Shown one piece after another: positions 1 through 64,000 of a stretch of DNA of 64,000 nucleotides. Position numbers and translations under genes: made by a program. The stretch comes from Chitinophagales bacterium (GTDB lineage: Bacteria > Bacteroidota > Bacteroidia > Chitinophagales > UBA10324). Positions within the stretch are counted from its first letter, which is position 1. Each line of letters begins with the position of its first letter. A model generated the notes under the pieces. The model did no database searches and was not told the origin of the DNA. It worked only from the letters and a program-made list of their open reading frames with translations. Location: the NCBI GenBank assembly GCA_019694975.1, contig JAIBAY010000003.1, forward strand, positions 62,001 to 126,000. Reading direction: 5' to 3'.

Positions 1-55
1 TACGCCGATGAATTGCGATTAACCCTAAGCAAAGCCCGAAAGAAAATACACCCAG

Positions 56-1084
56 TTAATAAAATAAAGATCCGGGTGTTTTTGGCATCGGCTTACCGAG
101 GTGGCTGAAGGCAATCTGAGTTGCCTCCCTGCCGCGTGAAGTCCTTTTTATATAACCTTCCTGGATTAAGAAGGGCTCATAAACCTCTTCAATCGTACCG
201 GATTCTTCACCCACTGCAGTTGCTATAGTATTCAAGCCTACCGGGCCGCCATTGAATTTCTCAATAATGGTTGATAGAATTTTATTGTCCATTTCATCAA
301 GTCCGTGCTCATCCACATTTAATGCAGATAATCCATATCGCGCCATTTCGAGATCAATGGTGCCGGTTCCTTTGATCTGTGCAAAATCTCTCACCCTTCT
401 GAGCAAGGCATTTGCGATGCGCGGTGTGCCGCGGCTTCGTCGTGATATTTCCTTTGCTCCGTCTTCGGTAATGATGGTATTCAGAATTTTTGCGGAACGG
501 TGAATTATCCTTTTTAATGTTTCTCCATCATAATAGTCCATCCGCGATGTGATGCCGAAGCGGGAACGGAGTGGCGAAGAAAGTAAACCGGACCTGGTAG
601 TTGCCCCAACCAGTGTAAAGGGGTTAAGGTTGATTTGAATGGAACGCGCATTAGGTCCGGTATCGAGCATGATGTCGATTTTATAATCTTCCATCGCAGA
701 GTATAAATATTCCTCAACCACTGTGCTCAAGCGGTGAATTTCATCGATAAACAGCACATCATGATCGCCTAAATTGGTAAGCAGGCCGGCCAGGTCACCC
801 GCCTTCTCCAATACAGGCCCGGAAGTAATTTTAATGTTGACACCTAATTCATGAGCGATGATGTAAGCAAGTGTTGTCTTACCAAGACCCGGAGGACCGT
901 GCAGCAATACATGATCCAACGCTTCTGCACGTTGCTTTGCAGCTTCTATAAAAATTTTCAGATTCTCCACAATTTTTGGCTGGCCTGAAAATTCTGAAAA
1001 CGCTGATGGGCGCAAGACCTTTTCCACTTCCAGTTCGGATGCATTCAGGTTCTCTTCTTCAGGATCAAGATTGGGATTGCGCAT
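56..1084 (-). CDS. ruvB: Holliday junction branch migration helicase RuvB
   Basis: RuvB is the hexameric AAA+ motor that, with RuvA, drives branch migration of Holliday junctions in recombinational repair. The 342-residue protein has the Walker A motif GPPGLGKT at 63-70, Walker B with DEIH at 114-117, the sensor segment [18 protein letters not shown] near 160-177 carrying the arginine-finger region, and a C-terminal winged-helix part ending near the conserved RTSRGREAT stretch. Length and order match the family. The start is ATG, and a TATTTTTG -7 box lies 16 nt upstream. ruvA and ruvC are not adjacent; the gene seems to stand alone, divergent from the next gene. The first 55 bases of the window, downstream of the stop, show no feature. 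Confidence 0.97.
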
Positions 1085-1100
1085 AAGAAAGATTCAGCAT

Positions 1101-1108
1101 CAAAAATA
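1101..1108 (-). promoter_or_regulatory. -7 element for ruvB
   Basis: On the minus strand this reads TATTTTTG, a perfect match to the Bacteroidota -7 consensus TAnnTTTG, 16 nt before the ruvB ATG. No good TTTG -33 box is seen at 18-21 nt upstream, so the call rests on the -7 box and its position alone. Confidence 0.4.
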
Positions 1109-1264
1109 GGAATAAAGAATTTTCGCCTTTAACCCAACTCCGCAAAATTCATTTCAACCAACTAAAACATACGTTCACTTTAAGTGCTATGCCGTTAAAA
1201 TGGCTGCGGAAAGTAATTGCTTGCCCTGAACATACGTTTTGATAAAATCAAGTAATTTCGAAAC

Positions 1265-2521
1265 ATGAAACGGTTGCTTCTTCTGCTGACACTGATCATA
1301 TCCTTTGATGCTGTTAAGGCATCCATGCTAATGCTGCCCATGGATATGAAACAAACAGACCACCTCAAAGCATATGGCATTGCCTATTGGGTTTTGACTA
1401 AAAATGTAAAGGTTGACTGGATGCTGAATTATCGCGGAGGGAGTTTTGCCATACCTTACTTTGCGGAAGCGGAGAATGAATGTGTGGTGAGAGGTGTTAC
1501 TTACGAGATTGTTCCCGATGCGCAATACAATGTTATCTTATCGTCAATCGCAAATCCAGAGGTGAACCAGGATATTGAAAAGCTGGAAAAACCGCCAAAG
1601 ATTGCCGTCTATTCGCCAAAAACAAAAGAACCGTGGGACGATGCAGTTACGCTGGTTCTTACCTATGCGGAGATTCCGTACGATCTGGTGTATGATGATG
1701 AAGTACTGCAGGGCAAGCTTAGCTTGTATGACTGGCTGCATTTGCATCATGAAGATTTCACCGGTCAGTTCGGTAAATTTTACGCGGCCTATTCCAATGC
1801 TGCATGGTATCAAAATGATGTGAAAACAGATGCTGAAACAGCAGCAAGATGGGGATTTGGCAAAGTTTCGCAACTGAAACTGGCGGTAGCGGATAAGGTA
1901 AGGGATTTTGTTGCGGGAGGCGGATTTATGTTTGCCATGTGTTCCGCGACGGATTCATATGATATTGCGCTGGCTGCGGAAGGCGTGGATATCTGTGAAA
2001 GCATGTATGACGGTGATCCTGCTGATCCATCCGCACAATCCAAACTTGATTTTACAAAATGTTTCGCCTTTCAGAATTTTCAACTTGTGAGGGATCCATT
2101 GCAATATGAGTTCTCCAATATTGATGCTACAAACATTCGCCGCGTTCCCATGGATCAGGATTATTTTACCCTGTTCGAGTTTTCTGCCAAATGGGATCCC
2201 GTTCCCAGCATGCTTTGCCAGGACCATACCCAAACCATAAAAGGATTCATGGGCCAGACCACAGCTTTCCGTAATGAAGTAATCAAATCAACCGTGCTGA
2301 TCATGGGTGAAAACAAAGCCGCAGGTGAAGCCCGTTATATCCACGGAGAATATGGTAACGGGACGTGGACTTTTTACGGCGGACATGATCCTGAAGATTA
2401 TCAGCACCAGGTTGGCGATCCGCCGACTGACCTTGCATTACATCCCAATTCACCGGGTTACAGGCTCATCCTGAACAATGTGCTTTTCCCTGCCGCAAAA
2501 AAGAAAAAGCAAAAAACGTAG
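1265..2521 (+). CDS. Secreted protein of the Bacteroidota 'asparagine synthetase B'-labelled family; function unknown
   Basis: A 418-residue protein with an N-terminal signal peptide (about 1-19, ending VKAS). I recall relatives in many Bacteroidota carrying the name asparagine synthetase B, but the sequence has neither an N-terminal catalytic cysteine nor the SGGxDS ATP-pyrophosphatase motif, so that name is not supported. What can be seen: a conserved-looking stretch AYGIAYWVL (37-44), a Trp/His/Asp-rich segment YDWLHLHHEDFTGQ (155-168), a Gly-rich strand followed by Cys226 (GGGFMFAMCSAT), and GGHDPED at 372-378. The last two recall the nucleophile elbow and the His-x-Glu of class I glutamine-amidotransferase-like (ThuA/DUF4159-like) folds, which is inference only. 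It ends in a Lys-rich tail. The next gene starts 25 nt downstream and probably belongs with it. A near-consensus -7 box (TAATTTCG, 1253-1260) sits 4 nt before the ATG. Confidence 0.75.
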   Translation: MKRLLLLLTLIISFDAVKASMLMLPMDMKQTDHLKAYGIAYWVLTKNVKVDWMLNYRGGSFAIPYFAEAENECVVRGVTYEIVPDAQYNVILSSIANPEVNQDIEKLEKPPKIAVYSPKTKEPWDDAVTLVLTYAEIPYDLVYDDEVLQGKLSLYDWLHLHHEDFTGQFGKFYAAYSNAAWYQNDVKTDAETAARWGFGKVSQLKLAVADKVRDFVAGGGFMFAMCSATDSYDIALAAEGVDICESMYDGDPADPSAQSKLDFTKCFAFQNFQLVRDPLQYEFSNIDATNIRRVPMDQDYFTLFEFSAKWDPVPSMLCQDHTQTIKGFMGQTTAFRNEVIKSTVLIMGENKAAGEARYIHGEYGNGTWTFYGGHDPEDYQHQVGDPPTDLALHPNSPGYRLILNNVLFPAAKKKKQKT

Positions 2522-2533
2522 GTTGTCTTCAAC

Positions 2534-2541
2534 TATCTTTG
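2534..2541 (+). promoter_or_regulatory. -7 element, near-leaderless start of the 174-aa secreted protein
   Basis: TATCTTTG matches TAnnTTTG exactly and ends 5 nt before the ATG at 2547. A start site a few bases downstream would give an mRNA with almost no leader. No convincing -33 box is visible. The box lies in the 25-nt gap after the preceding gene, so this gene may be both co-transcribed and separately initiated. Confidence 0.4.
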
Positions 2542-2546
2542 CGCTC

Positions 2547-3071
2547 ATGTTCAGCCGGTTGTATTCACTTCTCCTGTTATTGCTATTACTCAGTCTGCCA
2601 TTTACACAACCTGTATCGGCACAGGTTACCGTGAACAGGAAGGAATTTAAATGCACGGATCAACAGATTTTTGCTACTTACGACTTGCTGAAGACAACCC
2701 GTAGTTACGGTAATTATGATCCACAGAATGAATGGAGCCAGGAACTTTCATCAGATCAGATCATCAGGAAAAGCGTGGAACTGGAAGGAGGCAGGCAATA
2801 TGCCATTTTACTGGTTACACGCAAAGATGTTGACGCAACAGGTGTTGAAATCCGTGATCAGTATGGATTTCAGTTGGAATATGTTTACAAGGTAACGGAG
2901 CTGGATAAAGGACAGATTAATGTGTTTTACACACCTGATGTTGATGGCATTTACCAGCTGTACTTCCGTGTAGTGGATAACGCGCCTGTATGCTCCTATA
3001 TGGCTGTTTTAAAGGGTGATTTAGATCCGGAATTCGGTATTGATGAAGATGAGGACGGGAACAGCAAATAA
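2547..3071 (+). CDS. Small secreted protein, unknown function
   Basis: I do not recognise this 174-residue protein. An in-frame upstream ATG at 2478 lies inside the previous gene and would give a basic 23-residue extension. The ATG at 2547 is preferred because it opens a clean signal peptide (MFSRLYSLLLLLLLLSLPF, cleavage after about VSAQ) and follows a -7 box by 5 nt. The mature part is about 150 residues, apparently beta-rich with alternating hydrophobic residues, two cysteines (in KCTDQ and PVCSY) and a very acidic tail (DEDEDGNSK). It most likely works in the periplasm or at the surface with the preceding secreted protein; that link is inferred from adjacency only. Confidence 0.7.
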   Translation: MFSRLYSLLLLLLLLSLPFTQPVSAQVTVNRKEFKCTDQQIFATYDLLKTTRSYGNYDPQNEWSQELSSDQIIRKSVELEGGRQYAILLVTRKDVDATGVEIRDQYGFQLEYVYKVTELDKGQINVFYTPDVDGIYQLYFRVVDNAPVCSYMAVLKGDLDPEFGIDEDEDGNSK

Positions 3072-3098
3072 GTTATCCGTATTTACGGTTGTCAGCCA

Positions 3099-4991
3099 TT
3101 AATTCCAGAATCGCCATTCCAACCCCAGCTTAAATGACCTGTCCGGCATAGGTGAACGATACACTGCAAAGTAACCGGGCCCGAACATGTCCTTGTTAAT
3201 ATGCTGCATCATTGCAAAAGCCCTTACGCCTTTTACCTGCAACGAAATAAATAAATCAGCCACCGGATAATAATGCAGCTTGCTGAATTGCTGCTGATAA
3301 AACTGACCGGTTTCCGGCATATAGGCAGGAGCGAAATAATCATTGTTATAACGTATGTCAATCCCGATCTTGCTGTGCAAGGCGCCCTTAAACAGACGGT
3401 TCTCAAAATAAAAACTCTGCCGCAACAGGAATGTCGGAAAGCTCACGACAGTATCGTTGCTGTAAGACTGATATTGCAATTCATTCTCCAGGTGAAATCC
3501 CTTGTACACAAAGTTTTTCTGAAGAAAAAAAGAATACGCTTTCAGCACACGATCATACTGCGCCGGCAGTGCATCGCTGTTCCAGTATAAATAGTTTTTG
3601 ACTGAGAAGAACTGAGCGGATAATTTTAATTTCCATACCGTTTGCTCCCAGGAAACAGAAGCAATAGCAGTATTGTAAGCCGAAAAATTATTGTTCCAGC
3701 TGAAATGGTTTGACAAATAGTGTTGCTGAATGTAGGAAGGGTGATTTGATGCGTTTTGCGCATCAACAGTAATGATATTTGATGCACCGGCATGCACATC
3801 CATAAGAAATTGCAAACGGAAATCGCCTTGATTTCTGTCGATAAGATTCACTTCACCAGCCAGCTGATATTCCAGTCTTAACCTGTTAACGGAATCAGGC
3901 CGTCCTGTTTTGCGTAGTGCAATGCCGGCAATTCCATTTTGTACTTTTTCACCGCCCAGCGCCGACTGCAACGCATACAGATCATGATGTAAATAAAGGT
4001 CTGCAGCAAAATTCCTCAATGGCCCGAGATCGCTTTTCATTGTGCGAAACCTGACTTCACTGCTTACACAATCAAACTTTAAGGTGTCTCGTGTAAGAAC
4101 TGAATCCAGGTAAATATTGGAATAGAAGGCGCTGTCAATAGCTGCATCCCGGAACCTGTAACTGCGTCTTTCCCACTGAACCGATTGCTGCAGCCGCCAT
4201 TTCGGAATAACCTTTCTATATGTGACGGAATCATTCTTTTTCACGTCAACCTTTTCACCGAAATCAAAACTATGCTGAAAAAAAAGCACATCATTCTTGC
4301 CGGTATTCATTGCGCTGTCCAGCAGCACTGGCTGCAACGACTTGTCGAGTAAAGTTGTATCGGTAAACACATCGGTATTTTCCACCCCTCCATTTTCTTC
4401 TACCTTCAATGAATTGAGTATGTAGGAAAAATCCAGGTGATAAAAACCATTTTGAGATGCATACCTCGTAAATGCGTCCATATTGGTGATCTTGGTTACC
4501 TGCCGCTGATAGAAGCCGTCTGTTCTGTAGCGGTTCAGGCTGACGCCTAAACTCCATTGTGGCAGTATATTCTGGGTGTGAATGAATGAACCCAATACTT
4601 CGGCTTTTGAACCTTGTTGATAGGCGACGACAGTGTATGGATGTTTTGAATCAAAATATTTTACAGCATCGCTTTTCAGCCAGTAAAGATCAAACTGATG
4701 AAAGCCAATATCAAAAGCGGCATCCGAAGGCGGTAAAAAAAACATCGGTCCGGCGGCGGCACCGATATGCCCGGTATGCAAATATCCAAATGCAGCCTCC
4801 GCAGGATGATACCTGTTGAAATAGGTAATAACCGTATCGAGCTGATAATAAATATCAGGATCCTGCATTAAAGAATAACTCGTCCAGGAAGGATTGTAGT
4901 TGAAAACGGTGTCTTGCGCGGTGGAAACCTTGGCCAATAAGAGTGTTGACAGGAGCAGTATGCAAACAACGGGTTTATTAAAATTTACCAT
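3099..4991 (-). CDS. Putative outer-membrane porin (Porin_10-like)
   Basis: A 630-residue protein with a signal peptide (MVNFNKPVVCILLLSTLLL, cleavage after about STAQ) and a long beta-rich body with alternating aromatic residues ending in W-R-F-W-N, as expected of an outer-membrane barrel. The N-terminal pattern (TYFNRYHPAEAAFGYLHTGHIGAA) and overall layout fit the Bacteroidota putative-porin family (Porin_10), whose substrates are not known. An upstream TTG at 5018 would add nine residues, but the ATG at 4991 starts the signal peptide directly. A TATCGTTG -7-like box lies at 5016-5023. It converges with the preceding secreted-protein gene with 27 nt between the stops. Confidence 0.75.
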   Translation of the reverse strand: MVNFNKPVVCILLLSTLLLAKVSTAQDTVFNYNPSWTSYSLMQDPDIYYQLDTVITYFNRYHPAEAAFGYLHTGHIGAAAGPMFFLPPSDAAFDIGFHQFDLYWLKSDAVKYFDSKHPYTVVAYQQGSKAEVLGSFIHTQNILPQWSLGVSLNRYRTDGFYQRQVTKITNMDAFTRYASQNGFYHLDFSYILNSLKVEENGGVENTDVFTDTTLLDKSLQPVLLDSAMNTGKNDVLFFQHSFDFGEKVDVKKNDSVTYRKVIPKWRLQQSVQWERRSYRFRDAAIDSAFYSNIYLDSVLTRDTLKFDCVSSEVRFRTMKSDLGPLRNFAADLYLHHDLYALQSALGGEKVQNGIAGIALRKTGRPDSVNRLRLEYQLAGEVNLIDRNQGDFRLQFLMDVHAGASNIITVDAQNASNHPSYIQQHYLSNHFSWNNNFSAYNTAIASVSWEQTVWKLKLSAQFFSVKNYLYWNSDALPAQYDRVLKAYSFFLQKNFVYKGFHLENELQYQSYSNDTVVSFPTFLLRQSFYFENRLFKGALHSKIGIDIRYNNDYFAPAYMPETGQFYQQQFSKLHYYPVADLFISLQVKGVRAFAMMQHINKDMFGPGYFAVYRSPMPDRSFKLGLEWRFWN

Positions 4992-5140
4992 CTGAACTAT
5001 CTTATCCGCGGATGCCAACGATAAACTTTTCGGATGAATGGCGACGCGAAAGTGCTGTCGGAAAACGCTTTGTTACTGTTGCTGAATACTTTGAATAACT
5101 GGCAGGTTGGCTGCATGCAAATGAATGTTATGATTTATTT

Positions 5141-6007
5141 TCAAACAACAGTCAATAACTCCCGGAGAATAGTTGCCATGCGGGGTTCTGCTTCCCGTGC
5201 CGCATTCACCACTTCCTGATGTGTAACGGACACCGGTACCGGCGGATTGCCTTCATCACAGATCACTGAAATACAAAATATCCTCATGCCCATGTGGTTA
5301 GCCACAATCACTTCCGGCACAGTGGACATGCCAACTGCATCGCCGCCAATGATCCGCATATACCTGTATTCTGCCGGTGATTCAAAGTTGGGACCAGTCA
5401 CACCCACATACACACCTGTGTGGCAAGTTATGGCATGCCGGCGGGCAATATTCAGTCCCTGATCAATCAATGCCTTATTGTACATAGCATGCTGATCCGG
5501 AAACCTCGGACCTAATGATTCTATATTTTCACCCCGCAACGGATTATCTGAATTAAGGTTAATATGATCCGTTACAATCATCAGCTCACCAATTTTAATA
5601 GCAGGATTCAGTCCGCCGGAAGCATTGGTAACAAACAAATTCACCGCACCCAGCAATTTAATTACCCTGACGGGAAAAGTCACCTGCTGCAGTGAATAAC
5701 CTTCATAGAAATGAAACCTGCCTTGCATCACAGCCACCTTTCTTCCGTTCCATTCTCCCATACAAAGTTTGCCGGGATGTCCGTGCACGGTGCTTAAAGG
5801 GAAATGGGGAATATCCCGGTAGTCAATCACATCCTGAATGTTTATTTCACTCACGATGCTGCCCAATCCTGAACCCAGCACTATGCCGGTTTCAGGAACG
5901 ATGGTCGTTCGTCGTTTTATATAGGCAACCGCTTCGTCCAGCCTCTTCACCAATGTATCCATTGTGTTCAATTTGTCATTTGCATCCTGATAAACTGAAT
6001 CATTCAT
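5141..6007 (-). CDS. Purine-nucleoside phosphorylase, trimeric inosine/guanosine type
   Basis: Catalyses phosphorolysis of (deoxy)inosine and guanosine in cytoplasmic purine salvage. Hallmarks in order: phosphate-binding GSGLGSIVSEI, HGHPGK, MQGRFHFYEGY, VTNASGGLNP, NSDNPLRGEN, then GPNFESPAEYR and GGDAVGMSTVPE near the base-binding site. The frame is open to an ATG at 6064 inside lpxK; the ATG at 6007 is chosen because it overlaps the lpxK stop by 8 nt (ATGAATGA), a usual coupling layout, and gives 288 residues. An ATG at 5962 (273 residues) is also possible and closer to the family length. It is probably the second gene of an lpxK-led transcript. Confidence 0.93.
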   Translation of the reverse strand: MNDSVYQDANDKLNTMDTLVKRLDEAVAYIKRRTTIVPETGIVLGSGLGSIVSEINIQDVIDYRDIPHFPLSTVHGHPGKLCMGEWNGRKVAVMQGRFHFYEGYSLQQVTFPVRVIKLLGAVNLFVTNASGGLNPAIKIGELMIVTDHINLNSDNPLRGENIESLGPRFPDQHAMYNKALIDQGLNIARRHAITCHTGVYVGVTGPNFESPAEYRYMRIIGGDAVGMSTVPEVIVANHMGMRIFCISVICDEGNPPVPVSVTHQEVVNAAREAEPRMATILRELLTVV

Positions 6008-7103
6008 CCTGCCGACTGCCTTCAGTACTTTGCCCGTGATCTTCGGCATTGAATGAATGAACAAATGATCTTATCATTTCATCAAATTGCTTTCTATCTG
6101 CTTCAGGAAAAACTGTTTGTACTGGCATGCAATATATTTCAAGTTGATGACTATCGATAAATTCTTTAAATGGTAAAAGCCTGACGGCATCCTTCTCGGT
6201 TGTCAAGAGCATCTTATTCCCGCCTTTCATTCCTGAAAACTGCTGATGAATATCTTTCAGTTGCTTCAGGCTAAACGGATGATGGTCTTTGAAACGAATC
6301 AGTTGCACCGCAGCTTCTTTGCGCTGCAGACAGGTTACTAATGCATCTGGGTTCGCAATTCCGCAAAATAACAGGACCTGATCGCCGGCTGCAACACCTC
6401 GTTTCCTGGTATTATCAAATATATCATAGGGCTCACCATATTGCAAGGTGGAGAAGAACACGGGTTTTGACAGCACAGGTGACAGCTCACGCTTCAATGC
6501 TTCACGCTCATTTCCACTCAGTGCAACCGGACATTTTGTAACAACAATTACATCTGCCCTTAATGCTCCGCTTGCAGACTCCCGTAACCGGCCGGCCGGC
6601 AATAACCGGTCTCTGGTAAAAAGATGAGCATACTCAGAAAGCAGAATTGAAAATCCGGGTTTAACAGCTCTGTGCTGAAATGCATCATCCAGGATGACAA
6701 CCTGCAAGCCGGGTTCATCACTCACCATACTCACCAGGCCTATCACTCTTGATTCGCAAACGGCTACCATCACTTGTGGAAATTTTCGCTTGAGCTGCAT
6801 GGGTTCATCTCCTGTTTCCCTATAACTTAACTGCTGCTCTACTTCCAGGTAACCTTTTGTTTTGCGACGGTAACCACGGCTCAGGACACCGGTTTTATAG
6901 GAAGTTGCAAGCAGGGAAATAAGGTACTCCGCCATGGGTGTTTTACCCGTACCGCCAGCGGAAAGATTACCAACGACAATGACGGGAAAAGCGAATGCGA
7001 CAGACTTTCTGATTCCGAGGTCAAATTGCCTGTTATGCAGCGCCGCTCCGGCTCCATACAACCATGAAAGCGGCAATAATATTTTCTGTAAGAACCTATT
7101 CAT
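6000..7103 (-). CDS. lpxK: Tetraacyldisaccharide 4'-kinase LpxK
   Basis: LpxK phosphorylates the 4' position of the lipid A disaccharide-1-phosphate at the inner membrane. The protein is 367 residues long. It has a hydrophobic N-terminal helix for membrane association, the family's Walker A in GNLSAGGTGKTP (45-56), the following GVLSRGYRRKTKGYLEV stretch, and GDEPMQL and VVILDDAFQHRAV, all typical of LpxK. The C-terminal third carries LLTTEKDAVRL, also conserved. It shows that the organism makes lipid A. The gene overlaps the purine nucleoside phosphorylase start by 8 nt and is divergent from the Nif3 gene. Confidence 0.96.
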   Translation of the reverse strand: MNRFLQKILLPLSWLYGAGAALHNRQFDLGIRKSVAFAFPVIVVGNLSAGGTGKTPMAEYLISLLATSYKTGVLSRGYRRKTKGYLEVEQQLSYRETGDEPMQLKRKFPQVMVAVCESRVIGLVSMVSDEPGLQVVILDDAFQHRAVKPGFSILLSEYAHLFTRDRLLPAGRLRESASGALRADVIVVTKCPVALSGNEREALKRELSPVLSKPVFFSTLQYGEPYDIFDNTRKRGVAAGDQVLLFCGIANPDALVTCLQRKEAAVQLIRFKDHHPFSLKQLKDIHQQFSGMKGGNKMLLTTEKDAVRLLPFKEFIDSHQLEIYCMPVQTVFPEADRKQFDEMIRSFVHSFNAEDHGQSTEGSRQDE

Positions 7104-7234
7104 TGTATATACAAGTGGAGCTCTCAGTACCTAAACAGCAAAACAATCTGAAGACGGAACCTGCTGCCTGTTTTTTTAATGCAACTATCCGTCAAATATG
7201 ATAAGAATAAAAAGATCACTCTGTTTGCAAACGC

Positions 7235-7242
7235 TATTTTTG
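7235..7242 (+). promoter_or_regulatory. -7 element for the Nif3/zinc-ribbon pair
   Basis: TATTTTTG is a perfect -7 consensus 17 nt before the GTG at 7260. It lies inside the in-frame extension that begins at 7179, which argues that the extension is not translated. No -33 box is clear. Confidence 0.42.
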
Positions 7243-7259
7243 TTCACAAATCTTTAAAG

Positions 7260-8354
7260 GTGAAATTGTCAGAAATTACCAAGGCCCTGGAATCCTTCGC
7301 TCCGCTTAGCCTGCAGGAAAATTATGATAATGCCGGACTGTTAACCGGCAATCCTGAGCAGGATGTACAGCAAGCAATGCTTTGCCTCGATATTACCGAA
7401 GAAGTGCTGGAGGAAGCAATTTCCACCGGCTGCAACCTTATTATTGCGCATCATCCGGTAATTTTTTCAGGGCTGAAGAAAATAACCGGCAGTAACTATG
7501 TAGAACGCATCATTATTAAAGCCATTCGTCATGATATCGCCATCTATGCAGCACATACCAATCTGGATAACCTGTTACGGGGTGTAAATGCAAAAATCGC
7601 CGGCCGGCTCAATCTGCAAAATACTACCGTGCTTACACCTGCAAGGCAGCAACTGATGAAGCTGGTCACATTTGTCCCCGTCGTTCATGCCGATAAGGTG
7701 AGAGACGGGCTGTTTGCAGCAGGCGCCGGCAGTATCGGAAACTATGATGAATGCAGTTTCAATACCGATGGAACCGGAACTTTCAGAGGTAATGAGCTCT
7801 CACAAGGTTTCACGGGTGAAAAAGGGAAAAGACACTATGAGCAAGAAACAAGAATTGAAGTAATATTTCCTGTATGGCGAAGGCAGCACATACTCTCGGC
7901 ATTGAAGATGTGCCATCCTTATGAAGAAGTTGCTTATGATTTGCTGCATTTGTCTAATACCTTATATGAGGTTGGGATGGGACTGATCGGTAAACTCCCG
8001 GCAGCCATGGAACCTGTTGCATTCCTGAAATTCCTGAAAGAAAAAATGGCAGCCAAAGTAATCAGGCATACCGCGCTTTGTAAAGAAATGATAACTACCG
8101 TTGCTGTCTGCGGTGGCGCCGGCAGTTTCCTGCTGGAGGCGGCAAAAAATGAAGGAGCCGACCTTTTTATCACTGCTGATTTCAAATATCACCAGTTTTT
8201 TGATGCAGATAAGGATATAATTATTGCAGATATCGGGCATTTTGAAAGTGAACAATTTACGCCGGAGATTTTTGCTGATGTTTTAAGGCAAAGATTTCCT
8301 ACTTTTGCCGTCCGTTTTACTACTGTTAACACTAATCCAATAAACTATTACTGA
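7260..8354 (+). CDS. Nif3-like dinuclear metal-centre protein (YbgI/YqfO family)
   Basis: A 364-residue member of the Nif3 family, which forms hexameric toroids with a two-metal site; the family is often named GTP cyclohydrolase 1 type 2 although its activity is not settled. Metal-ligand motifs are visible: AHHPVIFSG and YAAHTNLD in the first half, and ADFKYHQFFDAD and DIGHFESEQ in the second. Between them is a domain of about 120 residues as in YqfO. The start is placed at GTG 7260 (KLSEITKALESFAPLSLQE, matching the family N-terminus) rather than ATG 7179, since a -7 box lies between the two. Its stop overlaps the start of the next gene (TGATG), so the two are translationally coupled. Confidence 0.92.
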   Translation: MKLSEITKALESFAPLSLQENYDNAGLLTGNPEQDVQQAMLCLDITEEVLEEAISTGCNLIIAHHPVIFSGLKKITGSNYVERIIIKAIRHDIAIYAAHTNLDNLLRGVNAKIAGRLNLQNTTVLTPARQQLMKLVTFVPVVHADKVRDGLFAAGAGSIGNYDECSFNTDGTGTFRGNELSQGFTGEKGKRHYEQETRIEVIFPVWRRQHILSALKMCHPYEEVAYDLLHLSNTLYEVGMGLIGKLPAAMEPVAFLKFLKEKMAAKVIRHTALCKEMITTVAVCGGAGSFLLEAAKNEGADLFITADFKYHQFFDADKDIIIADIGHFESEQFTPEIFADVLRQRFPTFAVRFTTVNTNPINYY

Positions 8355-9112
8355 TGGCAAAAGTGAAAGAAGCTCCAAAAACCGATAATTCGGTTGAAGA
8401 GAAATTGAGGGTGCTTTACCGTCTTCAAAAAATTGACACCAAGACGGATGATATTCAGGTGCTGAAGGGTGAACTTCCGATGGAAGTGAAAGATTTGGAA
8501 GATGAGCTGACAGGATTGAAGACACGCATTGGCAAGATTGAAGATGAGCTGAAAGAAATGGAAGAAAACATTGCCAGCCGCAAAAACTCAATCAAAGAAG
8601 CGGAATCATTAATCAAGAAATACCAGAAGCAGCAGAACAACGTAAAAAACAACCGTGAGTTCGATGCCCTTAGTAAAGAAATAGAACTGCAAAAACTGGA
8701 TATACAGCTTGGCGAAAAGCGCATGCGAGAAGCAACGGATGAAATGGCCGCAAAAGGTGTATACCTCGAGGCTTCCAAAAAGGCCATCAAGGAAAAGGAG
8801 AAAAACCTGAAGCAAAAAAAGGAGGAGCTGGAGCACATTATTGAAGAAACTGATGCGGAAGAAAAAGCGCTCTTGAAAAAATCAAAGGAACAGCAATCGA
8901 AGATTGAAGAAAGGTTGTTGCAGGCTTATCACCGTATTCGCAGTTCTTACAAAAACGGCCTTGCCGTGGTAACGGTTCAACGGGACGCCTGCGGGGGTTG
9001 CTATAATGCTATTCCGCCACAGACGCAGATGGAGATCCGTCAGCACAAAAAAATCATTGTGTGTGAACATTGCGGCCGCATACTTGTGGATGAGGCTTTG
9101 GAAAGCAAGTAA
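8354..9112 (+). CDS. Coiled-coil protein with C-terminal C4 zinc ribbon
   Basis: A 252-residue protein: an almost uninterrupted charged coiled coil from about 40 to 190, then a C4 zinc ribbon with Cys213, Cys216 (CGGC) and Cys237, Cys240 (CEHC). This is the zf-RING_7/CT398-like family, found next to Nif3-family genes in many bacteria; partners proposed in the literature include flagellar or secretion proteins, but none is evident here. The start ATG overlaps the nif3 stop by two bases. The family role is unknown; the constant pairing suggests that it acts with Nif3. An intrinsic terminator follows 30 nt after the stop. Confidence 0.9.
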   Translation: MAKVKEAPKTDNSVEEKLRVLYRLQKIDTKTDDIQVLKGELPMEVKDLEDELTGLKTRIGKIEDELKEMEENIASRKNSIKEAESLIKKYQKQQNNVKNNREFDALSKEIELQKLDIQLGEKRMREATDEMAAKGVYLEASKKAIKEKEKNLKQKKEELEHIIEETDAEEKALLKKSKEQQSKIEERLLQAYHRIRSSYKNGLAVVTVQRDACGGCYNAIPPQTQMEIRQHKKIIVCEHCGRILVDEALESK

Positions 9113-9142
9113 TCAAATAAAGCAAATGACAGAATGATTGAA

Positions 9143-9169
9143 AGGGCTTCGACAGAAGTCCTTTTTTTT
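9143..9169 (+). terminator. Intrinsic terminator after the Nif3/zinc-ribbon operon
   Basis: An 8-bp stem AGGGCTTC / GAAGTCCT (one G-U pair) with a GACA loop is followed directly by a run of T residues at 9162-9169. It ends the two-gene transcript. Confidence 0.8.
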
Positions 9170-9241
9170 GGTTGCTCCGCATCGTGACTCTGCATAAGTC
9201 GGGTTGTACTGCTGCTCGCAAATTCCTAATGAGACATCTTT

Positions 9242-10747
9242 ATGATGATGACAAGGAATGAGAAATTATCTTATCTGTTCAGAACAGTGTTTCCGGTTCA
9301 GCTGGGAATACTGTTGTTTGTGTATGTGCTGGCGCGTGCCATTTTACTCCCCATCACACACGATGAATCCAATACCTGCCTCACCTATTCAACAATGTCC
9401 GTTCATGACATTGTTACTTATGAAAGACCCATTCCCAACAACCATATCCTGAATACACTGCTGATTAAGTTGTCGGCTTCCATTTTTGGCATGCATCCGT
9501 TTTCCGCACGATTACCAAATGTGCTTGGGTTTATATTATACTTTACCATCGTTGTGCTCTTTACCCGAAAAGTAACGAACGACGCAATAGTAACCTTCTT
9601 CGGCATCTGTGCCATGGTTTGCAATCCTTACCTGCTTGATTTTTTCTCCCTTGCCCGTGGTTATGCGCTATCCATCTCTTTCATGATGACAGGTATCTAT
9701 TTTGCCTGGCTCTTTCTTCAGCGGCAGAAAGATAAATACCTCGCATTGGCTGTACTATTTGGAATGCTGGCCGTCTATACAAATTTCACCACCCTTAATT
9801 TTTATGCGGCACTTATTGCTTTACTGGGTATCGCCACATTTCAAATGAAGCTTCAGATGCGAGGTGAACATAAAAAATGGGTACAAACGCTGGCCAGGCA
9901 ATGGTTTATTCTCCTTATCGGTTCGCTGATGCTGGCCGGAGCTTCTTATATTCCCATCAGCAAGATGGTCGCAACTGATCAGTTTGTATACTGGGGCACC
10001 AATGGTTTTTATAAAGATACGGTACTCACTTTACTCTATGCCAGCCAATACAATGTTCCATATTTCCACCTGCATGCTGAAGTATTCAGCTACCTGCTTG
10101 CCGGCATTGTCGGTGTAATGGTGTTTTGTGCCATGCTGCTTCTCATAAAAAACAGGACAGGCTGGTATAAAAACGCACAGGTTTTTTTTATGGCACTTTT
10201 CATTTTCACTATCATCGTAAATGTATTGCAGTTTTACCTTGTGCACACACCTTATCTGACTTCCAGAACAGCATTATTCTTTTACCCGCTGATGGCGCTC
10301 AATTTTATTTTTTTCGCGGAATGGCTGCGTGCTTATTCACCGCTGTCAAGATTTTATTTTTCACTGCCGCTGACAGCTTTGGCGCTTTTACACCTGTCGA
10401 GGTCGGCTAATCTTACATCCTGTTTTGAATGGTGGTATGATGCCGATACCTACAAAGTGATGAATTATTTGGAAAGCGAACACAGGAAAACCAATTTACC
10501 AATATCACTCAATTGCAGTTGGTGGTTCTTCCCTTCTCTGAATTTCGACATCGTGACTAAAAATAAAGATTGGATTACATTGGCTCCCTTTCACCAGGAT
10601 TTTGAACCCAAAAGGGACGCTTTGTATATGTACTATTATACAACCTCAGATGATACGAAACATCTGGCAGCTTCCTATGATACTGTATTATCGTTGGGAT
10701 GGAATTCACGTTTCCTGATGCGAAAAAAAGAAACGATCAACGAATAA
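9242..10747 (+). CDS. GT-C fold membrane glycosyltransferase-like protein (GT39/ArnT-type)
   Basis: A 501-residue polytopic membrane protein with about ten hydrophobic segments. After the first membrane span it carries THDESNTCL, an acidic pair in the first outer loop, where GT-C enzymes (PMT/ArnT) keep their catalytic Asp. The following RPIPNNHILNTLLIK and PFSARLPNVLGFILY also follow the ArnT/GT39 pattern. Such enzymes use polyprenyl-phosphate sugars on the periplasmic face; the donor and acceptor cannot be told from sequence. ATG codons at 9242, 9245 and 9248 are all possible starts. Neighbours give no clear operon partner. Confidence 0.75.
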   Translation: MMMTRNEKLSYLFRTVFPVQLGILLFVYVLARAILLPITHDESNTCLTYSTMSVHDIVTYERPIPNNHILNTLLIKLSASIFGMHPFSARLPNVLGFILYFTIVVLFTRKVTNDAIVTFFGICAMVCNPYLLDFFSLARGYALSISFMMTGIYFAWLFLQRQKDKYLALAVLFGMLAVYTNFTTLNFYAALIALLGIATFQMKLQMRGEHKKWVQTLARQWFILLIGSLMLAGASYIPISKMVATDQFVYWGTNGFYKDTVLTLLYASQYNVPYFHLHAEVFSYLLAGIVGVMVFCAMLLLIKNRTGWYKNAQVFFMALFIFTIIVNVLQFYLVHTPYLTSRTALFFYPLMALNFIFFAEWLRAYSPLSRFYFSLPLTALALLHLSRSANLTSCFEWWYDADTYKVMNYLESEHRKTNLPISLNCSWWFFPSLNFDIVTKNKDWITLAPFHQDFEPKRDALYMYYYTTSDDTKHLAASYDTVLSLGWNSRFLMRKKETINE

Positions 10748-10833
10748 TGCAAAACCTCCATTTGAATTTTTCAGCATCCAATTTTTGCATCAATAGCTAT
10801 TTTCACAGTTACATTTATGTTTAATCTGGTCCC

Positions 10834-12456
10834 ATGAAAAGAATTCTTTTTATTGCTCTGTCATTTGTTTCATTCGCGCAGCTAAGTGCCGCTCAGCAAA
10901 GCAATGCACCTGCTAAACCTAAATTGGTGGTCGGCATCGTGGTTGACCAGATGCGTTATGATTACATCTGGAGATTCTGGGATCTCTATGGAGAAGGCGG
11001 ATTTAAAAAGCTGGTCAATGACGGATTCCTTTGCAGGAACACACACTACAACTATTTCCTGACCACAACGGCGCCCGGGCATGCCTCCATCTATACGGGC
11101 ACTACTCCGGCTATTCACGGAATTGTCGATAATGGCTGGTATGACAGGGCTTCAGGAGCTGAAATTTATTGCGTAACAGATCCTTCTGTAAATACGGTCG
11201 GCAATGAGACCGCCGGTGTTTCAGCTTCGCCTTTCCGGCTGGAAAGCTCTACGATTACTGATGAGTTGAAACTGGTAAGCAAATATTCAAAAGTTATTGG
11301 CATTGCCCTGAAAGACCGTGCTGCGATTATGCCGGCCGGACATCTGGCAGATGGCTCCTACTGGTTTGATTCCAAAACAGGTAACTGGATCTCAAGCACC
11401 TGGTATATGAAAGCCCTGCCGGAATGGATGCAGCAATTCAACAGATCCCGGAAACCTGATGCTTATCTTTTGAATGACTGGCGCTTGCTGCTACCGCGAA
11501 AAGATTACATTATGTGCTCCGGTGATACGGTTCCTTATGAAAGCAGTTTACCGGGCGAAATGCTTCCAGCCTTCCCTCACAGGATGGTAAAAAACAACTA
11601 TGCACTGATTCCAATATCACCCTATGGAAATACCATGACAAAAGATGTTGCCATTGAAGCGATAAAAGGAGAACAATTGGGTAAACATACAACCACTGAT
11701 TTTCTTTGTGTCAGCTTCTCCTCCACCGATATCATTGGTCATTCCTTTGGTCCGAATTCATTGGAAACAGCAGATTGTTATGCGAGGCTGGACAGGGATC
11801 TTGAAGCGCTGATCAAATTTATTGATGATTACGTCGGCAAAGACAATGTGCTGATATTCCTCACCGCCGATCATGGTGCAGCCTTAAATCCACAGTTCGC
11901 CAATGATGAGCAGTTAAACGGAAGATTTACTAACGCCGACAAATTGATGATTGACCTTAACAAGCACCTCTCATCCTTATATGGACAGGATTCCCTGGTG
12001 GCCGGTATCGGCAGTCAGCAGATTTATCTTAACAAAAAACGTATCGCTTCCGCCAAAATATCAGAAGCTGCTATAGCCGGCAAAATTCGCGATTACCTTA
12101 TTCTGCTGCCAGACATTTTGTGTGTGTGCGCGCCAGATTATAACATTAATGACTGCTCACCATATGTACAAACCACCATCATGAATGGTTTTCAACCTGC
12201 CAGGAGTGGTGACATTCTTTACTCGCTTTCACCGGGAACTGTTGACTGGCATCTTACTACCGGCACTTCACACGGTACCGTTTATGCTTATGACAATCAT
12301 GTGCCGCTGATCTGGTATGGCTGGAAAATAGCACATGGAACATCTGCCGATGCGACAGTCATTCCGGATATTGCACCAACTATTTCAAATTGGATGAATA
12401 TCTCCTTTCCATCAGGCTGCACAGGCAAGCCCATTACAGGCATTCTTATGAAGTGA
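10834..12456 (+). CDS. PafA-type alkaline phosphatase (periplasmic phosphomonoesterase)
   Basis: A 540-residue secreted alkaline phosphatase superfamily protein with a signal peptide (MKRILFIALSFVSFAQLSAAQ). Residues match the Elizabethkingia/Flavobacterium PafA active site: nucleophile Thr79 in TTTAPGHAS, Asn100 in VDNGW, and Lys160-x-Arg162 in ALKDRAA. Metal ligands are Asp38 (VVDQM), an Asp/His in DIIGHSFGP, an Asp/His in TADHGAAL, and a His near GTSHGT. PafA enzymes release phosphate from organic monoesters and are independent of Ser-type PhoA. The gene stands alone, with 86 nt after the previous stop; a weak TACATTTA box lies at 10810. Regulation by phosphate cannot be seen. Confidence 0.9.
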   Translation: MKRILFIALSFVSFAQLSAAQQSNAPAKPKLVVGIVVDQMRYDYIWRFWDLYGEGGFKKLVNDGFLCRNTHYNYFLTTTAPGHASIYTGTTPAIHGIVDNGWYDRASGAEIYCVTDPSVNTVGNETAGVSASPFRLESSTITDELKLVSKYSKVIGIALKDRAAIMPAGHLADGSYWFDSKTGNWISSTWYMKALPEWMQQFNRSRKPDAYLLNDWRLLLPRKDYIMCSGDTVPYESSLPGEMLPAFPHRMVKNNYALIPISPYGNTMTKDVAIEAIKGEQLGKHTTTDFLCVSFSSTDIIGHSFGPNSLETADCYARLDRDLEALIKFIDDYVGKDNVLIFLTADHGAALNPQFANDEQLNGRFTNADKLMIDLNKHLSSLYGQDSLVAGIGSQQIYLNKKRIASAKISEAAIAGKIRDYLILLPDILCVCAPDYNINDCSPYVQTTIMNGFQPARSGDILYSLSPGTVDWHLTTGTSHGTVYAYDNHVPLIWYGWKIAHGTSADATVIPDIAPTISNWMNISFPSGCTGKPITGILMK

Positions 12457-12560
12457 TTTTCAGCATGTGTTTTGAAACCGGATTGCTGAAGAATCAACAG
12501 TTTGATCTCTGTTGCTAATACAAATAGTCTTTGAAAATGGGTGCTTCTTTTGCGCGAATG

Positions 12561-13619
12561 CTACAGGCGCTGATATTCAAATTGAGGATATCCCTTCTCA
12601 CCTTGCTCATTGTAAAAATCAATAAAACGGAGTTTCCAATAGACACCATTCAGGTCGCGCAGTATATAATTGATATTTGAATGGACTACATAAGCTGCTT
12701 TGTCGAAGTCATAATACTTCCAGCCATACCCGATGATGTCACGGTTATCCGCAAAGTTTAAAGCCACTGCTTCCTGATAACCAATTTTACTGAAAGTCAT
12801 GGTGGAATCTATTGCCACTGCCATGCCGGGATTAATCAGCACGCCTGTAACCAGGTAAGGCAAAGCTGGATGCTGATCATAAAAGATGTAGCGATAGTGC
12901 GTAAACTGCAAATGCCAATCCTGCCGTTTGGGTTCAATATCCGGCAGGTTACCATTTTCTTCAAAAGAAAAATACTTAAAGGTGTAAAGATCATTTTTGG
13001 GAATCTGCACATTGTGCCAGTCGCTTCCGTCCAGGTTTGCATATTCCATTTCATAAGCCGCATCCGATACACTTTGAAAAATTATTTTTTTATAGCGTTT
13101 TTCGGCGGGTTTTAGATAGCCAAGATCCAAAAGGTACACTTCCTGACTATTGCGCCATTCACCAATGGCTGTTGAATCAGGGTTCCAGCTCGATTCATCC
13201 CATTTCCAGGTGACTCCGGAAATGCTGCTGACTGAGTCGAAGTTTTTTGTATTCATCCGTGCGATCAGTGCAAGGTTACCTCCATTCATCCAGATGTGCC
13301 AGCCTGATGTTGCTGCTTCAAAACATAAATCCCAGGAATCGTAATTGCTGCCGAGTGTATCGCCGTTACTCAGATTAAAATACTGCTGCCGGTGATAATC
13401 CGCAGTCAAAGCAACCTGGCTGATGTGTGCATCGCCCGGCGGCGGAAGTACCATAGCCGTATCTCCCTTAAAGCAGGAAGACATAGCTGTGATAAACAAC
13501 CATACTGCGATCACAGATACAATAGAGTTCAAATGACGGAGCAGCTGATCTACTTTGAAAATGCCGGATTTCTCCAGCGCACAAAACACTTTCATACATC
13601 CTATGTTATGGTATGACAT
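12561..13619 (-). CDS. HmuY-family lipoprotein, putative heme- or metal-binding
   Basis: The region after the N-terminus matches the HmuY pattern: YFNLSNGDTL, then SWDLCFEAATSGWHIWMNGG, and a second half with DWHLQFTHYRYIFYD, PYLVTGVL and GYGWKYYDF. The second HmuY-like gene upstream shares the same blocks. HmuY proteins are surface lipoproteins that capture heme and hand it to a TonB receptor. A lipobox (FITAMSSC) puts the lipid Cys at residue 49 from ATG 13619, leaving a long stretch before the hydrophobic core. A TTG at 13532 would give a normal 20-residue lipoprotein signal, so the start is uncertain. The gene begins 3 nt after the TonB-receptor stop, so it is surely co-transcribed. The heme ligands cannot be assigned without alignment. 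Confidence 0.8.
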   Translation of the reverse strand: MSYHNIGCMKVFCALEKSGIFKVDQLLRHLNSIVSVIAVWLFITAMSSCFKGDTAMVLPPPGDAHISQVALTADYHRQQYFNLSNGDTLGSNYDSWDLCFEAATSGWHIWMNGGNLALIARMNTKNFDSVSSISGVTWKWDESSWNPDSTAIGEWRNSQEVYLLDLGYLKPAEKRYKKIIFQSVSDAAYEMEYANLDGSDWHNVQIPKNDLYTFKYFSFEENGNLPDIEPKRQDWHLQFTHYRYIFYDQHPALPYLVTGVLINPGMAVAIDSTMTFSKIGYQEAVALNFADNRDIIGYGWKYYDFDKAAYVVHSNINYILRDLNGVYWKLRFIDFYNEQGEKGYPQFEYQRL

Positions 13620-13622
13620 GGA

Positions 13623-15863
13623 TCATTCCCTGTAAAATTTAAACCGCACCGATGCAAACACGAATCTTCCCGTTGCATAAGGGATAGTTTCGGCTCCGGA
13701 AGTATGCACAGCTCCGGCATTTGCATTGCTTTGAATATTCACTACATTGAAAATATTCTTAATACCCGCGGAGAACCCTATCCGCTTTTGCAGTGCATAT
13801 TTGGTTGCCGAAAAGTCAAGAATCGTATAGGCACCGGTGAAAACCTGGATCACTTTGCCCTCTGCATCAAGATTGAATGAAGGCGTTTCACCCGTATGCT
13901 TAAAAAAAACGGCACATTCAAAACCGGCTTTTGGAAAGGTCAGCAGTAAGTTGTTCCGGAGCTCAGGCGTAAGTGAGAATTTGTCAATCGCGAACGAATC
14001 AGACAATACATTGAAAAGCCCGGTTAAAGAAAAGCCCGTGGTCAATGACAGATGTGCTGAATTCAGTGATGCAGATATAGTTGTCCCTGCTGTTTTATAT
14101 TCATCAAGATTGATGTACGTATAAAGCTGGGCAGCCTGATCAACCAATGCAAGTGTAATGATATTATGGATGCTGTTATAAAATAGCGCGGCATCGGCTT
14201 TGAGATTCCATTTTTCTTCTTCTTTAACTGCAGTAAAAGACAAGCCAAAGTTATCGGATGTCTCAGCCTGGAGTTCACTATTGCCAATAATGTTATGGTT
14301 TATATCAACAAAATATAAATCGAGCTCTTTCAATGATGGCGCCCGGAAACCATGAGCATAGGAAGCACGCACCGTGTACTTTGAAAGAAAGCCATACCTG
14401 ATATTAAGTGAAGGGGTAGCCGGCGCGCCATATCGGGTGTTGTATGAAAAACGAAGGCCGGGACGGATAAAAAAATTATTAAAGGCACGGTACTCTACAC
14501 TGCCAAATAGGGCATAATCATTTATTTGCTGCTCTCCCGACATTAGTTTATCACCTTTGCCGGTTTCCAGATTGATATCATAGCCGGCCTGAAAATTAGA
14601 CCTGCGAAGCGGCAAACTGTTGTTATAAGTACCCCTGAATGACCACGAATCAAAAACGTTTGTATCCTGAATCGCTTCCGCAGTCAACAAACTCTGTTCA
14701 AGAGATACAAGGTCAGTTCTGTAAATGTTGCGGATATGACGGTAATAACTGTATGCATTGATGAATTGCAGCTTCGCACTATTTGGGAACCGGTATTCAG
14801 CAGTCAACGCATTATTCCACCTTCTGGTGAAATAGTAATCATCAAATGCGTATGCCTGATAGGGTGTTAAAACCGGATTTCCCTTGTTTTGGATTTGTTG
14901 CTGGAAGTAATCTGTCCTGAATCCGATTTTCAGTGACTTTCCCAGGTAGTCATAATTAAATGTGGTAAAATATTGTTCCCTTGGCTTCCATTCCATCCAC
15001 CTTGAAGTATCGGTTGATGAAAACCCGTCAAAAAAATTGCGGCCACCTGAAAGTGATATGGCATTGTTGCGCTTACGCCAGAACACTGCAGCATCGCCGT
15101 TGTAGGTTCCAACCGTTTCATAGTACAGATGCAGATCTGCCGCTAACGGATAGCTGCTGGTTTTCCTGGTTACAATGTTGATCAAACCGCCAATAGCATC
15201 GGTGCCATAACTCACGGACATGGGACCTTCTACTATCTCTATGCGATCCACATTATTCATGTTGATCTGGCTGACATCAATATTACCGCCTTCTCTCCCA
15301 ATTACATTGACACCGTCAATAAGAATCTTGACATGCTGGCCTGATATTCCATTCATGCTTACACTGCTGCCTAAAATATTATCCTCAGACAACCGGCAAT
15401 TCAACTGATTCGACAACACATCTGAAAGATTCTTAGCCGCCATTGATTCAATGGCAGATCTGTCAATCACCTTGATGTTATAGATTGATTTATCCGTCGT
15501 ATTAATGTCATATTGCCCGGTAACGACCACTTCACTGAGGTTCACACTTAACCGGTGGAGGAAAAATGTATAAGAAGCTCCCGGCAAAACGGTATCCTGA
15601 ATCGTATTAAATCCAGCCGCTTGGATATAAATCGCAACCTTCTCCGGAAAAACATTTTTCAGCTCTCCTTGTTGATCCGTAAAAAGGATCATTTGCTTAT
15701 CGCCTGATTCAGGATTTAATGGCTGTAGTATAATAACTGCTTCTGCCAGTGGTTCCTTCAGATCATTGTCCATTACAGCAATCGTACCGGGCTTCTGCGC
15801 AAAAACAGGACTAAGAAAAAAAACAAATATGCACGTTAACCAACTACCACTGCTGTAATTCAC
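13623..15863 (-). CDS. TonB-dependent outer-membrane receptor, HmuR-like position
   Basis: A 746-residue receptor: signal peptide (cleavage after about PVFAQ), an N-terminal carboxypeptidase-regulatory-like domain (about 25-100), then the plug (about 110-230: SEVVVTGQYD, LIDGVNVIGREGG, IEIVEGPMSVSYGTDAIGG), then the 22-strand barrel ending VRFKFYRE. These receptors import bound ligands using TonB energy. Flanking HmuY-family genes suggest heme or a heme-like chelate. The start is GTG, 5 nt after a perfect -7 box with a TTTG -33 box 18 nt further up, so the mRNA is probably leaderless. The downstream HmuY gene starts 3 nt past the stop. Confidence 0.92.
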   Translation of the reverse strand: MNYSSGSWLTCIFVFFLSPVFAQKPGTIAVMDNDLKEPLAEAVIILQPLNPESGDKQMILFTDQQGELKNVFPEKVAIYIQAAGFNTIQDTVLPGASYTFFLHRLSVNLSEVVVTGQYDINTTDKSIYNIKVIDRSAIESMAAKNLSDVLSNQLNCRLSEDNILGSSVSMNGISGQHVKILIDGVNVIGREGGNIDVSQINMNNVDRIEIVEGPMSVSYGTDAIGGLINIVTRKTSSYPLAADLHLYYETVGTYNGDAAVFWRKRNNAISLSGGRNFFDGFSSTDTSRWMEWKPREQYFTTFNYDYLGKSLKIGFRTDYFQQQIQNKGNPVLTPYQAYAFDDYYFTRRWNNALTAEYRFPNSAKLQFINAYSYYRHIRNIYRTDLVSLEQSLLTAEAIQDTNVFDSWSFRGTYNNSLPLRRSNFQAGYDINLETGKGDKLMSGEQQINDYALFGSVEYRAFNNFFIRPGLRFSYNTRYGAPATPSLNIRYGFLSKYTVRASYAHGFRAPSLKELDLYFVDINHNIIGNSELQAETSDNFGLSFTAVKEEEKWNLKADAALFYNSIHNIITLALVDQAAQLYTYINLDEYKTAGTTISASLNSAHLSLTTGFSLTGLFNVLSDSFAIDKFSLTPELRNNLLLTFPKAGFECAVFFKHTGETPSFNLDAEGKVIQVFTGAYTILDFSATKYALQKRIGFSAGIKNIFNVVNIQSNANAGAVHTSGAETIPYATGRFVFASVRFKFYRE

Positions 15864-15868
15864 AAATT

Positions 15869-15898
15869 CAAAAATAAATTTCCCGTTTTTTCAACAAA
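15869..15898 (-). promoter_or_regulatory. Promoter of the TonB receptor, leaderless layout
   Basis: On the minus strand TTTG (15895-15898) is followed after 18 nt by TATTTTTG (15869-15876), both perfect matches to the Bacteroidota consensus. The -7 box ends 5 nt before the GTG start of the receptor, so transcription should begin at or next to the start codon. This second promoter lies between the first HmuY-like gene and the receptor. Confidence 0.6.
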
Positions 15899-15920
15899 TT
15901 CAAACAGATCCGTTCTGCCA

Positions 15921-17171
15921 CTATTGAGCAATCATCACTTTCAGATGCACTTCATCATTTCCCGATTTCAGCGCAAGAAGATATAATCCAACAGGAAGCT
16001 CAGGAAGCTGGAACGACCGTTGATTTATACCGGAAGCAGCCGGAAAATCAGTGCTAAATACTTCCCGCCCGTTAACATCATTTAATATGAGCCGAACTTC
16101 ATTCAATGAGCTTTTCGCATCAAAAACAAGTTGTAACCTGTCATGAACAGGATTGGGATAAACCGCTGCCGCGCTCAGTGCAAGATTCAGGTTACTAACA
16201 GATGATACCAAATCAGTCTGGCTCCAGGAGATGACGCCGGTGGAAGAACCTTCAAAATCGGTAAACACCAGTTTATAGATGCTGCCATCTGCAAGCTTTA
16301 CAAAATAGCATAATGAATCAACGATAACGTATTGACTGCTATTCATGTCAAAATACTTCCAGTCGTATCCAATTGCCGAGATGCTGTTCACATAGGCATT
16401 GCTGTAATCGTTAGCCTCTGCGGTGTTTACGTCTACATTAGCAGCCCTTGCGACTGCTACACCTGCATTACTTAAAACACCTGTTACCAGGTAAGGCATA
16501 TTGTCGGGTGGCAACAGGGTAACATATCGTGTAAACAGGAGGTCCCAATTACTGTTATCCGGTTCCAGGTTTAGCGGTGTGCTGTTGGTAACGGAGTAAT
16601 AAGCAAAATTCTTATCCGGATAATCAGTGGCATTAAGTGTCACGGTCTGATCATTGGTGTTGTCAAGGTTGGCATACCGGAATGTCCAGTTACCGAAATC
16701 CTTTTTTACAATCCAGAGTTTCTTATAGTTGGAAGTACCCAGTTTAAGGATAAACAAAGAATCACCATTTACAACATGCGTAGTCATGTCATAAACACCC
16801 CACCCGAAATCAGGAAATACGGTTGTTGACCGGTCAAATGCACCAAATTCCCATGATGTATCACTGTTGAAAAGCTGAGGCCAGGTGTTCAGACCAGCGG
16901 TATCAAGGGTAGCCCAACCTGAAATATCAGTATTGGGCACTTGATATAAGGAAACTCCATTGGCAGAATTAATGAATATGGAAGAATTCTGTAAACCCAT
17001 CCTGAACGCAAGTTCCCAGCTGTTGATTGAGGCCTGTCCTGAAATTCCACTCTGTAACTTCCAGAAAACTTCATTTGCATAACCGGGGCCCATAACAGCG
17101 GAAGCCGTTGTCTGGGAAATAGCATTGCCGGCAAATAACAATATAATTATAAGTAGAAATACATTTTTCAT
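15921..17171 (-). CDS. HmuY-family protein with C-terminal T9SS sorting domain
   Basis: A 416-residue secreted protein: signal peptide (MKNVFLLIIILLFAGNAISQ), an HmuY-like body (VFWKLQSG, NSWELAFRMGLQNSSIFINS, then WDLLFTRYVTLLP, PYLVTGVLSNAGVAVA, IGYDWKYFDMNS), and a type A sorting domain from about 335 (VYPNPVHDRLQLVFD ... LPVGLYLLALKSG ... KVMIAQ). HmuY proteins are normally lipoproteins; a T9SS-delivered form would be secreted or attached to the surface through A-LPS. The body repeats the blocks seen in the lipoprotein two genes downstream, so the two are paralogs. It is the first gene of the HmuY/TonB/HmuY unit, with a perfect -7 box 22 nt before the ATG. Confidence 0.85.
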   Translation of the reverse strand: MKNVFLLIIILLFAGNAISQTTASAVMGPGYANEVFWKLQSGISGQASINSWELAFRMGLQNSSIFINSANGVSLYQVPNTDISGWATLDTAGLNTWPQLFNSDTSWEFGAFDRSTTVFPDFGWGVYDMTTHVVNGDSLFILKLGTSNYKKLWIVKKDFGNWTFRYANLDNTNDQTVTLNATDYPDKNFAYYSVTNSTPLNLEPDNSNWDLLFTRYVTLLPPDNMPYLVTGVLSNAGVAVARAANVDVNTAEANDYSNAYVNSISAIGYDWKYFDMNSSQYVIVDSLCYFVKLADGSIYKLVFTDFEGSSTGVISWSQTDLVSSVSNLNLALSAAAVYPNPVHDRLQLVFDAKSSLNEVRLILNDVNGREVFSTDFPAASGINQRSFQLPELPVGLYLLALKSGNDEVHLKVMIAQ

Positions 17172-17193
17172 TTGGCATTTATTTTATCGGCGC

Positions 17194-17201
17194 CAAAGGT
17201 A
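17194..17201 (-). promoter_or_regulatory. -7 element for the HmuY/TonB/HmuY unit
   Basis: Minus strand TACCTTTG is a perfect -7 consensus, 22 nt before the ATG at 17171. No clear -33 box; such weak -33 boxes often go with activator-dependent promoters, and iron or heme control would be expected for this locus. No Fur-like palindrome was recognised. Confidence 0.45.
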
Positions 17202-17292
17202 CATTACCGAATTTCTCACGACCTTTTATAAACATCAATGCATGTTCATTTTACAGTAACATGACATTGAAATCACGTTCAGTGCTTCGCTG

Positions 17293-19236
17293 CTAATCCA
17301 TTGCTACGGCACCTTCCTTATACAACTGATCGCGGTATTTTATTGATGGAGAAGTAAGTTTCGGACCGAGGGAAAGCGTGTCCCACTTGTCATCAATGGA
17401 TTGTATGGTTTGCTCATCCATGCAGATAATATTTGGCCAATCACGATCAAAGCCATCATATTCCTTCGTCTTACGTGTTCCATCAAATCCAATGTGTGAG
17501 ATCTTCAAATCATCCTCTGCCGGCAGCATAAAACTGTCACGCCGTGGATCAACGTTATTGCTCCAGCGCCAGATTACTGAAGCAAGGTCTTGCACATCCA
17601 CGCTGCTTTCCACATAAATGATAAACTTCACTGCTTTAAGCTGCGACTCACGAAATAACTTATCATTGAGTTCGCGCAGGTGATTTTTCCGGTTCTTTTT
17701 AACGGCAATGAAAACCACAGAAATTCCAATTTCAATAAGCGCGGTATTCACATCAATTATTTCAGGGTACTCCAAGCGCATGGACTTCTTAAAAGCATCT
17801 GACCAATCCAATATGGCATCTGTAACAGAAGAGGTCTGCAGGTTGCTGATCAAACTGCTTTGCGTAATACGCAATTCTTCCTGGAATTTACGGGTAGCAT
17901 CTATGCACATTTTACCACCAAAAGCCATTCGGGAACAAGAATGATCGAGCACATCCATTGGACCCTGTGAGAAGAAAATATCCTGTTGCGGATCAACATT
18001 TTCAGACACAGCCTTTGCAACCGCAGTATAATCACTGATATTGATATCCTCATCTACCACCACCAGCATTTTATTAAACATCATTTGCCCGGCTCCCCAC
18101 ATTGCATTGGTAACTTTTTGCGCCTGCCCCGGATATTCTTTCCTGATCTTTACAATGGTCAGGTTATGAAATACGCCTTCAATTGGCAGCTCCATATCAA
18201 TAATTTCAGGTACCAGTGTCATCTTTATGGGAGCGAGAAAAATTCTCTCTGTGGCCTTGCCGAGCCAGGCATCTTCCTGAGGAGGAATGCCGACAATGGT
18301 GGATGGATAAATCGCCTGCTTTTTATGGGTGATACATGTGATGTGAAACTTAGGATAGTAATCTGCCAGTGAGTAGTAACCGGTGTGGTCTCCAAAAGGT
18401 CCTTCCATAATATATGCTTCATCAGGATCAACATAGCCTTCAATAATAAAATCAGCATCAGCCGGAACTTCCATATCTACCGTCAGGCACTTCACAAGTT
18501 CCACTTGCTTTTTACGCAAAAAACCAGCGAGCATATATTCATCAACGTTTTCAGGCAATGGTGCTGTAGCTGCATAAGTATATACAGGATCACCGCCAAG
18601 CGCCACTGCCACTGGCATACGTTTCTTCAGCTTTTTGTATTCATTAAAATGCTTCGCCGAAACCTTATGCTTATGCCAGTGCATACCTGTGAGCACTGGT
18701 CCGAAAACCTGCATACGGTACATGCCCACGTTACGGATGCCGGTATTGGGATCTTTGGTATTGATTACAGGCAACGTGAGAAACGGTCCGCCATCAGCAG
18801 GCCAGCAGGTCATTACCGGGAGACTTGTGATGTCGGGAGTGGCCATCACCACTTCCTGGCATTCTCCTTTACCTGGCCTCACTTTCGGCATCCATGAAGC
18901 CATTTGTGAAAGCTTGGGCAGCATCATCAGTTTTTCAAGAATACTGTCCTTTGGCTTCATCAATGATTTGAACAACTGCTCAATTTCTGATGATACATCA
19001 TCAAGGTCATTTACACCGAGCGCCATACAAATACGCTTGCGTGAACCAAAGGCATTGATTAGCAAAGGGAATTCAGTCCCGTTATTTTCAAACAAAACCG
19101 CCGGTCCGTTATTTTTAGAAAGCCGGTCAATCACTTCCGTTATTTCCAGGTGCGGGTTAACAAATGATTTAACACGAACGAGTTCGCCGGCTCTTTCCAG
19201 CTCATCTGCAAAATGTTTTAAAGATCTGTATGCCAT
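17293..19236 (-). CDS. UbiD-family decarboxylase (prenylated-FMN dependent)
   Basis: A 647-residue UbiD-family enzyme, of the size of the Bacteroidota proteins annotated as menaquinone biosynthesis or 3-octaprenyl-4-hydroxybenzoate decarboxylase. Seen in order: N-terminal MAYRSLKHFADELERAGEL, RNVGMYRMQVFG and GMHWHKHK near the prFMN/metal site, VALGGDP, GPFGDHTGYYS, and MELPIEGVFHN, the family's catalytic segment. These enzymes need the cofactor made by UbiX, which is not in the window. The frame is open to a TTG at 19284, but ATG 19236 matches the family N-terminus. A menaquinone role is likely but not proved, since many UbiD enzymes act on other aromatic acids. Confidence 0.88.
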   Translation of the reverse strand: MAYRSLKHFADELERAGELVRVKSFVNPHLEITEVIDRLSKNNGPAVLFENNGTEFPLLINAFGSRKRICMALGVNDLDDVSSEIEQLFKSLMKPKDSILEKLMMLPKLSQMASWMPKVRPGKGECQEVVMATPDITSLPVMTCWPADGGPFLTLPVINTKDPNTGIRNVGMYRMQVFGPVLTGMHWHKHKVSAKHFNEYKKLKKRMPVAVALGGDPVYTYAATAPLPENVDEYMLAGFLRKKQVELVKCLTVDMEVPADADFIIEGYVDPDEAYIMEGPFGDHTGYYSLADYYPKFHITCITHKKQAIYPSTIVGIPPQEDAWLGKATERIFLAPIKMTLVPEIIDMELPIEGVFHNLTIVKIRKEYPGQAQKVTNAMWGAGQMMFNKMLVVVDEDINISDYTAVAKAVSENVDPQQDIFFSQGPMDVLDHSCSRMAFGGKMCIDATRKFQEELRITQSSLISNLQTSSVTDAILDWSDAFKKSMRLEYPEIIDVNTALIEIGISVVFIAVKKNRKNHLRELNDKLFRESQLKAVKFIIYVESSVDVQDLASVIWRWSNNVDPRRDSFMLPAEDDLKISHIGFDGTRKTKEYDGFDRDWPNIICMDEQTIQSIDDKWDTLSLGPKLTSPSIKYRDQLYKEGAVAMD

Positions 19237-19735
19237 GTCAATCCTGTTATCAGGTGTTAAATTTAGAGAAAAGAAACTGCGCAATTCCGGCGGGAGAAGT
19301 CTAAAGTAAAATCCACATTAAATGTATGTTCAACACCTGTCAAATCCTGCAACTGTTGCCAGTATAAGTTAACAGGAGACTTATACGTTTTGTTTACAAC
19401 GAGCAGGATAGGCTGACCTGCGGCAATGCTGATAGTATAGCGGCTGAGAATATAAACTGCTATATCAGTTCACCAGCGCTGATTGTTAAGCATTATGCGG
19501 AAATAACTGCTTGAGATTTCCATATAGATGGAACTTTTCAAGGAGAGACAAACTCATCGCTTCTTAAATCATAAATGGATACTGAAACTTTGTTGGTATG
19601 CTCCGGAACCAAATATTACGCAAGGCGTTTCAGGCTCCACTGAAATTCACTTGATTTTATCAGTATCAAAAGATGCAGCTAAAATATATTTGCCGCTGAC
19701 AATCCTACATCAAAAACCGGTACGATTACTTGGCA
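19237..19735. other. Intergenic gap with no supported gene
   Basis: About 500 nt between the UbiD start and the FadL-type stop. A 126-codon plus-strand frame at 19528-19908 runs antisense into the FadL-type gene and is rejected. On the minus strand a stop-to-stop frame of about 67 codons (roughly 19262-19470) reads like protein (AAGQPILLVVNKTYKSPVNL) but has no ATG, GTG or TTG near its beginning. It could be a gene remnant or chance. A weak TACTTTAG -7-like box for ubiD lies at 19301-19308. Nothing else was seen. Confidence 0.5.
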
Positions 19736-21238
19736 TTAGAATTTATAGGCAAAAGTCATCACTACATTACCACCATTATTGTCAATTCCGACGCCAGGCA
19801 CCGCTTCAGAGCTCAAGGAATACGGCTGATAATATTGCCTGGAGGAAGTATGAATATAAGCTAAGTCAACAGATAATTTTTCCAGCTTCAAACCCAGACC
19901 TCCACTGATGTTTGTTTTGCTATAGTCGTAATCACCGGTTGCAACCCCGGACCTGAAAGGTGACATATAATACCCGAATCCGGCCCGGAAACGGAAAATG
20001 TCATAGGCAAGTTCACCACCAACCCGTATGTTGGATACGGAACCATATTTCTGATTAATGGACTGATTTAATGCAGCCTCTACAGAAAGTTCCGAAGCAG
20101 GTGCATAGTGGTTAAAGTTATAGTGCATGGATCCGTAATCCATGTATTCATAATCAACTGAAATAAATCCATATTGCTTGAAAAACAATGCCATGCTTGC
20201 CATTACCTTCCAGGGTGTTACCAGTGCATAATCATAAACTCCATATGGGGTGGAATAAGAAGCTCCCTGTGTTGTGTCCAGTTTCGCATTAATGTATGAA
20301 TTGTAGTCATCATGCATGTAATAAATAGTGGGTGAATGGAAAGCGCCGCCAAACCTGATCCAGTCATTCACTCTGTAAGCAATACCGAATTTGCCATTAA
20401 ACCCAATTCCATAGGTTGACAGATTATCATACAGCTGAAAATTGGAAAAATTGGAAATGGAATTATTTACATCTGTTTCCACATAAGAAGATGAAAAAGT
20501 ATAGTGAAGTGATGGCATACCGAAAGTGGCGCCTATAAAAAGGTGATCATCATAGTTTGATCCAAGAGTAAACACATATTCAGTTGCCGAACCATCTTCC
20601 TGTATCAGCATGTCCTGTTCTACCTGGCCATCAGGAATTACGCTTGTATAAAAATTGGAATCAGAAATATCAGGATTAACCAGGTATGACTCCCATGCCA
20701 TCGCCGATGAAAACGGATAAGTAGAAGTTATCTGTGAAGGGGGAATTCCGCCGCCGGCATTCAACTCCTCAAGGTAGGAGTCAATTAAAGAATTATCTTC
20801 ATTAAAACCACGATAGTAGGTAGACTTATTGAAATCATTGATCCGGTTGGCACCGAAGCCGAAATTCAGCCGCTTCCATTTATTATCCGATTGCTTACGG
20901 GTGAGATCTGATGAAAATACGACGCCAAAATTGCTCACATTGAACTGGGAGGATGATGCATCATGCAGGATATTCTGAAAGTTAGTCGTAGAATTTGTCC
21001 AGGATACGGATGGAGAAAAACTCATTTCCGAACTACGGTAAAGCCCGATGCCGGCCGGATTGAAACTCAGTGAACCGAAATCCGCGCCCAAAGCGCCAAA
21101 TGCACCGGCAACGCCGAGAAACCTTGCTGATCCGCCAACATTGTTTTGGGAAAAACGAAGTGCGTCTTCATCTGTTTGTGCGAAAACCACTGATTGAAAA
21201 CACAGGAACAGACCTATGGCTAACAGTATATTTTTCAT
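19736..21238 (-). CDS. Outer-membrane transport protein, OmpP1/FadL/TodX-like
   Basis: A 500-residue protein with a signal peptide (cleavage after about VVFAQ) and a beta-barrel body ending VVMTFAYKF with a C-terminal Phe. The N-terminal block DALRFSQNNVGGSARFLGVAGAFGALGADFGSLSFNPAGIGLYR is the Bacteroidota FadL/PorV-like signature, in which an NPAG motif starts the barrel after an N-terminal hatch. Members carry hydrophobic compounds across the outer membrane; the substrate here is unknown. The gene is alone apart from the Tyr-rich lipoprotein upstream, 35 nt away on the same strand, with which it may share a transcript. Confidence 0.82.
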   Translation of the reverse strand: MKNILLAIGLFLCFQSVVFAQTDEDALRFSQNNVGGSARFLGVAGAFGALGADFGSLSFNPAGIGLYRSSEMSFSPSVSWTNSTTNFQNILHDASSSQFNVSNFGVVFSSDLTRKQSDNKWKRLNFGFGANRINDFNKSTYYRGFNEDNSLIDSYLEELNAGGGIPPSQITSTYPFSSAMAWESYLVNPDISDSNFYTSVIPDGQVEQDMLIQEDGSATEYVFTLGSNYDDHLFIGATFGMPSLHYTFSSSYVETDVNNSISNFSNFQLYDNLSTYGIGFNGKFGIAYRVNDWIRFGGAFHSPTIYYMHDDYNSYINAKLDTTQGASYSTPYGVYDYALVTPWKVMASMALFFKQYGFISVDYEYMDYGSMHYNFNHYAPASELSVEAALNQSINQKYGSVSNIRVGGELAYDIFRFRAGFGYYMSPFRSGVATGDYDYSKTNISGGLGLKLEKLSVDLAYIHTSSRQYYQPYSLSSEAVPGVGIDNNGGNVVMTFAYKF

Positions 21239-21273
21239 AACTGGAAATTAAATTGTCAGGAAATTGGAATACC

Positions 21274-22704
21274 TTATTTTCTGTGAAATGAGCCGGATGA
21301 ATTCCTGCTGCTGCCGGATGAAAAATTATTTGAATTGCTATGCAGCTGACTGTAACTGCGGCTGGTACTATTGCCGTTGCTGATTGAATGCCGCTCGGAA
21401 TTAGCATTCATTTTTATTTGCTGACCGCTTTTGCTGCTTCTGCCTGATGCGACTACATTTCCTTTTTGATTTTCCAGCCCATTGATTTTTTGCACCGTCG
21501 GGCTTTTTGAAAATTGTGCATTGCCTGTAATGTTGGCTTTGACGCTACTACTACTTTGTGGTCCTTTAGTTACGTCTTGAATGCCCTGGCTTGCAGCAAT
21601 GCCGGTATTGCCTGTCTGCTGATGGTTGTTAGAAGCATTGATTGCCGCATTGCTGGCGCGCTGTTGCTGAAACAACAATTCTGCAGAGGAACTCGTGCGC
21701 GGACGGCCGTCCTGCGTATTCTGACGTGCCGGATTATTGGCAGGAGTAACCGAATGGGCAGGCGGAACCACTGATTTGATATCATTTGACTGGCCATTCA
21801 AATTAGGATTCTTACCGGTAACACCTTTTACATTGCCAGTTTCTGAAAGATTCCCGTCTTCAATAACAGGGTTACGCTTTATGTCTTTCGTTACTCCACT
21901 TCCTGTTGTAATTACAGGTGCTGCAACCCCGCTTTTGGCATTAACGGTATTTTGTGAAGCAGGAGCGGCAACATTAAGACCGGAACTGCCTGCCATTCTG
22001 CCTCCATCACCATTTAACCCGCCTTCTTCCCCGGCAGAACTGTAACTGCGTCCGCCTCCGTCTGAAGAAGTGTTACTGCTCGATGAGCCACGTGGTCCGT
22101 AGTAAGTATTGCCTCCGTAATAATACCCATCACCATAGCCACCATAATAACCGCCACCACAGTAACCCCCGCCATAGTATCCATTCCAATAAGGATAGTA
22201 ATAAGGATAACCACAGTAACTATAAGGATAATACCATGAATAATAGGGATAATAGTATGGATTATAGTATGGATTATACCACGAACTTCCCCAACCAAAA
22301 CCTATAGACCACGAAACACCAAATCCCGGCATGGAATAATATGGGCTGAAATAACTAAATCCTAATGACGGACCATACCAGTGGTTTAAGTCTGCCGAAT
22401 AACTGCTTTCGCTTCCGTAAAAGTCGTAGTTCTGGCCTTCATAGTAATTATTGGTTATATAGCTTGTTCCATTCTCATCCGTGTATTTTTCCGTGGTGGT
22501 ATAATCAGGATCCGGGTTAACCTGACCATCCTCATAAGCGGATGCGGGTGCATCTGAATAGTAATCATCTGTTGCACCTGCCGACGACTCTGTTTTTACA
22601 GTATATAAATCATCACTGTTTACGGATGATTGCATCTTATTCCCTGTGGAACAGGAAGCGAAGAAAATCACTGCTGGTATAGTTAGAAGAAGTGTCGTTT
22701 TCAT
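21274..22704 (-). CDS. Tyr/Gly/Trp/Pro-rich lipoprotein, unknown function
   Basis: A 476-residue lipoprotein: signal ending in lipobox FFASC with Cys18, an acidic Tyr-containing stretch to about 110, then a low-complexity belt from about 117 to 202 built of YY, GG, WY and PY units with two internal Cys (CGYPYYY, YCGGGYYG). A Ser/Asn/Gln/Gly-rich disordered tail of about 270 residues ends SRNSSGSFHRK. Similar proteins recur near proS in Bacteroidota and are sometimes named after it by error. There is no known enzyme domain. The composition suggests an extended, possibly adhesive or cross-linkable surface layer; that is inference. Its promoter lies across the start of divergent proS. Confidence 0.78.
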   Translation of the reverse strand: MKTTLLLTIPAVIFFASCSTGNKMQSSVNSDDLYTVKTESSAGATDDYYSDAPASAYEDGQVNPDPDYTTTEKYTDENGTSYITNNYYEGQNYDFYGSESSYSADLNHWYGPSLGFSYFSPYYSMPGFGVSWSIGFGWGSSWYNPYYNPYYYPYYSWYYPYSYCGYPYYYPYWNGYYGGGYCGGGYYGGYGDGYYYGGNTYYGPRGSSSSNTSSDGGGRSYSSAGEEGGLNGDGGRMAGSSGLNVAAPASQNTVNAKSGVAAPVITTGSGVTKDIKRNPVIEDGNLSETGNVKGVTGKNPNLNGQSNDIKSVVPPAHSVTPANNPARQNTQDGRPRTSSSAELLFQQQRASNAAINASNNHQQTGNTGIAASQGIQDVTKGPQSSSSVKANITGNAQFSKSPTVQKINGLENQKGNVVASGRSSKSGQQIKMNANSERHSISNGNSTSRSYSQLHSNSNNFSSGSSRNSSGSFHRK

Positions 22705-22812
22705 AATCCTGGGATTTAAAAATGTGACTTTAATTAGCCCTTTAAGTTTAATACCAAAAAATGAGTTTTAAAAAAATGAACTATTTTTCCGACTATTATC
22801 CAACTTGTATGC

Positions 22813-22844
22813 CAAAAGTACGACATGAGTAAAGAAATTACAAA
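22813..22844 (-). promoter_or_regulatory. Promoter for the Tyr-rich lipoprotein, overlapping the proS start codon
   Basis: Minus strand TTTG (22841-22844), exactly 20 nt, then TACTTTTG (22813-22820): a full-consensus Bacteroidota promoter. It directs transcription toward the lipoprotein at 22704 with a leader of about 105 nt. The proS ATG at 22825 lies between the two boxes, so the promoter sits on coding sequence of the opposite gene. Confidence 0.6.
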
Positions 22845-24300
22845 TAGGAACGATGACTATGCACAATGGTACAACGACCTTGTTATCAAGGGAGGATTAG
22901 CAGATTATTCTGCTGTACGCGGCTGCATGGTAATAAAGCCTTATGGGTTCGCTATATGGGAAATGATGCAATCTGTTCTGGATTGTATGTTTAAAGATAC
23001 AGGACATCAAAATGCCTACTTTCCGCTGTTTATCCCAAAGAGTTTTCTTGCAAAAGAAGCGGCCCATATCGAAGGTTTTGCAAAGGAATGCGCAGTAGTT
23101 ACACATTACCGGTTAAAGAATGATCCTGACGGAACAGGTGTAATAGTTGATCCTGATGCAAAGCTGGAAGAAGAATTAATTGTGCGACCCACTTCTGAAA
23201 CCATTATCTGGAATGCCTACAAAGGATGGATTAAATCTTATCGCGACCTACCACTATTGATCAACCAATGGGCCAATGTGGTCAGGTGGGAAATGCGGAC
23301 CCGTTTATTCCTCCGTACTACCGAATTTCTGTGGCAGGAAGGACATACAGCTCATGCTACCCGCGAAGAAGCGTTGGCTGAAGCCCGCACCATGCTCGAT
23401 GTTTATGCTTCATTTGCCGAAGATTGGATGGCTCTGCCGGTGATTAAAGGGTTGAAAACGGTGAATGAAAGGTTTGCCGGTGCAGAAGAAACATTCTGTA
23501 TAGAAGCCCTCGTGCAGGATGGTAAAGCAATTCAGGCAGGCACCTCACATTTTCTGGGTCAGAATTTTGCAAAAGCGTTTGACGTCACATTTACGAATAA
23601 GGAGAATGTATCTGAATTTGTCTGGGCTACTTCATGGGGTGTTTCCACAAGACTCATCGGCACATTGATTATGGCCCATTCGGATGACCGGGGTTTGATT
23701 TTACCGCCGAAAATGGCGCCTGTTCAGGTCGTCATTATTCCAATTGTAAAAACGGAAGATCAACTGATGCTCATCAATGAAAAAGCGGCTATCATTCAGA
23801 AATCACTGCAAGCCCGCGGTATCAGTGTAAAATATGATAACGATGAAAAGCAAAAGCCGGGCTGGAAGTTTGCAGAGTATGAACTCAAAGGCATACCCAT
23901 CCGTATCGCTATCGGACCACGCGATTTAGAAAACGGTACAGTTGAACTGGCCAGGAGAGACACGCTGACTAAATCAGTCGTCTCAATTGCTGGACTAAAT
24001 GACACCATTGCAAATCTTTTGCAGGCAATTCAGCAGAATATTTACAATAAAGCGCTTGCCTATCGGGAATCAATGATCACCGCCGTAAATTCCTTTGACG
24101 AATTTAAATCAGTACTTGATGGAAAAGGTGGTTTCATCTCTGCTCATTGGGATGGCACATCCGCCACGGAAATCAAGATCAAAGAAGAAACAAAAGCAAC
24201 TATACGGTGTATTCCTTTAAACAATCCTGCTGAACAGGGTACTTGTATTTATTCCGGCAGGCCGTCTGCACAGCGTGTGCTCTTTGCCCGTGCCTATTAA
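22825..24300 (+). CDS. proS: Prolyl-tRNA synthetase, short eukaryote/archaeon-like type
   Basis: Charges tRNA-Pro in the cytoplasm. At 491 residues it is the ProS type 3 form: class II motif 2 in [19 protein letters not shown], motif 3 in [14 protein letters not shown], and the anticodon-binding domain after [10 protein letters not shown]. It lacks the large INS editing domain of E. coli ProS. It has the C-terminal zinc-domain-like extension ending FARAY, with a Tyr terminus as usual; only part of the Cys ligand set is present (IRCIPL, GTCIYSG). The start ATG follows a long AT-rich region; an opposite-strand promoter overlaps it. It may be co-transcribed with the next small gene 12 nt downstream. 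Confidence 0.96.
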
Positions 24301-24312
24301 ATTATTTATACG

Positions 24313-24855
24313 ATGTCAGAAAAATCAATTGGCATAGGATCAAGGATACAACATGCAAGGTTTGGTTTAGGCGTGATTACCGGCGTGCGCCTCACCACCT
24401 ATCTTATCACCTTCATGGAAGCTGGCCTGCATGAAATTGATCAGTTTGATGCACAGCTGGAAATAATTGAGGCGGTTGAAATTTCATCGGAAATTGAAAC
24501 GCTTTCGGAAGTCGAAAAATCATTATTAGGAATATTAAGAAAATGGAGCGACGCCCAGGAAATCGTACCACTGGGTGAGCGATGGACCGGTGGAACATTG
24601 ATATTAAAGCCCGCGGACAGCAAGTTACAGTCAAAAGAAGTGCCTATTGATGCATTCTTTCATAAGATTGTTATGCTTCGTGACCGACTACGCGTCTTGG
24701 AGCAAAACATAAATAGTCATGCTAAACTTTCGGATGAAGAAAAGGTTAATCTTCAACAGTATATCACCAGAATTTATGGTACGCTCACTACCTTCAATGT
24801 ATTATTCAAGTACAAAGAACACCAGTTTGCTGGTGAAAAAGGAAAGCAGGATTGA
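24313..24855 (+). CDS. Conserved hypothetical protein, Tudor/KOW-like N-terminus
   Basis: A 180-residue cytoplasmic protein with no signal or membrane segment. Residues 6-35 (GIGSRIQHARFGLGVITGV) resemble the small beta domains that begin with 'hxxFGxGxV' in UvrD/CarD-type proteins. The rest looks helical and charged, with a Leu-rich heptad-like run around 120-150. It starts 12 nt after proS and is likely on the same transcript. I do not recognise a named family, and a nucleic-acid or polymerase-binding role would be a guess. Confidence 0.7.
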   Translation: MSEKSIGIGSRIQHARFGLGVITGVRLTTYLITFMEAGLHEIDQFDAQLEIIEAVEISSEIETLSEVEKSLLGILRKWSDAQEIVPLGERWTGGTLILKPADSKLQSKEVPIDAFFHKIVMLRDRLRVLEQNINSHAKLSDEEKVNLQQYITRIYGTLTTFNVLFKYKEHQFAGEKGKQD

Positions 24856-24866
24856 GCAGCCTGCTT
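24844..24866. terminator. Hairpin between convergent genes, possible bidirectional terminator
   Basis: AAGCAGG (24844-24850) and CCTGCTT (24860-24866) form a 7-bp stem with a 9-nt loop across the 10-nt gap between the convergent 180-aa gene and the AI-2E-family gene. No strong T-run follows on either strand, so termination strength is doubtful. Confidence 0.3.
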
Positions 24867-25996
24867 CAGGTTGATGTTACTTTCTCATTATTCACAGCCA
24901 AGTCTTCCTTCTGCGCCTTCTTTTTCGGCCTGCGCGAAGAGGTTTCTTCCTCACCGATCAGGTAGGCAAATGGTTTCAGCTGATCAACACTGTCAAAGAC
25001 TATCTTGGCAATCCCAAGCAACGGAATAAATAAAATCATACCGGCAACACCCCACACCATGTTACCAATTAATATTACGCCTATGGTAGCTAATGCATTT
25101 ATTTTTACCTGTGAACCGGTGATGCGTGGCGTCAGGAAATTATTATCAACAAATTGGTTAAAGATGAACAATCCCAATACACCCATAGGATAGAACAGGC
25201 TGTCTTTAGTGATCAGGGCCAGCAGAATAGGAAGTCCGGCACCTATCCATACACCGATATAAGGTATGATATTTAATACCGCAGCCAGCACGCCAAAAAA
25301 GATCGCATTCTGAATGCCAAATAGCAGCAACCCGGCTGAATTGAGTACCGACATCACACCCATTACGATCAATACCCCTGTGAGATACTGGCCTGTAATC
25401 TTTGTGATTTTCTCTATCATAGTGCTTGCCTTTTCATGATGCCCTTCTTTGATGAGCATCAGCAGGAATCCCTTTATTCGTTGCCTGTATAGAAGAAACA
25501 AAATAAAATGGAGAATCATCACTCCGAAAGCAGCAAGGGTTCCTCCGGTTGATATCAGGATTCCGGTTGCCCAACGATCAGCATTGGACAGGATAAGCGC
25601 TGTTTCCTTGTCAATGAAACTAACCTGGTTCTCAACGGTAAACCCCGTCATTCTCTGAATGAATTCCTGGAATTGGTCAAATTTTATTCTTAGCTGTGAT
25701 TCTATGACAGGCAGATCCTGCGTAAAACTTATGATCTGCGTTGAAATCACCATGATGATACCAGAGATGATCAACAGAATGATTAACAGCGAGGCGATGA
25801 TTGCCAGGATCCTTGGTGTACGGTAACGCTCCAGTAAACGGTTAAATGGCAACATCAGCATGGAGAGAAATGCCGCAAAAGTTACCGGTACGAGGTAGAA
25901 ACTTAATGCTTGAAGGATAATAAATGAGAGTACAAAGAATAACAGAATGAAAACATACAATGCAATACGCGGGATTCCGGATGTGTTCATAGTCAT
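24866..25996 (-). CDS. AI-2E family transporter (PerM/UPF0118-type membrane protein)
   Basis: A 376-residue inner-membrane protein with about eight hydrophobic segments and a cytoplasmic Lys/Arg/Glu-rich tail (RRPKKKAQKED). The family fits by the N-terminal pair of membrane spans with the short FNRLLERYRTPR loop, a long central soluble part with hydrophobic ends, and the C-terminal block GVLAAVLNIIPYIGVWIGAGLP ... FIFNQFVDNNFLTPRITG, which is typical. Some members export AI-2, others ions or solutes, so the substrate is open. The start could be ATG 25996 or 25990. It stands alone, with a 226-nt gap to lepA. Confidence 0.88.
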   Translation of the reverse strand: MTMNTSGIPRIALYVFILLFFVLSFIILQALSFYLVPVTFAAFLSMLMLPFNRLLERYRTPRILAIIASLLIILLIISGIIMVISTQIISFTQDLPVIESQLRIKFDQFQEFIQRMTGFTVENQVSFIDKETALILSNADRWATGILISTGGTLAAFGVMILHFILFLLYRQRIKGFLLMLIKEGHHEKASTMIEKITKITGQYLTGVLIVMGVMSVLNSAGLLLFGIQNAIFFGVLAAVLNIIPYIGVWIGAGLPILLALITKDSLFYPMGVLGLFIFNQFVDNNFLTPRITGSQVKINALATIGVILIGNMVWGVAGMILFIPLLGIAKIVFDSVDQLKPFAYLIGEEETSSRRPKKKAQKEDLAVNNEKVTST

Positions 25997-26185
25997 ACAA
26001 AATAGATTATTATTAATTATTTCACAAAAAATGGCTTATTGGTACACCGCTTCATATCCGATATTTGATATCCACCGTCAGAAATTGTGGTGAAAACAAT
26101 GCATCAAAAACAATCGTCTGCGCTGTCTTCCTCATTTTGCAGATCATGCATTTTACTAATTCTTAACATCTCTGAATAACTCTTC

Positions 26186-26217
26186 TTTCCCCATCCCGAA
26201 TTCAAAAGCTATCTTTG
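26186..26217 (+). promoter_or_regulatory. Promoter of lepA, leaderless layout
   Basis: TTTC (26186-26189, one mismatch to TTTG), 20 nt, then a perfect TATCTTTG (26210-26217). Only 5 nt (CGACC) separate the -7 box from the GTG start of lepA, so the transcript should begin at or within a couple of bases of the start codon. Confidence 0.55.
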
Positions 26218-26222
26218 CGACC

Positions 26223-28013
26223 GTGAAAAATATCAGGAATTTCTGCATAATAGCGCATATAGACCATGGTAAGAGCACTATGGCGGACCGGCTGCTGGAA
26301 AAGACGAAGACAATAACAGAACGTCAGATGATGAACCAGGTGTTGGACGACATGGATCTCGAGCGGGAAAAGGGTATTACCATCAAGAGCCATGCGATTC
26401 AGATGTTGTATGAGCTGAATGGTGAAAAATTTGTCTTAAACCTAATCGATACCCCTGGCCATGTCGATTTCAGCTACGAAGTATCAAGAGCTATTGCTTC
26501 CTGCGAAGGAGCGTTGTTATTAGTGGATGCATCTCAGGGTATTCAGGCACAAACAATTTCCAATCTTTACCTCGCTATTGAAAGTAATCTTGAAATCATT
26601 CCAATAGTTAATAAAATTGACATGGCCGGTGCCATGATCGAAGAAACATGCGATCAGATAATTGATTTGGTAGGCTGCAAACGAGAAGATATTCTGCTGG
26701 CAAGTGGTAAAACCGGCCTTGGAATCGATGAAGTGCTTGAAAACATTGTGAAGAGAATTCCAGCTCCTAAAGGCAACCCCGATGCACCACTGCAGGCACT
26801 CGTCTTTGACTCGGTTTTTAATTCCTATCGCGGTGTAATAGTTTACTTCAGGATCTTCAATGGCGAGTTAAGAAAAAATGACAAGGTTAAATTTTTTAAT
26901 ACGGGAAGTGAATATGAAGCGGAAGAAATCGGTGTGCTGCTGTTAGAACGATCACCACGTGAAGTGATCAGCACCGGCGATGTTGGTTACATCATTACCG
27001 GCATCAAAGATGCCAGTGAAGTAAAAGTTGGTGATACGCTTACACTGCGTAACAAACCGTGTGCAGACTCTATTCATGGTTTCGAAGAGGTGAAACCAAT
27101 GGTTTTTGCCGGTGTCTATCCGGTAGACACTGACGACTATGAAGAGCTACGGGATTCTATGGAAAAACTGCGGCTGAATGATGCTTCGCTGACTTTTGAA
27201 CCAGAATCATCTGCTGCACTGGGCTTTGGATTCCGGTGTGGTTTTCTTGGCATGTTGCATCTTGAAATAATCCAGGAGCGGCTTGATCGTGAATTTGATA
27301 TGCCGGTCATTACGACCGTCCCCAATGTTTCCTATCATTCTTATACAACGGATGGAAAGATGAAAATCGTCAATAACCCCAGCGATCTTGATGAACCAAC
27401 AAAGCTGGAACGTGTTGAAGAACCATATATCAAGGCTCAGGTGATTACTAAGCCGGAATACCTCGGCGCAATCCTGTCACTGTGCATAGGCAAAAGAGGC
27501 ATTCTCAAGAATCAGGCTTACCTCACTCCTACGCGCGTGGAAGTATCATTTGAAATGCCACTCGCCGAAATCGTATTTGATTTCTATGACAAGCTTAAAT
27601 CAATCTCAAAAGGATACGCCTCATTCGATTATCATCCTATTGGTTACCGTCCCGGCGATCTTGTGAAACTGGACATTAAACTGAACAGCGAAAATGTGGA
27701 TGCCTTATCTGCATTAATACATAAAGACCGTGCATACGATTTCGGACGAAGAATTTGTGAAAAATTAAAAGAACTGTTACCACGGCAGCAATTTGTGATC
27801 GCTATACAGGCTGCCATTGGCCAGAAAATTATTGCACGGGAAACCATTTCAGCGCTGCGAAAAGATGTAATTGCAAAATGTTATGGCGGTGATATCAGCC
27901 GGAAAAGGAAGCTGCTGGAAAAGCAGAAAAAAGGTAAAAAGCGCATGCGGCAGATTGGAAATGTAGAAGTACCGCAATCTGCATTCCTGGCTGTACTGAA
28001 GCTGGAAGATTAA
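26223..28013 (+). CDS. lepA: Elongation factor 4 (LepA), translational GTPase
   Basis: LepA/EF4 binds the ribosome and aids or reverses translocation. The 596-residue protein starts [18 protein letters not shown], matching the family N-terminus exactly, so the GTG at 26223 is certain even though there is hardly any leader. G1 is AHIDHGKST (11-19), G3 DTPGHVDF and G4 NKIDM. The EF4-specific C-terminal domain ends [16 protein letters not shown], as in E. coli. It is monocistronic or followed by folD after a hairpin. Confidence 0.98.
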
Positions 28014-28017
28014 TCAT

Positions 28018-28058
28018 CAGAGAAACTGAAAAAGGCGCCTTTTCATATTTTTTCTCTG
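28018..28058 (+). terminator. Nested hairpin between lepA and folD, likely terminator
   Basis: An inner palindrome AAAAGGCGCCTTTT (28030-28043) is followed after CATA by six T residues. It lies inside an outer 8-bp inverted repeat CAGAGAAA (28018-28025) / TTTCTCTG (28051-28058). The inner stem with the T-run looks like an intrinsic terminator. The outer stem would sequester the T-run and could act against it. Confidence 0.42.
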
Positions 28059-28087
28059 GCTGAAAGTTCTATCAAATTGAAGAACAC

Positions 28088-28966
28088 ATGCAGATATTAG
28101 ACGGAAAGCAACTTAGCATACAGCTCCAGGAAGAAATTGCCGCAGCAGTAGAGCAATTCAAAAAAGAGGGCAAAAAAACTCCACACCTCGCCGCAGTTTT
28201 GGTTGGTGATAACCCGGCAAGCCAGACTTACGTCAATTCAAAAATAAAGGCATGTAAAATCGTTGGCTTTAAATCCACGCTTGTACGATTTAACAGCAAT
28301 GTTGCTGAAAGCGAATTGATCAGCGCAGTGCAAACTTTAAACAATGATGATGATGTGGATGGCATCCTTGTTCAGCTACCGCTTCCTGAACATGTGAATG
28401 AAGAAAAAATTACGGATTCAATCTCACCGTTGAAAGATGTAGATGGTTTTCATCCAGTCAACATTGGCAGGATGGTAAAAGGACTTCCTGCGCATTTGCC
28501 GGCAACTCCTTATGGCATTCTGCTTTTACTGGAGCGATTTAAAATTGAGACCAGGGGTAAGAACTGTGTCGTTGTCGGAAGAAGTAATATTGTTGGCACA
28601 CCGGTGAGTATTTTGCTTTCACGTAATACCAATCCGGGGAACTGTACGGTTACCCTTGCACACAGCAAAACATTAAACCTGCCGGAAATCTGCCGGCAAG
28701 CCGACCTGTTGATCGCCGCAATCGGCCGTCCTGATTTCATTAAAGCAGATTGGGTGAAAGAAGGTGCGGTTGTGATAGATGTCGGGATAAATCGTGTGGA
28801 GGACAGCTCAAGAAAATCCGGCTTCCGGTTGAAAGGCGATGTTGATTTTGACACTGTAGCACCTAAATGCAGCTTCATTACGCCTGTACCAGGTGGAGTT
28901 GGTCCACTTACCATAGCGGCATTATTGATGAATACACTGCATGCCGTACAATCAAAAAATAACTGA
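28088..28966 (+). CDS. folD: Bifunctional methylenetetrahydrofolate dehydrogenase/cyclohydrolase FolD
   Basis: FolD interconverts 5,10-methylene- and 10-formyl-tetrahydrofolate using NADP in the cytoplasm. The 292-residue protein shows the family stretch YVNSKIKACKIVG with the catalytic Lys, GILVQLPLPEHV, and KDVDGFHPVNIGRM. The NADP-binding VVVGRSNIVGTPVSILL and the C-terminal TPVPGGVGPLTIAALLMN complete it. Length is normal. It lies 74 nt after the lepA stop with a hairpin between; queE follows after 88 nt. Confidence 0.97.
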   Translation: MQILDGKQLSIQLQEEIAAAVEQFKKEGKKTPHLAAVLVGDNPASQTYVNSKIKACKIVGFKSTLVRFNSNVAESELISAVQTLNNDDDVDGILVQLPLPEHVNEEKITDSISPLKDVDGFHPVNIGRMVKGLPAHLPATPYGILLLLERFKIETRGKNCVVVGRSNIVGTPVSILLSRNTNPGNCTVTLAHSKTLNLPEICRQADLLIAAIGRPDFIKADWVKEGAVVIDVGINRVEDSSRKSGFRLKGDVDFDTVAPKCSFITPVPGGVGPLTIAALLMNTLHAVQSKNN

Positions 28967-29054
28967 ACTGATACCACTCAAATTGACCCAGGCAAAGCCT
29001 TATCAAAGCTGAAAATTTTGAAGAGCTGCCTACTCAGTTTACACACCATATAGC

Positions 29055-29681
29055 ATGAATCCTCCAAGCATAGTTACTATTATTGAATCACTTCCTGTTA
29101 TGGAGCAATTTTATACCATTCAGGGAGAAGGATATCATCAGGGCAAAGCTGCCGGTTTCATAAGGCTGGCCGGATGTGATGTAGGTTGTTTTTGGTGTGA
29201 TGTTAAGGAATCATGGGATGCTGCCAATCACAATTTGATAAGTGTTGAAAAAATAGCTTCGGACTGCAGTCAATACCCGTCTGATATATGTGTAATAACA
29301 GGTGGTGAGCCATTAATGCATGATCTCACAAACCTGACAAGATCACTGCATTCATTCAATAAAAAGACACACCTGGAGACTTCCGGGGCTTATCCAGTCA
29401 CAGGGTCATGGGACTGGATTTGTGTCTCTCCCAAGAAATTCAAGGCACCCGTACCGGAAATAATGACATTGGCTGATGAGCTTAAAGTAATAGTATACAA
29501 TCAGTCGGATTTTAAGTGGGCGGAATCTTTCAGCGATAAGGTAACAGACAAATGCATGCTTTTCCTGCAACCCGAATGGAGCAAAGAAAAAACCATGTTG
29601 CCGCTAATCACGGAATATGTGAAAGAAAATCCTAAGTGGAATATTTCACTTCAAATCCACAAGTACCTCAATATTCCTTAA
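29055..29681 (+). CDS. queE: 7-carboxy-7-deazaguanine synthase QueE (radical SAM)
   Basis: QueE makes 7-carboxy-7-deazaguanine from 6-carboxytetrahydropterin on the way to queuosine. The 208-residue protein has YTIQGEGYHQGKAAGF, then the radical-SAM cluster ligands Cys41, Cys45 and Cys48 in GCDVGCFWCD, the usual Cx3Cx2C. The later CVITGGEPLMHD and HLETSGAYPVTG match the SAM-binding blocks. An ATG at 29100 (MEQFYTIQ) is a possible shorter start. The other queuosine genes are not in the window. Confidence 0.94.
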   Translation: MNPPSIVTIIESLPVMEQFYTIQGEGYHQGKAAGFIRLAGCDVGCFWCDVKESWDAANHNLISVEKIASDCSQYPSDICVITGGEPLMHDLTNLTRSLHSFNKKTHLETSGAYPVTGSWDWICVSPKKFKAPVPEIMTLADELKVIVYNQSDFKWAESFSDKVTDKCMLFLQPEWSKEKTMLPLITEYVKENPKWNISLQIHKYLNIP

Positions 29682-29709
29682 TTGCATGCTTAACCAATAA
29701 TCGCTTCGC

Positions 29710-29717
29710 TAATTTTC
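29710..29717 (+). promoter_or_regulatory. -7-like element, near-leaderless start of the first PorE-like gene
   Basis: TAATTTTC (one mismatch to TAnnTTTG) ends 5 nt before the ATG at 29723. No good -33 box is present. It is listed because the spacing equals that of three better promoters in the window. Confidence 0.3.
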
Positions 29718-29722
29718 CTCTC

Positions 29723-31639
29723 ATGAAAAATCTGATTTATTTATTCATATCATTTTTCATAATATCGGAAGCAACCAATGCACAGCAGTATACGACCGTT
29801 AAGAATGCATCAAAGAAAACGTTACATGCATATGATGACGCACAAAAGATGATTATGTCGGAAAACTATGCCGGCGCCATTCAGCAACTCGACCTCCTCA
29901 CAAAAACCGATGAAAATTTTATTGATGGATGGCTGCTGTTAGGTGAATTATACAAGGAAGAAGGAAATTACCAACAGGCAAAGACGACATTGGAAAGGGT
30001 GACTGCCCTTGATATCAACTATTCATCAAAATGCTACTTCTTCCTGGCTGAGAGTAACTGGAACCTCGACAACTATGAAGAATGTATAAGTGCCAGTAAG
30101 CAATATCTCACCTTCACCGACATCTCTAAAAGCCGTGAATTGCTTGCAAAACAATATATCGCCAATGCTGAATTTGCAGTTGTTGCAATAGCACACCCGG
30201 TTCCTTTTAATCCGGAAACTTTGGGCGATGCGATTAATACTGATGCACCGGAATATCTGCCTTCACTAACAGGTGATGAAAAGACAATCATATTTACCCG
30301 GAGGCCAGGCAATGGCAGAAGCTCCAATGAAGATTTTTTTGAGAGTCATATGGTCAGCGAACAATGGAGTCATGCCACTCCCCTGACGGAAATTAATACA
30401 GCATATAATGAAGGTGCACAATCCATCACACCGGATGGAAACATCATTTATTTTGTTGTTTGTGATAAGCCAAATGGCTATGGGAGTTGTGATATCTATT
30501 TCACACAAAAGCGTGGTGATGAATGGAGCGTACCTGAAAATGTTGGTGCTCCGGTCTGCAGCAATGCGTGGGAAACGCAACCCAGCATTGCGGCAGATGG
30601 AAAAACATTGTATTTCGTCAGCACACGGCAGGGAGGAAAAGGCGGTAGTGATATCTGGTATTCAGTAAAAGATAAGAATGGACGATGGTCTGTGCCACAG
30701 AACGCAGGTGATTCCGTAAATACATCCTTCGATGAAAAGACACCTTTTATCCACCCTGACGGGAAAACACTTTACTTCTCCTCATCCGGGCATCCCGGGA
30801 TGGGAAAAGATGATATTTTTTTTTCACGAAAAAATGATGATGGTCGCTGGGGTATGCCTGTAAACCTCGGCTATCCGATTAATACCAAAAATGCTGAAAA
30901 CAGTTTTATTGTTTCTTTAGATGGAAAGCACGCTTATTTCGCTTCAGATCGTTTTAAGACCGGACGTGATATGGATCTGTATTTTTTCAATCTTTATAAT
31001 GCGGCACGTCCCAACCCCGTTACATACTTAACAGGTAATGTAACCGATTCAGAAACCGGGTCAGCGGTCGCCGCTGATCTTCAGCTAATAGAACTCAAGA
31101 GCGGCGAAATCACCGGCGAGGCAACATCTGATTCCCAAACAGGCAATTACCTGGTGAGTGTCCCCACGGGAGCGAATTATGCACTGAACGTTTCAGCTAA
31201 AGGTTATTTATTCTTTTCGGAGAACTTGCCGCTAAAGGATTATATCAGCGAAGAGCCGTTCCGGTTCAATGTGCCATTACAGCCTATACAGAAGGGTGGT
31301 ACTGTTGTGCTGAAAAATATTTTTTTTGAGAGTGATTCTTATGTTTTGAAGGAAGAATCAAAAGTTGAGTTAAGCAAACTCAATGATCTGATGAAACAAA
31401 ATCCAACGCTGAAAATTCAGATAAGCGGACATACTGACAATAACGGGTCCGCAGCATATAATCAGTCATTATCAGAAAACAGGGCCAGAACAGTCTATGA
31501 ATATCTAATCAGCAGTGGAATAGCTGCAACCCGGCTCTCCTATAAGGGATATGGGGAAACCAAACCGGTGCGAGGCAATGAAACAGAATCGGGCAGGAGT
31601 GAAAACCGGCGCACTGAATTTACCGTCACCGGCTATTAA
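29723..31639 (+). CDS. PorE-like periplasmic protein: TPR, PD40 propeller, CRD, OmpA domain
   Basis: A 638-residue protein with a signal peptide (MKNLIYLFISFFIISEATNAQ) and the PorE domain order. It has a TPR-like region (about 25-140), a WD40-like PD40 propeller (about 165-425, repeated 'DGKTLYFxS' blades) and a carboxypeptidase-regulatory-like domain (about 430-520, LTGNVTDSETGSAVAA). The C-terminal OmpA domain (about 530-638, ISGHTDNNGSAAYNQ) has the SENRARTVYEYL peptidoglycan-binding block. PorE anchors the type IX secretion machinery to peptidoglycan; this paralog has no lipobox. An in-frame ATG at 29636 lies inside queE and is rejected. It converges with the MauE-thioredoxin gene, the stops overlapping by 4 nt. 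Confidence 0.85.
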   Translation: MKNLIYLFISFFIISEATNAQQYTTVKNASKKTLHAYDDAQKMIMSENYAGAIQQLDLLTKTDENFIDGWLLLGELYKEEGNYQQAKTTLERVTALDINYSSKCYFFLAESNWNLDNYEECISASKQYLTFTDISKSRELLAKQYIANAEFAVVAIAHPVPFNPETLGDAINTDAPEYLPSLTGDEKTIIFTRRPGNGRSSNEDFFESHMVSEQWSHATPLTEINTAYNEGAQSITPDGNIIYFVVCDKPNGYGSCDIYFTQKRGDEWSVPENVGAPVCSNAWETQPSIAADGKTLYFVSTRQGGKGGSDIWYSVKDKNGRWSVPQNAGDSVNTSFDEKTPFIHPDGKTLYFSSSGHPGMGKDDIFFSRKNDDGRWGMPVNLGYPINTKNAENSFIVSLDGKHAYFASDRFKTGRDMDLYFFNLYNAARPNPVTYLTGNVTDSETGSAVAADLQLIELKSGEITGEATSDSQTGNYLVSVPTGANYALNVSAKGYLFFSENLPLKDYISEEPFRFNVPLQPIQKGGTVVLKNIFFESDSYVLKEESKVELSKLNDLMKQNPTLKIQISGHTDNNGSAAYNQSLSENRARTVYEYLISSGIAATRLSYKGYGETKPVRGNETESGRSENRRTEFTVTGY

Positions 31640-32565
31640 GGAGTTTGTAACCAGTTAAGAATCTCCTGTTCTTCGAGACTGATGTAAAGGCTCTTTCTGG
31701 TAACAAATCCATTCTCCACCCAATAAATAGTTGGCACATTACCACCGGTGATTTTAGCAAATGGCTCTCCTAACAATATCATATAGGGAATATTTCCTGA
31801 CTTCGTCTCTTCAAAAAATTGATTAAGATTTTTCTGCTTTCCGTTCAAAACCATAAAAAATGGAATTTCAGGATGTCGCTTTTTCATGACATGCAACTTA
31901 AATGCTGCAGATTTACAGTGCACGCATGTCATGCTGAAAAAAGCTATGATATGCTTTCCTTCACCGGGTTGAAGGCTGTCACCTTCCGCTAAAGCATCAC
32001 CCTTCATTACGCTGGCATCTAAAGGGAAATTAACTTGCTGCGGTAATCGCGATTCAGCAGCCAGCAAGTCAACCGGATTCAGGATAAACGGCAGCACGAG
32101 AGATAGCGTCAACAAAACAGGTAACAGCCATTTCCATGGCTGCACAACAGGATCAGGATGAAAGTACTTCAAAAACAACACACCTGAAATGAGGATACCA
32201 TTCTTAATAATTGATTCCAGTGGTGTCATCTGAAGATAAGTGCCAAAGCACCCGCAATTTCCATTGTTACCCTCCAGCAGTAATTGCAGCATCAAATAAG
32301 CAGTAAAAAAAATCAAAGTAATTAATGTCGCGTTCAGTGTAAACCTCTTCAAATAGAATCCAAATATTAAAAGCAGGCCGAGAAAGAGCTCTAATGCTAC
32401 AAGTAGCCTGGCAATAAATGGAGCCGTATACCAGTTTGCGATTCCCATATCAATGAAATTCAACTCGAATGGCTCAATAGGAAACAGCTTAAGAATTCCT
32501 GAGCAAAGCAGGATCAAACCAATCGCGGCACGCAGCCCTTGCGGGAAATAACCAAGAATTTTCAT
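31636..32565 (-). CDS. MauE/DoxX-like membrane domain fused to a thioredoxin domain
   Basis: A 309-residue fusion. The N-terminal 170 residues form four to five membrane spans of the MauE/DoxX type (FIARLLVALELFLGLLLIFG) with Cys104-x-Cys106 (NCGCFG) in a loop, as in MauE-like disulfide carriers. After a last span the C-terminal part is a periplasmic thioredoxin fold with Cys214-Val-His-Cys217 (FSMTCVHCKSA) and the cis-Pro-type GGNVPTIYWVENG. The likely role is passing reducing or oxidising equivalents across the inner membrane to a periplasmic target. A terminator of the upstream lipoprotein gene ends right at its ATG. Confidence 0.82.
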   Translation of the reverse strand: MKILGYFPQGLRAAIGLILLCSGILKLFPIEPFELNFIDMGIANWYTAPFIARLLVALELFLGLLLIFGFYLKRFTLNATLITLIFFTAYLMLQLLLEGNNGNCGCFGTYLQMTPLESIIKNGILISGVLFLKYFHPDPVVQPWKWLLPVLLTLSLVLPFILNPVDLLAAESRLPQQVNFPLDASVMKGDALAEGDSLQPGEGKHIIAFFSMTCVHCKSAAFKLHVMKKRHPEIPFFMVLNGKQKNLNQFFEETKSGNIPYMILLGEPFAKITGGNVPTIYWVENGFVTRKSLYISLEEQEILNWLQTP

Positions 32566-32593
32566 AAAAAAAGGGCATCGATGAATGCCCTTT
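32566..32593 (-). terminator. Intrinsic terminator after the small Cys-rich lipoprotein
   Basis: On the minus strand AAAGGGCAT (32593-32585), a 6-nt loop, ATGCCCTTT (32578-32570), then a T-run at 32566-32572. It is a perfect 9-bp stem. It ends directly before the ATG of the MauE-thioredoxin gene, so that gene is read either by read-through or from a start inside this region. Confidence 0.8.
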
Positions 32594-32612
32594 ATTAAGT
32601 TGGGTGAATGAG

Positions 32613-32813
32613 TTAATCTAACGTGCAGGTTCCACCAACCAATTGTGCCGCAGCATTTTCAGCATCACATGCGGTTTGTGCATCATCTTTCGATGTATTC
32701 TCAAATGGAATTACAGTTGTTTGTCCAAGAATATTACAGGTACAATTGTAATCCTTCTTGCAACTGGTTAATCCAATAACGGCAAATGATGCAATCAATA
32801 AGAGTTTCTTCAT
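32613..32813 (-). CDS. Small Cys-rich lipoprotein
   Basis: A 66-residue lipoprotein: signal MKKLLLIASFAVIGLTSC with lipid Cys18, then 48 residues with Cys24, Cys26, Cys49 and Cys63, enough for two disulfides. An upstream ATG at 32876 would add a second hydrophobic stretch; the inner ATG opens a proper lipoprotein signal. The YNCTCNI start resembles other short Bacteroidota lipoproteins of unknown function. Its own terminator follows. Because a membrane thioredoxin fusion lies immediately downstream, it may be a disulfide-exchange substrate, which is inference from adjacency. Confidence 0.72.
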   Translation of the reverse strand: MKKLLLIASFAVIGLTSCKKDYNCTCNILGQTTVIPFENTSKDDAQTACDAENAAAQLVGGTCTLD

Positions 32814-32921
32814 GCTAAGGGTTTTTAAGTTAAGGAATGAAAGAAGCAAGATTATGCTTTTATATATGATTTCCAAATTTTGCTTACAGTTTCAGCTGAT
32901 TCATTTGACTGCGGATGCAGC

Positions 32922-33734
32922 CTATACTATTGCCTTTCTGATGCGCACCAGCTTTTCAAGTAAATTTTCCATCTCCTTAAGCGGAAGCATGTTCGCGCCA
33001 TCAGATTTGGCGACAGATGGGTTTGGATGTGTTTCAATAAACAGTCCATCGACGCCTGTGGCTATTCCTGCCTTTGCAATTGTTTCAATCATCTGAGGAT
33101 TACCACCGGTCACTCCTGATGCCTGATTCGGTTTTTGCAATGAATGCGTACAATCAAGCACAACAGGGTAACCAAATTGCTGCATGATCGGAATACTGCG
33201 ATAGTCAACGATCAAATCCTGGTAACCGAATGATACACCTCTTTCCGTTAAAATAATTTTTGAATTTCCGCTCTCCACCATTTTTTGAATAGCAAAAGAC
33301 ATTTGATCAGGCGCCAGGAACTGACCTTTTTTTATATTGACAAATTTTCCGGTTCTGGCAGCTGCAACGATCAGATCTGTTTGACGACAAAGAAATGCCG
33401 GTATTTGCAGCACATCCACATATTCTGCCGCCAAAGCTGCATCGCTTGATTCATGGATATCCGTAATAACCGGAACATTAAAAGCATTACCGGCATGCTG
33501 AAGAATTTTCAATGCGGTTTTATCACCTATTCCTGTAAATGAATCAAGTTTTGAACGGTTGGCTTTCTTAAAAGATGCCTTAAAAATAAGGGGAATTTCA
33601 AGCCGATCAGTAATGCGAACTAACTGCTCAGCTGTTTCCATAACAACTGACTCACTTTCCACGACGCATGGCCCGGCGATGAGGAAGAAGTTTGAATGAA
33701 TAAGCTCATTAAACCCATTAAATTTCCGTTTCAT
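32922..33734 (-). CDS. kdsA: 3-deoxy-8-phosphooctulonate synthase KdsA
   Basis: KdsA condenses phosphoenolpyruvate and arabinose-5-phosphate to KDO-8-phosphate for LPS inner core. The 270-residue protein shows FFLIAGPCVVES at the N-terminus, FKASFKKANRSKLDSFTGIG (PEP/phosphate binding), VTDIHESSDAA, QIPAFLCRQTDL, KIILTERGVSFGY and LDCTHSLQKPNQASG. The C-terminal HPNPSVAKSDGANMLPL closes the metal site. A weak TATTATTG box lies 8 nt before the ATG. It is the last normal-composition gene before the AT-rich island. Confidence 0.96.
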   Translation of the reverse strand: MKRKFNGFNELIHSNFFLIAGPCVVESESVVMETAEQLVRITDRLEIPLIFKASFKKANRSKLDSFTGIGDKTALKILQHAGNAFNVPVITDIHESSDAALAAEYVDVLQIPAFLCRQTDLIVAAARTGKFVNIKKGQFLAPDQMSFAIQKMVESGNSKIILTERGVSFGYQDLIVDYRSIPIMQQFGYPVVLDCTHSLQKPNQASGVTGGNPQMIETIAKAGIATGVDGLFIETHPNPSVAKSDGANMLPLKEMENLLEKLVRIRKAIV

Positions 33735-33801
33735 CCATTAAACAATAATACAATTAACATTAAATACAAGCTACAACATAAACCTTTCAATCTAAACAAA
33801 T

Positions 33802-34551
33802 CTATTTCAATGATATGAAAAAACCAGACTGGCCATCTGTCTCAACTGAATATTCAAAAACATCAATTTTATAACCAGCTTGCTTAATTAACTCATCAAA
33901 GTATCTTCTATCATAACGAACGCAATGGAGAGGCATCTTCCAGGTCATAATGTAATTTTCTGGATTCTCAAGTTCATCTTCGACATTCTCCTCCACAAAT
34001 GCAGTAAAGAATATTTTGCCAGTCGAAGCAATTATACGTTTAAATTCTCGTAAATAATTCATAATATCTCCTGATCTCATATGCGAGAATACAGAATATA
34101 AATATACTACATCAATCTCACCATTACTAAATGGTAATACTATTCCATCTTTCATATCTAATCCATTTATATTATATAATTCATTATGCATATCCACCTT
34201 GATAAACATAAAATTCAAAGAAGCAGTTTGCAAATATTTATTACACCAATTGATCGATTTTTGACTCACATCTATTCCATAATATTGCTTTATGCTAGGA
34301 AGTTCATGTAATAATCCAATCGCTAATCTTCCAACGCCACAGCCGACATCCAATACTTTTGAATTGTTTGTTACACCCATTCTAGTAATCAACCTTCTTG
34401 CTTCGTATATTGCGCTATTAAAAAAATGATCGTCATTATAAAAATCTGTACCACAATATCTCAAATGCCTGGCAGGCAAATAAATGCTACCATACTTTAC
34501 TGAGTCTGCTAACATCCGATAATATATTTTTTTTAATTTATTTATCCCCAT
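33802..34551 (-). CDS. Class I SAM-dependent methyltransferase
   Basis: A 249-residue cytoplasmic enzyme with the SAM-binding motif I VLDVGCGVGRL at 66-76, an acidic end of the second strand (YGIDVSQKSI) and the later motif DVVYLYSVFSHM. The substrate is unknown; the neighbours (another methyltransferase, GT2, GT4) suggest methylation of a sugar or glycan during O-antigen or capsule synthesis. It is very AT-rich, with codon use unlike genes outside the island. It follows the next methyltransferase by 15 nt on the same strand, as in an operon. Confidence 0.87.
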   Translation of the reverse strand: MGINKLKKIYYRMLADSVKYGSIYLPARHLRYCGTDFYNDDHFFNSAIYEARRLITRMGVTNNSKVLDVGCGVGRLAIGLLHELPSIKQYYGIDVSQKSINWCNKYLQTASLNFMFIKVDMHNELYNINGLDMKDGIVLPFSNGEIDVVYLYSVFSHMRSGDIMNYLREFKRIIASTGKIFFTAFVEENVEDELENPENYIMTWKMPLHCVRYDRRYFDELIKQAGYKIDVFEYSVETDGQSGFFISLK

Positions 34552-34566
34552 AATAAATTTCCCTTT

Positions 34567-35400
34567 TTAAATACCTCCAGTATTCTTTGATTTGTAGCAC
34601 TCTGCGTATAAATCTAAACTTCTATGTAAATCTTCATCAATTAGATAAAAATTATCTATTGATAACAAATCTCTTTTTTCTAAAAATTTATCACCCATAT
34701 TGTCTTTTAATCCCAAAACTCTTATACTTTTGCTTAGTATACTTTTTAGTTTAGTCGGCATGAAATTCATGCAACTATTCAAATCTTTCTGGATCTTATG
34801 AATACGCATATATTCGTATTCCATTATTTCTAATGAAGCTGAGATTCCCTTAATAGCTACATTGGTAAATGAGCTTTTTAATAATTCTTTCAATTCATGC
34901 GAATAATATTCTCGTAAATGATATCTATTCCAAGGTTTTTGCTTGGGATATAAGCGAATTGATTTATTAGGAGTAGTCAAATAAAAAGCTCCTCCTGGCT
35001 TAAGTATTCTATGAACTTCACTTATGAATTGATAATCATTTTCAACATGTTCTATAACCTGAAATGAGACAATAGCATCAAAACTCTCATCTTTACAATC
35101 AATATGCACTCCATCATAACTTCTAAACTCACAATTCGCACTACTATACTTAAGATTCGCATAACTCACAGCTTCTCTGCTAATGTCAATACCCAGAATT
35201 TTTTTAACCTTCTTTGCTAATAAAAAGGTTCCATAACCCACTCCGCATCCCAAGTCTAGTATCATATAATCCTTCCCTAAGGCATTTTTGACATGCTCAT
35301 ATACAAAGAGATGCCTAATTAACATCAACTCCTCACTAAATCCTTTAGCTCTTTCAGGAATCATTCTTTCAGATGTCTTTTCAATCTTATATATGCTCAT
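34567..35400 (-). CDS. Class I SAM-dependent methyltransferase
   Basis: A 277-residue methyltransferase with motif I ILDLGCGVGYG (47-57), ILGIDISREAV as the adenine-side acidic strand, and motif II DAIVSFQVIEHVEN. The later GGAFYLTTPN is typical of UbiE/BioC-like methyltransferases. It is different in sequence from its neighbour, so not a recent duplicate. It lies in the AT-rich island, 15 nt upstream of the other methyltransferase and 39 nt from the GT2, so the three probably form one transcript. A polysaccharide-modifying role is inferred from the neighbours. Confidence 0.87.
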   Translation of the reverse strand: MSIYKIEKTSERMIPERAKGFSEELMLIRHLFVYEHVKNALGKDYMILDLGCGVGYGTFLLAKKVKKILGIDISREAVSYANLKYSSANCEFRSYDGVHIDCKDESFDAIVSFQVIEHVENDYQFISEVHRILKPGGAFYLTTPNKSIRLYPKQKPWNRYHLREYYSHELKELLKSSFTNVAIKGISASLEIMEYEYMRIHKIQKDLNSCMNFMPTKLKSILSKSIRVLGLKDNMGDKFLEKRDLLSIDNFYLIDEDLHRSLDLYAECYKSKNTGGI

Positions 35401-35439
35401 AATGAATTTAAAAATTATCTTCCATATATACTCTTCATT

Positions 35440-36435
35440 CTATTCAATGTCATTTTGAAAATTACCCACCATTCCATCTCTCACAGCTCTTAAGAAAACT
35501 TTATATGTATTTATTTTTAAAAACAATATTGAGGTTAACAACATAATGAACAGAAACAAAAACATGTTAAAAATAAATAACATTTTAGAAGAACACAAAA
35601 AGTTATGTGCAAAATATACATTATTTCTTACTGTATAATATCTTCGAAATTTGTCCTGCAATAGATATCTTGAACCCAAAATTGTGGATCTTCTATTACG
35701 ATACCAAACAGAGTCGAGATCTACAATTTTACAACGATGCAAAAGAAAAATCCTACCTCCGGAATTTGTTATCCTGTTAGTATACTCAAAATCATCAGCA
35801 TAAAGAAAATATTTAATGTCTGGAAGCCCAATCAAATTAATCAAATTTTTGTGCAGAAATAAACCTCCATATGGCGCAAAAGGGATTTCCACATCACGTG
35901 CATTTAGTAAGCTTTTCTTTTTAAATGCTTTGGAAATTTTGTACTTAAAATAAGCTGGTAATCTAATTAAGTTGAATCCTAGAAAAGCATTCTTTGAAGG
36001 AAAATTAAATTCAATCGGATCCCCGTTTGATACATTCACCAAATATTTTCTATTGATTCTTAAAGGTAGTATCGCATGCATCTCGTTTTTGCTAATTGAT
36101 TTAATAGCATACCAATAATGTAAAATATGATCTAAACAATTGTCAACAGGTTTGTTGTCATCGTCAAGCATCCAAACAAATTCTGTATTTTTATTATACA
36201 TAATATACTCTAATCCAAACTTAAATCCGTATGCAGATCCCATATTCTTTTCTAACCTTAGAATATTTATTTTATTTTTAATACTTATATTACTTATTAA
36301 TTTTTCTAAATCATAATTTGTTCCATTGTCAACAATAACTATTTGCACCAAAGGATCGAGATCTATCAAGCTTAATATGACCGTTTTCAACATTGTCCAT
36401 CTATTACCGTATGTTACAATAAGAATACTGATCAT
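35440..36435 (-). CDS. Family 2 glycosyltransferase with C-terminal membrane segment
   Basis: A 331-residue GT2: nucleotide-binding N-terminus ISILIVTYGNRWTMLK, VIVDNG (about 34-38), KNMGSAYGFKFGL, and the metal-binding VWMLDDDNKP with Asp91-Asp93. The FLYADDFEYTNRI stretch near 215-230 is the typical acceptor/catalytic acidic motif. A hydrophobic stretch near 285-310 suggests membrane attachment. The GlfT/rhamnosyl-like layout (DDDN, DDFE) points to a sugar transferred to a lipid-linked glycan, but the sugar is unknown. It is strongly AT-rich. Confidence 0.88.
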   Translation of the reverse strand: MISILIVTYGNRWTMLKTVILSLIDLDPLVQIVIVDNGTNYDLEKLISNISIKNKINILRLEKNMGSAYGFKFGLEYIMYNKNTEFVWMLDDDNKPVDNCLDHILHYWYAIKSISKNEMHAILPLRINRKYLVNVSNGDPIEFNFPSKNAFLGFNLIRLPAYFKYKISKAFKKKSLLNARDVEIPFAPYGGLFLHKNLINLIGLPDIKYFLYADDFEYTNRITNSGGRIFLLHRCKIVDLDSVWYRNRRSTILGSRYLLQDKFRRYYTVRNNVYFAHNFLCSSKMLFIFNMFLFLFIMLLTSILFLKINTYKVFLRAVRDGMVGNFQNDIE

Positions 36436-36474
36436 ACATTGAATCTGATTAATGTAATCGCATTTTTAAGTATA

Positions 36475-37773
36475 TTAAGAATTGTTTTCTTCAATATATT
36501 TTATTATTTTAAATGCCAATTGTTTTCTTGAATATTGAGTTAAGCTAAGCGTATCAAATCCTTTGGGCATTGTCATTTTAAAATTGTATAAAACTAGAAT
36601 CTCGGCTTTCAATTGCTCTGTATCTGAAAACCCACAAAACACACCCCTTCCTGTTTCTCCTACAATCTTTGCCGCATCGCCATCATCATTTCCTATGCCT
36701 AAGATCGGCCTGCCTGCTGCAAGATATTCAAAAAGTTTTCCCGGAATGTGGCCCAATACATTAGGGACATTATTCAATACCAATAACAGGACGGCCGACT
36801 TCCGCTGCAACTTTATTGCTTCTTCATGCGGCACATATCTGAGATACTCAAGATGCGGCATCAAACCAAAGCGCTCCATTTCGCTGAATACCTCAAAATC
36901 AACCTTCCCAACCAACCTTATAACCAGGTCTTCCTTAAAGGCCGGATTTTCATCACACAATTGCTGAAGCGCCTTCCAAAATGCTGTCATCGTCCTGTCG
37001 GCACTTAAGAGTCCAATATGACTGATGGAAAACTTCTTATCCACTTCAACAGCAGCCCCCTGATAATCATCTTCATCAAAACCATTCGTAATTACTTCCA
37101 CCTTCCGGTTCCCTATCTTTCCCAATTCCTCAGCCCAATGCCAACTCACGGTGGTTACTGCATCTGCCTTTGTCAGCACTTCCTTTTCCAATCGATGATG
37201 CTTTGCATCAGCCCATCTGGTTAATTTCAGCTGATCGTAAAAATCAATGTTAGTCCATGGATCCCGAAAATCAGCAAGCCATGGAATATTCAGTTTCTCC
37301 TTCAGTGCCATAGCAATCAGGTGCGTGCTGTGCGGCGTGCCGGTAGAGATAATGGCATCAACGGGATTCTTGCTAAGTTCATGCAAGAGAAATTTAACCG
37401 ATGGCTTAATCCAAAAGCACCTTGCATCCGGTATGAAGAAGTTACCACGAATCCAGATGCTCAATTCTTGTGTTAATGACTTGGGCTGCTCCTCGGTTAA
37501 AAAACCCGAATACACTTTTTCTTCCTGTTTCTGCCCGGTAAATCTTTTATACCAGCTATAGGGTTCCCATATCGGCCGGCGAATCACTTTTATGCCAGGC
37601 AGCACATCTTTTTCCAAAGACTTGTCTATAACCGGATATTCAGCATTAAGGGCGGTATAAATGACAGGATCCCACCCCAATTCCGGAAGGTATTTCGACA
37701 TCTTCAACCATCGCTGAACACCTGCGCCACCACTCGGAGGCCAGTAATATGTTATTATCAATACCTTTTTCAA
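36475..37773 (-). CDS. Family 4 glycosyltransferase (TTG start)
   Basis: A 432-residue GT4-like transferase: N-terminus KKVLIITYYWPPSGGAGVQRWLK, an acceptor half with WLADFRDPWTN and HRLEKEVLTKADAVTTVS, and a donor half with VITNGFDEDDY, HIGLLSADR and the nucleotide-sugar region FEYLAAGRPILGIGNDDGDAAKI. There is no ATG near the start: the frame opens at TTG 37797, but TACCTTTG at 37786-37793 lies inside that extension, so TTG 37773 (giving MKKVLII) is preferred. The last roughly 40 codons are as AT-rich as the neighbouring island while the rest is of normal composition. It probably acts in the same surface glycan pathway as the upstream GT2. Confidence 0.85.
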   Translation of the reverse strand: MKKVLIITYYWPPSGGAGVQRWLKMSKYLPELGWDPVIYTALNAEYPVIDKSLEKDVLPGIKVIRRPIWEPYSWYKRFTGQKQEEKVYSGFLTEEQPKSLTQELSIWIRGNFFIPDARCFWIKPSVKFLLHELSKNPVDAIISTGTPHSTHLIAMALKEKLNIPWLADFRDPWTNIDFYDQLKLTRWADAKHHRLEKEVLTKADAVTTVSWHWAEELGKIGNRKVEVITNGFDEDDYQGAAVEVDKKFSISHIGLLSADRTMTAFWKALQQLCDENPAFKEDLVIRLVGKVDFEVFSEMERFGLMPHLEYLRYVPHEEAIKLQRKSAVLLLVLNNVPNVLGHIPGKLFEYLAAGRPILGIGNDDGDAAKIVGETGRGVFCGFSDTEQLKAEILVLYNFKMTMPKGFDTLSLTQYSRKQLAFKIIKYIEENNS

Positions 37774-37785
37774 AAGAAAATTTAT

Positions 37786-37793
37786 CAAAGGTA
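37786..37793 (-). promoter_or_regulatory. -7 element for the GT4 and surface-sugar block
   Basis: Minus strand TACCTTTG, a perfect -7 consensus, 12 nt before the TTG start at 37773. No clear -33 box. It would drive the GT4 and possibly the GT2 and methyltransferases after it, since all lie on the same strand with short gaps. Confidence 0.42.
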
Positions 37794-38023
37794 ACAAACA
37801 ATCATTTCATTTTTAACCGCAGCGAGGCAATCAAAAAACTGCTGATCTCATTATCATATCTAAGCGAATTGAGCATTTTTTTCTCAGTCAACTTTATCCA
37901 TCTTAACCTGATGCAACATGCGCATTAATGCCAGTTCAAAACAAAAAACCATGGCATGCTTCAGCATTCGACCAATAATTCAATTCTTTCGACCAATCTT
38001 CTTCAGCGGAATAATATTGTTGC

Positions 38024-38031
38024 TACTTTTG
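38024..38031 (+). promoter_or_regulatory. -7 element for the M16 peptidase pair
   Basis: TACTTTTG, a perfect -7 consensus, 27 nt before the ATG at 38059. It lies inside the in-frame extension that begins at 37918, which supports the shorter start. Confidence 0.42.
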
Positions 38032-38058
38032 CAATTCATTTCAACCTCCATTTCAATT

Positions 38059-39429
38059 ATGAAGAAATTAATCTACCTATTCCTGCTGCTGATATCGTGG
38101 ACAACCATGGCCGCTGCTCAGGAACATCTCCCCTCCAATTTCTACCTGCAGCGTCTCAGCAATGGGTTACAGGTGCTGGTTATAGAAGACAACAGTGTGC
38201 CACTGGCTACTATAGAAATTGCAGTGCACAACGGTTCATATACGGAGGATTCAGCTTTTAACGGGCTCTCCCACTTGTATGAGCATATGTTTTTTAAAGC
38301 AAATAAGGACATCCCTTCGCAGGAAGCTTATCTTAAAAGGGTTCAGGAACTGGGTATTTCTTTCAATGGAACAACTTCAGAAGAACGGGTTAACTACTTT
38401 TTCACGCTGCCCGTGGGCAATCTTGATGAAGGTCTCAAATTTATGAACAGCGCGATCCGCTACCCTTTGTTTCTTGAACAGGAAATGAAAAATGAAAATC
38501 CGGTGGTTGACGGTGAATTTCAAAGAGCTGAATCTAATCCCGCCTTCCTGCTTTTTCAGGATTACAACAAAGCAATGTGGGGGAAATTATACGTACGCAA
38601 AAATCCAATCGGTATACATGATGTGATTCTGACGGCGACTCCTGAAAAGATGCGGACAATACAGTCAAAATATTACTGGCCTAATAATTCAATACTGGTG
38701 ATCGCCGGTGACGTAAAGCATGATGTGATATTTACAAAGGTAAACAATCTGTTTGGTGACTGGCAGTCTTCCGGATTCGATCCATTCGAGAAATGGCCGA
38801 TCCCTGTGTTCGAGCCGATCAAACAAAATAAGTCCTTTATCACTATTAATGAGAATTCAAGGGTGCCTTTCGTGATTCAGGGCTGGCATGGGCCTGATAC
38901 ACGCAATGATGTTAAAGCCACCTATTCTGCAGATGTATTTTCATTTATCCTCTCGCAATCATCTTCCAAATTTCAGCAGGAACTGGTTGACAGCGGATTA
39001 GCCTACCAGGTTCAGTTCGGCTATCAAACCTGCAAATACACCGGCCCGATACAATTATTTTTTGTTCCTAATCCACAGCATCTGAAAGAGTGCATGAAAA
39101 AGGTGGAAGAACAAATAAACCTGTGGGACAGCGACAATTACTTTACCGATGAACAGTTGCAAACGGCAATTAATCAGCTTATCATCAGCCAAACTTATGA
39201 GAAGGAGAAGACATCCGCATATGTTCACACGGTAACTTTCTGGTGGGGTTCTGCAAATATCGACTACTACACAACTTACACTGACAATCTGAAGAAAGTA
39301 ACACGCCAGGATATCCAGGACTATGTACGCAAGTACATCAAAAACAAACCGAAAGTTTCAGGTATTCTGATGTCAAGCGCGATGCAAAAAATGCTCGGCA
39401 TCACTTCTTACGATCAATTGTTTCAATAA
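38059..39429 (+). CDS. M16-family zinc metallopeptidase, active subunit
   Basis: A 456-residue secreted M16 peptidase. Signal peptide MKKLIYLFLLLISWTTMAAAQ opens at ATG 38059; a frame start at 37918 adds a second hydrophobic stretch and is rejected because a -7 box lies between. The inverted zinc motif His72-Leu-Tyr-Glu75-His76 is complete, and Glu153 (VVDGEFQRAE) is at the usual distance for the third ligand. M16 peptidases degrade peptides up to a few tens of residues inside a closed chamber. The next gene, 27 nt downstream, codes for the motif-less partner, as in the heterodimeric M16B pairs (PqqL/PqqF or MPP-like). Confidence 0.9.
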   Translation: MKKLIYLFLLLISWTTMAAAQEHLPSNFYLQRLSNGLQVLVIEDNSVPLATIEIAVHNGSYTEDSAFNGLSHLYEHMFFKANKDIPSQEAYLKRVQELGISFNGTTSEERVNYFFTLPVGNLDEGLKFMNSAIRYPLFLEQEMKNENPVVDGEFQRAESNPAFLLFQDYNKAMWGKLYVRKNPIGIHDVILTATPEKMRTIQSKYYWPNNSILVIAGDVKHDVIFTKVNNLFGDWQSSGFDPFEKWPIPVFEPIKQNKSFITINENSRVPFVIQGWHGPDTRNDVKATYSADVFSFILSQSSSKFQQELVDSGLAYQVQFGYQTCKYTGPIQLFFVPNPQHLKECMKKVEEQINLWDSDNYFTDEQLQTAINQLIISQTYEKEKTSAYVHTVTFWWGSANIDYYTTYTDNLKKVTRQDIQDYVRKYIKNKPKVSGILMSSAMQKMLGITSYDQLFQ

Positions 39430-39456
39430 TCCACTCCGCTACAAAATTCTGAAATC

Positions 39457-40791
39457 ATGAATAAAATTTTCTCAAAAATCAATATTGCTTTCGTTATCGG
39501 CCTGCTTATGACCACTTTTACTGCCTGGGCCAGCAGCGGAATCAAAGAAATAAATGTCGATGGCTTGCGTGTCATCATCAAGCCTACCTCCAAGGATGTC
39601 ATCAGTGCCCGCCTTTTTATTCAGGGAGGAACTGCTAATTACACGTTGGAGAAGCAAGGCATCGAATCGGCTGCATTAAATGCTGCATTAAACTGTGGGA
39701 CACTTTCAAAAAGCAAAAATGTATTCAAAACCGAAGCGGAAAAAATAGGCACCAACTTTGGCTATACCGCATCCCTCGACTACAGCCAAATGAGTATGAC
39801 ATGCATCAAACCTTTCTGGGATAAATCATGGGATCTGTTTGCCGATGCTATCCTGAATCCTTCATTTAATCAAAATGAATTTGATCTCATTAAAGATCAG
39901 ATGGTCAGCAATGCCAAGCAGCAGGAAGAAGATCCGGATGCGGCTCTCCAGCGCCTCGCAGACGGATTTGCTTTCAAAGGCAAAAACTATGAAAAAGACC
40001 CGGATGGAACATCCGAATCGCTCAGTAAGCTGACTGCCGAAAGTACTAAAGCATACTATAAAAGCACGATCGGCAAAGCACGTTGTTTCCTGGTTGTTGT
40101 GGGAAACCTGCCGGAAGCAGATATCATAGCCAAAGTGAAAGCAACACTCTCAAAACTACCGGGAGGCACCAGTGCCAAATCTGAGCCACGATTCGTCATA
40201 ACAAAAGGCGCCGAGAATATTGTAGACCGCAATATAGCCACCAATTACCTGTGTGGCATTATGTCTTCAGCTCCCTTAGCCAGCCCCGACGGAATCCCGA
40301 TGATGATGGCAATGGCTATCATGTATGACCGCTTTTTTGTGGAGTTAAGAACCAAACGCAGTCTGTCGTATGCTCCTGCCGCATTCATTAACTCCAATGC
40401 AATCACCAGCCCGTACAGCCAGATATATATCTCCACCGACTCTCCCAAGAAATCCATCCTCGTGATGGTTGATCTGCTGAATGATATCAAGCGTGACGGA
40501 TTTAAAGCCGAAGAGTTGGAGAATAAAAAAGAAGGCTTCCTTACCCGTTACCTCATGGGCCTGGAAACATCGGATGCACAGTCGCAGGCACTTGGACTGT
40601 GGACTGTTCGCGGTAACTGGAAAATGTATGACGAATTCGTGGAACGCGTTAACAGTACCACGCTCAAGGATCTCAATCGTGTGATGGATCAGAATACCAA
40701 TGCCATAATATGGACTTACCTCGGGAAGAAATCAGAGATTGTATCGGAAGATTTTAAACAGACAGAGGTATATAAAAATAAACCTTATTGA
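39457..40791 (+). CDS. M16-family protein without zinc motif, likely structural partner
   Basis: A 444-residue secreted protein (signal about 1-25, ending TAWASS) with the M16 fold: beta-rich N-half DGLRVIIKPTSKDVISARLFIQGG, and a C-half with FFVELRTKRSLSYAPAAFIN, where the R...Y pair that closes the active site in M16 subunits is kept. The place of HxxEH is IESAALNAALN, so it cannot bind zinc. Such subunits pair with an active one, here the gene 27 nt upstream. The ATG follows with no clear promoter of its own, fitting co-transcription. Confidence 0.88.
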   Translation: MNKIFSKINIAFVIGLLMTTFTAWASSGIKEINVDGLRVIIKPTSKDVISARLFIQGGTANYTLEKQGIESAALNAALNCGTLSKSKNVFKTEAEKIGTNFGYTASLDYSQMSMTCIKPFWDKSWDLFADAILNPSFNQNEFDLIKDQMVSNAKQQEEDPDAALQRLADGFAFKGKNYEKDPDGTSESLSKLTAESTKAYYKSTIGKARCFLVVVGNLPEADIIAKVKATLSKLPGGTSAKSEPRFVITKGAENIVDRNIATNYLCGIMSSAPLASPDGIPMMMAMAIMYDRFFVELRTKRSLSYAPAAFINSNAITSPYSQIYISTDSPKKSILVMVDLLNDIKRDGFKAEELENKKEGFLTRYLMGLETSDAQSQALGLWTVRGNWKMYDEFVERVNSTTLKDLNRVMDQNTNAIIWTYLGKKSEIVSEDFKQTEVYKNKPY

Positions 40792-40957
40792 TTCCCTAAA
40801 CTTACTGGCGTATTGCATCTTTCAGCTTTAGGTGCCTCATATCAGGTATCAGGCATTTAACCAAATAACCGGATATTCATTTCCTCCTTACCAGTATAAA
40901 GGAACTGAATATCCGGCTCCACAGTCAACCGTAAGCTGCACTTATCAACTTACAGGT

Positions 40958-40965
40958 TATCTTTA
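40958..40965 (+). promoter_or_regulatory. -7-like element for the ABC-F gene
   Basis: TATCTTTA, one mismatch from TAnnTTTG, ends 8 nt before the ATG at 40974. The 182-nt gap before it (40792-40957) holds no other recognisable feature. Confidence 0.3.
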
Positions 40966-40973
40966 CCGGCTCC

Positions 40974-42839
40974 ATGAATTATCTATACGCTGAAAACATC
41001 GCCAAATCATTTGGCGAGAAAGAGCTGTTCAGCGACATTACCATCAGCATCAACAAAGGACAGCGCATTGCGCTGGTCGCCAAAAACGGTTATGGCAAAA
41101 CTTCACTCCTGCATATCATTGCAGGGCTCGAGCCGCCGGATGCCGGATCAGTGTTGCTTCGTAAAAACCTCCAGGTTGGTTTCCTGGAACAGGAGGCATT
41201 ACTCGACGATAACAAATCCATCATCGAAACAATTTTTGATGCCGACAATCCTGTTGTGAAAGCTGTCAGGGAATATGAACAGTGTATACTGGAAAATGCA
41301 GATGCCAGTAAGATGCAGGCGGCCATGGAACAAATGGACCTGTTGCAGGCATGGGACTTTGAATCAAAAGCACAACAGATACTCGGCAAATTAAGTGTGG
41401 GCGAAGTCAGCCGGAAAATCGGCACGTTAAGCGGAGGACAGAAAAAACGTGTTGGCCTTGCAAGCGTGCTGCTGCATGAACCGGAATTTCTGATCCTCGA
41501 TGAGCCCACTAATCACCTCGACCTTGATATGATTGAGTGGCTGGAAGAATTTCTAAAGAAAAACTATGATACAATTCTTATCGTAACGCATGACCGTGAT
41601 TTTCTTGATAACGTATGCAATGAAGTAATCGAACTCGATGATGGCAGAATTTATAATTACAACGGCAACTACGAATATTATGTCGAGAGAAAAGCAGAAC
41701 GGAAAGCAAACGATGCGCTTACCGTTGATAAAGCAAGAAACCTCTTGCGCAAAGAGCTTGAATGGATGCGCCGCCAGCCTAAAGCACGCACCGTCAAAGC
41801 CAAATCAAGGATTGATGCCTTTTATGAAATAAAAGAGGAAGCTTCCAGGGATTTACGGGAGAAGGAAGTAAAGGCTGAAATTAAGATAACACGACTTGGC
41901 GGCAAGATCGCGGAGTTTCACCATGTACATAAAAAATTTGAACAGCTTAACATTCTATCCGACTTCAGCTACAAGTTCAGGCCCAGGGAAAGGCTTGGTA
42001 TAGCCGGAAGAAACGGCATCGGCAAAACAACATTTCTTAACCTCATTACAGGGCAGGAGAAACCGGACAGCGGAAAAATCGTTATCGGCGAAACCGTCCA
42101 GTTTGGATATTATACCCAAAAAGGGATGAAGATCAGAGATGATCAAAGAGTGATTGAAGTGGTGCGTGAAATAGCAGATTATATAACACTTGAAAAGGGT
42201 AAGACTTTGTCTGCCGCACAATTGCTGGAACGTTTTCTATTCGACCGTAACAAGCAATACGATTATGTATCGAAACTGAGTGGTGGTGAAAAGCGCCGGC
42301 TTTACCTCCTTACCGTGCTCATGAAGAATCCCAATTTCCTCATCCTTGATGAGCCAACTAACGACCTCGACATCATCACTCAAAATGTGCTTGAAGATTT
42401 CCTGGAAGAATACCCTGGTTGCCTTGTGGTAGTTTCGCATGACCGGCATTTTATGAAAAAGATCACCGATCACCTGCTCGTGTTTGAAGGCAATGGTGTA
42501 GTAATTGATTTTCCGGGAACTTATTCGGAGTATCTGTTATGGAAAGATGAGCAGAAGGAAAGTGAGAAAGAAATGAAACCTGAAAAGCCTGTAACATCTG
42601 AAACAAAAAGCCCCGGAAAAGCAAAAATCAAACTCAGCTATAAAGAACAACGTGAGTTTGAATCGTTGGAAAAGGAAATCGCTGAACTGGAAAAGCGAAA
42701 AAATGAACTGACCTCAGCGATGCAGGTGACAAACCTTTCCTTTACTGATCTTCAGAAATTATCGCTCGAAATGACGGAGGTACTGCAATCCATTGATAAA
42801 AAAAGTATGCGATGGCTTGAGCTTTCAGAAATTGGCTGA
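40974..42839 (+). CDS. ABC-F family ATPase (Uup-like)
   Basis: A 621-residue soluble twin-ATPase with no membrane part. First half: Walker A region VAKNGYGKTSLL, signature LSGGQKKRVGLA, Walker B LILDEPTNHLD. After a charged linker (about 235-315), second half: GRNGIGKTTFL, signature LSGGEKRRLYLL, Walker B LILDEPTNDLD. The C-terminal 75 residues are a charged coiled coil (FESLEKEIAELEKRKNEL) as in Uup. ABC-F proteins act on stalled or structured ribosomes or DNA intermediates; Uup is also linked to replication. The first Walker A has Tyr-Gly-Lys-Thr-Ser, slightly unusual. The next gene starts 15 nt later. Confidence 0.93.
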   Translation: MNYLYAENIAKSFGEKELFSDITISINKGQRIALVAKNGYGKTSLLHIIAGLEPPDAGSVLLRKNLQVGFLEQEALLDDNKSIIETIFDADNPVVKAVREYEQCILENADASKMQAAMEQMDLLQAWDFESKAQQILGKLSVGEVSRKIGTLSGGQKKRVGLASVLLHEPEFLILDEPTNHLDLDMIEWLEEFLKKNYDTILIVTHDRDFLDNVCNEVIELDDGRIYNYNGNYEYYVERKAERKANDALTVDKARNLLRKELEWMRRQPKARTVKAKSRIDAFYEIKEEASRDLREKEVKAEIKITRLGGKIAEFHHVHKKFEQLNILSDFSYKFRPRERLGIAGRNGIGKTTFLNLITGQEKPDSGKIVIGETVQFGYYTQKGMKIRDDQRVIEVVREIADYITLEKGKTLSAAQLLERFLFDRNKQYDYVSKLSGGEKRRLYLLTVLMKNPNFLILDEPTNDLDIITQNVLEDFLEEYPGCLVVVSHDRHFMKKITDHLLVFEGNGVVIDFPGTYSEYLLWKDEQKESEKEMKPEKPVTSETKSPGKAKIKLSYKEQREFESLEKEIAELEKRKNELTSAMQVTNLSFTDLQKLSLEMTEVLQSIDKKSMRWLELSEIG

Positions 42840-42854
42840 TTCACTGACATTACC

Positions 42855-44699
42855 ATGAAAACAGTTTATACCTTTCATGCGGAATGCCGTGAAATGAAAA
42901 AACAACAAGATCAAAGGCAAAAAACACCGGCAATGCAAAAGGCCGAAAAACCGCTATGGGACAACAGCCGGTTTCACTTTGCAATAATCACCTGTCTCGC
43001 CTTTATACTATACATTCCAACGCTCAGTTACCAGCTCACCTACTACGATGATGCAACACTGATAGACTTTATGCAAACATTCATTAAAGGTCACCATGCC
43101 TTTTATGAAATTTTTGCTCAAAACGTTTTCGGATCCGCAGAAAAAGGCACTGACAGTTATTACCGCCCGGTGCTTACCTTATCCTTTTACCTGAACATCC
43201 TGGCTGGCGGAACATCTCCCGCAGCTTTTCACCTGGTCAATATCATGCTTCATGCACTGGCCGGTTGCCTTGTGTATGCAATGATGAAGAAATTCAAGTT
43301 TGACCGGAAGCTTTCCCTGGCCGGCTCACTGATGCTGATTGCACATCCGGCCCTGGCGCAGGCCGTTGCCTGGATTCCAGGCAGGAACGATTCACTTCTT
43401 ACCATTCTGTCGCTGACTTCATTGCTTTTCCTCGCTGAATACATTGAGCAAAGGAAGTCTCGTTCATTTCTGCTGCATTTGTTTTTCTTTTCGCTTGCCT
43501 TACTTACCAAGGAAACGGCCGTACTCTTGCCTGTGCTGTTTGCCATCAGCGTTAACATCTTTCTGCGTAACACAACAAGTGAACTGCTTCCCGTCAGAGA
43601 AAAAATTCCCGGCACGAAAAAACTTTTCGTCTCCTGGTTTATATTGATTGCATCCTTCCTGTTTTTGCGCCAGGTTGTAGCAGGGTCTTCCATCGGATTG
43701 CCATTGCGTTTCACGCTCGTAAATTTTATCGGTAATCTTCCTGCTATCATTCAATACACGGGAAAAATGCTATTACCTTTTGAACTCTCTACGTTCCCGG
43801 TATTACAAAACACATCATACTTATTTGGAATCATCACGATTGCCTTGACTGGATATCTTCTATATGTATCAAAATTGATCAGGTTTAACTATCTCCTGTT
43901 GGCGGTTTCGTGGTGGCTGATTTTCTTATTACCAGCCATTTTACGTACAACGGATGAATATGAATCGGTTTTCCTCGAACATCGTCTTTATTTTCCATTT
44001 ATCGGATTTTTGCTGCTGTGGGTTGAAACTGACTTCATAAAAAAAATCAATTGGTCTTCACCCTACACAAAAATTTCTGCAGCGGCAATTCTTATTTTAT
44101 TTTCTGCGCTCACCTTTATCAATTGCAAAAATTATCAGAACGAATTGAGTTACTGGTCGCGTGCAGTTGCAACATCACCGAATGCGTCCTTTGCCTACAG
44201 AGGATTGGGCACAAGCTATTACACTTCGGGGAAAACACCGGATGCAGAGAAAGCATACCTGATGGCAATGCAGCTCAATCCGAACTTAAAAGATGTCCGT
44301 AATAACCTGGGCCGTATTTACATGAACAATGGCAACCCGCAAAAAGCGGAATTATTATTCCGGGAAGAATTAAAGATCAATCCTGCCAGCGCGGTCACCT
44401 ATTACAATCTTGCATTGTTGCAGCTGGATCAGAAAAAATTGCCGGAAGCAGAAAGCCTGATCAGGAAATCTTTATCGCTGCAACCGGATTACCTTGATGC
44501 GCAGAATGATCTTTGCGTGATACTGGCCATGCAAAAAAGATATGAAGAAGCAGCAACACTGTGCATTCAGGTATTGGTACAGCATCCGGATTATGCAAGT
44601 GCCCGGCAAAATTTAATCCTGATATTTAAAAGCTGGAACGACAGTGAAAAAGTGCAGCAGTATAAAGACATGCTGCAGCAGAAAGGAATCAGGCTATAA
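42855..44699 (+). CDS. GT-C type membrane protein with C-terminal TPR domain (TMTC-like)
   Basis: A 614-residue protein: charged N-terminus, about nine to eleven membrane spans from 40 to 420, then about 190 soluble residues with four to five TPR units (YRGLGTSYYTSGKTPDAEKAYLMAMQLNPN and repeats). After the first span comes LTYYDDATLID, an acidic pair in the first outer loop as in GT-C sugar transferases; this architecture resembles the TMTC/PMT-related O-mannosyltransferases, where the TPR part faces the extracytoplasmic side. Substrate unknown. The start is ATG 42855 or 42894. It follows the ABC-F gene closely, with no obvious functional link. Confidence 0.8.
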   Translation: MKTVYTFHAECREMKKQQDQRQKTPAMQKAEKPLWDNSRFHFAIITCLAFILYIPTLSYQLTYYDDATLIDFMQTFIKGHHAFYEIFAQNVFGSAEKGTDSYYRPVLTLSFYLNILAGGTSPAAFHLVNIMLHALAGCLVYAMMKKFKFDRKLSLAGSLMLIAHPALAQAVAWIPGRNDSLLTILSLTSLLFLAEYIEQRKSRSFLLHLFFFSLALLTKETAVLLPVLFAISVNIFLRNTTSELLPVREKIPGTKKLFVSWFILIASFLFLRQVVAGSSIGLPLRFTLVNFIGNLPAIIQYTGKMLLPFELSTFPVLQNTSYLFGIITIALTGYLLYVSKLIRFNYLLLAVSWWLIFLLPAILRTTDEYESVFLEHRLYFPFIGFLLLWVETDFIKKINWSSPYTKISAAAILILFSALTFINCKNYQNELSYWSRAVATSPNASFAYRGLGTSYYTSGKTPDAEKAYLMAMQLNPNLKDVRNNLGRIYMNNGNPQKAELLFREELKINPASAVTYYNLALLQLDQKKLPEAESLIRKSLSLQPDYLDAQNDLCVILAMQKRYEEAATLCIQVLVQHPDYASARQNLILIFKSWNDSEKVQQYKDMLQQKGIRL

Positions 44700-44739
44700 A
44701 ATATTTATTGCAGGAAAGCCTTCCATATTGGCACATTAC

Positions 44740-45822
44740 TTACCCTTTCACCTTCACATATTTTCTCCATTTTTCCAGCACCTGCTGCAGGTCTTCCGGT
44801 AGTGCTGAGTCGAAGTAAGTTTCCTTTCTTGTGGAGGGATGAATAAATCCGAGTGATTTTGCATGCAATGCGTGCCGGGGAATTATTTCAAAACAATTCT
44901 CCACAAACTGTTTGTATTTGGTATAGACTGTTCCTTTTACAATCCTGTTTCCTCCATACGTTTCATCATTAAAAACAGGATGTCCTGCATATTTCATGTG
45001 CACCCGAATCTGATGCGTTCGGCCGGTTTCCAGCCTGCATTCAATCAGCGTTACGTAACCCAATCGCTCCAATACTTTATAATGTGTGATCGCTTCTTTT
45101 CCATAATCAGCATCCGGAAACACATCCATCATCTTCCTGTTTTTCAAACTCCGCCCCACATTACCGGTGATAGTACCTTCGTCTTCCTTGAAGTCGCCCC
45201 AAACCAATGCCTGGTAAGTTCGCTTCAGGGAATGGTCTGCAAACTGCCTCGCTAAAAAATTCATGGCAAATTCATTCTTCGCCACGACTAAAATGCCACT
45301 GGTATTTTTATCAATGCGGTGAACTAATCCCGGACGGTCTTTATTTTTCTCTCCGGGTGAAACAGGCAATTGCTGAAAGTGATATATCAAAGCATTCACC
45401 ATGGTGCCGGTATAATTCCCCACACCAGGATGAACAACAAGTCCGGGAGGTTTATTGATTAATACTACATCATTGTCCTCATAGACGATATCCAATGGAA
45501 TATTTTCAGGCAACAGGTCATGCTCCATCTTCGGTTCCGGCAACATAACCGTTATAAGGTCAAGCGGTTTTACTTTGTAATTGGATTTTACGGCAACTCC
45601 GTTTACGAGAATCATTCCTTCTTCGGCGGCATGCTGTATTTTGCTACGGCTGATTGCTTCAATCCTGTTGAAGAGAAATTTATCTATACGCAGCGGTGAT
45701 TGTCCTTTGTCAACGGATACCCTATAATGCTCATAAGCACCATCTTCTTCTTCCGTCTCAATCAGTATTTCTTCCACTGAAGGCGGTTCCAGTTCATCTT
45801 TTATTTCTGCTTGTGGATTCAA
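44740..45822 (-). CDS. RluA/RluD-family 23S rRNA pseudouridine synthase
   Basis: A 360-residue enzyme: acidic N-terminal tail, S4 RNA-binding domain (about 45-110, LRIDKFLFNRIEAISRSKIQ), then the catalytic domain with DVVLINKPPGLVVHPG, the catalytic Asp in GLVHRIDKNTSGILVV, LKRTYQALVWG and ETGRTHQIRVHMKYAGHPVFND. This is the RluD type that modifies helix 69 of 23S rRNA. No ATG is near the start; the frame opens at TTG 45822, and the S4 domain would be lost from the next ATG (residue 70), so TTG or a nearby GTG (45777) must serve. It converges with the TPR membrane protein. Confidence 0.92.
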   Translation of the reverse strand: MNPQAEIKDELEPPSVEEILIETEEEDGAYEHYRVSVDKGQSPLRIDKFLFNRIEAISRSKIQHAAEEGMILVNGVAVKSNYKVKPLDLITVMLPEPKMEHDLLPENIPLDIVYEDNDVVLINKPPGLVVHPGVGNYTGTMVNALIYHFQQLPVSPGEKNKDRPGLVHRIDKNTSGILVVAKNEFAMNFLARQFADHSLKRTYQALVWGDFKEDEGTITGNVGRSLKNRKMMDVFPDADYGKEAITHYKVLERLGYVTLIECRLETGRTHQIRVHMKYAGHPVFNDETYGGNRIVKGTVYTKYKQFVENCFEIIPRHALHAKSLGFIHPSTRKETYFDSALPEDLQQVLEKWRKYVKVKG

Positions 45823-46017
45823 TGGTAAAACGATGTTTGTGCTGAAGTTTTCAGAAAATAGCTATTGTTGCATGAGATCATGAAGAATAAACCGGCAAAC
45901 CAATTGGCTGAGGCGGCTATCGCAAAATACTATTGCATTTCCGGTAATTGGTTTACCTGTCTTCCTATAACAAAGACTAACCCGGTTCCCAATTACTCAG
46001 TATGATCACTTCTGCAA

Positions 46018-47004
46018 CTAAACCAGGTACAGCGTTTCCTTTACTGCTCTTATCACTTTTTCAGGATCCGGCATAAAGGCCTGCACCAATGTAGGCGCAT
46101 AGGCGATGGATGTATCCAGTGTTGTTACTCTTTTAATCGGTGCATCAAGATAATCGAAAGCATGTTTCTGTACCTGGAAAGTAACTTCCGAAGTAACCGA
46201 ACCGTAAGGCCAGGCTTCTTCGAGAATTACCAACCTGTTGGTTTTTTTGACGGAAGAAATGATGGTCGGAATATCTAATGGCCGGATTGTTCTCAGGTCA
46301 ATCACTTCAGCGGAAACACCATCTTTTGCCAATTCATCGGCGGCGGCAAAAGCAACTTTCATCATCTTATTGTAAGAAATGATGGTGACATCCGTTCCCT
46401 CACGTTTCACATCAGCTTTTCCAATCGGAATCAAATATTCTTCTTCCGGCACTTCACCCACGTCACCATACATTACTTCTGATTCAAAAAAACAAACCGG
46501 ATCATTGTCGCGGATTGCGGTTTTTAAAAGACCTTTTGCATCATACGGATTGGAAACAGAAACCACTTTTAATCCCGGAACATTTGCCATCCAGTTTTCG
46601 AAACTTTGCGAATGCTGCGCGCCCAATTGACCGGCTGCGGCAGAAGGTCCACGAAACACAATCGGAATATTAAACTGACCGGCTGACATCGACAGCATTT
46701 TTGCGGCAGAATTCACGATCTGATCGAAGGCCAGCACGGCAAAATTCCAGGTCATAAATTCAATCACCGGACGTGTTCCATTCATAGCCGCCCCTACACC
46801 AATGCCGGCAAAACCAAGCTCAGCAATAGGTGTATCAATCACGCGCTTCGGCCCGAATTCATCGAGCATGCCCTGGCTCACTTTATAGGCGCCATTGTAT
46901 TCAGCCACTTCTTCACCCATCAGGAATACGCGTTCGTCAAGCCGCATTTCTTCCACCATTGCTTCGCGCAATGCCTGGCGGAAAGGAATTTTTCTCATTG
47001 CCAT
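46018..47004 (-). CDS. pdhB: Pyruvate dehydrogenase E1 component, beta subunit
   Basis: The E1 beta subunit, with E1 alpha, binds thiamine diphosphate and decarboxylates pyruvate in the pyruvate dehydrogenase complex. The 328-residue protein starts RKIPFRQALREAMVEEM, has GEEVAEYNGAYKVSQG, TPIAELGFAGIGVGAAMNGTRPVIEFM and FRGPSAAAGQLGAQHSQSFE, and the C-terminal LEEAWPYGSVTSEVTFQV. It is the alpha2beta2 form found in Bacteroidota. E1 alpha, E2 and E3 genes are not nearby, so the complex is encoded at several loci. Starts at 47004 or 46998. A perfect -7 box lies 19 nt upstream. Confidence 0.96.
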   Translation of the reverse strand: MAMRKIPFRQALREAMVEEMRLDERVFLMGEEVAEYNGAYKVSQGMLDEFGPKRVIDTPIAELGFAGIGVGAAMNGTRPVIEFMTWNFAVLAFDQIVNSAAKMLSMSAGQFNIPIVFRGPSAAAGQLGAQHSQSFENWMANVPGLKVVSVSNPYDAKGLLKTAIRDNDPVCFFESEVMYGDVGEVPEEEYLIPIGKADVKREGTDVTIISYNKMMKVAFAAADELAKDGVSAEVIDLRTIRPLDIPTIISSVKKTNRLVILEEAWPYGSVTSEVTFQVQKHAFDYLDAPIKRVTTLDTSIAYAPTLVQAFMPDPEKVIRAVKETLYLV

Positions 47005-47023
47005 AAAACTAAAATTTGCGCGG

Positions 47024-47031
47024 CAAATATA
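47024..47031 (-). promoter_or_regulatory. -7 element for pdhB
   Basis: Minus strand TATATTTG, a perfect match to TAnnTTTG, 19 nt before the pdhB ATG at 47004. No clear -33 box. Confidence 0.42.
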
Positions 47032-47285
47032 AGGAAGTAATGGTGGTTTGTTGAGTTACGGTGACTTTTGATCCATGAAGTGAATTAGAGTGGAATCGGC
47101 AGTAATATATCCTTAAGCAAATGATGGCCGGGTTAGCAACCCTATCTGTTCAGTATGGTAAAAGATTTCGTATTCAGAGGATTAAAAATCTTCTTCTCAT
47201 GCAGTCCGGATTTGAAATAAATCCGGACAAACCGGGGATAACGAGAAAATGAAAATTTGAATTAAACCGGAAGAATAAATGCGCA

Positions 47286-47329
47286 CTCGTTCGCCTGCCT
47301 CATTTGCCTGCATGCAAACGAACGCGAGC
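47286..47329. repeat. Imperfect inverted repeat in the pdhB-porE gap
   Basis: CTCGTTCG near the left end pairs with CGAACGCGAG at the right (two extra bases), and an inner TTTGC pairs with GCAAA around a CTGCAT loop. It could fold as a bulged hairpin. No T-run follows, so it is not a simple terminator. Confidence 0.35.
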
Positions 47330-47360
47330 TGGAGTCTTCACACACGTTGTTTAACCTTTT

Positions 47361-47391
47361 TTCGTTTACTGCCTGTTTTCCAATAAATTTG
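47361..47391 (+). promoter_or_regulatory. Promoter of the PorE-like lipoprotein gene
   Basis: TTCG (47361-47364, one mismatch to TTTG), 19 nt, then TAAATTTG (47384-47391), a perfect -7 box. The ATG at 47408 lies 16 nt further on. Confidence 0.5.
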
Positions 47392-47407
47392 CTTCAATCA
47401 TGACAAG

Positions 47408-49453
47408 ATGAAAAAGATCAAACGATTTCTGTTTCCGTTGTTCACCCTGCTGTTTCTTTTTTCTTCCTGCCTCATCACCAAGCAAGTAAAAACAGGTGAT
47501 ACACTTTTTGCAGAAAAGCAATATACACTTGCGGCTGAATTGCTTCAAAGCGAATTCAATAAAGAAAGTGAGCCTTCCCTCAAAGCGAAGAAGGCATTTA
47601 TGATTGCAGAATGTTACCGGTTAAACAGCGAAACCGAAGCTGCCGAAAAATGGTATAAGACCGCTTTTACATTGAATGATGATCCGCGATCGCAATATCT
47701 GTATGGCCAGATGCAGAAAAGCAATGAGCAGTATGCAGAGGCATCCGCTACCTTCACGGAGTATTTAAAAGAATCACCGTTCGATGACCAGGCACGCAGT
47801 GAAGTGGAAGCGTGTAACCTCGCACAGCAATGGAAAACTGCTGCTTCCGGAACCACGATTACGAATGTGGAAGCATTGAATTCTCCGGCTTATGACTATG
47901 CACCGGTTTTTTTCGGAAAAAGCGGATTGGTATTTACCTCCGACCGTTCAGATGCCGCGGGTAATAATATTTATGGATGGACGGGTGAAAAATTCAGCGA
48001 TCTGTTCCTGAGTTTGAAAGATGATAAAGGAAGTTTTGGTGTACCGGCTCCCTTCAGTGATGTGTTGAATTCGGCATTCAATGAAGGTGCTGCCTGCTTC
48101 AGCAAAGATTTTTCAGAATGCTATTTCACCAGATGCGGCAGCAATCAAACCGATAATGACTACTGCAAAATATACTACTGTTACAAAACGGATGATTCGT
48201 GGAGTGAGCCGCAGGCGGTTCCCATTTTCAACGACAGCACCAATGTATCGCAACCCTTTTTATCTGCTGATGGAAAGGAATTGTATGTATCGGCAGATGT
48301 TGACGGAGGTTATGGCGGAAAAGATATTTACGTGCTAACCAAAACAGCGGAAGGCTGGGGCAGTCCGCTTAACCTCGGTCCGAATGTAAATACAACAGAA
48401 GAGGAAACCTTTCCTTACCTGGCCGACGATGGCAGATTATATTTTGCTTCAAACGGCCAAATGGGCATGGGCGGACTGGATATTTTTGTTGCCTCACGCA
48501 TAAAGAATCAATGGGGAAACGTTCTGAATCTGAGATCACCCATCAATTCAGGCGCGGATGACCTGGCGATTATTTTTGAAAAGGTAAATCCAAAGGATCA
48601 GTATAAAATCAAGTCACAGGGGTTTTTCGTTTCAAACAGACCGGGTGGAAAAGGGCATGATGATATCTATCATTTCACGGAAGAGAAAGTGAAAGTGCAC
48701 CTGGTTGCCGGAGATGTAGTTGAAAAAATATTTGAAAAAGAAAACAACCCCAACAGTCGCGTAACCGGATATTTACCACTGGCAGCAATTGATGTTACCA
48801 TTAATTTACTCGACGAAAAAGGCAATGTTGTTCCAAAATCACAACAGGTAATTAAAGCAGATAAAAACGGGGCTTTCCGTTTTAAAGCAGAACCTGAAAA
48901 ATCTTATCGTATCAGCGCTTCCAAACCTGATTACTTCAGCAAGTCGGAAGTAGCAAGCACCGTTGGTTTCACGATGATTGACAAAGATACGGTGACTGCC
49001 ACCGTGCGGATTATTCTTGATAAAATCTACAAAAACGTGCAGGTGAACCTTAGTAATATCTATTACGACTATAACAAGGCAAACATCCGTGAAGACGCCG
49101 CTAAAGTGCTCGATACACTGATTGTGCTGCTCAATGAAAATCCAGGCGTGCAGGTAGAGTTTGGTTCTCATACTGATTCGCGCGGCAAGGATGATTATAA
49201 CCTGCGATTGTCGCAGGCACGTGCACAGTCGGTGGTGGATTACCTCGTTTCAAAAGGCATCGATCCGAAGCGGCTGACGGCGAAGGGTTATGGTGAAACA
49301 CAACCGGTGAATGCATGCGTGAACGGTGTAAAATGCACGGAAGAGCAATTCCAGGAAAACCGGCGCACGACTTTCAAGGTATTGTCGGATAGTTTCATGA
49401 TTGAATCTACACGGCCGGAAGAGATTATTGTGGATCCGAAGAAAAGCCCTTAG
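47408..49453 (+). CDS. PorE-like OmpA-family lipoprotein (T9SS accessory candidate)
   Basis: A 681-residue lipoprotein (signal ending LFSSC, lipid Cys21) with the domain order of Porphyromonas PorE. It has TPR-like repeats (about 35-140), a PD40-type propeller (about 155-430, blades such as DGKELYVSADVDGGYGGKDI), a carboxypeptidase-regulatory-like domain (about 450-540) and an OmpA domain (about 550-670). The OmpA domain carries FGSHTDSRGKDDYNLRLSQARAQ, the Asp/Arg pair for peptidoglycan. PorE links the type IX translocon to the cell wall. Its size and lipobox match PorE better than the paralog at 29723. The window holds at least one T9SS cargo (15921), so a working T9SS is expected. It starts from its own promoter. 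Confidence 0.86.
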   Translation: MKKIKRFLFPLFTLLFLFSSCLITKQVKTGDTLFAEKQYTLAAELLQSEFNKESEPSLKAKKAFMIAECYRLNSETEAAEKWYKTAFTLNDDPRSQYLYGQMQKSNEQYAEASATFTEYLKESPFDDQARSEVEACNLAQQWKTAASGTTITNVEALNSPAYDYAPVFFGKSGLVFTSDRSDAAGNNIYGWTGEKFSDLFLSLKDDKGSFGVPAPFSDVLNSAFNEGAACFSKDFSECYFTRCGSNQTDNDYCKIYYCYKTDDSWSEPQAVPIFNDSTNVSQPFLSADGKELYVSADVDGGYGGKDIYVLTKTAEGWGSPLNLGPNVNTTEEETFPYLADDGRLYFASNGQMGMGGLDIFVASRIKNQWGNVLNLRSPINSGADDLAIIFEKVNPKDQYKIKSQGFFVSNRPGGKGHDDIYHFTEEKVKVHLVAGDVVEKIFEKENNPNSRVTGYLPLAAIDVTINLLDEKGNVVPKSQQVIKADKNGAFRFKAEPEKSYRISASKPDYFSKSEVASTVGFTMIDKDTVTATVRIILDKIYKNVQVNLSNIYYDYNKANIREDAAKVLDTLIVLLNENPGVQVEFGSHTDSRGKDDYNLRLSQARAQSVVDYLVSKGIDPKRLTAKGYGETQPVNACVNGVKCTEEQFQENRRTTFKVLSDSFMIESTRPEEIIVDPKKSP

Positions 49454-49584
49454 ACGTGAGTCGTTAATTAGTCATTGGTCACTTTAGTTGGTTGGTGTTG
49501 AAAAGCTGAAACCTTCACGGGATAAGTTTCTTTTTTGCCGGTGTACCTTGCTGCTGTTTCATTCCAGAAAGTTTTTTAAAGATT

Positions 49585-49920
49585 ATGAAAAAGTCATTCA
49601 ATAAATTTTTCGCTACGATTCGCAAAGGGAGGATTCCCGCAATACTGACCAACAAATATCTTATTGTGTCAATTGCCTTTTTCTCGTGGATGTTATTCTT
49701 TGACAATAATGATATTATATCGCAGATACAGTTGCGGCTGAAACTGGCAGACTACCGGAATAAGAAAGAATATTATGAACAGAAGATTGCAGAGGTAAAG
49801 CAAAAAAAGCAGGAGTTGCTTACCAATCAGCAGTCGCTGGAAAAGTTTGCACGCGAACAGTATATGATGAAGAAAGACGATGAAGATTTATTTGTGATTG
49901 TGCCGGAGAAGGAAAAATAA
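49585..49920 (+). CDS. FtsB/DivIC-type septum formation initiator
   Basis: A 111-residue bitopic membrane protein: Lys/Arg-rich N-terminus, one membrane span (about 24-40, YLIVSIAFFSWMLFF), then a periplasmic coiled coil (about 45-85, KEYYEQKIAEVKQKKQELL) and LEKFAREQYMMKKDDEDLFVI, the conserved 'ERxxMKxxGE' type block of FtsB/DivIC. Works with FtsL and FtsQ at the division site. The ATG follows a 131-nt gap after the PorE-like gene with no strong promoter box; an AT-rich stretch precedes it. It is too short to say whether it is FtsB or FtsL, but the C-terminal block favours FtsB/DivIC. Confidence 0.87.
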   Translation: MKKSFNKFFATIRKGRIPAILTNKYLIVSIAFFSWMLFFDNNDIISQIQLRLKLADYRNKKEYYEQKIAEVKQKKQELLTNQQSLEKFAREQYMMKKDDEDLFVIVPEKEK

Positions 49921-50011
49921 AATCTTATCCTTTGCGACTTCGCTCATTTATTGGTTGTTTTATTCGAAAATCCTCCGTGCGCTTTTATCCATTCCCGAAT
50001 AAAGGTCATGA

Positions 50012-52138
50012 TTAATATCCTCCGTTAAACTTCCTTATTCCCCATTCCAGGGCAAGCAGGAACAGGATCGGAATGATCAGCCAGCGAAGGTTGATCAGGG
50101 GTTCGGTGCGGGTGGAACTGTATAAGACCGGCTTAATTTCCTGCTTTGCCGTTATCTCTTTGAGCAATTGATCCAGTTGCGAAGGATAAAATAATTTTCC
50201 TCCCGTCTTTTGACTTAAGGCATAGAGTAACTGATGGTTTGCTCTTGTTGTTTCCAGCTCCAGCTGCGTTGGGGAAACAGTAAACACACCGGACGTATAA
50301 AAGTCTTTGTTGTTGTAATTCACCTTTGCGCTATAGGAATAATTACCTGCCGGGAAATAGCCGGCATTCAGGGAATAGGCGTTGGCATGCTTGCTGAATA
50401 CAAATGGAAATTCTTTGGCCTGATCATCTTTTATGACCAGTGAGACATCTGGCGTATTGATAAGTTCATTCGATTCATTCAGCAGCTCCGCGCTGAAGAT
50501 CACCGATTCATTTTCAGAAAAAATATGATTGCTGCCCGATTGCTGCTCTTTCTCCAGCCGCACCCTGAACTGCCGTTCATCGGCTTTGACTGATAAATAC
50601 TGTACCACGGAGGAAATCAGTGCATTGAATGCATCGTGGTTTCCGTTCAGTTCAAAATCATTCATGCGCCACCGCCATAATCCTTCTCCGGCAATAATGC
50701 CGGCCCGGCCATCAAGATCCTGCCTGAAAAGAATCAATGGAAACTTCGTCACTACGGAACCAATCTTCTGCAGCATGAGCGTGGAAGCTCCGGGCGAACT
50801 GCGGTAATCGCCAAAAGGCGAAAAGAGCGGCGGCCATGCCATTATCTTCCGCTTCAGTTCATCGGGCACATTGAAGAGGCTGAACTCCTGTGAGAATACA
50901 GGGAAAGCATCGTTGGTTGCGTTATTGGCACCCGTGAGGTTAACAAGAGTTTGCGCGCTATTCAGCAATGCGGCATTGGATTGTGCGCCGAGAATATACA
51001 GCACCGATTTCTTCTTCTCTTTCAAGCCCTGTATCACCGGCTGAATAGTATTGGCGGCTGAAGGCAATTGGTGCAGCATCACCAGGTTGTAATCTTCCAT
51101 CTTTCCGGGTACTGTGCCTCCGAAAGCTACGGTGACTTCATAGTTCTTATTCGCTTCAACAGCTTGTTTAATAGCGGCAATATCAGGATGCGGAGCATTT
51201 GCCAGCAGGAGTATCTTTTCTTTCTTTTCCACCACTTCAATAAACACATCTTTAACATTGTTACTCACCGATGCTTCTCCTGTTACATTGGCAATGACCA
51301 TACGATAATGTATAATGCCGGGTGTTTCGGCTTTCAGCATAAACTCAGCACTTCCGCTGTAGTCATTTCCTTCTATGGCTATTGGTTTTTCATCCAGCTT
51401 TTTCTCCGTGTTGCCGTCAACCATGCTTACGGCAACGGCTGTTTTTTCATTGGCGCAAAAGAGGGCGCGCCATTCCACTTTCAGGGGAAAATAATCGCCG
51501 TAGAAAACAGTGCGGTTGTGAATGACACTCAGGATCTGTACATCACGTTTGACAGTGGTGTCGCCCAGCCCGATGGTATAAACCGGCATACTCAGCTCTT
51601 CACGCAGGTAAACGGGATTGCTTCCTTCATTGTAAATGCCGTCGGTTGCAAGAATGACAGCGCCTACGTTCTGCCCGGCATACAGGTTAGCCAGTTCGTC
51701 AAGCGCGGCAGAGATGTTGGTGGTTTTATCGCTAAAGGAGTAATCAGGATTTTCCCGCAGGGAACTTCCGAAGGCATAAGATTTTACCTCATATTGCTTC
51801 GACAATTCATCCAAAAACCGGGACATGCTCTTTACATAATTGACAGAATCAGGGCCATGCAGATTAATTATCGCTGAAGTGGAATTATCCTGGGCAAAGA
51901 GCAGTATGGGCTTTTCGACACGCGTCGAAATGGTTCTGATGAGTGGCGACAGAAGCAGGAAAGCAATGAAACTGATCGTGACCGCCCGTATGATTGCCAG
52001 CAGCCAAAGCCATTTTTTAAAGGATTGGCCAAGGTCTCTGAACTGCCAGTCGCGGTAATAAAGCAGGAATGCTGCCGCTATACCGAATGCCAGGCATAAG
52101 AGGATGTAAGCAGGAGGATAAGAAAGGCTGATATGCAC
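50012..52138 (-). CDS. VWA-like domain membrane protein
   Basis: A 708-residue inner-membrane protein: two membrane spans at the N-terminus (about 10-27 and 42-65), then a von Willebrand A-like fold (PILLFAQDNSTSAI, GAVILATDGIYNEGSNP, with Asp-x-Ser-type metal site remnants DNSTS). Next come Ig-like segments, a class I glutamine-amidotransferase-like segment around 310-400 (ILLLANAPHPDIAAIKQAVE), and a last span near 685-702 with a short tail. It is related to the large Bacteroidota 'VWA/GATase-like' membrane proteins near BatA-type genes. Function unknown. The start is GTG. It precedes fabG on the same strand, with a 170-nt gap. Confidence 0.72.
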   Translation of the reverse strand: MHISLSYPPAYILLCLAFGIAAAFLLYYRDWQFRDLGQSFKKWLWLLAIIRAVTISFIAFLLLSPLIRTISTRVEKPILLFAQDNSTSAIINLHGPDSVNYVKSMSRFLDELSKQYEVKSYAFGSSLRENPDYSFSDKTTNISAALDELANLYAGQNVGAVILATDGIYNEGSNPVYLREELSMPVYTIGLGDTTVKRDVQILSVIHNRTVFYGDYFPLKVEWRALFCANEKTAVAVSMVDGNTEKKLDEKPIAIEGNDYSGSAEFMLKAETPGIIHYRMVIANVTGEASVSNNVKDVFIEVVEKKEKILLLANAPHPDIAAIKQAVEANKNYEVTVAFGGTVPGKMEDYNLVMLHQLPSAANTIQPVIQGLKEKKKSVLYILGAQSNAALLNSAQTLVNLTGANNATNDAFPVFSQEFSLFNVPDELKRKIMAWPPLFSPFGDYRSSPGASTLMLQKIGSVVTKFPLILFRQDLDGRAGIIAGEGLWRWRMNDFELNGNHDAFNALISSVVQYLSVKADERQFRVRLEKEQQSGSNHIFSENESVIFSAELLNESNELINTPDVSLVIKDDQAKEFPFVFSKHANAYSLNAGYFPAGNYSYSAKVNYNNKDFYTSGVFTVSPTQLELETTRANHQLLYALSQKTGGKLFYPSQLDQLLKEITAKQEIKPVLYSSTRTEPLINLRWLIIPILFLLALEWGIRKFNGGY

Positions 52139-52172
52139 AGAATGCGCTAAGAAGGCTAAACAGTGAAAGATG

Positions 52173-52195
52173 CACTATCCGTCAACAGGATAGTG
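52173..52195. repeat. Perfect inverted repeat between the VWA-like gene and fabG
   Basis: CACTATCC (52173-52180), a 7-nt loop, GGATAGTG (52188-52195). This 8-bp perfect stem lies 35 nt upstream of the VWA-like GTG and has no T-run, so it may be an operator or a leader structure rather than a terminator. Confidence 0.4.
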
Positions 52196-52308
52196 GTATG
52201 GTGTCACAGAAAAAACTCCATTCGAATTTACGGAATGCAGCTTCCGCTGTACAAAAAACGGCTATTCGCCGATTACCGGCAAAAAACAATTCTGCGGATT
52301 TCAGCATA

Positions 52309-53055
52309 TCAGGTGTTAAGCCCGCCGCAAACAGAAATCACCTGTCCGTTCACATAACCTGATAAGTCGGAGGCCAGGAAAAGCACCACATTAGCCACCT
52401 CTTCAGCAGATCCATAGCGCGACAATGGAATGTTTTTCCTGAACTGTTCCTTCATCTCATCGCTGATGCCGTGCGTCATATCCGTTTCGATGAAACCGGG
52501 TGCAATAGCATTACAACGGATGTTGCGGGATCCTAATTCCTTCGCCAGTGATTTCGTGAAACCGATGACACCTGCTTTAGAGGCGGAATAGTTGGTCTGG
52601 CCGGCATTGCCGGTCATGCCTACAATGGAACTCAGGTTAATGATAGATCCGCTCCGTTGCTTCATCATGGGCTTGCAGACATTTTTTGAGATGTTGAATA
52701 CCGATTTCAGATTCGTGGTGATTACAGCATCCCATTGTTGTTCCGTCATGCGGAGAATCAGGTTGTCATGCGTGATGCCGGCATTGTTCACCACTACATC
52801 AATCGTCTGAAATTCCATCAGGATATTACCTACGAGTTTTTCTGCTTCCGCAAACGATGCGGCATCTGATTTATATGCAATTGCCTTAACGCCCATGGCA
52901 TGCAAAGCATTTTCCAGCGTCATCGCTTTTTCTGCCGATGACAGGTAAGTGAAAGCGATGTTAGCGCCATGTTCGGCGAGCTTCTTTGCAATGGCTTCAC
53001 CAATTCCGCGTGAAGCACCTGTTACGAGAGCTGTTTTTCCTTCTAAAAGTTTCAT
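52309..53055 (-). CDS. fabG: 3-oxoacyl-[acyl-carrier-protein] reductase FabG
   Basis: FabG reduces beta-ketoacyl-ACP with NADPH in fatty-acid elongation. The 248-residue SDR has the cofactor motif TGASRGIG (12-19), NNAGIT, and the Ser...Tyr-x-x-x-Lys triad in LSSIVGMTGNAGQTNYSASKAG. The C-terminal GFIETDMTHGISDEM and DLSGYVNGQVISVCGG are typical of FabG. It is not beside acpP/fabF here, so other SDR roles are possible, but the sequence fits FabG well. Seven copies of a 7-base repeat lie directly against its start codon. Confidence 0.92.
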   Translation of the reverse strand: MKLLEGKTALVTGASRGIGEAIAKKLAEHGANIAFTYLSSAEKAMTLENALHAMGVKAIAYKSDAASFAEAEKLVGNILMEFQTIDVVVNNAGITHDNLILRMTEQQWDAVITTNLKSVFNISKNVCKPMMKQRSGSIINLSSIVGMTGNAGQTNYSASKAGVIGFTKSLAKELGSRNIRCNAIAPGFIETDMTHGISDEMKEQFRKNIPLSRYGSAEEVANVVLFLASDLSGYVNGQVISVCGGLNT

Positions 53056-53103
53056 GGTGAATGGTGAATGGTCAATGGTGAATGGTCAATGGTGAATGGT
53101 CAT
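53055..53103 (-). repeat. Heptanucleotide tandem repeat abutting the fabG start codon
   Basis: Plus strand: seven units of TGGTGAA / TGGTCAA (order G, G, C, G, C, G, then TGGTCAT), i.e. TTCACCA/TTGACCA on the coding strand. The last unit contains the ATG of fabG. Change of copy number would alter the leader length in 7-base steps without changing the protein. Confidence 0.7.
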
Positions 53104-53124
53104 GAATGAACAGTTCCTGTTATG

Positions 53125-53484
53125 CTAGACTGTTGAACTAATTAATTTTGATAACATTTTAAAACAACCGGAAGTCAACTCCGGAAGCGCTCCACAATTT
53201 TCGATTTTGAAATGACCAAGGTCAAATGCAACATCCAATGATGCGTCAATTTCAATCACAGATCCTCTTGAAACCTCAAAATACCTTTTTCTCTCCATGG
53301 GCGATTTTCTGGAAGCGCCCTCAGCGATATTCAAATGTACAGACAAAGCAGCTCTGCGAATCTGACTTGTTAAATTATACTTCTCATCTATTGGGAAATG
53401 CTTCGTAAAATGATAACACTCCAGCATGAACCTTCGTGAAGCATTATATACTTCCAACTTTTGATGATTTAGTTGTAAAAACAT
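53125..53484 (-). CDS. Four-helix bundle protein (S23/IVP-like family)
   Basis: A 119-residue helical protein: VYNASRRFMLECYHFTKHFPIDEKYNLTSQIRRAALSVHLNIAEG and RYFEVSRGSVIEIDASLDVAFDLG are the conserved helices of the family first seen encoded in the intervening sequence of some 23S rRNA genes. Members are common as single genes in Bacteroidota and have no firm function. Start at ATG 53484; a TTG at 53508 would add eight residues. It lies between fabG and sucD with no apparent connection to either. Confidence 0.85.
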   Translation of the reverse strand: MFLQLNHQKLEVYNASRRFMLECYHFTKHFPIDEKYNLTSQIRRAALSVHLNIAEGASRKSPMERKRYFEVSRGSVIEIDASLDVAFDLGHFKIENCGALPELTSGCFKMLSKLISSTV

Positions 53485-53559
53485 GCGAATACGTTTTTTA
53501 TGGTTCAATAAAATAAATTATACTTTATTTAAGTGCATGAATCCAACTAAACCAACCAT

Positions 53560-54432
53560 TCACTTCTTCAATAGCTTCGCCATCATCTCACCAATCACCG
53601 CCGGACTTTCGGCAACCGCAATTCCGCATTCACGCATGATATTCATTTTCGCGATTGCGGTATCTTCCGTTCCACCCACAATGGCGCCGGCATGGCCCAT
53701 GCGACGGCCGGGAGGTGCGGTCTGACCTGCAATAAAACCAACTACAGGCTTTGTGCCATTGGCCTTGATCCACCGCGCTGCTTCAGCTTCCATGCCGCCG
53801 CCGATTTCGCCGATCATTACGATGCCTTTTGTTTGAGGATCATTCATAAAAAGTTCCACTGCTTCCCGCGTTGTGGTTCCGATAATCGGATCACCTCCGA
53901 TGCCGATGGCAGATGATATGCCAAGGCCGGTACGGCAAACCTGGTCAGCGGCCTCATAGGTGAGTGTTCCTGATTTAGAAACAATACCTACTGTTCCGGC
54001 TTTAAACACAAAACCCGGCATGATACCAACCTTTGCTTCGCCCGGTGTGATTATGCCGGGGCAGTTAGGACCAATAAGCCGGCAGTCGCGGTCCTTAATG
54101 AATTCCTTTGCCCTGATCATATCCTGTGTCGGAATGCCTTCTGTGATGCATACAATCACTTTAATGCCTGCATCAGCGGCTTCCATGATGGCATCTGCCG
54201 CAAAAGCCGGCGGAACAAAGATGATGGTCACATTGGCTCCGGCCTGCTGCACGGCATCTTCTACGGTGTTAAAGACCGGACGATCGAGGTGGCGCTGACC
54301 GCCTTTGCCGGGTGTTACCCCTCCTACTACATTAGTTCCGTATTCGATCATCTGCGTGGCATGGAAGGTGCCTTCCTGTCCTGTAAAGCCCTGTACTATG
54401 ACTTTAGAATTCTTATTGACTAATACGCTCAT
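53560..54432 (-). CDS. sucD: Succinyl-CoA ligase, alpha subunit
   Basis: SucD is the CoA-binding and phosphohistidine subunit of succinyl-CoA synthetase in the TCA cycle. The 290-residue protein has the CoA-site [20 protein letters not shown] and [29 protein letters not shown], and [11 protein letters not shown]. The active His is in [12 protein letters not shown]. The beta subunit sucC is not next to it. The ATG follows AT-rich sequence with no clear promoter box. Confidence 0.96.
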
Positions 54433-54600
54433 ATTTTATGGTACTGTGATTTTTAGTTTTATAGAATTTACCGGCTCATCAAAAGGTAAAGCGGATATCG
54501 ACTATCAGTGCCGGCTGATGAAGCATCCAATCATCCGGCCAAGGAAGAAGTAAGTCGGCAATCAATTAATCCGGCAAGCCGCAAAAATATTCAAATCTGA

Positions 54601-55365
54601 TCAGGTTTTAGAAGATAGTGCTTTGATTTCTTTGAGGAATTTCGATGCGAAAATAAAATCATTCATCTCCTTATTAGTGCTGGAGAGCACTTCATGACGG
54701 CTTCCCTCCCAGCATTTTATTCCCTTATAGAGGAAAATGATATAGTCGCCGATGCCAAGCACCGAATTCATATCATGTGTATTCACCACTGTGGTGATGT
54801 TGTACTCTATGGTGATTTCACGGATCAGCTCATCAATCAGTATCGATGTTTGCGGATCAAGTCCGGAATTGGGTTCATCGCAGAAGAGATACTTGGGGTT
54901 GAGCACGATTGCCCTGGCGATGCCCACTCTTTTCTTCATACCGCCGCTCAACTCACTCGGATGCAGCCTGTTGGTTCCCTTAAGATTCACCCGTTCGAGG
55001 CAGAAATTCACCCTGTCCAGCTTTTCCCGGGCAGTCATGGCAGAGAACATATTCAGCGGGAACAGTATGTTTTCTTCCACTGTCATTGAATCAAACAATG
55101 CAGTACCCTGGAACAACATGCCGATCTCCTGCCTTATTTCTTTCCTTGCTTTTTCCTGCAGCGAAGTAAAGTCAACATCCTGATTATAAAGGATGGCACC
55201 ACCGCTGGGCATCATAAGGCCAACCATGCATTTCATCAGCACGGTTTTACCGGATCCGCTGGCACCGATAATAAGGTTTGTTTTGCCGGGTGCAAAGACG
55301 GCAGAAATGTCTTTGAGCACTTCGCGGTCACCAAACGACTTGCGCACATTCCTGATCTCTATCAT
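54601..55365 (-). CDS. MlaF-like ABC transporter ATP-binding protein
   Basis: A 254-residue ABC ATPase: Walker A GASGSGKT near 36-43, Q-loop MLFQGTALFDSM, signature LSGGMKKRVGIARA, Walker B YLFCDEPNSGLDP and the H-loop VVNTHDM. The MKKR signature and the EPNSGLD box mark the Mla/Ttg2A phospholipid-transport family, which keeps outer-membrane lipid asymmetry or takes up lipids. Its start overlaps the MlaE stop by 4 nt. An MlaD-type MCE gene is not adjacent. Confidence 0.92.
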   Translation of the reverse strand: MIEIRNVRKSFGDREVLKDISAVFAPGKTNLIIGASGSGKTVLMKCMVGLMMPSGGAILYNQDVDFTSLQEKARKEIRQEIGMLFQGTALFDSMTVEENILFPLNMFSAMTAREKLDRVNFCLERVNLKGTNRLHPSELSGGMKKRVGIARAIVLNPKYLFCDEPNSGLDPQTSILIDELIREITIEYNITTVVNTHDMNSVLGIGDYIIFLYKGIKCWEGSRHEVLSSTNKEMNDFIFASKFLKEIKALSSKT

Positions 55366-56105
55366 AACAGCAGTTCGGCAAGTACATAGTCAAAAATGAG
55401 AATCAGTACACAACTGGCCACCACGGCACGTGTAGCCGAATTGCCGACCTGCAAAGCGCCGCCGGTGGTGTAATAACCAAGATAGGCGGAGACTGACGAT
55501 ATGATAAAACCGAAAGTGGTCGCTTTTATCACCGCAAAGGTGACGGTGAAGGGAATAAAAAACTGTATGGAGCCCTGCATAAATTCAGTGGTTGACACAA
55601 CGTTTTGCATATGGCCAACCATCATTCCTGACAGAATCTGCAAAAATCCACCGATAATGATAATTACAGGAATCATAAAAGTGGCGGCTATCACCTTCGG
55701 CAATACAAGGTAAGCGGCCGAATTGATGCCCATGATTTCCAGCGCATCAATCTGTTCAGAGATGCGCATGGTACCCAATTCAGAAGCGATGCTCGAACCT
55801 ATCTTTCCTGCCAGGATAAGGCAGGTAACCGTCGGCGCCATTTCGATGATGGTGGAGTTGGTGACGATGGAGCCGATAATAGATTTCGACAAAAGCGGGG
55901 TGGTAAACTGATAGGCAGTCTGCACGGTCAACACTGCGCCGAGAAACACAGAAAAGATAATGACGATGCCCACTGAGCCGACGCCAATTTCAATCATCTG
56001 CCGCATCAGTTCTTTCCAGTAAATCGACATCTTCTCCGGCCGCACGAATGATTTTTTCATGAGGAGGATGTATTCGCCGAACTGCTCAAAAAAACGGAAA
56101 GTCAT
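55362..56105 (-). CDS. MlaE-family phospholipid transport permease
   Basis: A 247-residue permease with five to six membrane spans. The family block GKIGSSIASELGTMRISEQIDALEIMGINS (about 100-130), with its Glu-rich coupling helix to the ATPase, and the preceding FLGAVLTVQTAYQF identify MlaE. It works with the ATPase encoded right after it (4-nt overlap) and an MCE protein MlaD elsewhere. A TACCTTTA -7-like box lies 15 nt before its ATG, so the pair seems to be an operon from here. Confidence 0.93.
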   Translation of the reverse strand: MTFRFFEQFGEYILLMKKSFVRPEKMSIYWKELMRQMIEIGVGSVGIVIIFSVFLGAVLTVQTAYQFTTPLLSKSIIGSIVTNSTIIEMAPTVTCLILAGKIGSSIASELGTMRISEQIDALEIMGINSAAYLVLPKVIAATFMIPVIIIIGGFLQILSGMMVGHMQNVVSTTEFMQGSIQFFIPFTVTFAVIKATTFGFIISSVSAYLGYYTTGGALQVGNSATRAVVASCVLILIFDYVLAELLL

Positions 56106-56236
56106 GTAGCTGGCCCTGGCTAAAGGTAGCCATTCTTTGGAAACTCAATTGCGTGGTAAGCAAAGCACGAATGGCTCAGTTGACTAATGCCAAATGATTA
56201 AATTGCCGGATTGTTTAGTTGCTAAATTGTCATGCT

Positions 56237-56941
56237 ATGAATGCAGTTATCACCGGTGCTACAAAAGGTATCGGAAGAGCCATCACTGAAAAATTTGCCG
56301 CCGAAGGTTTTAACGTTGCCATCTGTGCCAGGAATAAGAAGGAACTGGACGCATTCAGCGATGAGCTGCGTAATAAATTTCCTGACATAGAATTGCTGGC
56401 ACAATCCTGTGACGTTTCAGATAAAAAACAGCTGAAGGCCTTCGCCGACCTTATCAAATCACACTGGGATTCTGTGGATGTGCTGGTAAACAATGCCGGT
56501 GTTTTTCTGCCCGGACAGGTACATAAAGAAAAGAGCGGCATACTGGAGAAGCAGATCAAAACCAATTTATACAGTGCTTATTATCTCACGCAGTTTCTGG
56601 TGAAAGTGATGATTCGCAACAGGCACGGTCATATTTTTAACCTTTGTTCAACAGCAAGCCTGCAGGCCTATCCAAATGGTGGATCATATGGCATTTCAAA
56701 GTTTGCCCTGCTTGGATTCACCAAGAATCTGCGGGTAGAAATGATTCCCTATAACATCAGGGTCACTGCTGTAATTGCCGGCGCCACACTCACTGCATCA
56801 TGGGATGGCATAAATTTGCCGGACGAAAGATTTATGAAACCAGCTGATATTGCCAGGTCAATATGGAACGCTTTTACGCTGTCGCCTCAATCGGTGGTGG
56901 AAGAGATCCTGATCAGGCCGGCACAAGGTGATATTTCCTGA
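56237..56941 (+). CDS. Short-chain dehydrogenase/reductase (SDR)
   Basis: A 234-residue classical SDR: ITGATKGIGRAI as the cofactor motif, NNAGVFLPG, and the Tyr-x-x-x-Lys in GGSYGISKFALLGFTKNLR. A TTG at 56219 is open in frame, but ATG 56237 (MNAVITGATKGIG) matches the family N-terminus. Substrate unknown; it is like FabG/YdfG-type reductases that act on sugar or keto acids. It stands alone between the mlaEF pair and the WG-repeat gene, divergent from mlaE. Confidence 0.88.
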   Translation: MNAVITGATKGIGRAITEKFAAEGFNVAICARNKKELDAFSDELRNKFPDIELLAQSCDVSDKKQLKAFADLIKSHWDSVDVLVNNAGVFLPGQVHKEKSGILEKQIKTNLYSAYYLTQFLVKVMIRNRHGHIFNLCSTASLQAYPNGGSYGISKFALLGFTKNLRVEMIPYNIRVTAVIAGATLTASWDGINLPDERFMKPADIARSIWNAFTLSPQSVVEEILIRPAQGDIS

Positions 56942-56996
56942 ATCGCTCTGTTCGCGGCCTTTACCACGGATGATATTCAGCTGCATGCAGCCGGCA

Positions 56997-58175
56997 TTAA
57001 TCCCTGAAAAATTCCTTGCCTCCGGCGTCAATATAACCCCATTTTCCGCCGCTCTTTACCAGCGCCATTCCACCTTCAAAATCCAGGGCATCTTCATACC
57101 GTGGCGGAATCACTTCCTTACCGCTTACATCTATGAATCCCCATCGGCCATCGAGTTCCACGCGAGCATAGCCATTGACGAAGTCATGAATCATAGAATA
57201 CCGGCTTAAAGGAATGAGGCGGCCATCCTTTGCAATCATTGCCCAGCCGTCTTTCACCACCAATGCGCGCCCGTCGTGAAAGTCGTTAGCACCTTCATAT
57301 TGCAATGGAATCTGAACGGTCCCCTTAGGATCAATAAATCCAAAGCGGTTGTTTTGTTGTACGAGTGCCAATCCTTCGCTGAAATTATTTGCATTCTCAA
57401 ATTGAAGCGGTATCACCGTTTCGCCGGAACTGTTGATGAATCCCACTTTGCCGTCTATCATGACCACAGCCAGTCCTTCTGAAAAAATATTGGCACCTGC
57501 ATAGCGGAAACCGATAGCAATGCTGCCATCCTTTTTGATAAAACCCATCAAAGTGTCCTTTTTGACGAGGGCAAGGCCGTCATGAAAAGAGGTGCCACCA
57601 TCAAACTGTAACGGTATCACTTCCGCCCCCTTCTCATTTATGAATCCAAACTGTGGTCCTGCCTTAACCAGTGCGAACCCTTCCTGAAAGGGAAATGCAA
57701 CATCATACAACGGTTTGGCGATCTCCTCTCCTTTCACATTAATGAATCCGATCTTCGAGCCTGTCTTCGCTGCCGCAAATCCTTCTGAAAAAACATCGAT
57801 GGCATCATATTTCAGCTTTACCACTTCTTTGCCGCGACTGTCAATCACACCCCACTTTCCTGCCCTGGAAACAACCGCTACACCATCGCTGTTGAAATTG
57901 CTGATGTAATCATATCTGAAAGGAATTTTCACATCACCCTTATCATCAAGTATCGACATATGGCCGTCTTGCTTTATTACGGCCACGCCATTGAAAAAAG
58001 GAAACACTTCCTGGTAACGGGTGGGAATAATAATATTCGCTTTATGGTCGGCAAATCCCCAAAGCGTACCGATACGGTAGGGTACCAACCGCTGTGATGA
58101 AATCTGTGCACTCACGGGTTGTTGAGATACAATGCATGCCAGCACCAAACATACAATCGCCTTAAAACGCTTCAT
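56997..58175 (-). CDS. WG-repeat secreted protein
   Basis: A 392-residue protein: signal peptide MKRFKAIVCLVLACIVSQQPVSAQ and then eight to nine WG (KWG-type) repeats of about 45 residues with the pattern 'xGFIDxxGxxVIPLQFExAxxFxEGLALV', filling the whole protein. These repeats form surface or periplasmic scaffolds of unknown purpose and are common in Bacteroidota. A longer frame from 58241 overlaps the upstream membrane protein; ATG 58175 (or 58181) is taken. It begins 20 nt after the GT-C gene on the same strand, so the two are likely in one transcript. Confidence 0.87.
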   Translation of the reverse strand: MKRFKAIVCLVLACIVSQQPVSAQISSQRLVPYRIGTLWGFADHKANIIIPTRYQEVFPFFNGVAVIKQDGHMSILDDKGDVKIPFRYDYISNFNSDGVAVVSRAGKWGVIDSRGKEVVKLKYDAIDVFSEGFAAAKTGSKIGFINVKGEEIAKPLYDVAFPFQEGFALVKAGPQFGFINEKGAEVIPLQFDGGTSFHDGLALVKKDTLMGFIKKDGSIAIGFRYAGANIFSEGLAVVMIDGKVGFINSSGETVIPLQFENANNFSEGLALVQQNNRFGFIDPKGTVQIPLQYEGANDFHDGRALVVKDGWAMIAKDGRLIPLSRYSMIHDFVNGYARVELDGRWGFIDVSGKEVIPPRYEDALDFEGGMALVKSGGKWGYIDAGGKEFFRD

Positions 58176-58195
58176 GTGCATGAAATTACTAAAAT

Positions 58196-60139
58196 TCAGG
58201 GGTGTTGTTTTGGTATCGGCTCTATCAAACCATAAATCCATGGGTTACCTGCATCGAGGCTTACCGTAAAATCATGGAGAAGGAAATCATCCTTCTCTTT
58301 GTTCCAGATATAGGCTCGCAGCATCAACTTGTCAGTGACGGGAAACCCAAGGTCCCTGACACTGATGCTGTAAAAAACTGTACCGCTACTCTCCGATGAA
58401 TCGATGAAATAGCTGAATGGTTTTTCCTGCCAGAAAAGGGCTTTACCATCTTCATCAAAGCTCACCACAAGCGAAGCATTGTTGCCAGGCGACACACCGG
58501 AAACATCCGCCGACACATTTACCACATTGTAATTATTGGTGAGCAGCGGCAACAGTGGTGCTTCAAATCCGGCACCGAACTCCACCGCAGGCATAAAATG
58601 AAATGACTGTGCTCTCGTGATTGAATCCGTTTCCACCTGTGCCAAATGTACAGACCATGGGGCAGCCGGTTGAAGAAGGTTGAGTGTTTGCTGATAAACT
58701 ACATCCGAAGGTAGACGATCATTCAGCTGTTTTTTGGAAAAAGCATGAAACTGGTAAGTAAACCCCTTCTGCCTGCTGATTTCATACGGATAATACTTTT
58801 GTATTAAAATCAGGTAATCCGTTGGGATATTAGCGGCGATCAGGCAATCGGTATTCAACGCAGACAGGTAGTTACGGAATGAGATATAGGAAGTAAAGTT
58901 CATTTCCGGCCAATAATCCATGGCTATTTCATGATGGTATTTTCGCAGGTAATAGCCTGCATATTTACGCGGCTCATTCATCAGCACTGTGCATGTCATA
59001 CCCTTTTCAGCATCTATGGTGCTCACTGTGTTTTGTACCAATTCTTCAATGGGCTGATGATAGAAAATATCAAAATGCTTTCTTTCCGCGGCAAGCGTAT
59101 AGGTGCCGATCAAAAGGATCATTAAAACCATCAGCCAGTTATATTTCATGGGCAACTCCCTGATCCATGAAAAACAGAAATAAAGCAGGTACGGAAAGGT
59201 GAAAATCAACACCGAATACTGCAACACCGCATTACGGTACACAGAGTAGTAATATCCGATGAAGAAAGGCAGCAGGAACCAGCATAAGGCAATTACCCTG
59301 TATTTAAACTGCGATTGCAATGCGGGAGAATGAAAGATAAAGGCAGTGATGATCAAGCAGGCCATCAGGCACTTCATCCAGGTTGAAAAATGTAAAATGT
59401 AATCAAGGTAATTGCTGAAAAATTCAGGGCCCGGCTTCGGCAGCCAGCCACCTACACCACCAATGCCAAACTGGAAAAGCGTGATGGATACATGCGGCAG
59501 AAACAAGATGACGATGATGCTATTGGCGATCAGGTATTGGTACCTTCTATCCCGTTCAATAAAAAATAATCCCGTTGCGCCGGTGATAAAAGCGAACAAA
59601 AGAGAGAAGTAATGGTTATAGCAGCATAAGACGGCGAATAATACAAATCCGGACAGCCACCTGAGCGTATGATTATGCTGCTTATTGAATAAATAGTTCG
59701 ACCAGCACCATACCATCATCAATGAAAAAAATAATCCGCTGATGTAAGGCCGCGCGATCTGACTGTACATGACGGTATACTGCAAACAGGAAACCATGGC
59801 AGCGCTGAGATAGCCCACGGTACAATTAAACCAACACGCTGCCACCCGGAATACGAGCCAGATGGACAATAAGCCCATCAGCAGAAACGGTAATTTAAAG
59901 AATGCCTCACTGTCACCGCCAACCATACGCCAATAGAACAGGAAAACCTGGATCAATGCAGGATGTCCGTCGCCTTTCACACCCTTGTCAATGAGGTCAT
60001 GAAAATTCGCATATCCGGTTCGTGCCCATGCGCTTACTTCATCATACATAAACGGGATATGCGGAAATCCATAGAACCGAATCATCGCGCCGGCGAAAAT
60101 GATTAAGAGCAGTAAATAATCCGGTTTCCTGAATGTCAC
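58196..60139 (-). CDS. GT-C fold membrane glycosyltransferase-like protein
   Basis: A 647-residue polytopic membrane protein with ten or more spans up to about 390, then about 250 residues of mostly beta-rich soluble C-terminal domain. After the first span, FMYDEVSAWARTG holds an acidic pair (Asp-Glu) in the first outer loop, as in PMT/ArnT-type GT-C enzymes; PALIQVFLFYWRMVGG then follows the pattern of GT39. The start codon is GTG. Its sugar donor is not known. The WG-repeat gene lies directly downstream. Confidence 0.75.
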   Translation of the reverse strand: MTFRKPDYLLLLIIFAGAMIRFYGFPHIPFMYDEVSAWARTGYANFHDLIDKGVKGDGHPALIQVFLFYWRMVGGDSEAFFKLPFLLMGLLSIWLVFRVAACWFNCTVGYLSAAMVSCLQYTVMYSQIARPYISGLFFSLMMVWCWSNYLFNKQHNHTLRWLSGFVLFAVLCCYNHYFSLLFAFITGATGLFFIERDRRYQYLIANSIIVILFLPHVSITLFQFGIGGVGGWLPKPGPEFFSNYLDYILHFSTWMKCLMACLIITAFIFHSPALQSQFKYRVIALCWFLLPFFIGYYYSVYRNAVLQYSVLIFTFPYLLYFCFSWIRELPMKYNWLMVLMILLIGTYTLAAERKHFDIFYHQPIEELVQNTVSTIDAEKGMTCTVLMNEPRKYAGYYLRKYHHEIAMDYWPEMNFTSYISFRNYLSALNTDCLIAANIPTDYLILIQKYYPYEISRQKGFTYQFHAFSKKQLNDRLPSDVVYQQTLNLLQPAAPWSVHLAQVETDSITRAQSFHFMPAVEFGAGFEAPLLPLLTNNYNVVNVSADVSGVSPGNNASLVVSFDEDGKALFWQEKPFSYFIDSSESSGTVFYSISVRDLGFPVTDKLMLRAYIWNKEKDDFLLHDFTVSLDAGNPWIYGLIEPIPKQHP

Positions 60140-60220
60140 CCTGGTAATGCTTGCATTTAATGAGGTGAAAATAGGAAATTAAGCATAGCTGTTAACAGCG
60201 TAATATCACGGTAATAATTC

Positions 60221-60252
60221 TTTTCAGGCCGTCCTGATAAATCCTAATTTTG
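60221..60252 (+). promoter_or_regulatory. Promoter of ispG
   Basis: TTTT (60221-60224, one mismatch to TTTG), 20 nt, then TAATTTTG (60245-60252), a perfect -7 box. The ATG at 60273 follows after 20 nt. Confidence 0.5.
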
Positions 60253-60272
60253 GCCGGCACAATGATGTAAGC

Positions 60273-62237
60273 ATGTCTGTAAACTATTGCAATTCACTCA
60301 CCAGCTATTCAAGACTTCAAACGCGTGAAGTAAATGCAGGCCATCTCTGCATTGGCGGAGGTCACCCGATCCGCATACAATCCATGACGACTACTGACAC
60401 CATGGATACTGCTGCAACAGTTGCACAATCCATCAGGATGATCGAAGCCGGAGCAGAATTGGTGCGCATCACGGCACCAAGTATACATGAAGCGAATAAT
60501 CTTGCAGCAGTAAAAAAAGAACTGAAAGCAAGAGGATATGACACACCACTGGTTGCCGATATTCACTTTACACCCAATGCCGCCGAAGTTGCAGCACGCA
60601 TCGTTGAAAAGGTGCGGGTGAACCCGGGCAACTACGCCGACAAGAAAAAATTCCAGGTAATGGAATATTCTGATGCGGAATATGAAGCAGAACTAGACCG
60701 CATTCGCGGGAAATTCCTGCCGCTGGTTAAGATCTGCAAGGAATATGGAACGGCTATGAGAATCGGCACCAATCATGGTTCGCTCAGCGACCGTATCATG
60801 AGTCGTTATGGTGATACACCGCTGGGCATGGTGGAATCGGCTTTCGAGTTTTTAACCATTGCCGAAGAGGAAGGATATCATAACATTGTGCTCTCGATGA
60901 AATCAAGCAATCCGCAGGTGATGGTGCAGGCCTACCGTTTACTCGTGCATAAGATGCTGGAAAGAGCAGATCGTTTAACATCACCATTGCGTAAGACAGA
61001 CCTGATTTACCCGCTGCACCTCGGCGTTACGGAAGCAGGTGATGGTGAAGACGGGCGCATTAAATCCGCCATCGGCATTGGCGCTTTGCTGGAAGATGGC
61101 TTAGGTGATACGATCCGGGTTTCTCTTACGGAAGATCCGGAACTGGAGTTGCCCGTGGCCAGGATGCTTGCAAACAGGTACACGACAGAAAGAAAAGTTC
61201 CGAAAATTGCGCGTATCAGTAAATCACCGGTTCACCCGTTTACATACAGCAGGCGCCAGACGCATCCGGTTGAAAATAACGGGGCGAACCAGGTGCCTGT
61301 AGTTGTGATGGATTTTTCACAGGAAAAGACCATTACACCTGAAACATTGCTGGCCGCCGGCTACCGGTATGATGCGGGTACCGACAAATGGAACATCAGC
61401 GATATGGCCGCTGACTACCTCTTTACGGGAAGTACCGAGATCAGCTTTCCGGTTCCCGGAACACTGGGCGTCATCCGGCAATATGATGAACGAAAAAATA
61501 TGATACCGGACGAAAGAAATTTTTATGCATTCAATGCATCACAATACGTGAACCGGCAACAGAAGGATGGGAGGTTGAAATTTGTGATGGTGCGCATTGA
61601 CGACATTTCAGATGAATTAATTGATCAGCTTAAAGATGATGCCTCTGCCGTGGTGATATTGGATACCGCACATTTCAATGGCATGATGGAACAACGCCGT
61701 GTATTTTTTGATTTGATCAGCGAGCAGGTTGAAAATCCGGTAATCATCAGGCGTTCGTTCGAAAATCTTGTGCCGGATGAACTCACCTTATATGCCGCCA
61801 CCGATTTCGGAGCACTGTTACTCGATGGTTTAGGTGATGGTATCTGGTTGCATGCACCACAACATCTCGCAAATGCCATTAACAGGCTATGTTTCGGCAT
61901 TCTGCAGGGAACACGTTTGCGCATCTCCAAAACGGAATACATCTCCTGCCCTTCCTGCGGCCGTACGCTCTTCGACCTCCAGGAAACCACTGCTGCCATC
62001 AGGGCGCGTACCAATCATCTGAAAGGTATAAAAATTGCCATCATGGGTTGCATAGTCAATGGTCCGGGCGAAATGGCCGATGCAGATTACGGATACGTGG
62101 GAAGCGGCGTCGGAAAAATCACTTTGTACAAGGGAAAGGAAGTGGTAAAACGGGCAGTGGAATCAACGGTGGCTGTGGAAGAGTTGATTGCGCTGATTAA
62201 GGAAAATGGTGATTGGGTGGAGATGAGTAGAGAGTAG
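60273..62237 (+). CDS. ispG: 4-hydroxy-3-methylbut-2-enyl diphosphate synthase IspG, long insert form
   Basis: IspG reduces ME-cPP to HMBPP in the MEP isoprenoid route. At 654 residues it is the long form found in Bacteroidota, Chlamydiae and plants, with an extra domain inserted between the N-terminal TIM barrel (about 20-300, RIQSMTTTDTMDTAAT, VRVNPGNYA) and the C-terminal [4Fe-4S] domain. Cluster ligands are Cys559, Cys562 (CPSCGRTLFDL) and Cys593 with Glu600 (GCIVNGPGE). The insert spans roughly 320-520. Its presence shows that the MEP pathway is used. It has its own promoter and converges with the small CxxC gene, 10 nt apart. Confidence 0.96.
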   Translation: MSVNYCNSLTSYSRLQTREVNAGHLCIGGGHPIRIQSMTTTDTMDTAATVAQSIRMIEAGAELVRITAPSIHEANNLAAVKKELKARGYDTPLVADIHFTPNAAEVAARIVEKVRVNPGNYADKKKFQVMEYSDAEYEAELDRIRGKFLPLVKICKEYGTAMRIGTNHGSLSDRIMSRYGDTPLGMVESAFEFLTIAEEEGYHNIVLSMKSSNPQVMVQAYRLLVHKMLERADRLTSPLRKTDLIYPLHLGVTEAGDGEDGRIKSAIGIGALLEDGLGDTIRVSLTEDPELELPVARMLANRYTTERKVPKIARISKSPVHPFTYSRRQTHPVENNGANQVPVVVMDFSQEKTITPETLLAAGYRYDAGTDKWNISDMAADYLFTGSTEISFPVPGTLGVIRQYDERKNMIPDERNFYAFNASQYVNRQQKDGRLKFVMVRIDDISDELIDQLKDDASAVVILDTAHFNGMMEQRRVFFDLISEQVENPVIIRRSFENLVPDELTLYAATDFGALLLDGLGDGIWLHAPQHLANAINRLCFGILQGTRLRISKTEYISCPSCGRTLFDLQETTAAIRARTNHLKGIKIAIMGCIVNGPGEMADADYGYVGSGVGKITLYKGKEVVKRAVESTVAVEELIALIKENGDWVEMSRE

Positions 62238-62247
62238 TGAGTGCCGA

Positions 62248-62499
62248 TTAATCCTGAATTTCTTCGCCTGTTTTCTTTTTATTATTGATATACCAGTAGT
62301 ATCCGATACCGCCGACCAAAGCATACGGAATTACCAGCAGATACATGATGCCGATGTTCAATCCTTTTGCATCTGTGCTACCTTCCTTCAATGAACTTTC
62401 AGCGCTCTGCTTACACATGGCGCATTGAGCTGATGCCAACCCAAATGAACCGGTGAGCAGAACAAGCGTAAATAAAAAAGCGACGAGTGTTGTTTTCAT
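62248..62499 (-). CDS. Small membrane protein with exported CxxC
   Basis: An 83-residue protein: a signal-like N-terminus (MKTTLVAFLFTLVLLTGSFG), then Cys26-Ala-Met-Cys29 (AQCAMCKQSAES), and one membrane span (about 49-70, IGIMYLLVIPYALVGGIGYYW) with a Lys-rich, acidic cytoplasmic tail. The CxxC would face the periplasm. Such small genes follow SCO/DUF420 in Bacteroidota and may help copper handling or heme-copper oxidase assembly, which is inference from gene order. The ATG is 69 nt after the DUF420 stop. Confidence 0.75.
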   Translation of the reverse strand: MKTTLVAFLFTLVLLTGSFGLASAQCAMCKQSAESSLKEGSTDAKGLNIGIMYLLVIPYALVGGIGYYWYINNKKKTGEEIQD

Positions 62500-62568
62500 G
62501 TACTCAAAAATTATGTGTTGAAATTACTACAAAATTGTTTGCCAAGGTTTGAAATTCCTGTTCAGTAA

Positions 62569-63090
62569 CTAATAATATGGCGACAGCATCAGGTAAACCA
62601 CCACACCGCTGATGGCCACATACAGCCACAGGGGAAAAGTCCAGCGTGCAATTTTACGGTGACGGTCAAATTTTTCCTGCAACCCTCTTACAAGGGTGAT
62701 CAGTATCAACGGCAAAATAGCGGCAGCCAGCACAATGTGCGTGATAAGTATAAAAAAATAAATGTTGCGGATCATGCCTTGCCCGCCGTATAAAGTGGCC
62801 TCCGTCAATGCGTGATAGATTACGTAAAAAACCAGGAATAAAGCGGAAAAGCAAAATGCAGTAATCATGCACAAGCGGTGACTGCTTATTTTTTTATGCC
62901 TTATGAAATAATAACCGGTGATGAGTAACAGGGCAGTAGAGAAATTCAGCGATGCATTCAGTGCCGGAAGAATGCGGAGGTCAAAACCGACTCTTACATC
63001 CGGCGGTTTTATATAAAACAAGATGAGCACCAGCAAAGGCACTGTTACCGAAACAATTGCGATAGCCCAGTTAACCGAACGTTCTTTCAT
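62569..63090 (-). CDS. DUF420-family membrane protein (cytochrome oxidase-associated)
   Basis: A 173-residue protein with five membrane spans. Conserved His residues lie in LITGYYFIRHKKISSHRLCM, YVIYHALTEATLYGG and ITHIVLAAAILPLILITLVRGL, as in the DUF420 (YozB/CtaM-like) family that works with heme-copper oxidase assembly in other bacteria. Its start overlaps the SCO stop (ATGA), so they are translated together. No oxidase subunits are in the window. Confidence 0.88.
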   Translation of the reverse strand: MKERSVNWAIAIVSVTVPLLVLILFYIKPPDVRVGFDLRILPALNASLNFSTALLLITGYYFIRHKKISSHRLCMITAFCFSALFLVFYVIYHALTEATLYGGQGMIRNIYFFILITHIVLAAAILPLILITLVRGLQEKFDRHRKIARWTFPLWLYVAISGVVVYLMLSPYY

Positions 63091-63716
63091 TGCGGAATGC
63101 CTACCAAGATGCTGGCGAGATTGTTATAAAATGTATCCATCATCTGCTTGTCGAGGCCGTTGTAAAATCCGCGGATCTTGCCATCCTCATCCACGAGCAC
63201 AATTTTTTCAGTGTGGGTAAACTCCGCGCCTTTGCCGCCTTCCGGAGTGTACACTACCGGCACTTTGAAGCCTTGCTGTGCCATGTTCCAGACGGTTTGC
63301 TTTTCGCCGCGCAGGAAATACCATTTACCGTCAATCGCCTCATATCGTTTTGCATATTCCTGCAGCACCGGAATGGAATCGCGATCCGGATCAACAGTGA
63401 AGGAAACCAGTTTCAGGCGATCATCATCTTTAAAATTGAGCTGTATCAATGACATGGTTTTCGAAAGGTTAGGACAAACCCCTTCACAATTGGTGAAGAT
63501 GAAATCGACTACATAAGCATGTCCCTTCAAATCCCTGCTATGCAGCGTATCACCATTTTGCGTTTCAAAACTGAAATCAGGTGCATCCCAGAATACACGC
63601 ACCTCCCGCTGCCGGTTGGGAAGGGCATCAATCTTCTGTTTGTAATAGAAAAAAAATCCCAGCGGAAAGGCAACCAGTATGATAAAAACAATTAGGCGTG
63701 AGGTGAATTTATTCAT
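63087..63716 (-). CDS. SCO1/SenC-family copper chaperone
   Basis: A 209-residue membrane-anchored thioredoxin-fold protein: N-terminal span (about 7-25), then the SCO domain with Cys77-x3-Cys81 (TNCEGVCPNLS) and His168 (EFTHTEKI) as copper ligands, the classic Cx3C...H set. It delivers copper to the CuA site of cytochrome c oxidase or acts as thiol reductase for it. It is the first gene of an operon with DUF420 (4-nt overlap) and a small CxxC membrane protein. A TAGCTTTG -7 box lies 17 nt before its ATG. Confidence 0.94.
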   Translation of the reverse strand: MNKFTSRLIVFIILVAFPLGFFFYYKQKIDALPNRQREVRVFWDAPDFSFETQNGDTLHSRDLKGHAYVVDFIFTNCEGVCPNLSKTMSLIQLNFKDDDRLKLVSFTVDPDRDSIPVLQEYAKRYEAIDGKWYFLRGEKQTVWNMAQQGFKVPVVYTPEGGKGAEFTHTEKIVLVDEDGKIRGFYNGLDKQMMDTFYNNLASILVGIPQ

Positions 63717-63733
63717 AGAAAAAATTAAAGCCG

Positions 63734-63741
63734 CAAAGCTA
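63734..63741 (-). promoter_or_regulatory. -7 element for the SCO/DUF420/CxxC operon
   Basis: Minus strand TAGCTTTG, a perfect match to TAnnTTTG, 17 nt before the SCO ATG. No -33 box is clear. It shows that the SCO gene leads its own transcript. Confidence 0.42.
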
Positions 63742-63915
63742 CTGCACAGATGTTGAAATGCCGTAAAAGAATTTTATGATTCAAGGTGCTTCATTTTCTA
63801 CTGCAGATTGAGCAGCAAAAATGCGACTGCAGCGAACTTCGGGTAAACAGGACTTGAGAATTATTGCAGCGAAATGCATCAAATAAAATTGATTAACAAC
63901 TAAAAAACCTGAAGT

Positions 63916-64000
63916 ATGAGCAGTTTAGTCAGTCCATGGCATGAAACATCTTTTCGCTTTTTTTCCGGCCAATCCGCCAACTTTGTTTTCATCCCCTGTG
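63916..64000 (+). CDS. Possible start of a gene running off the window end
   Basis: ATG at 63916 opens a frame of 28 codons with no stop up to the edge (MSSLVSPWHETSF...). An A-rich leader (AACTAAAAAACCTGAAGT) precedes it, as is common before Bacteroidota genes. I do not recognise the peptide, and both other-strand frames are also open at the edge, so it may not be real. Confidence 0.25.
   Translation, partial: MSSLVSPWHETSFRFFSGQSANFVFIPC

Follow-up and report, generated by a model that had tools for sequence, protein, structure and literature searches.

A three-gene locus encodes two HmuY-type proteins and a TonB-dependent receptor

The window, the whole 64,000-nucleotide stretch analysed here, comes from a Chitinophagales genome of 4.3 Mb (14 contigs, completeness rating 100%). 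At positions 12561-17171 of its minus strand lies a cassette of three genes, which encode in order a T9SS-routed HmuY-type protein, a TonB-dependent receptor and an HmuY-type lipoprotein, as the initial annotation had read it. The cassette is flanked upstream by a UbiD-type decarboxylase and, past the lipoprotein gene, by an unrelated gene on the opposite strand; hmuSTUV genes (CobN-like HmuS, ExbB-like and DUF2149 proteins) are absent among the adjacent genes inspected. The first gene (15921..17171, minus strand) encodes a protein of 416 aa (P0003) with a signal peptide (residues ~1-19), an HmuY-fold body (~20-325) and a sorting tail, in which residues 337-414 (15930..16163, minus strand) form a type A T9SS C-terminal sorting domain. 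The second gene (13623..15863, minus strand, GTG start) encodes a heme-type TonB-dependent receptor of 746 aa (P0002; PF00593 108.5 bits, PF07715 71.6 bits). The third (12561..13619, minus strand) encodes an HmuY-type lipoprotein of at most 352 aa (P0001), the lipobox cysteine of which (C49, codon 13473..13475, minus strand) is followed by F-K-G-D and is invariant in 34/34 aligned relatives.

The lipoprotein gene had been described as starting 3 nt past the receptor stop, which is true of its first ATG (13619), but the real start probably lies downstream, for example at TTG 13532, because close orthologues mostly start ~20-30 residues ahead of the lipobox and because two congeners have stop codons in the sequence aligned upstream of it. 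In one relative (G014, open frame 1105) the receptor and lipoprotein genes share one frame; a fusion of the two was ruled out there by the TAG stop between them.

Both HmuY-type proteins are predicted to adopt an enlarged HmuY fold

Searching solved structures with single sequences gave too little signal for a family call, which was decided with profiles. Against PF14064 (cut-off 27) the lipoprotein reaches 57.8 bits, and a profile built from 34 of its orthologues matches the solved structures 8b6a (2.9e-10) and HmuY (1.5e-7). Its AlphaFold2 model (mean pLDDT 91.4) finds only HmuY-family proteins among its ten best Foldseek matches, and in VIA-align all eight HmuY-family entries listed score Z 11.5-15.7, the next, unrelated entry reaching Z 5.1.

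The sequence match of the T9SS form is weaker: it scores 22.4 bits (E 1.4e-4) against PF14064, under the cut-off of 27, with an orthologue (L054) reaching 47.4 bits. Nevertheless, it matches the lipoprotein directly (82.8 bits, E 7e-22), and a profile of 31 orthologues retrieves HmuY among solved structures at 1.1e-6. Its membership in the family is settled by fold comparison. In VIA-align, the body of its AlphaFold2 model (residues 17-325; mean pLDDT 90.9 for the model) aligns with PinO (6r2h, Z 14.1) and with heme-bound HmuY (3h8t, Z 13.1), the eight HmuY-family entries spanning Z 11.2-14.1. Residues 333-415 superpose on the T9SS C-terminal domain of mirolase (8qb1, Z 12.3, rmsd 1.7), and the tail exceeds the cut-offs of both PF18962 (38.1 bits) and TIGR04183 (31.0 bits). 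The family assignments of the initial annotation, read by eye from shared motifs, are therefore borne out in the predicted structures of both proteins; against the curated family models the lipoprotein and the sorting tail exceed the cut-offs, and the body of the T9SS form stays below the one for HmuY.

The two proteins are larger than known HmuY proteins, with an HmuY-like region of ~290 residues in each form vs ~180 in solved HmuY proteins (~1.6x), and the structural alignments of both models extend across both halves of this region. When the halves were compared by profile, those of the T9SS form were related with 96% probability, which suggests an internal repeat; those of the lipoprotein match over a short motif only, so that its body may be either a tandem duplication or one enlarged domain. 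Most characterised HmuY members ligate heme through a His/Met pair, at least one exception being HmuY-Bf-2, which has no residues that coordinate the heme iron (PMC12106395). No conserved His/Met pair was found in the alignments of either HmuY form, where three invariant tyrosines, Y75 and Y255 of the lipoprotein and Y127 of the T9SS form, stand out as the strongest ligand candidates, together with H132 of the T9SS form (27/31 orthologues).

With respect to localisation, the surface-export consensus of Bacteroidota lipoproteins is C-x-K-(D/E)2 after the lipobox (PMC5080379). Among 69 relatives of the lipoprotein, K stands at +3 in 56 and D or E at +5 in 63, the prevailing form being C-x-K-x-(E/D), and the C-F-K-G-D of the window copy fits the consensus in part. 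Because relatives carry C-x-K-(E/D)-(E/D) in agreement with this consensus, surface display of the lipoprotein is likely.

The three genes are conserved together across Bacteroidota

We then looked at how widely the cassette is kept. In the GTDB family of the window's organism, the lipoprotein has a match in 14/16 genomes, in the same three-gene order where contigs permit. Across the 396 genomes of the order, a strong T9SS form (E < 1e-60) is present in 123, a strong lipoprotein form (E < 1e-25) in 66 and both in 63 (counting also G003, where a contig end truncates the gene). A lipoprotein profile run against 84,980 named genomes retrieved 326 relatives; at the loci of the best 80 of these, T9SS form, receptor and lipoprotein form are all present in 61. 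The named-genome carriers belong to the Chitinophagales, the Flavobacteriales (Crocinitomicaceae, Cryomorphaceae) and the Bacteroidales (Lentimicrobiaceae), and the gene order is kept across these orders.

The sorting tail is distributed just as consistently. It is retained in 31/31 aligned orthologues of the T9SS form and, at the loci among the best 80 of 326 relatives, occurs in 58/58 full-length T9SS forms and in no lipoprotein form. The window's genome encodes at least 150 type A T9SS tails, so the tail alone is unremarkable. In a tree of 69 rows, T9SS and lipoprotein forms fall on opposite sides of one branch with support 100/99, and the protein distances of all three genes correlate at 0.78-0.82 over 57 loci (0/2000 shuffles as high), shared ancestry explaining part of this correlation. 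By these sequence comparisons, the T9SS form, the receptor and the lipoprotein form are an old partnership, the two HmuY forms having split once before they spread across Bacteroidota. The conservation of the unit, the single old split and the correlated divergence argue that both HmuY forms matter.

The receptor carries the motifs of heme receptors

In heme and hemoglobin receptors, a loop-L7 histidine lies between a FRAP box and an NxxL box (PMC9331221). The window receptor has these elements at residues 506-531 (14271..14348, minus strand), namely FRAP506-509, H523 (codon 14295-14297) and NSEL528-531. Among 68 cassette receptors (median identity to the window's 38%), 28 alignment columns are invariant and two of them are histidines, H523 and H720, the latter close to the C-terminus (codon 13704..13706, minus strand). 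In the aligned column, H523 is present in 68/68 cassette receptors, in 27/27 other HmuY-linked receptors and in 0/20 other receptors of the window's genome; for H720 the counts are 68/68, 26/27 and 1/20, and the FRAP/His/NxxL signature and the second histidine occur together in all 68 cassette receptors and in none of these 20 receptors. The NCBIfam models for B12, heme and siderophore receptors do not type the protein, all being far under cut-off: the heme receptor models TIGR01785 and TIGR01786 give 107.8 bits (cut-off 316.9) and 110.5 bits (323.8), and the best match, at 133 bits against a cut-off of 600, is to the model for B12 receptors. Receptors that adjoin HemS in relatives likewise score below the TIGR01785 and TIGR01786 cut-offs.

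Relatives link the cassette to heme-import operons and to loss of heme synthesis

In several relatives, the cassette genes are embedded in an import operon. In one group (f17), the T9SS form comes first and is followed by Peripla_BP_2, FecCD, ATPase, HemS and receptor genes, the ATPase scoring 262 bits against the heme-transporter model NF010068 (cut-off 261). Where a genome of f17 or f21 has both a T9SS form and HemS, the two lie at most 6 kb apart in 22/27 cases. A full seven-gene operon (T9SS-routed HmuY, binding protein, permease, ATPase, HemS, receptor and HmuY lipoprotein) is found in one relative (G060, locus L077), in Flavobacteriales UBA2798 (L146) and in the cultured Acidiluteibacter ferrifornacis S-15 (L149). 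The window's genome has no HemS match and no FecCD permease match.

The same genome, rated 100% complete, has no ferrochelatase and no HemB match, and it encodes two COX1 genes. This pattern is general in its GTDB family, where ferrochelatase and HemB are missing in 15/16 genomes and COX1 is present in 16/16. Across the order's 396 genomes, ferrochelatase is missing in 54/66 carriers of the lipoprotein form vs 99/330 others (odds ratio 10.5). Counted by genus, the association of ferrochelatase loss with the lipoprotein form persists (20/26 vs 38/138, p 3e-6), as it does within one genus (g31, p 0.02), these p-values being indicative only because the genomes share ancestry. Carriers of the T9SS form alone show no link to ferrochelatase loss (26/60 vs 127/336), which ties the association to the lipoprotein form or to the full trio; they are linked instead to HemS (26/60 vs 16/336). 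Where HemS is present, the heme would be used for its iron; where both HemS and synthesis are missing, it would be taken whole.

Other routes of heme entry must exist, since a strong HmuY form of either kind is missing from 73 of the order's 153 genomes without ferrochelatase, and one genome (G001) has COX1 with neither heme synthesis nor the cassette. Conversely, heme synthesis and the cassette are both present in G009.

The cassette is best explained by heme uptake

Altogether, we consider heme uptake to be the function of the cassette with a probability of about 80%. Four lines of evidence support heme as the ligand: the receptor motif, the operons of relatives, the missing synthesis in genomes that encode cytochrome oxidases and the association with ferrochelatase loss. 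In the mechanism that we propose, one HmuY-type protein would be secreted through the T9SS and the other displayed at the outer membrane as a lipoprotein; both would bind heme outside the cell and pass it to the neighbouring TonB-dependent receptor, which would import it. Since the genome showed no sign of tetrapyrrole synthesis, the imported heme would most likely serve the window's organism as a ready-made cofactor for the respiratory chain.

The initial annotation had proposed a two-step capture by the two HmuY proteins. Of this proposal, a heme-type unit with one form routed to the T9SS is strongly supported; as to the order of the steps, capture in parallel fits the sequence evidence equally. 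We tentatively prefer a relay, at slightly under even odds, in which the secreted form would come first, the anchored form second and the receptor third. A serious competitor, itself somewhat short of an even chance, dispenses with the relay: the lipoprotein would be the standing partner of the receptor, as HmuY is to HmuR, and the T9SS form a scavenger that either docks on the receptor unaided or takes heme off other carriers. Loci with a single form speak for such parallel capture, as in f17 the T9SS form accompanies a receptor and HemS where no lipoprotein form is present, and in f20 the lipoprotein accompanies a receptor where the T9SS form is missing; each HmuY form can therefore serve a receptor alone. 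However, where the two forms co-occur the pair is maintained from order to order and their divergence runs in parallel, which the relay explains at least as well. More speculatively, a Bacteroidota-wide relay between two hemophores could be the main heme entry of many free-living aerobes that have lost heme synthesis, operating in enlarged, internally repeated HmuY proteins by a binding mode, possibly Tyr-based, unlike the known His/Met types.

That the HmuY fold here serves to import another ligand, be it cobalamin, an iron-siderophore or a porphyrin other than heme, is improbable. Peripla_BP_2 and FecCD proteins also transport B12 and siderophores, and B12, too, cannot be made without HemB; among NCBIfam models the receptor matches a B12 model best, and neither HmuY form has a conserved heme-ligating pair. 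Against these points stand the HemS/ChuX genes and the heme ABC ATPase in the operons of relatives, the FRAP/His/NxxL signature with its second invariant histidine, the homology to HmuY and the association with lost ferrochelatase. Finally, although T9SS tails are common in the genome, a chance neighbourhood or a recent local HmuY duplication that gained a tail is scarcely credible given the single early split of the two forms before their spread across Bacteroidota, the strict partition of the tail between them and the gene order kept across orders.

Relation to known heme-acquisition systems

The principle of a secreted heme carrier feeding a TonB-dependent receptor is that of HasA/HasR, where HasA is exported by type I secretion; the likeness ends there, HasA being a single secreted carrier of another fold and without kinship to the HmuY forms. 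The components of HmuTUV/HemS-type import operons, namely a binding protein, a FecCD permease, an ATPase and HemS, are joined to the cassette in f17, f21, f13 and the Flavobacteriales relatives, which differs from the window's genome with its lack of HemS and FecCD matches.

The Hmu system of Porphyromonas gingivalis (hmuYRSTUV), itself a heme auxotroph, likewise pairs an HmuY-fold heme lipoprotein with a TonB-dependent heme receptor. Its single HmuY, however, has ~180 residues, ligates heme through His-His and has no T9SS tail, whereas the cassette encodes two enlarged forms, one of them tailed; moreover, genes for CobN-like HmuS and membrane proteins come next in P. gingivalis (PMC10434189), and none adjoins the window's cassette. 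In Flavobacterium psychrophilum, HfpR and an HmuY-type heme binder, HfpY, are encoded on one transcript, and heme binding and use were shown there (PMC9331221); this system differs in that its HmuY-type protein is the only one, a DoxX gene separates the two genes and HfpR retains the FRAP/NxxL boxes only in part.

The initial annotation took known HmuY systems to have a single lipoprotein next to HmuR, which is only roughly right: some genomes encode two or three HmuY homologues (PMC12106395), and a T9SS-secreted HmuY exists in Flavobacterium columnare (PMC9618737). Relative to the HmuY/HmuR kind, what is new here is the presence of two HmuY forms, one of them T9SS-routed, in organisms mostly without heme synthesis; we found no description of such a dual cassette in open-access full text, the scope of our search. 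A survey of environmental heme auxotrophs found 60% of genomes without a known heme receptor and described research on their heme acquisition as almost a gap (PMC11139205). The cassette offers a heme-acquisition candidate recognisable from sequence for many environmental heme-auxotroph Bacteroidota, a cultured strain among its carriers; it would extend the T9SS cargo of free-living bacteria to heme capture, and its two HmuY-type proteins and receptor make a system in which hand-off from hemophore to hemophore could be measured directly.

Two reported proteins bear on the T9SS form in particular. In P. intermedia, a T9SS-tailed protein adjoins hmuY and is described as a separate T9SS protein, not as an HmuY (PMC10434189). 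The protein C6N29_01035 of F. columnare, by its description, resembles the T9SS form in combining PF14064 with a T9SS tail and in being secreted by the T9SS; it differs in being a single gene with no adjoining receptor or lipoprotein form mentioned, and its deletion left growth unimpaired (PMC9618737).

Heme supply within the family

G001, a 99% complete genome from the same family as the window genome, carries the cytochrome oxidase gene COX1, but HemB, ferrochelatase and both HmuY forms were all searched for there and none was found, so that its heme must be supplied by some other route. Among family members, HemB and ferrochelatase are both present in one genome only (G009), where the two genes lie ~1.4 kb apart (G009:C12:21556-24865); this closeness may reflect regain by transfer or the retention of one locus.

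Cassette variants and gene neighbourhood

In the relative G086, an operon (L078, 4788-12588, minus strand) encodes Peripla_BP_2, FecCD, ATPase, HemS, the receptor and the lipoprotein HmuY; the T9SS form is missing from it, giving yet another combination of these modules. At L129 and L152, a tandem pair of T9SS-HmuY genes is followed by the receptor and lipoprotein genes. In the window, the gene immediately upstream of T9SS-HmuY encodes a UbiD-type decarboxylase (17293-19284, minus strand). The decarboxylase gene has this position in several family members as well (loci L024, L026, L027 and L028), and a different gene occupies it in genus g8; the decarboxylase gene is probably a local neighbour, outside the cassette unit. 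Genome-wide, T9SS type A sorting tails number at least 150 in the 4.3-Mb window genome, a lower bound, 150 of the 314 candidates having been scored.
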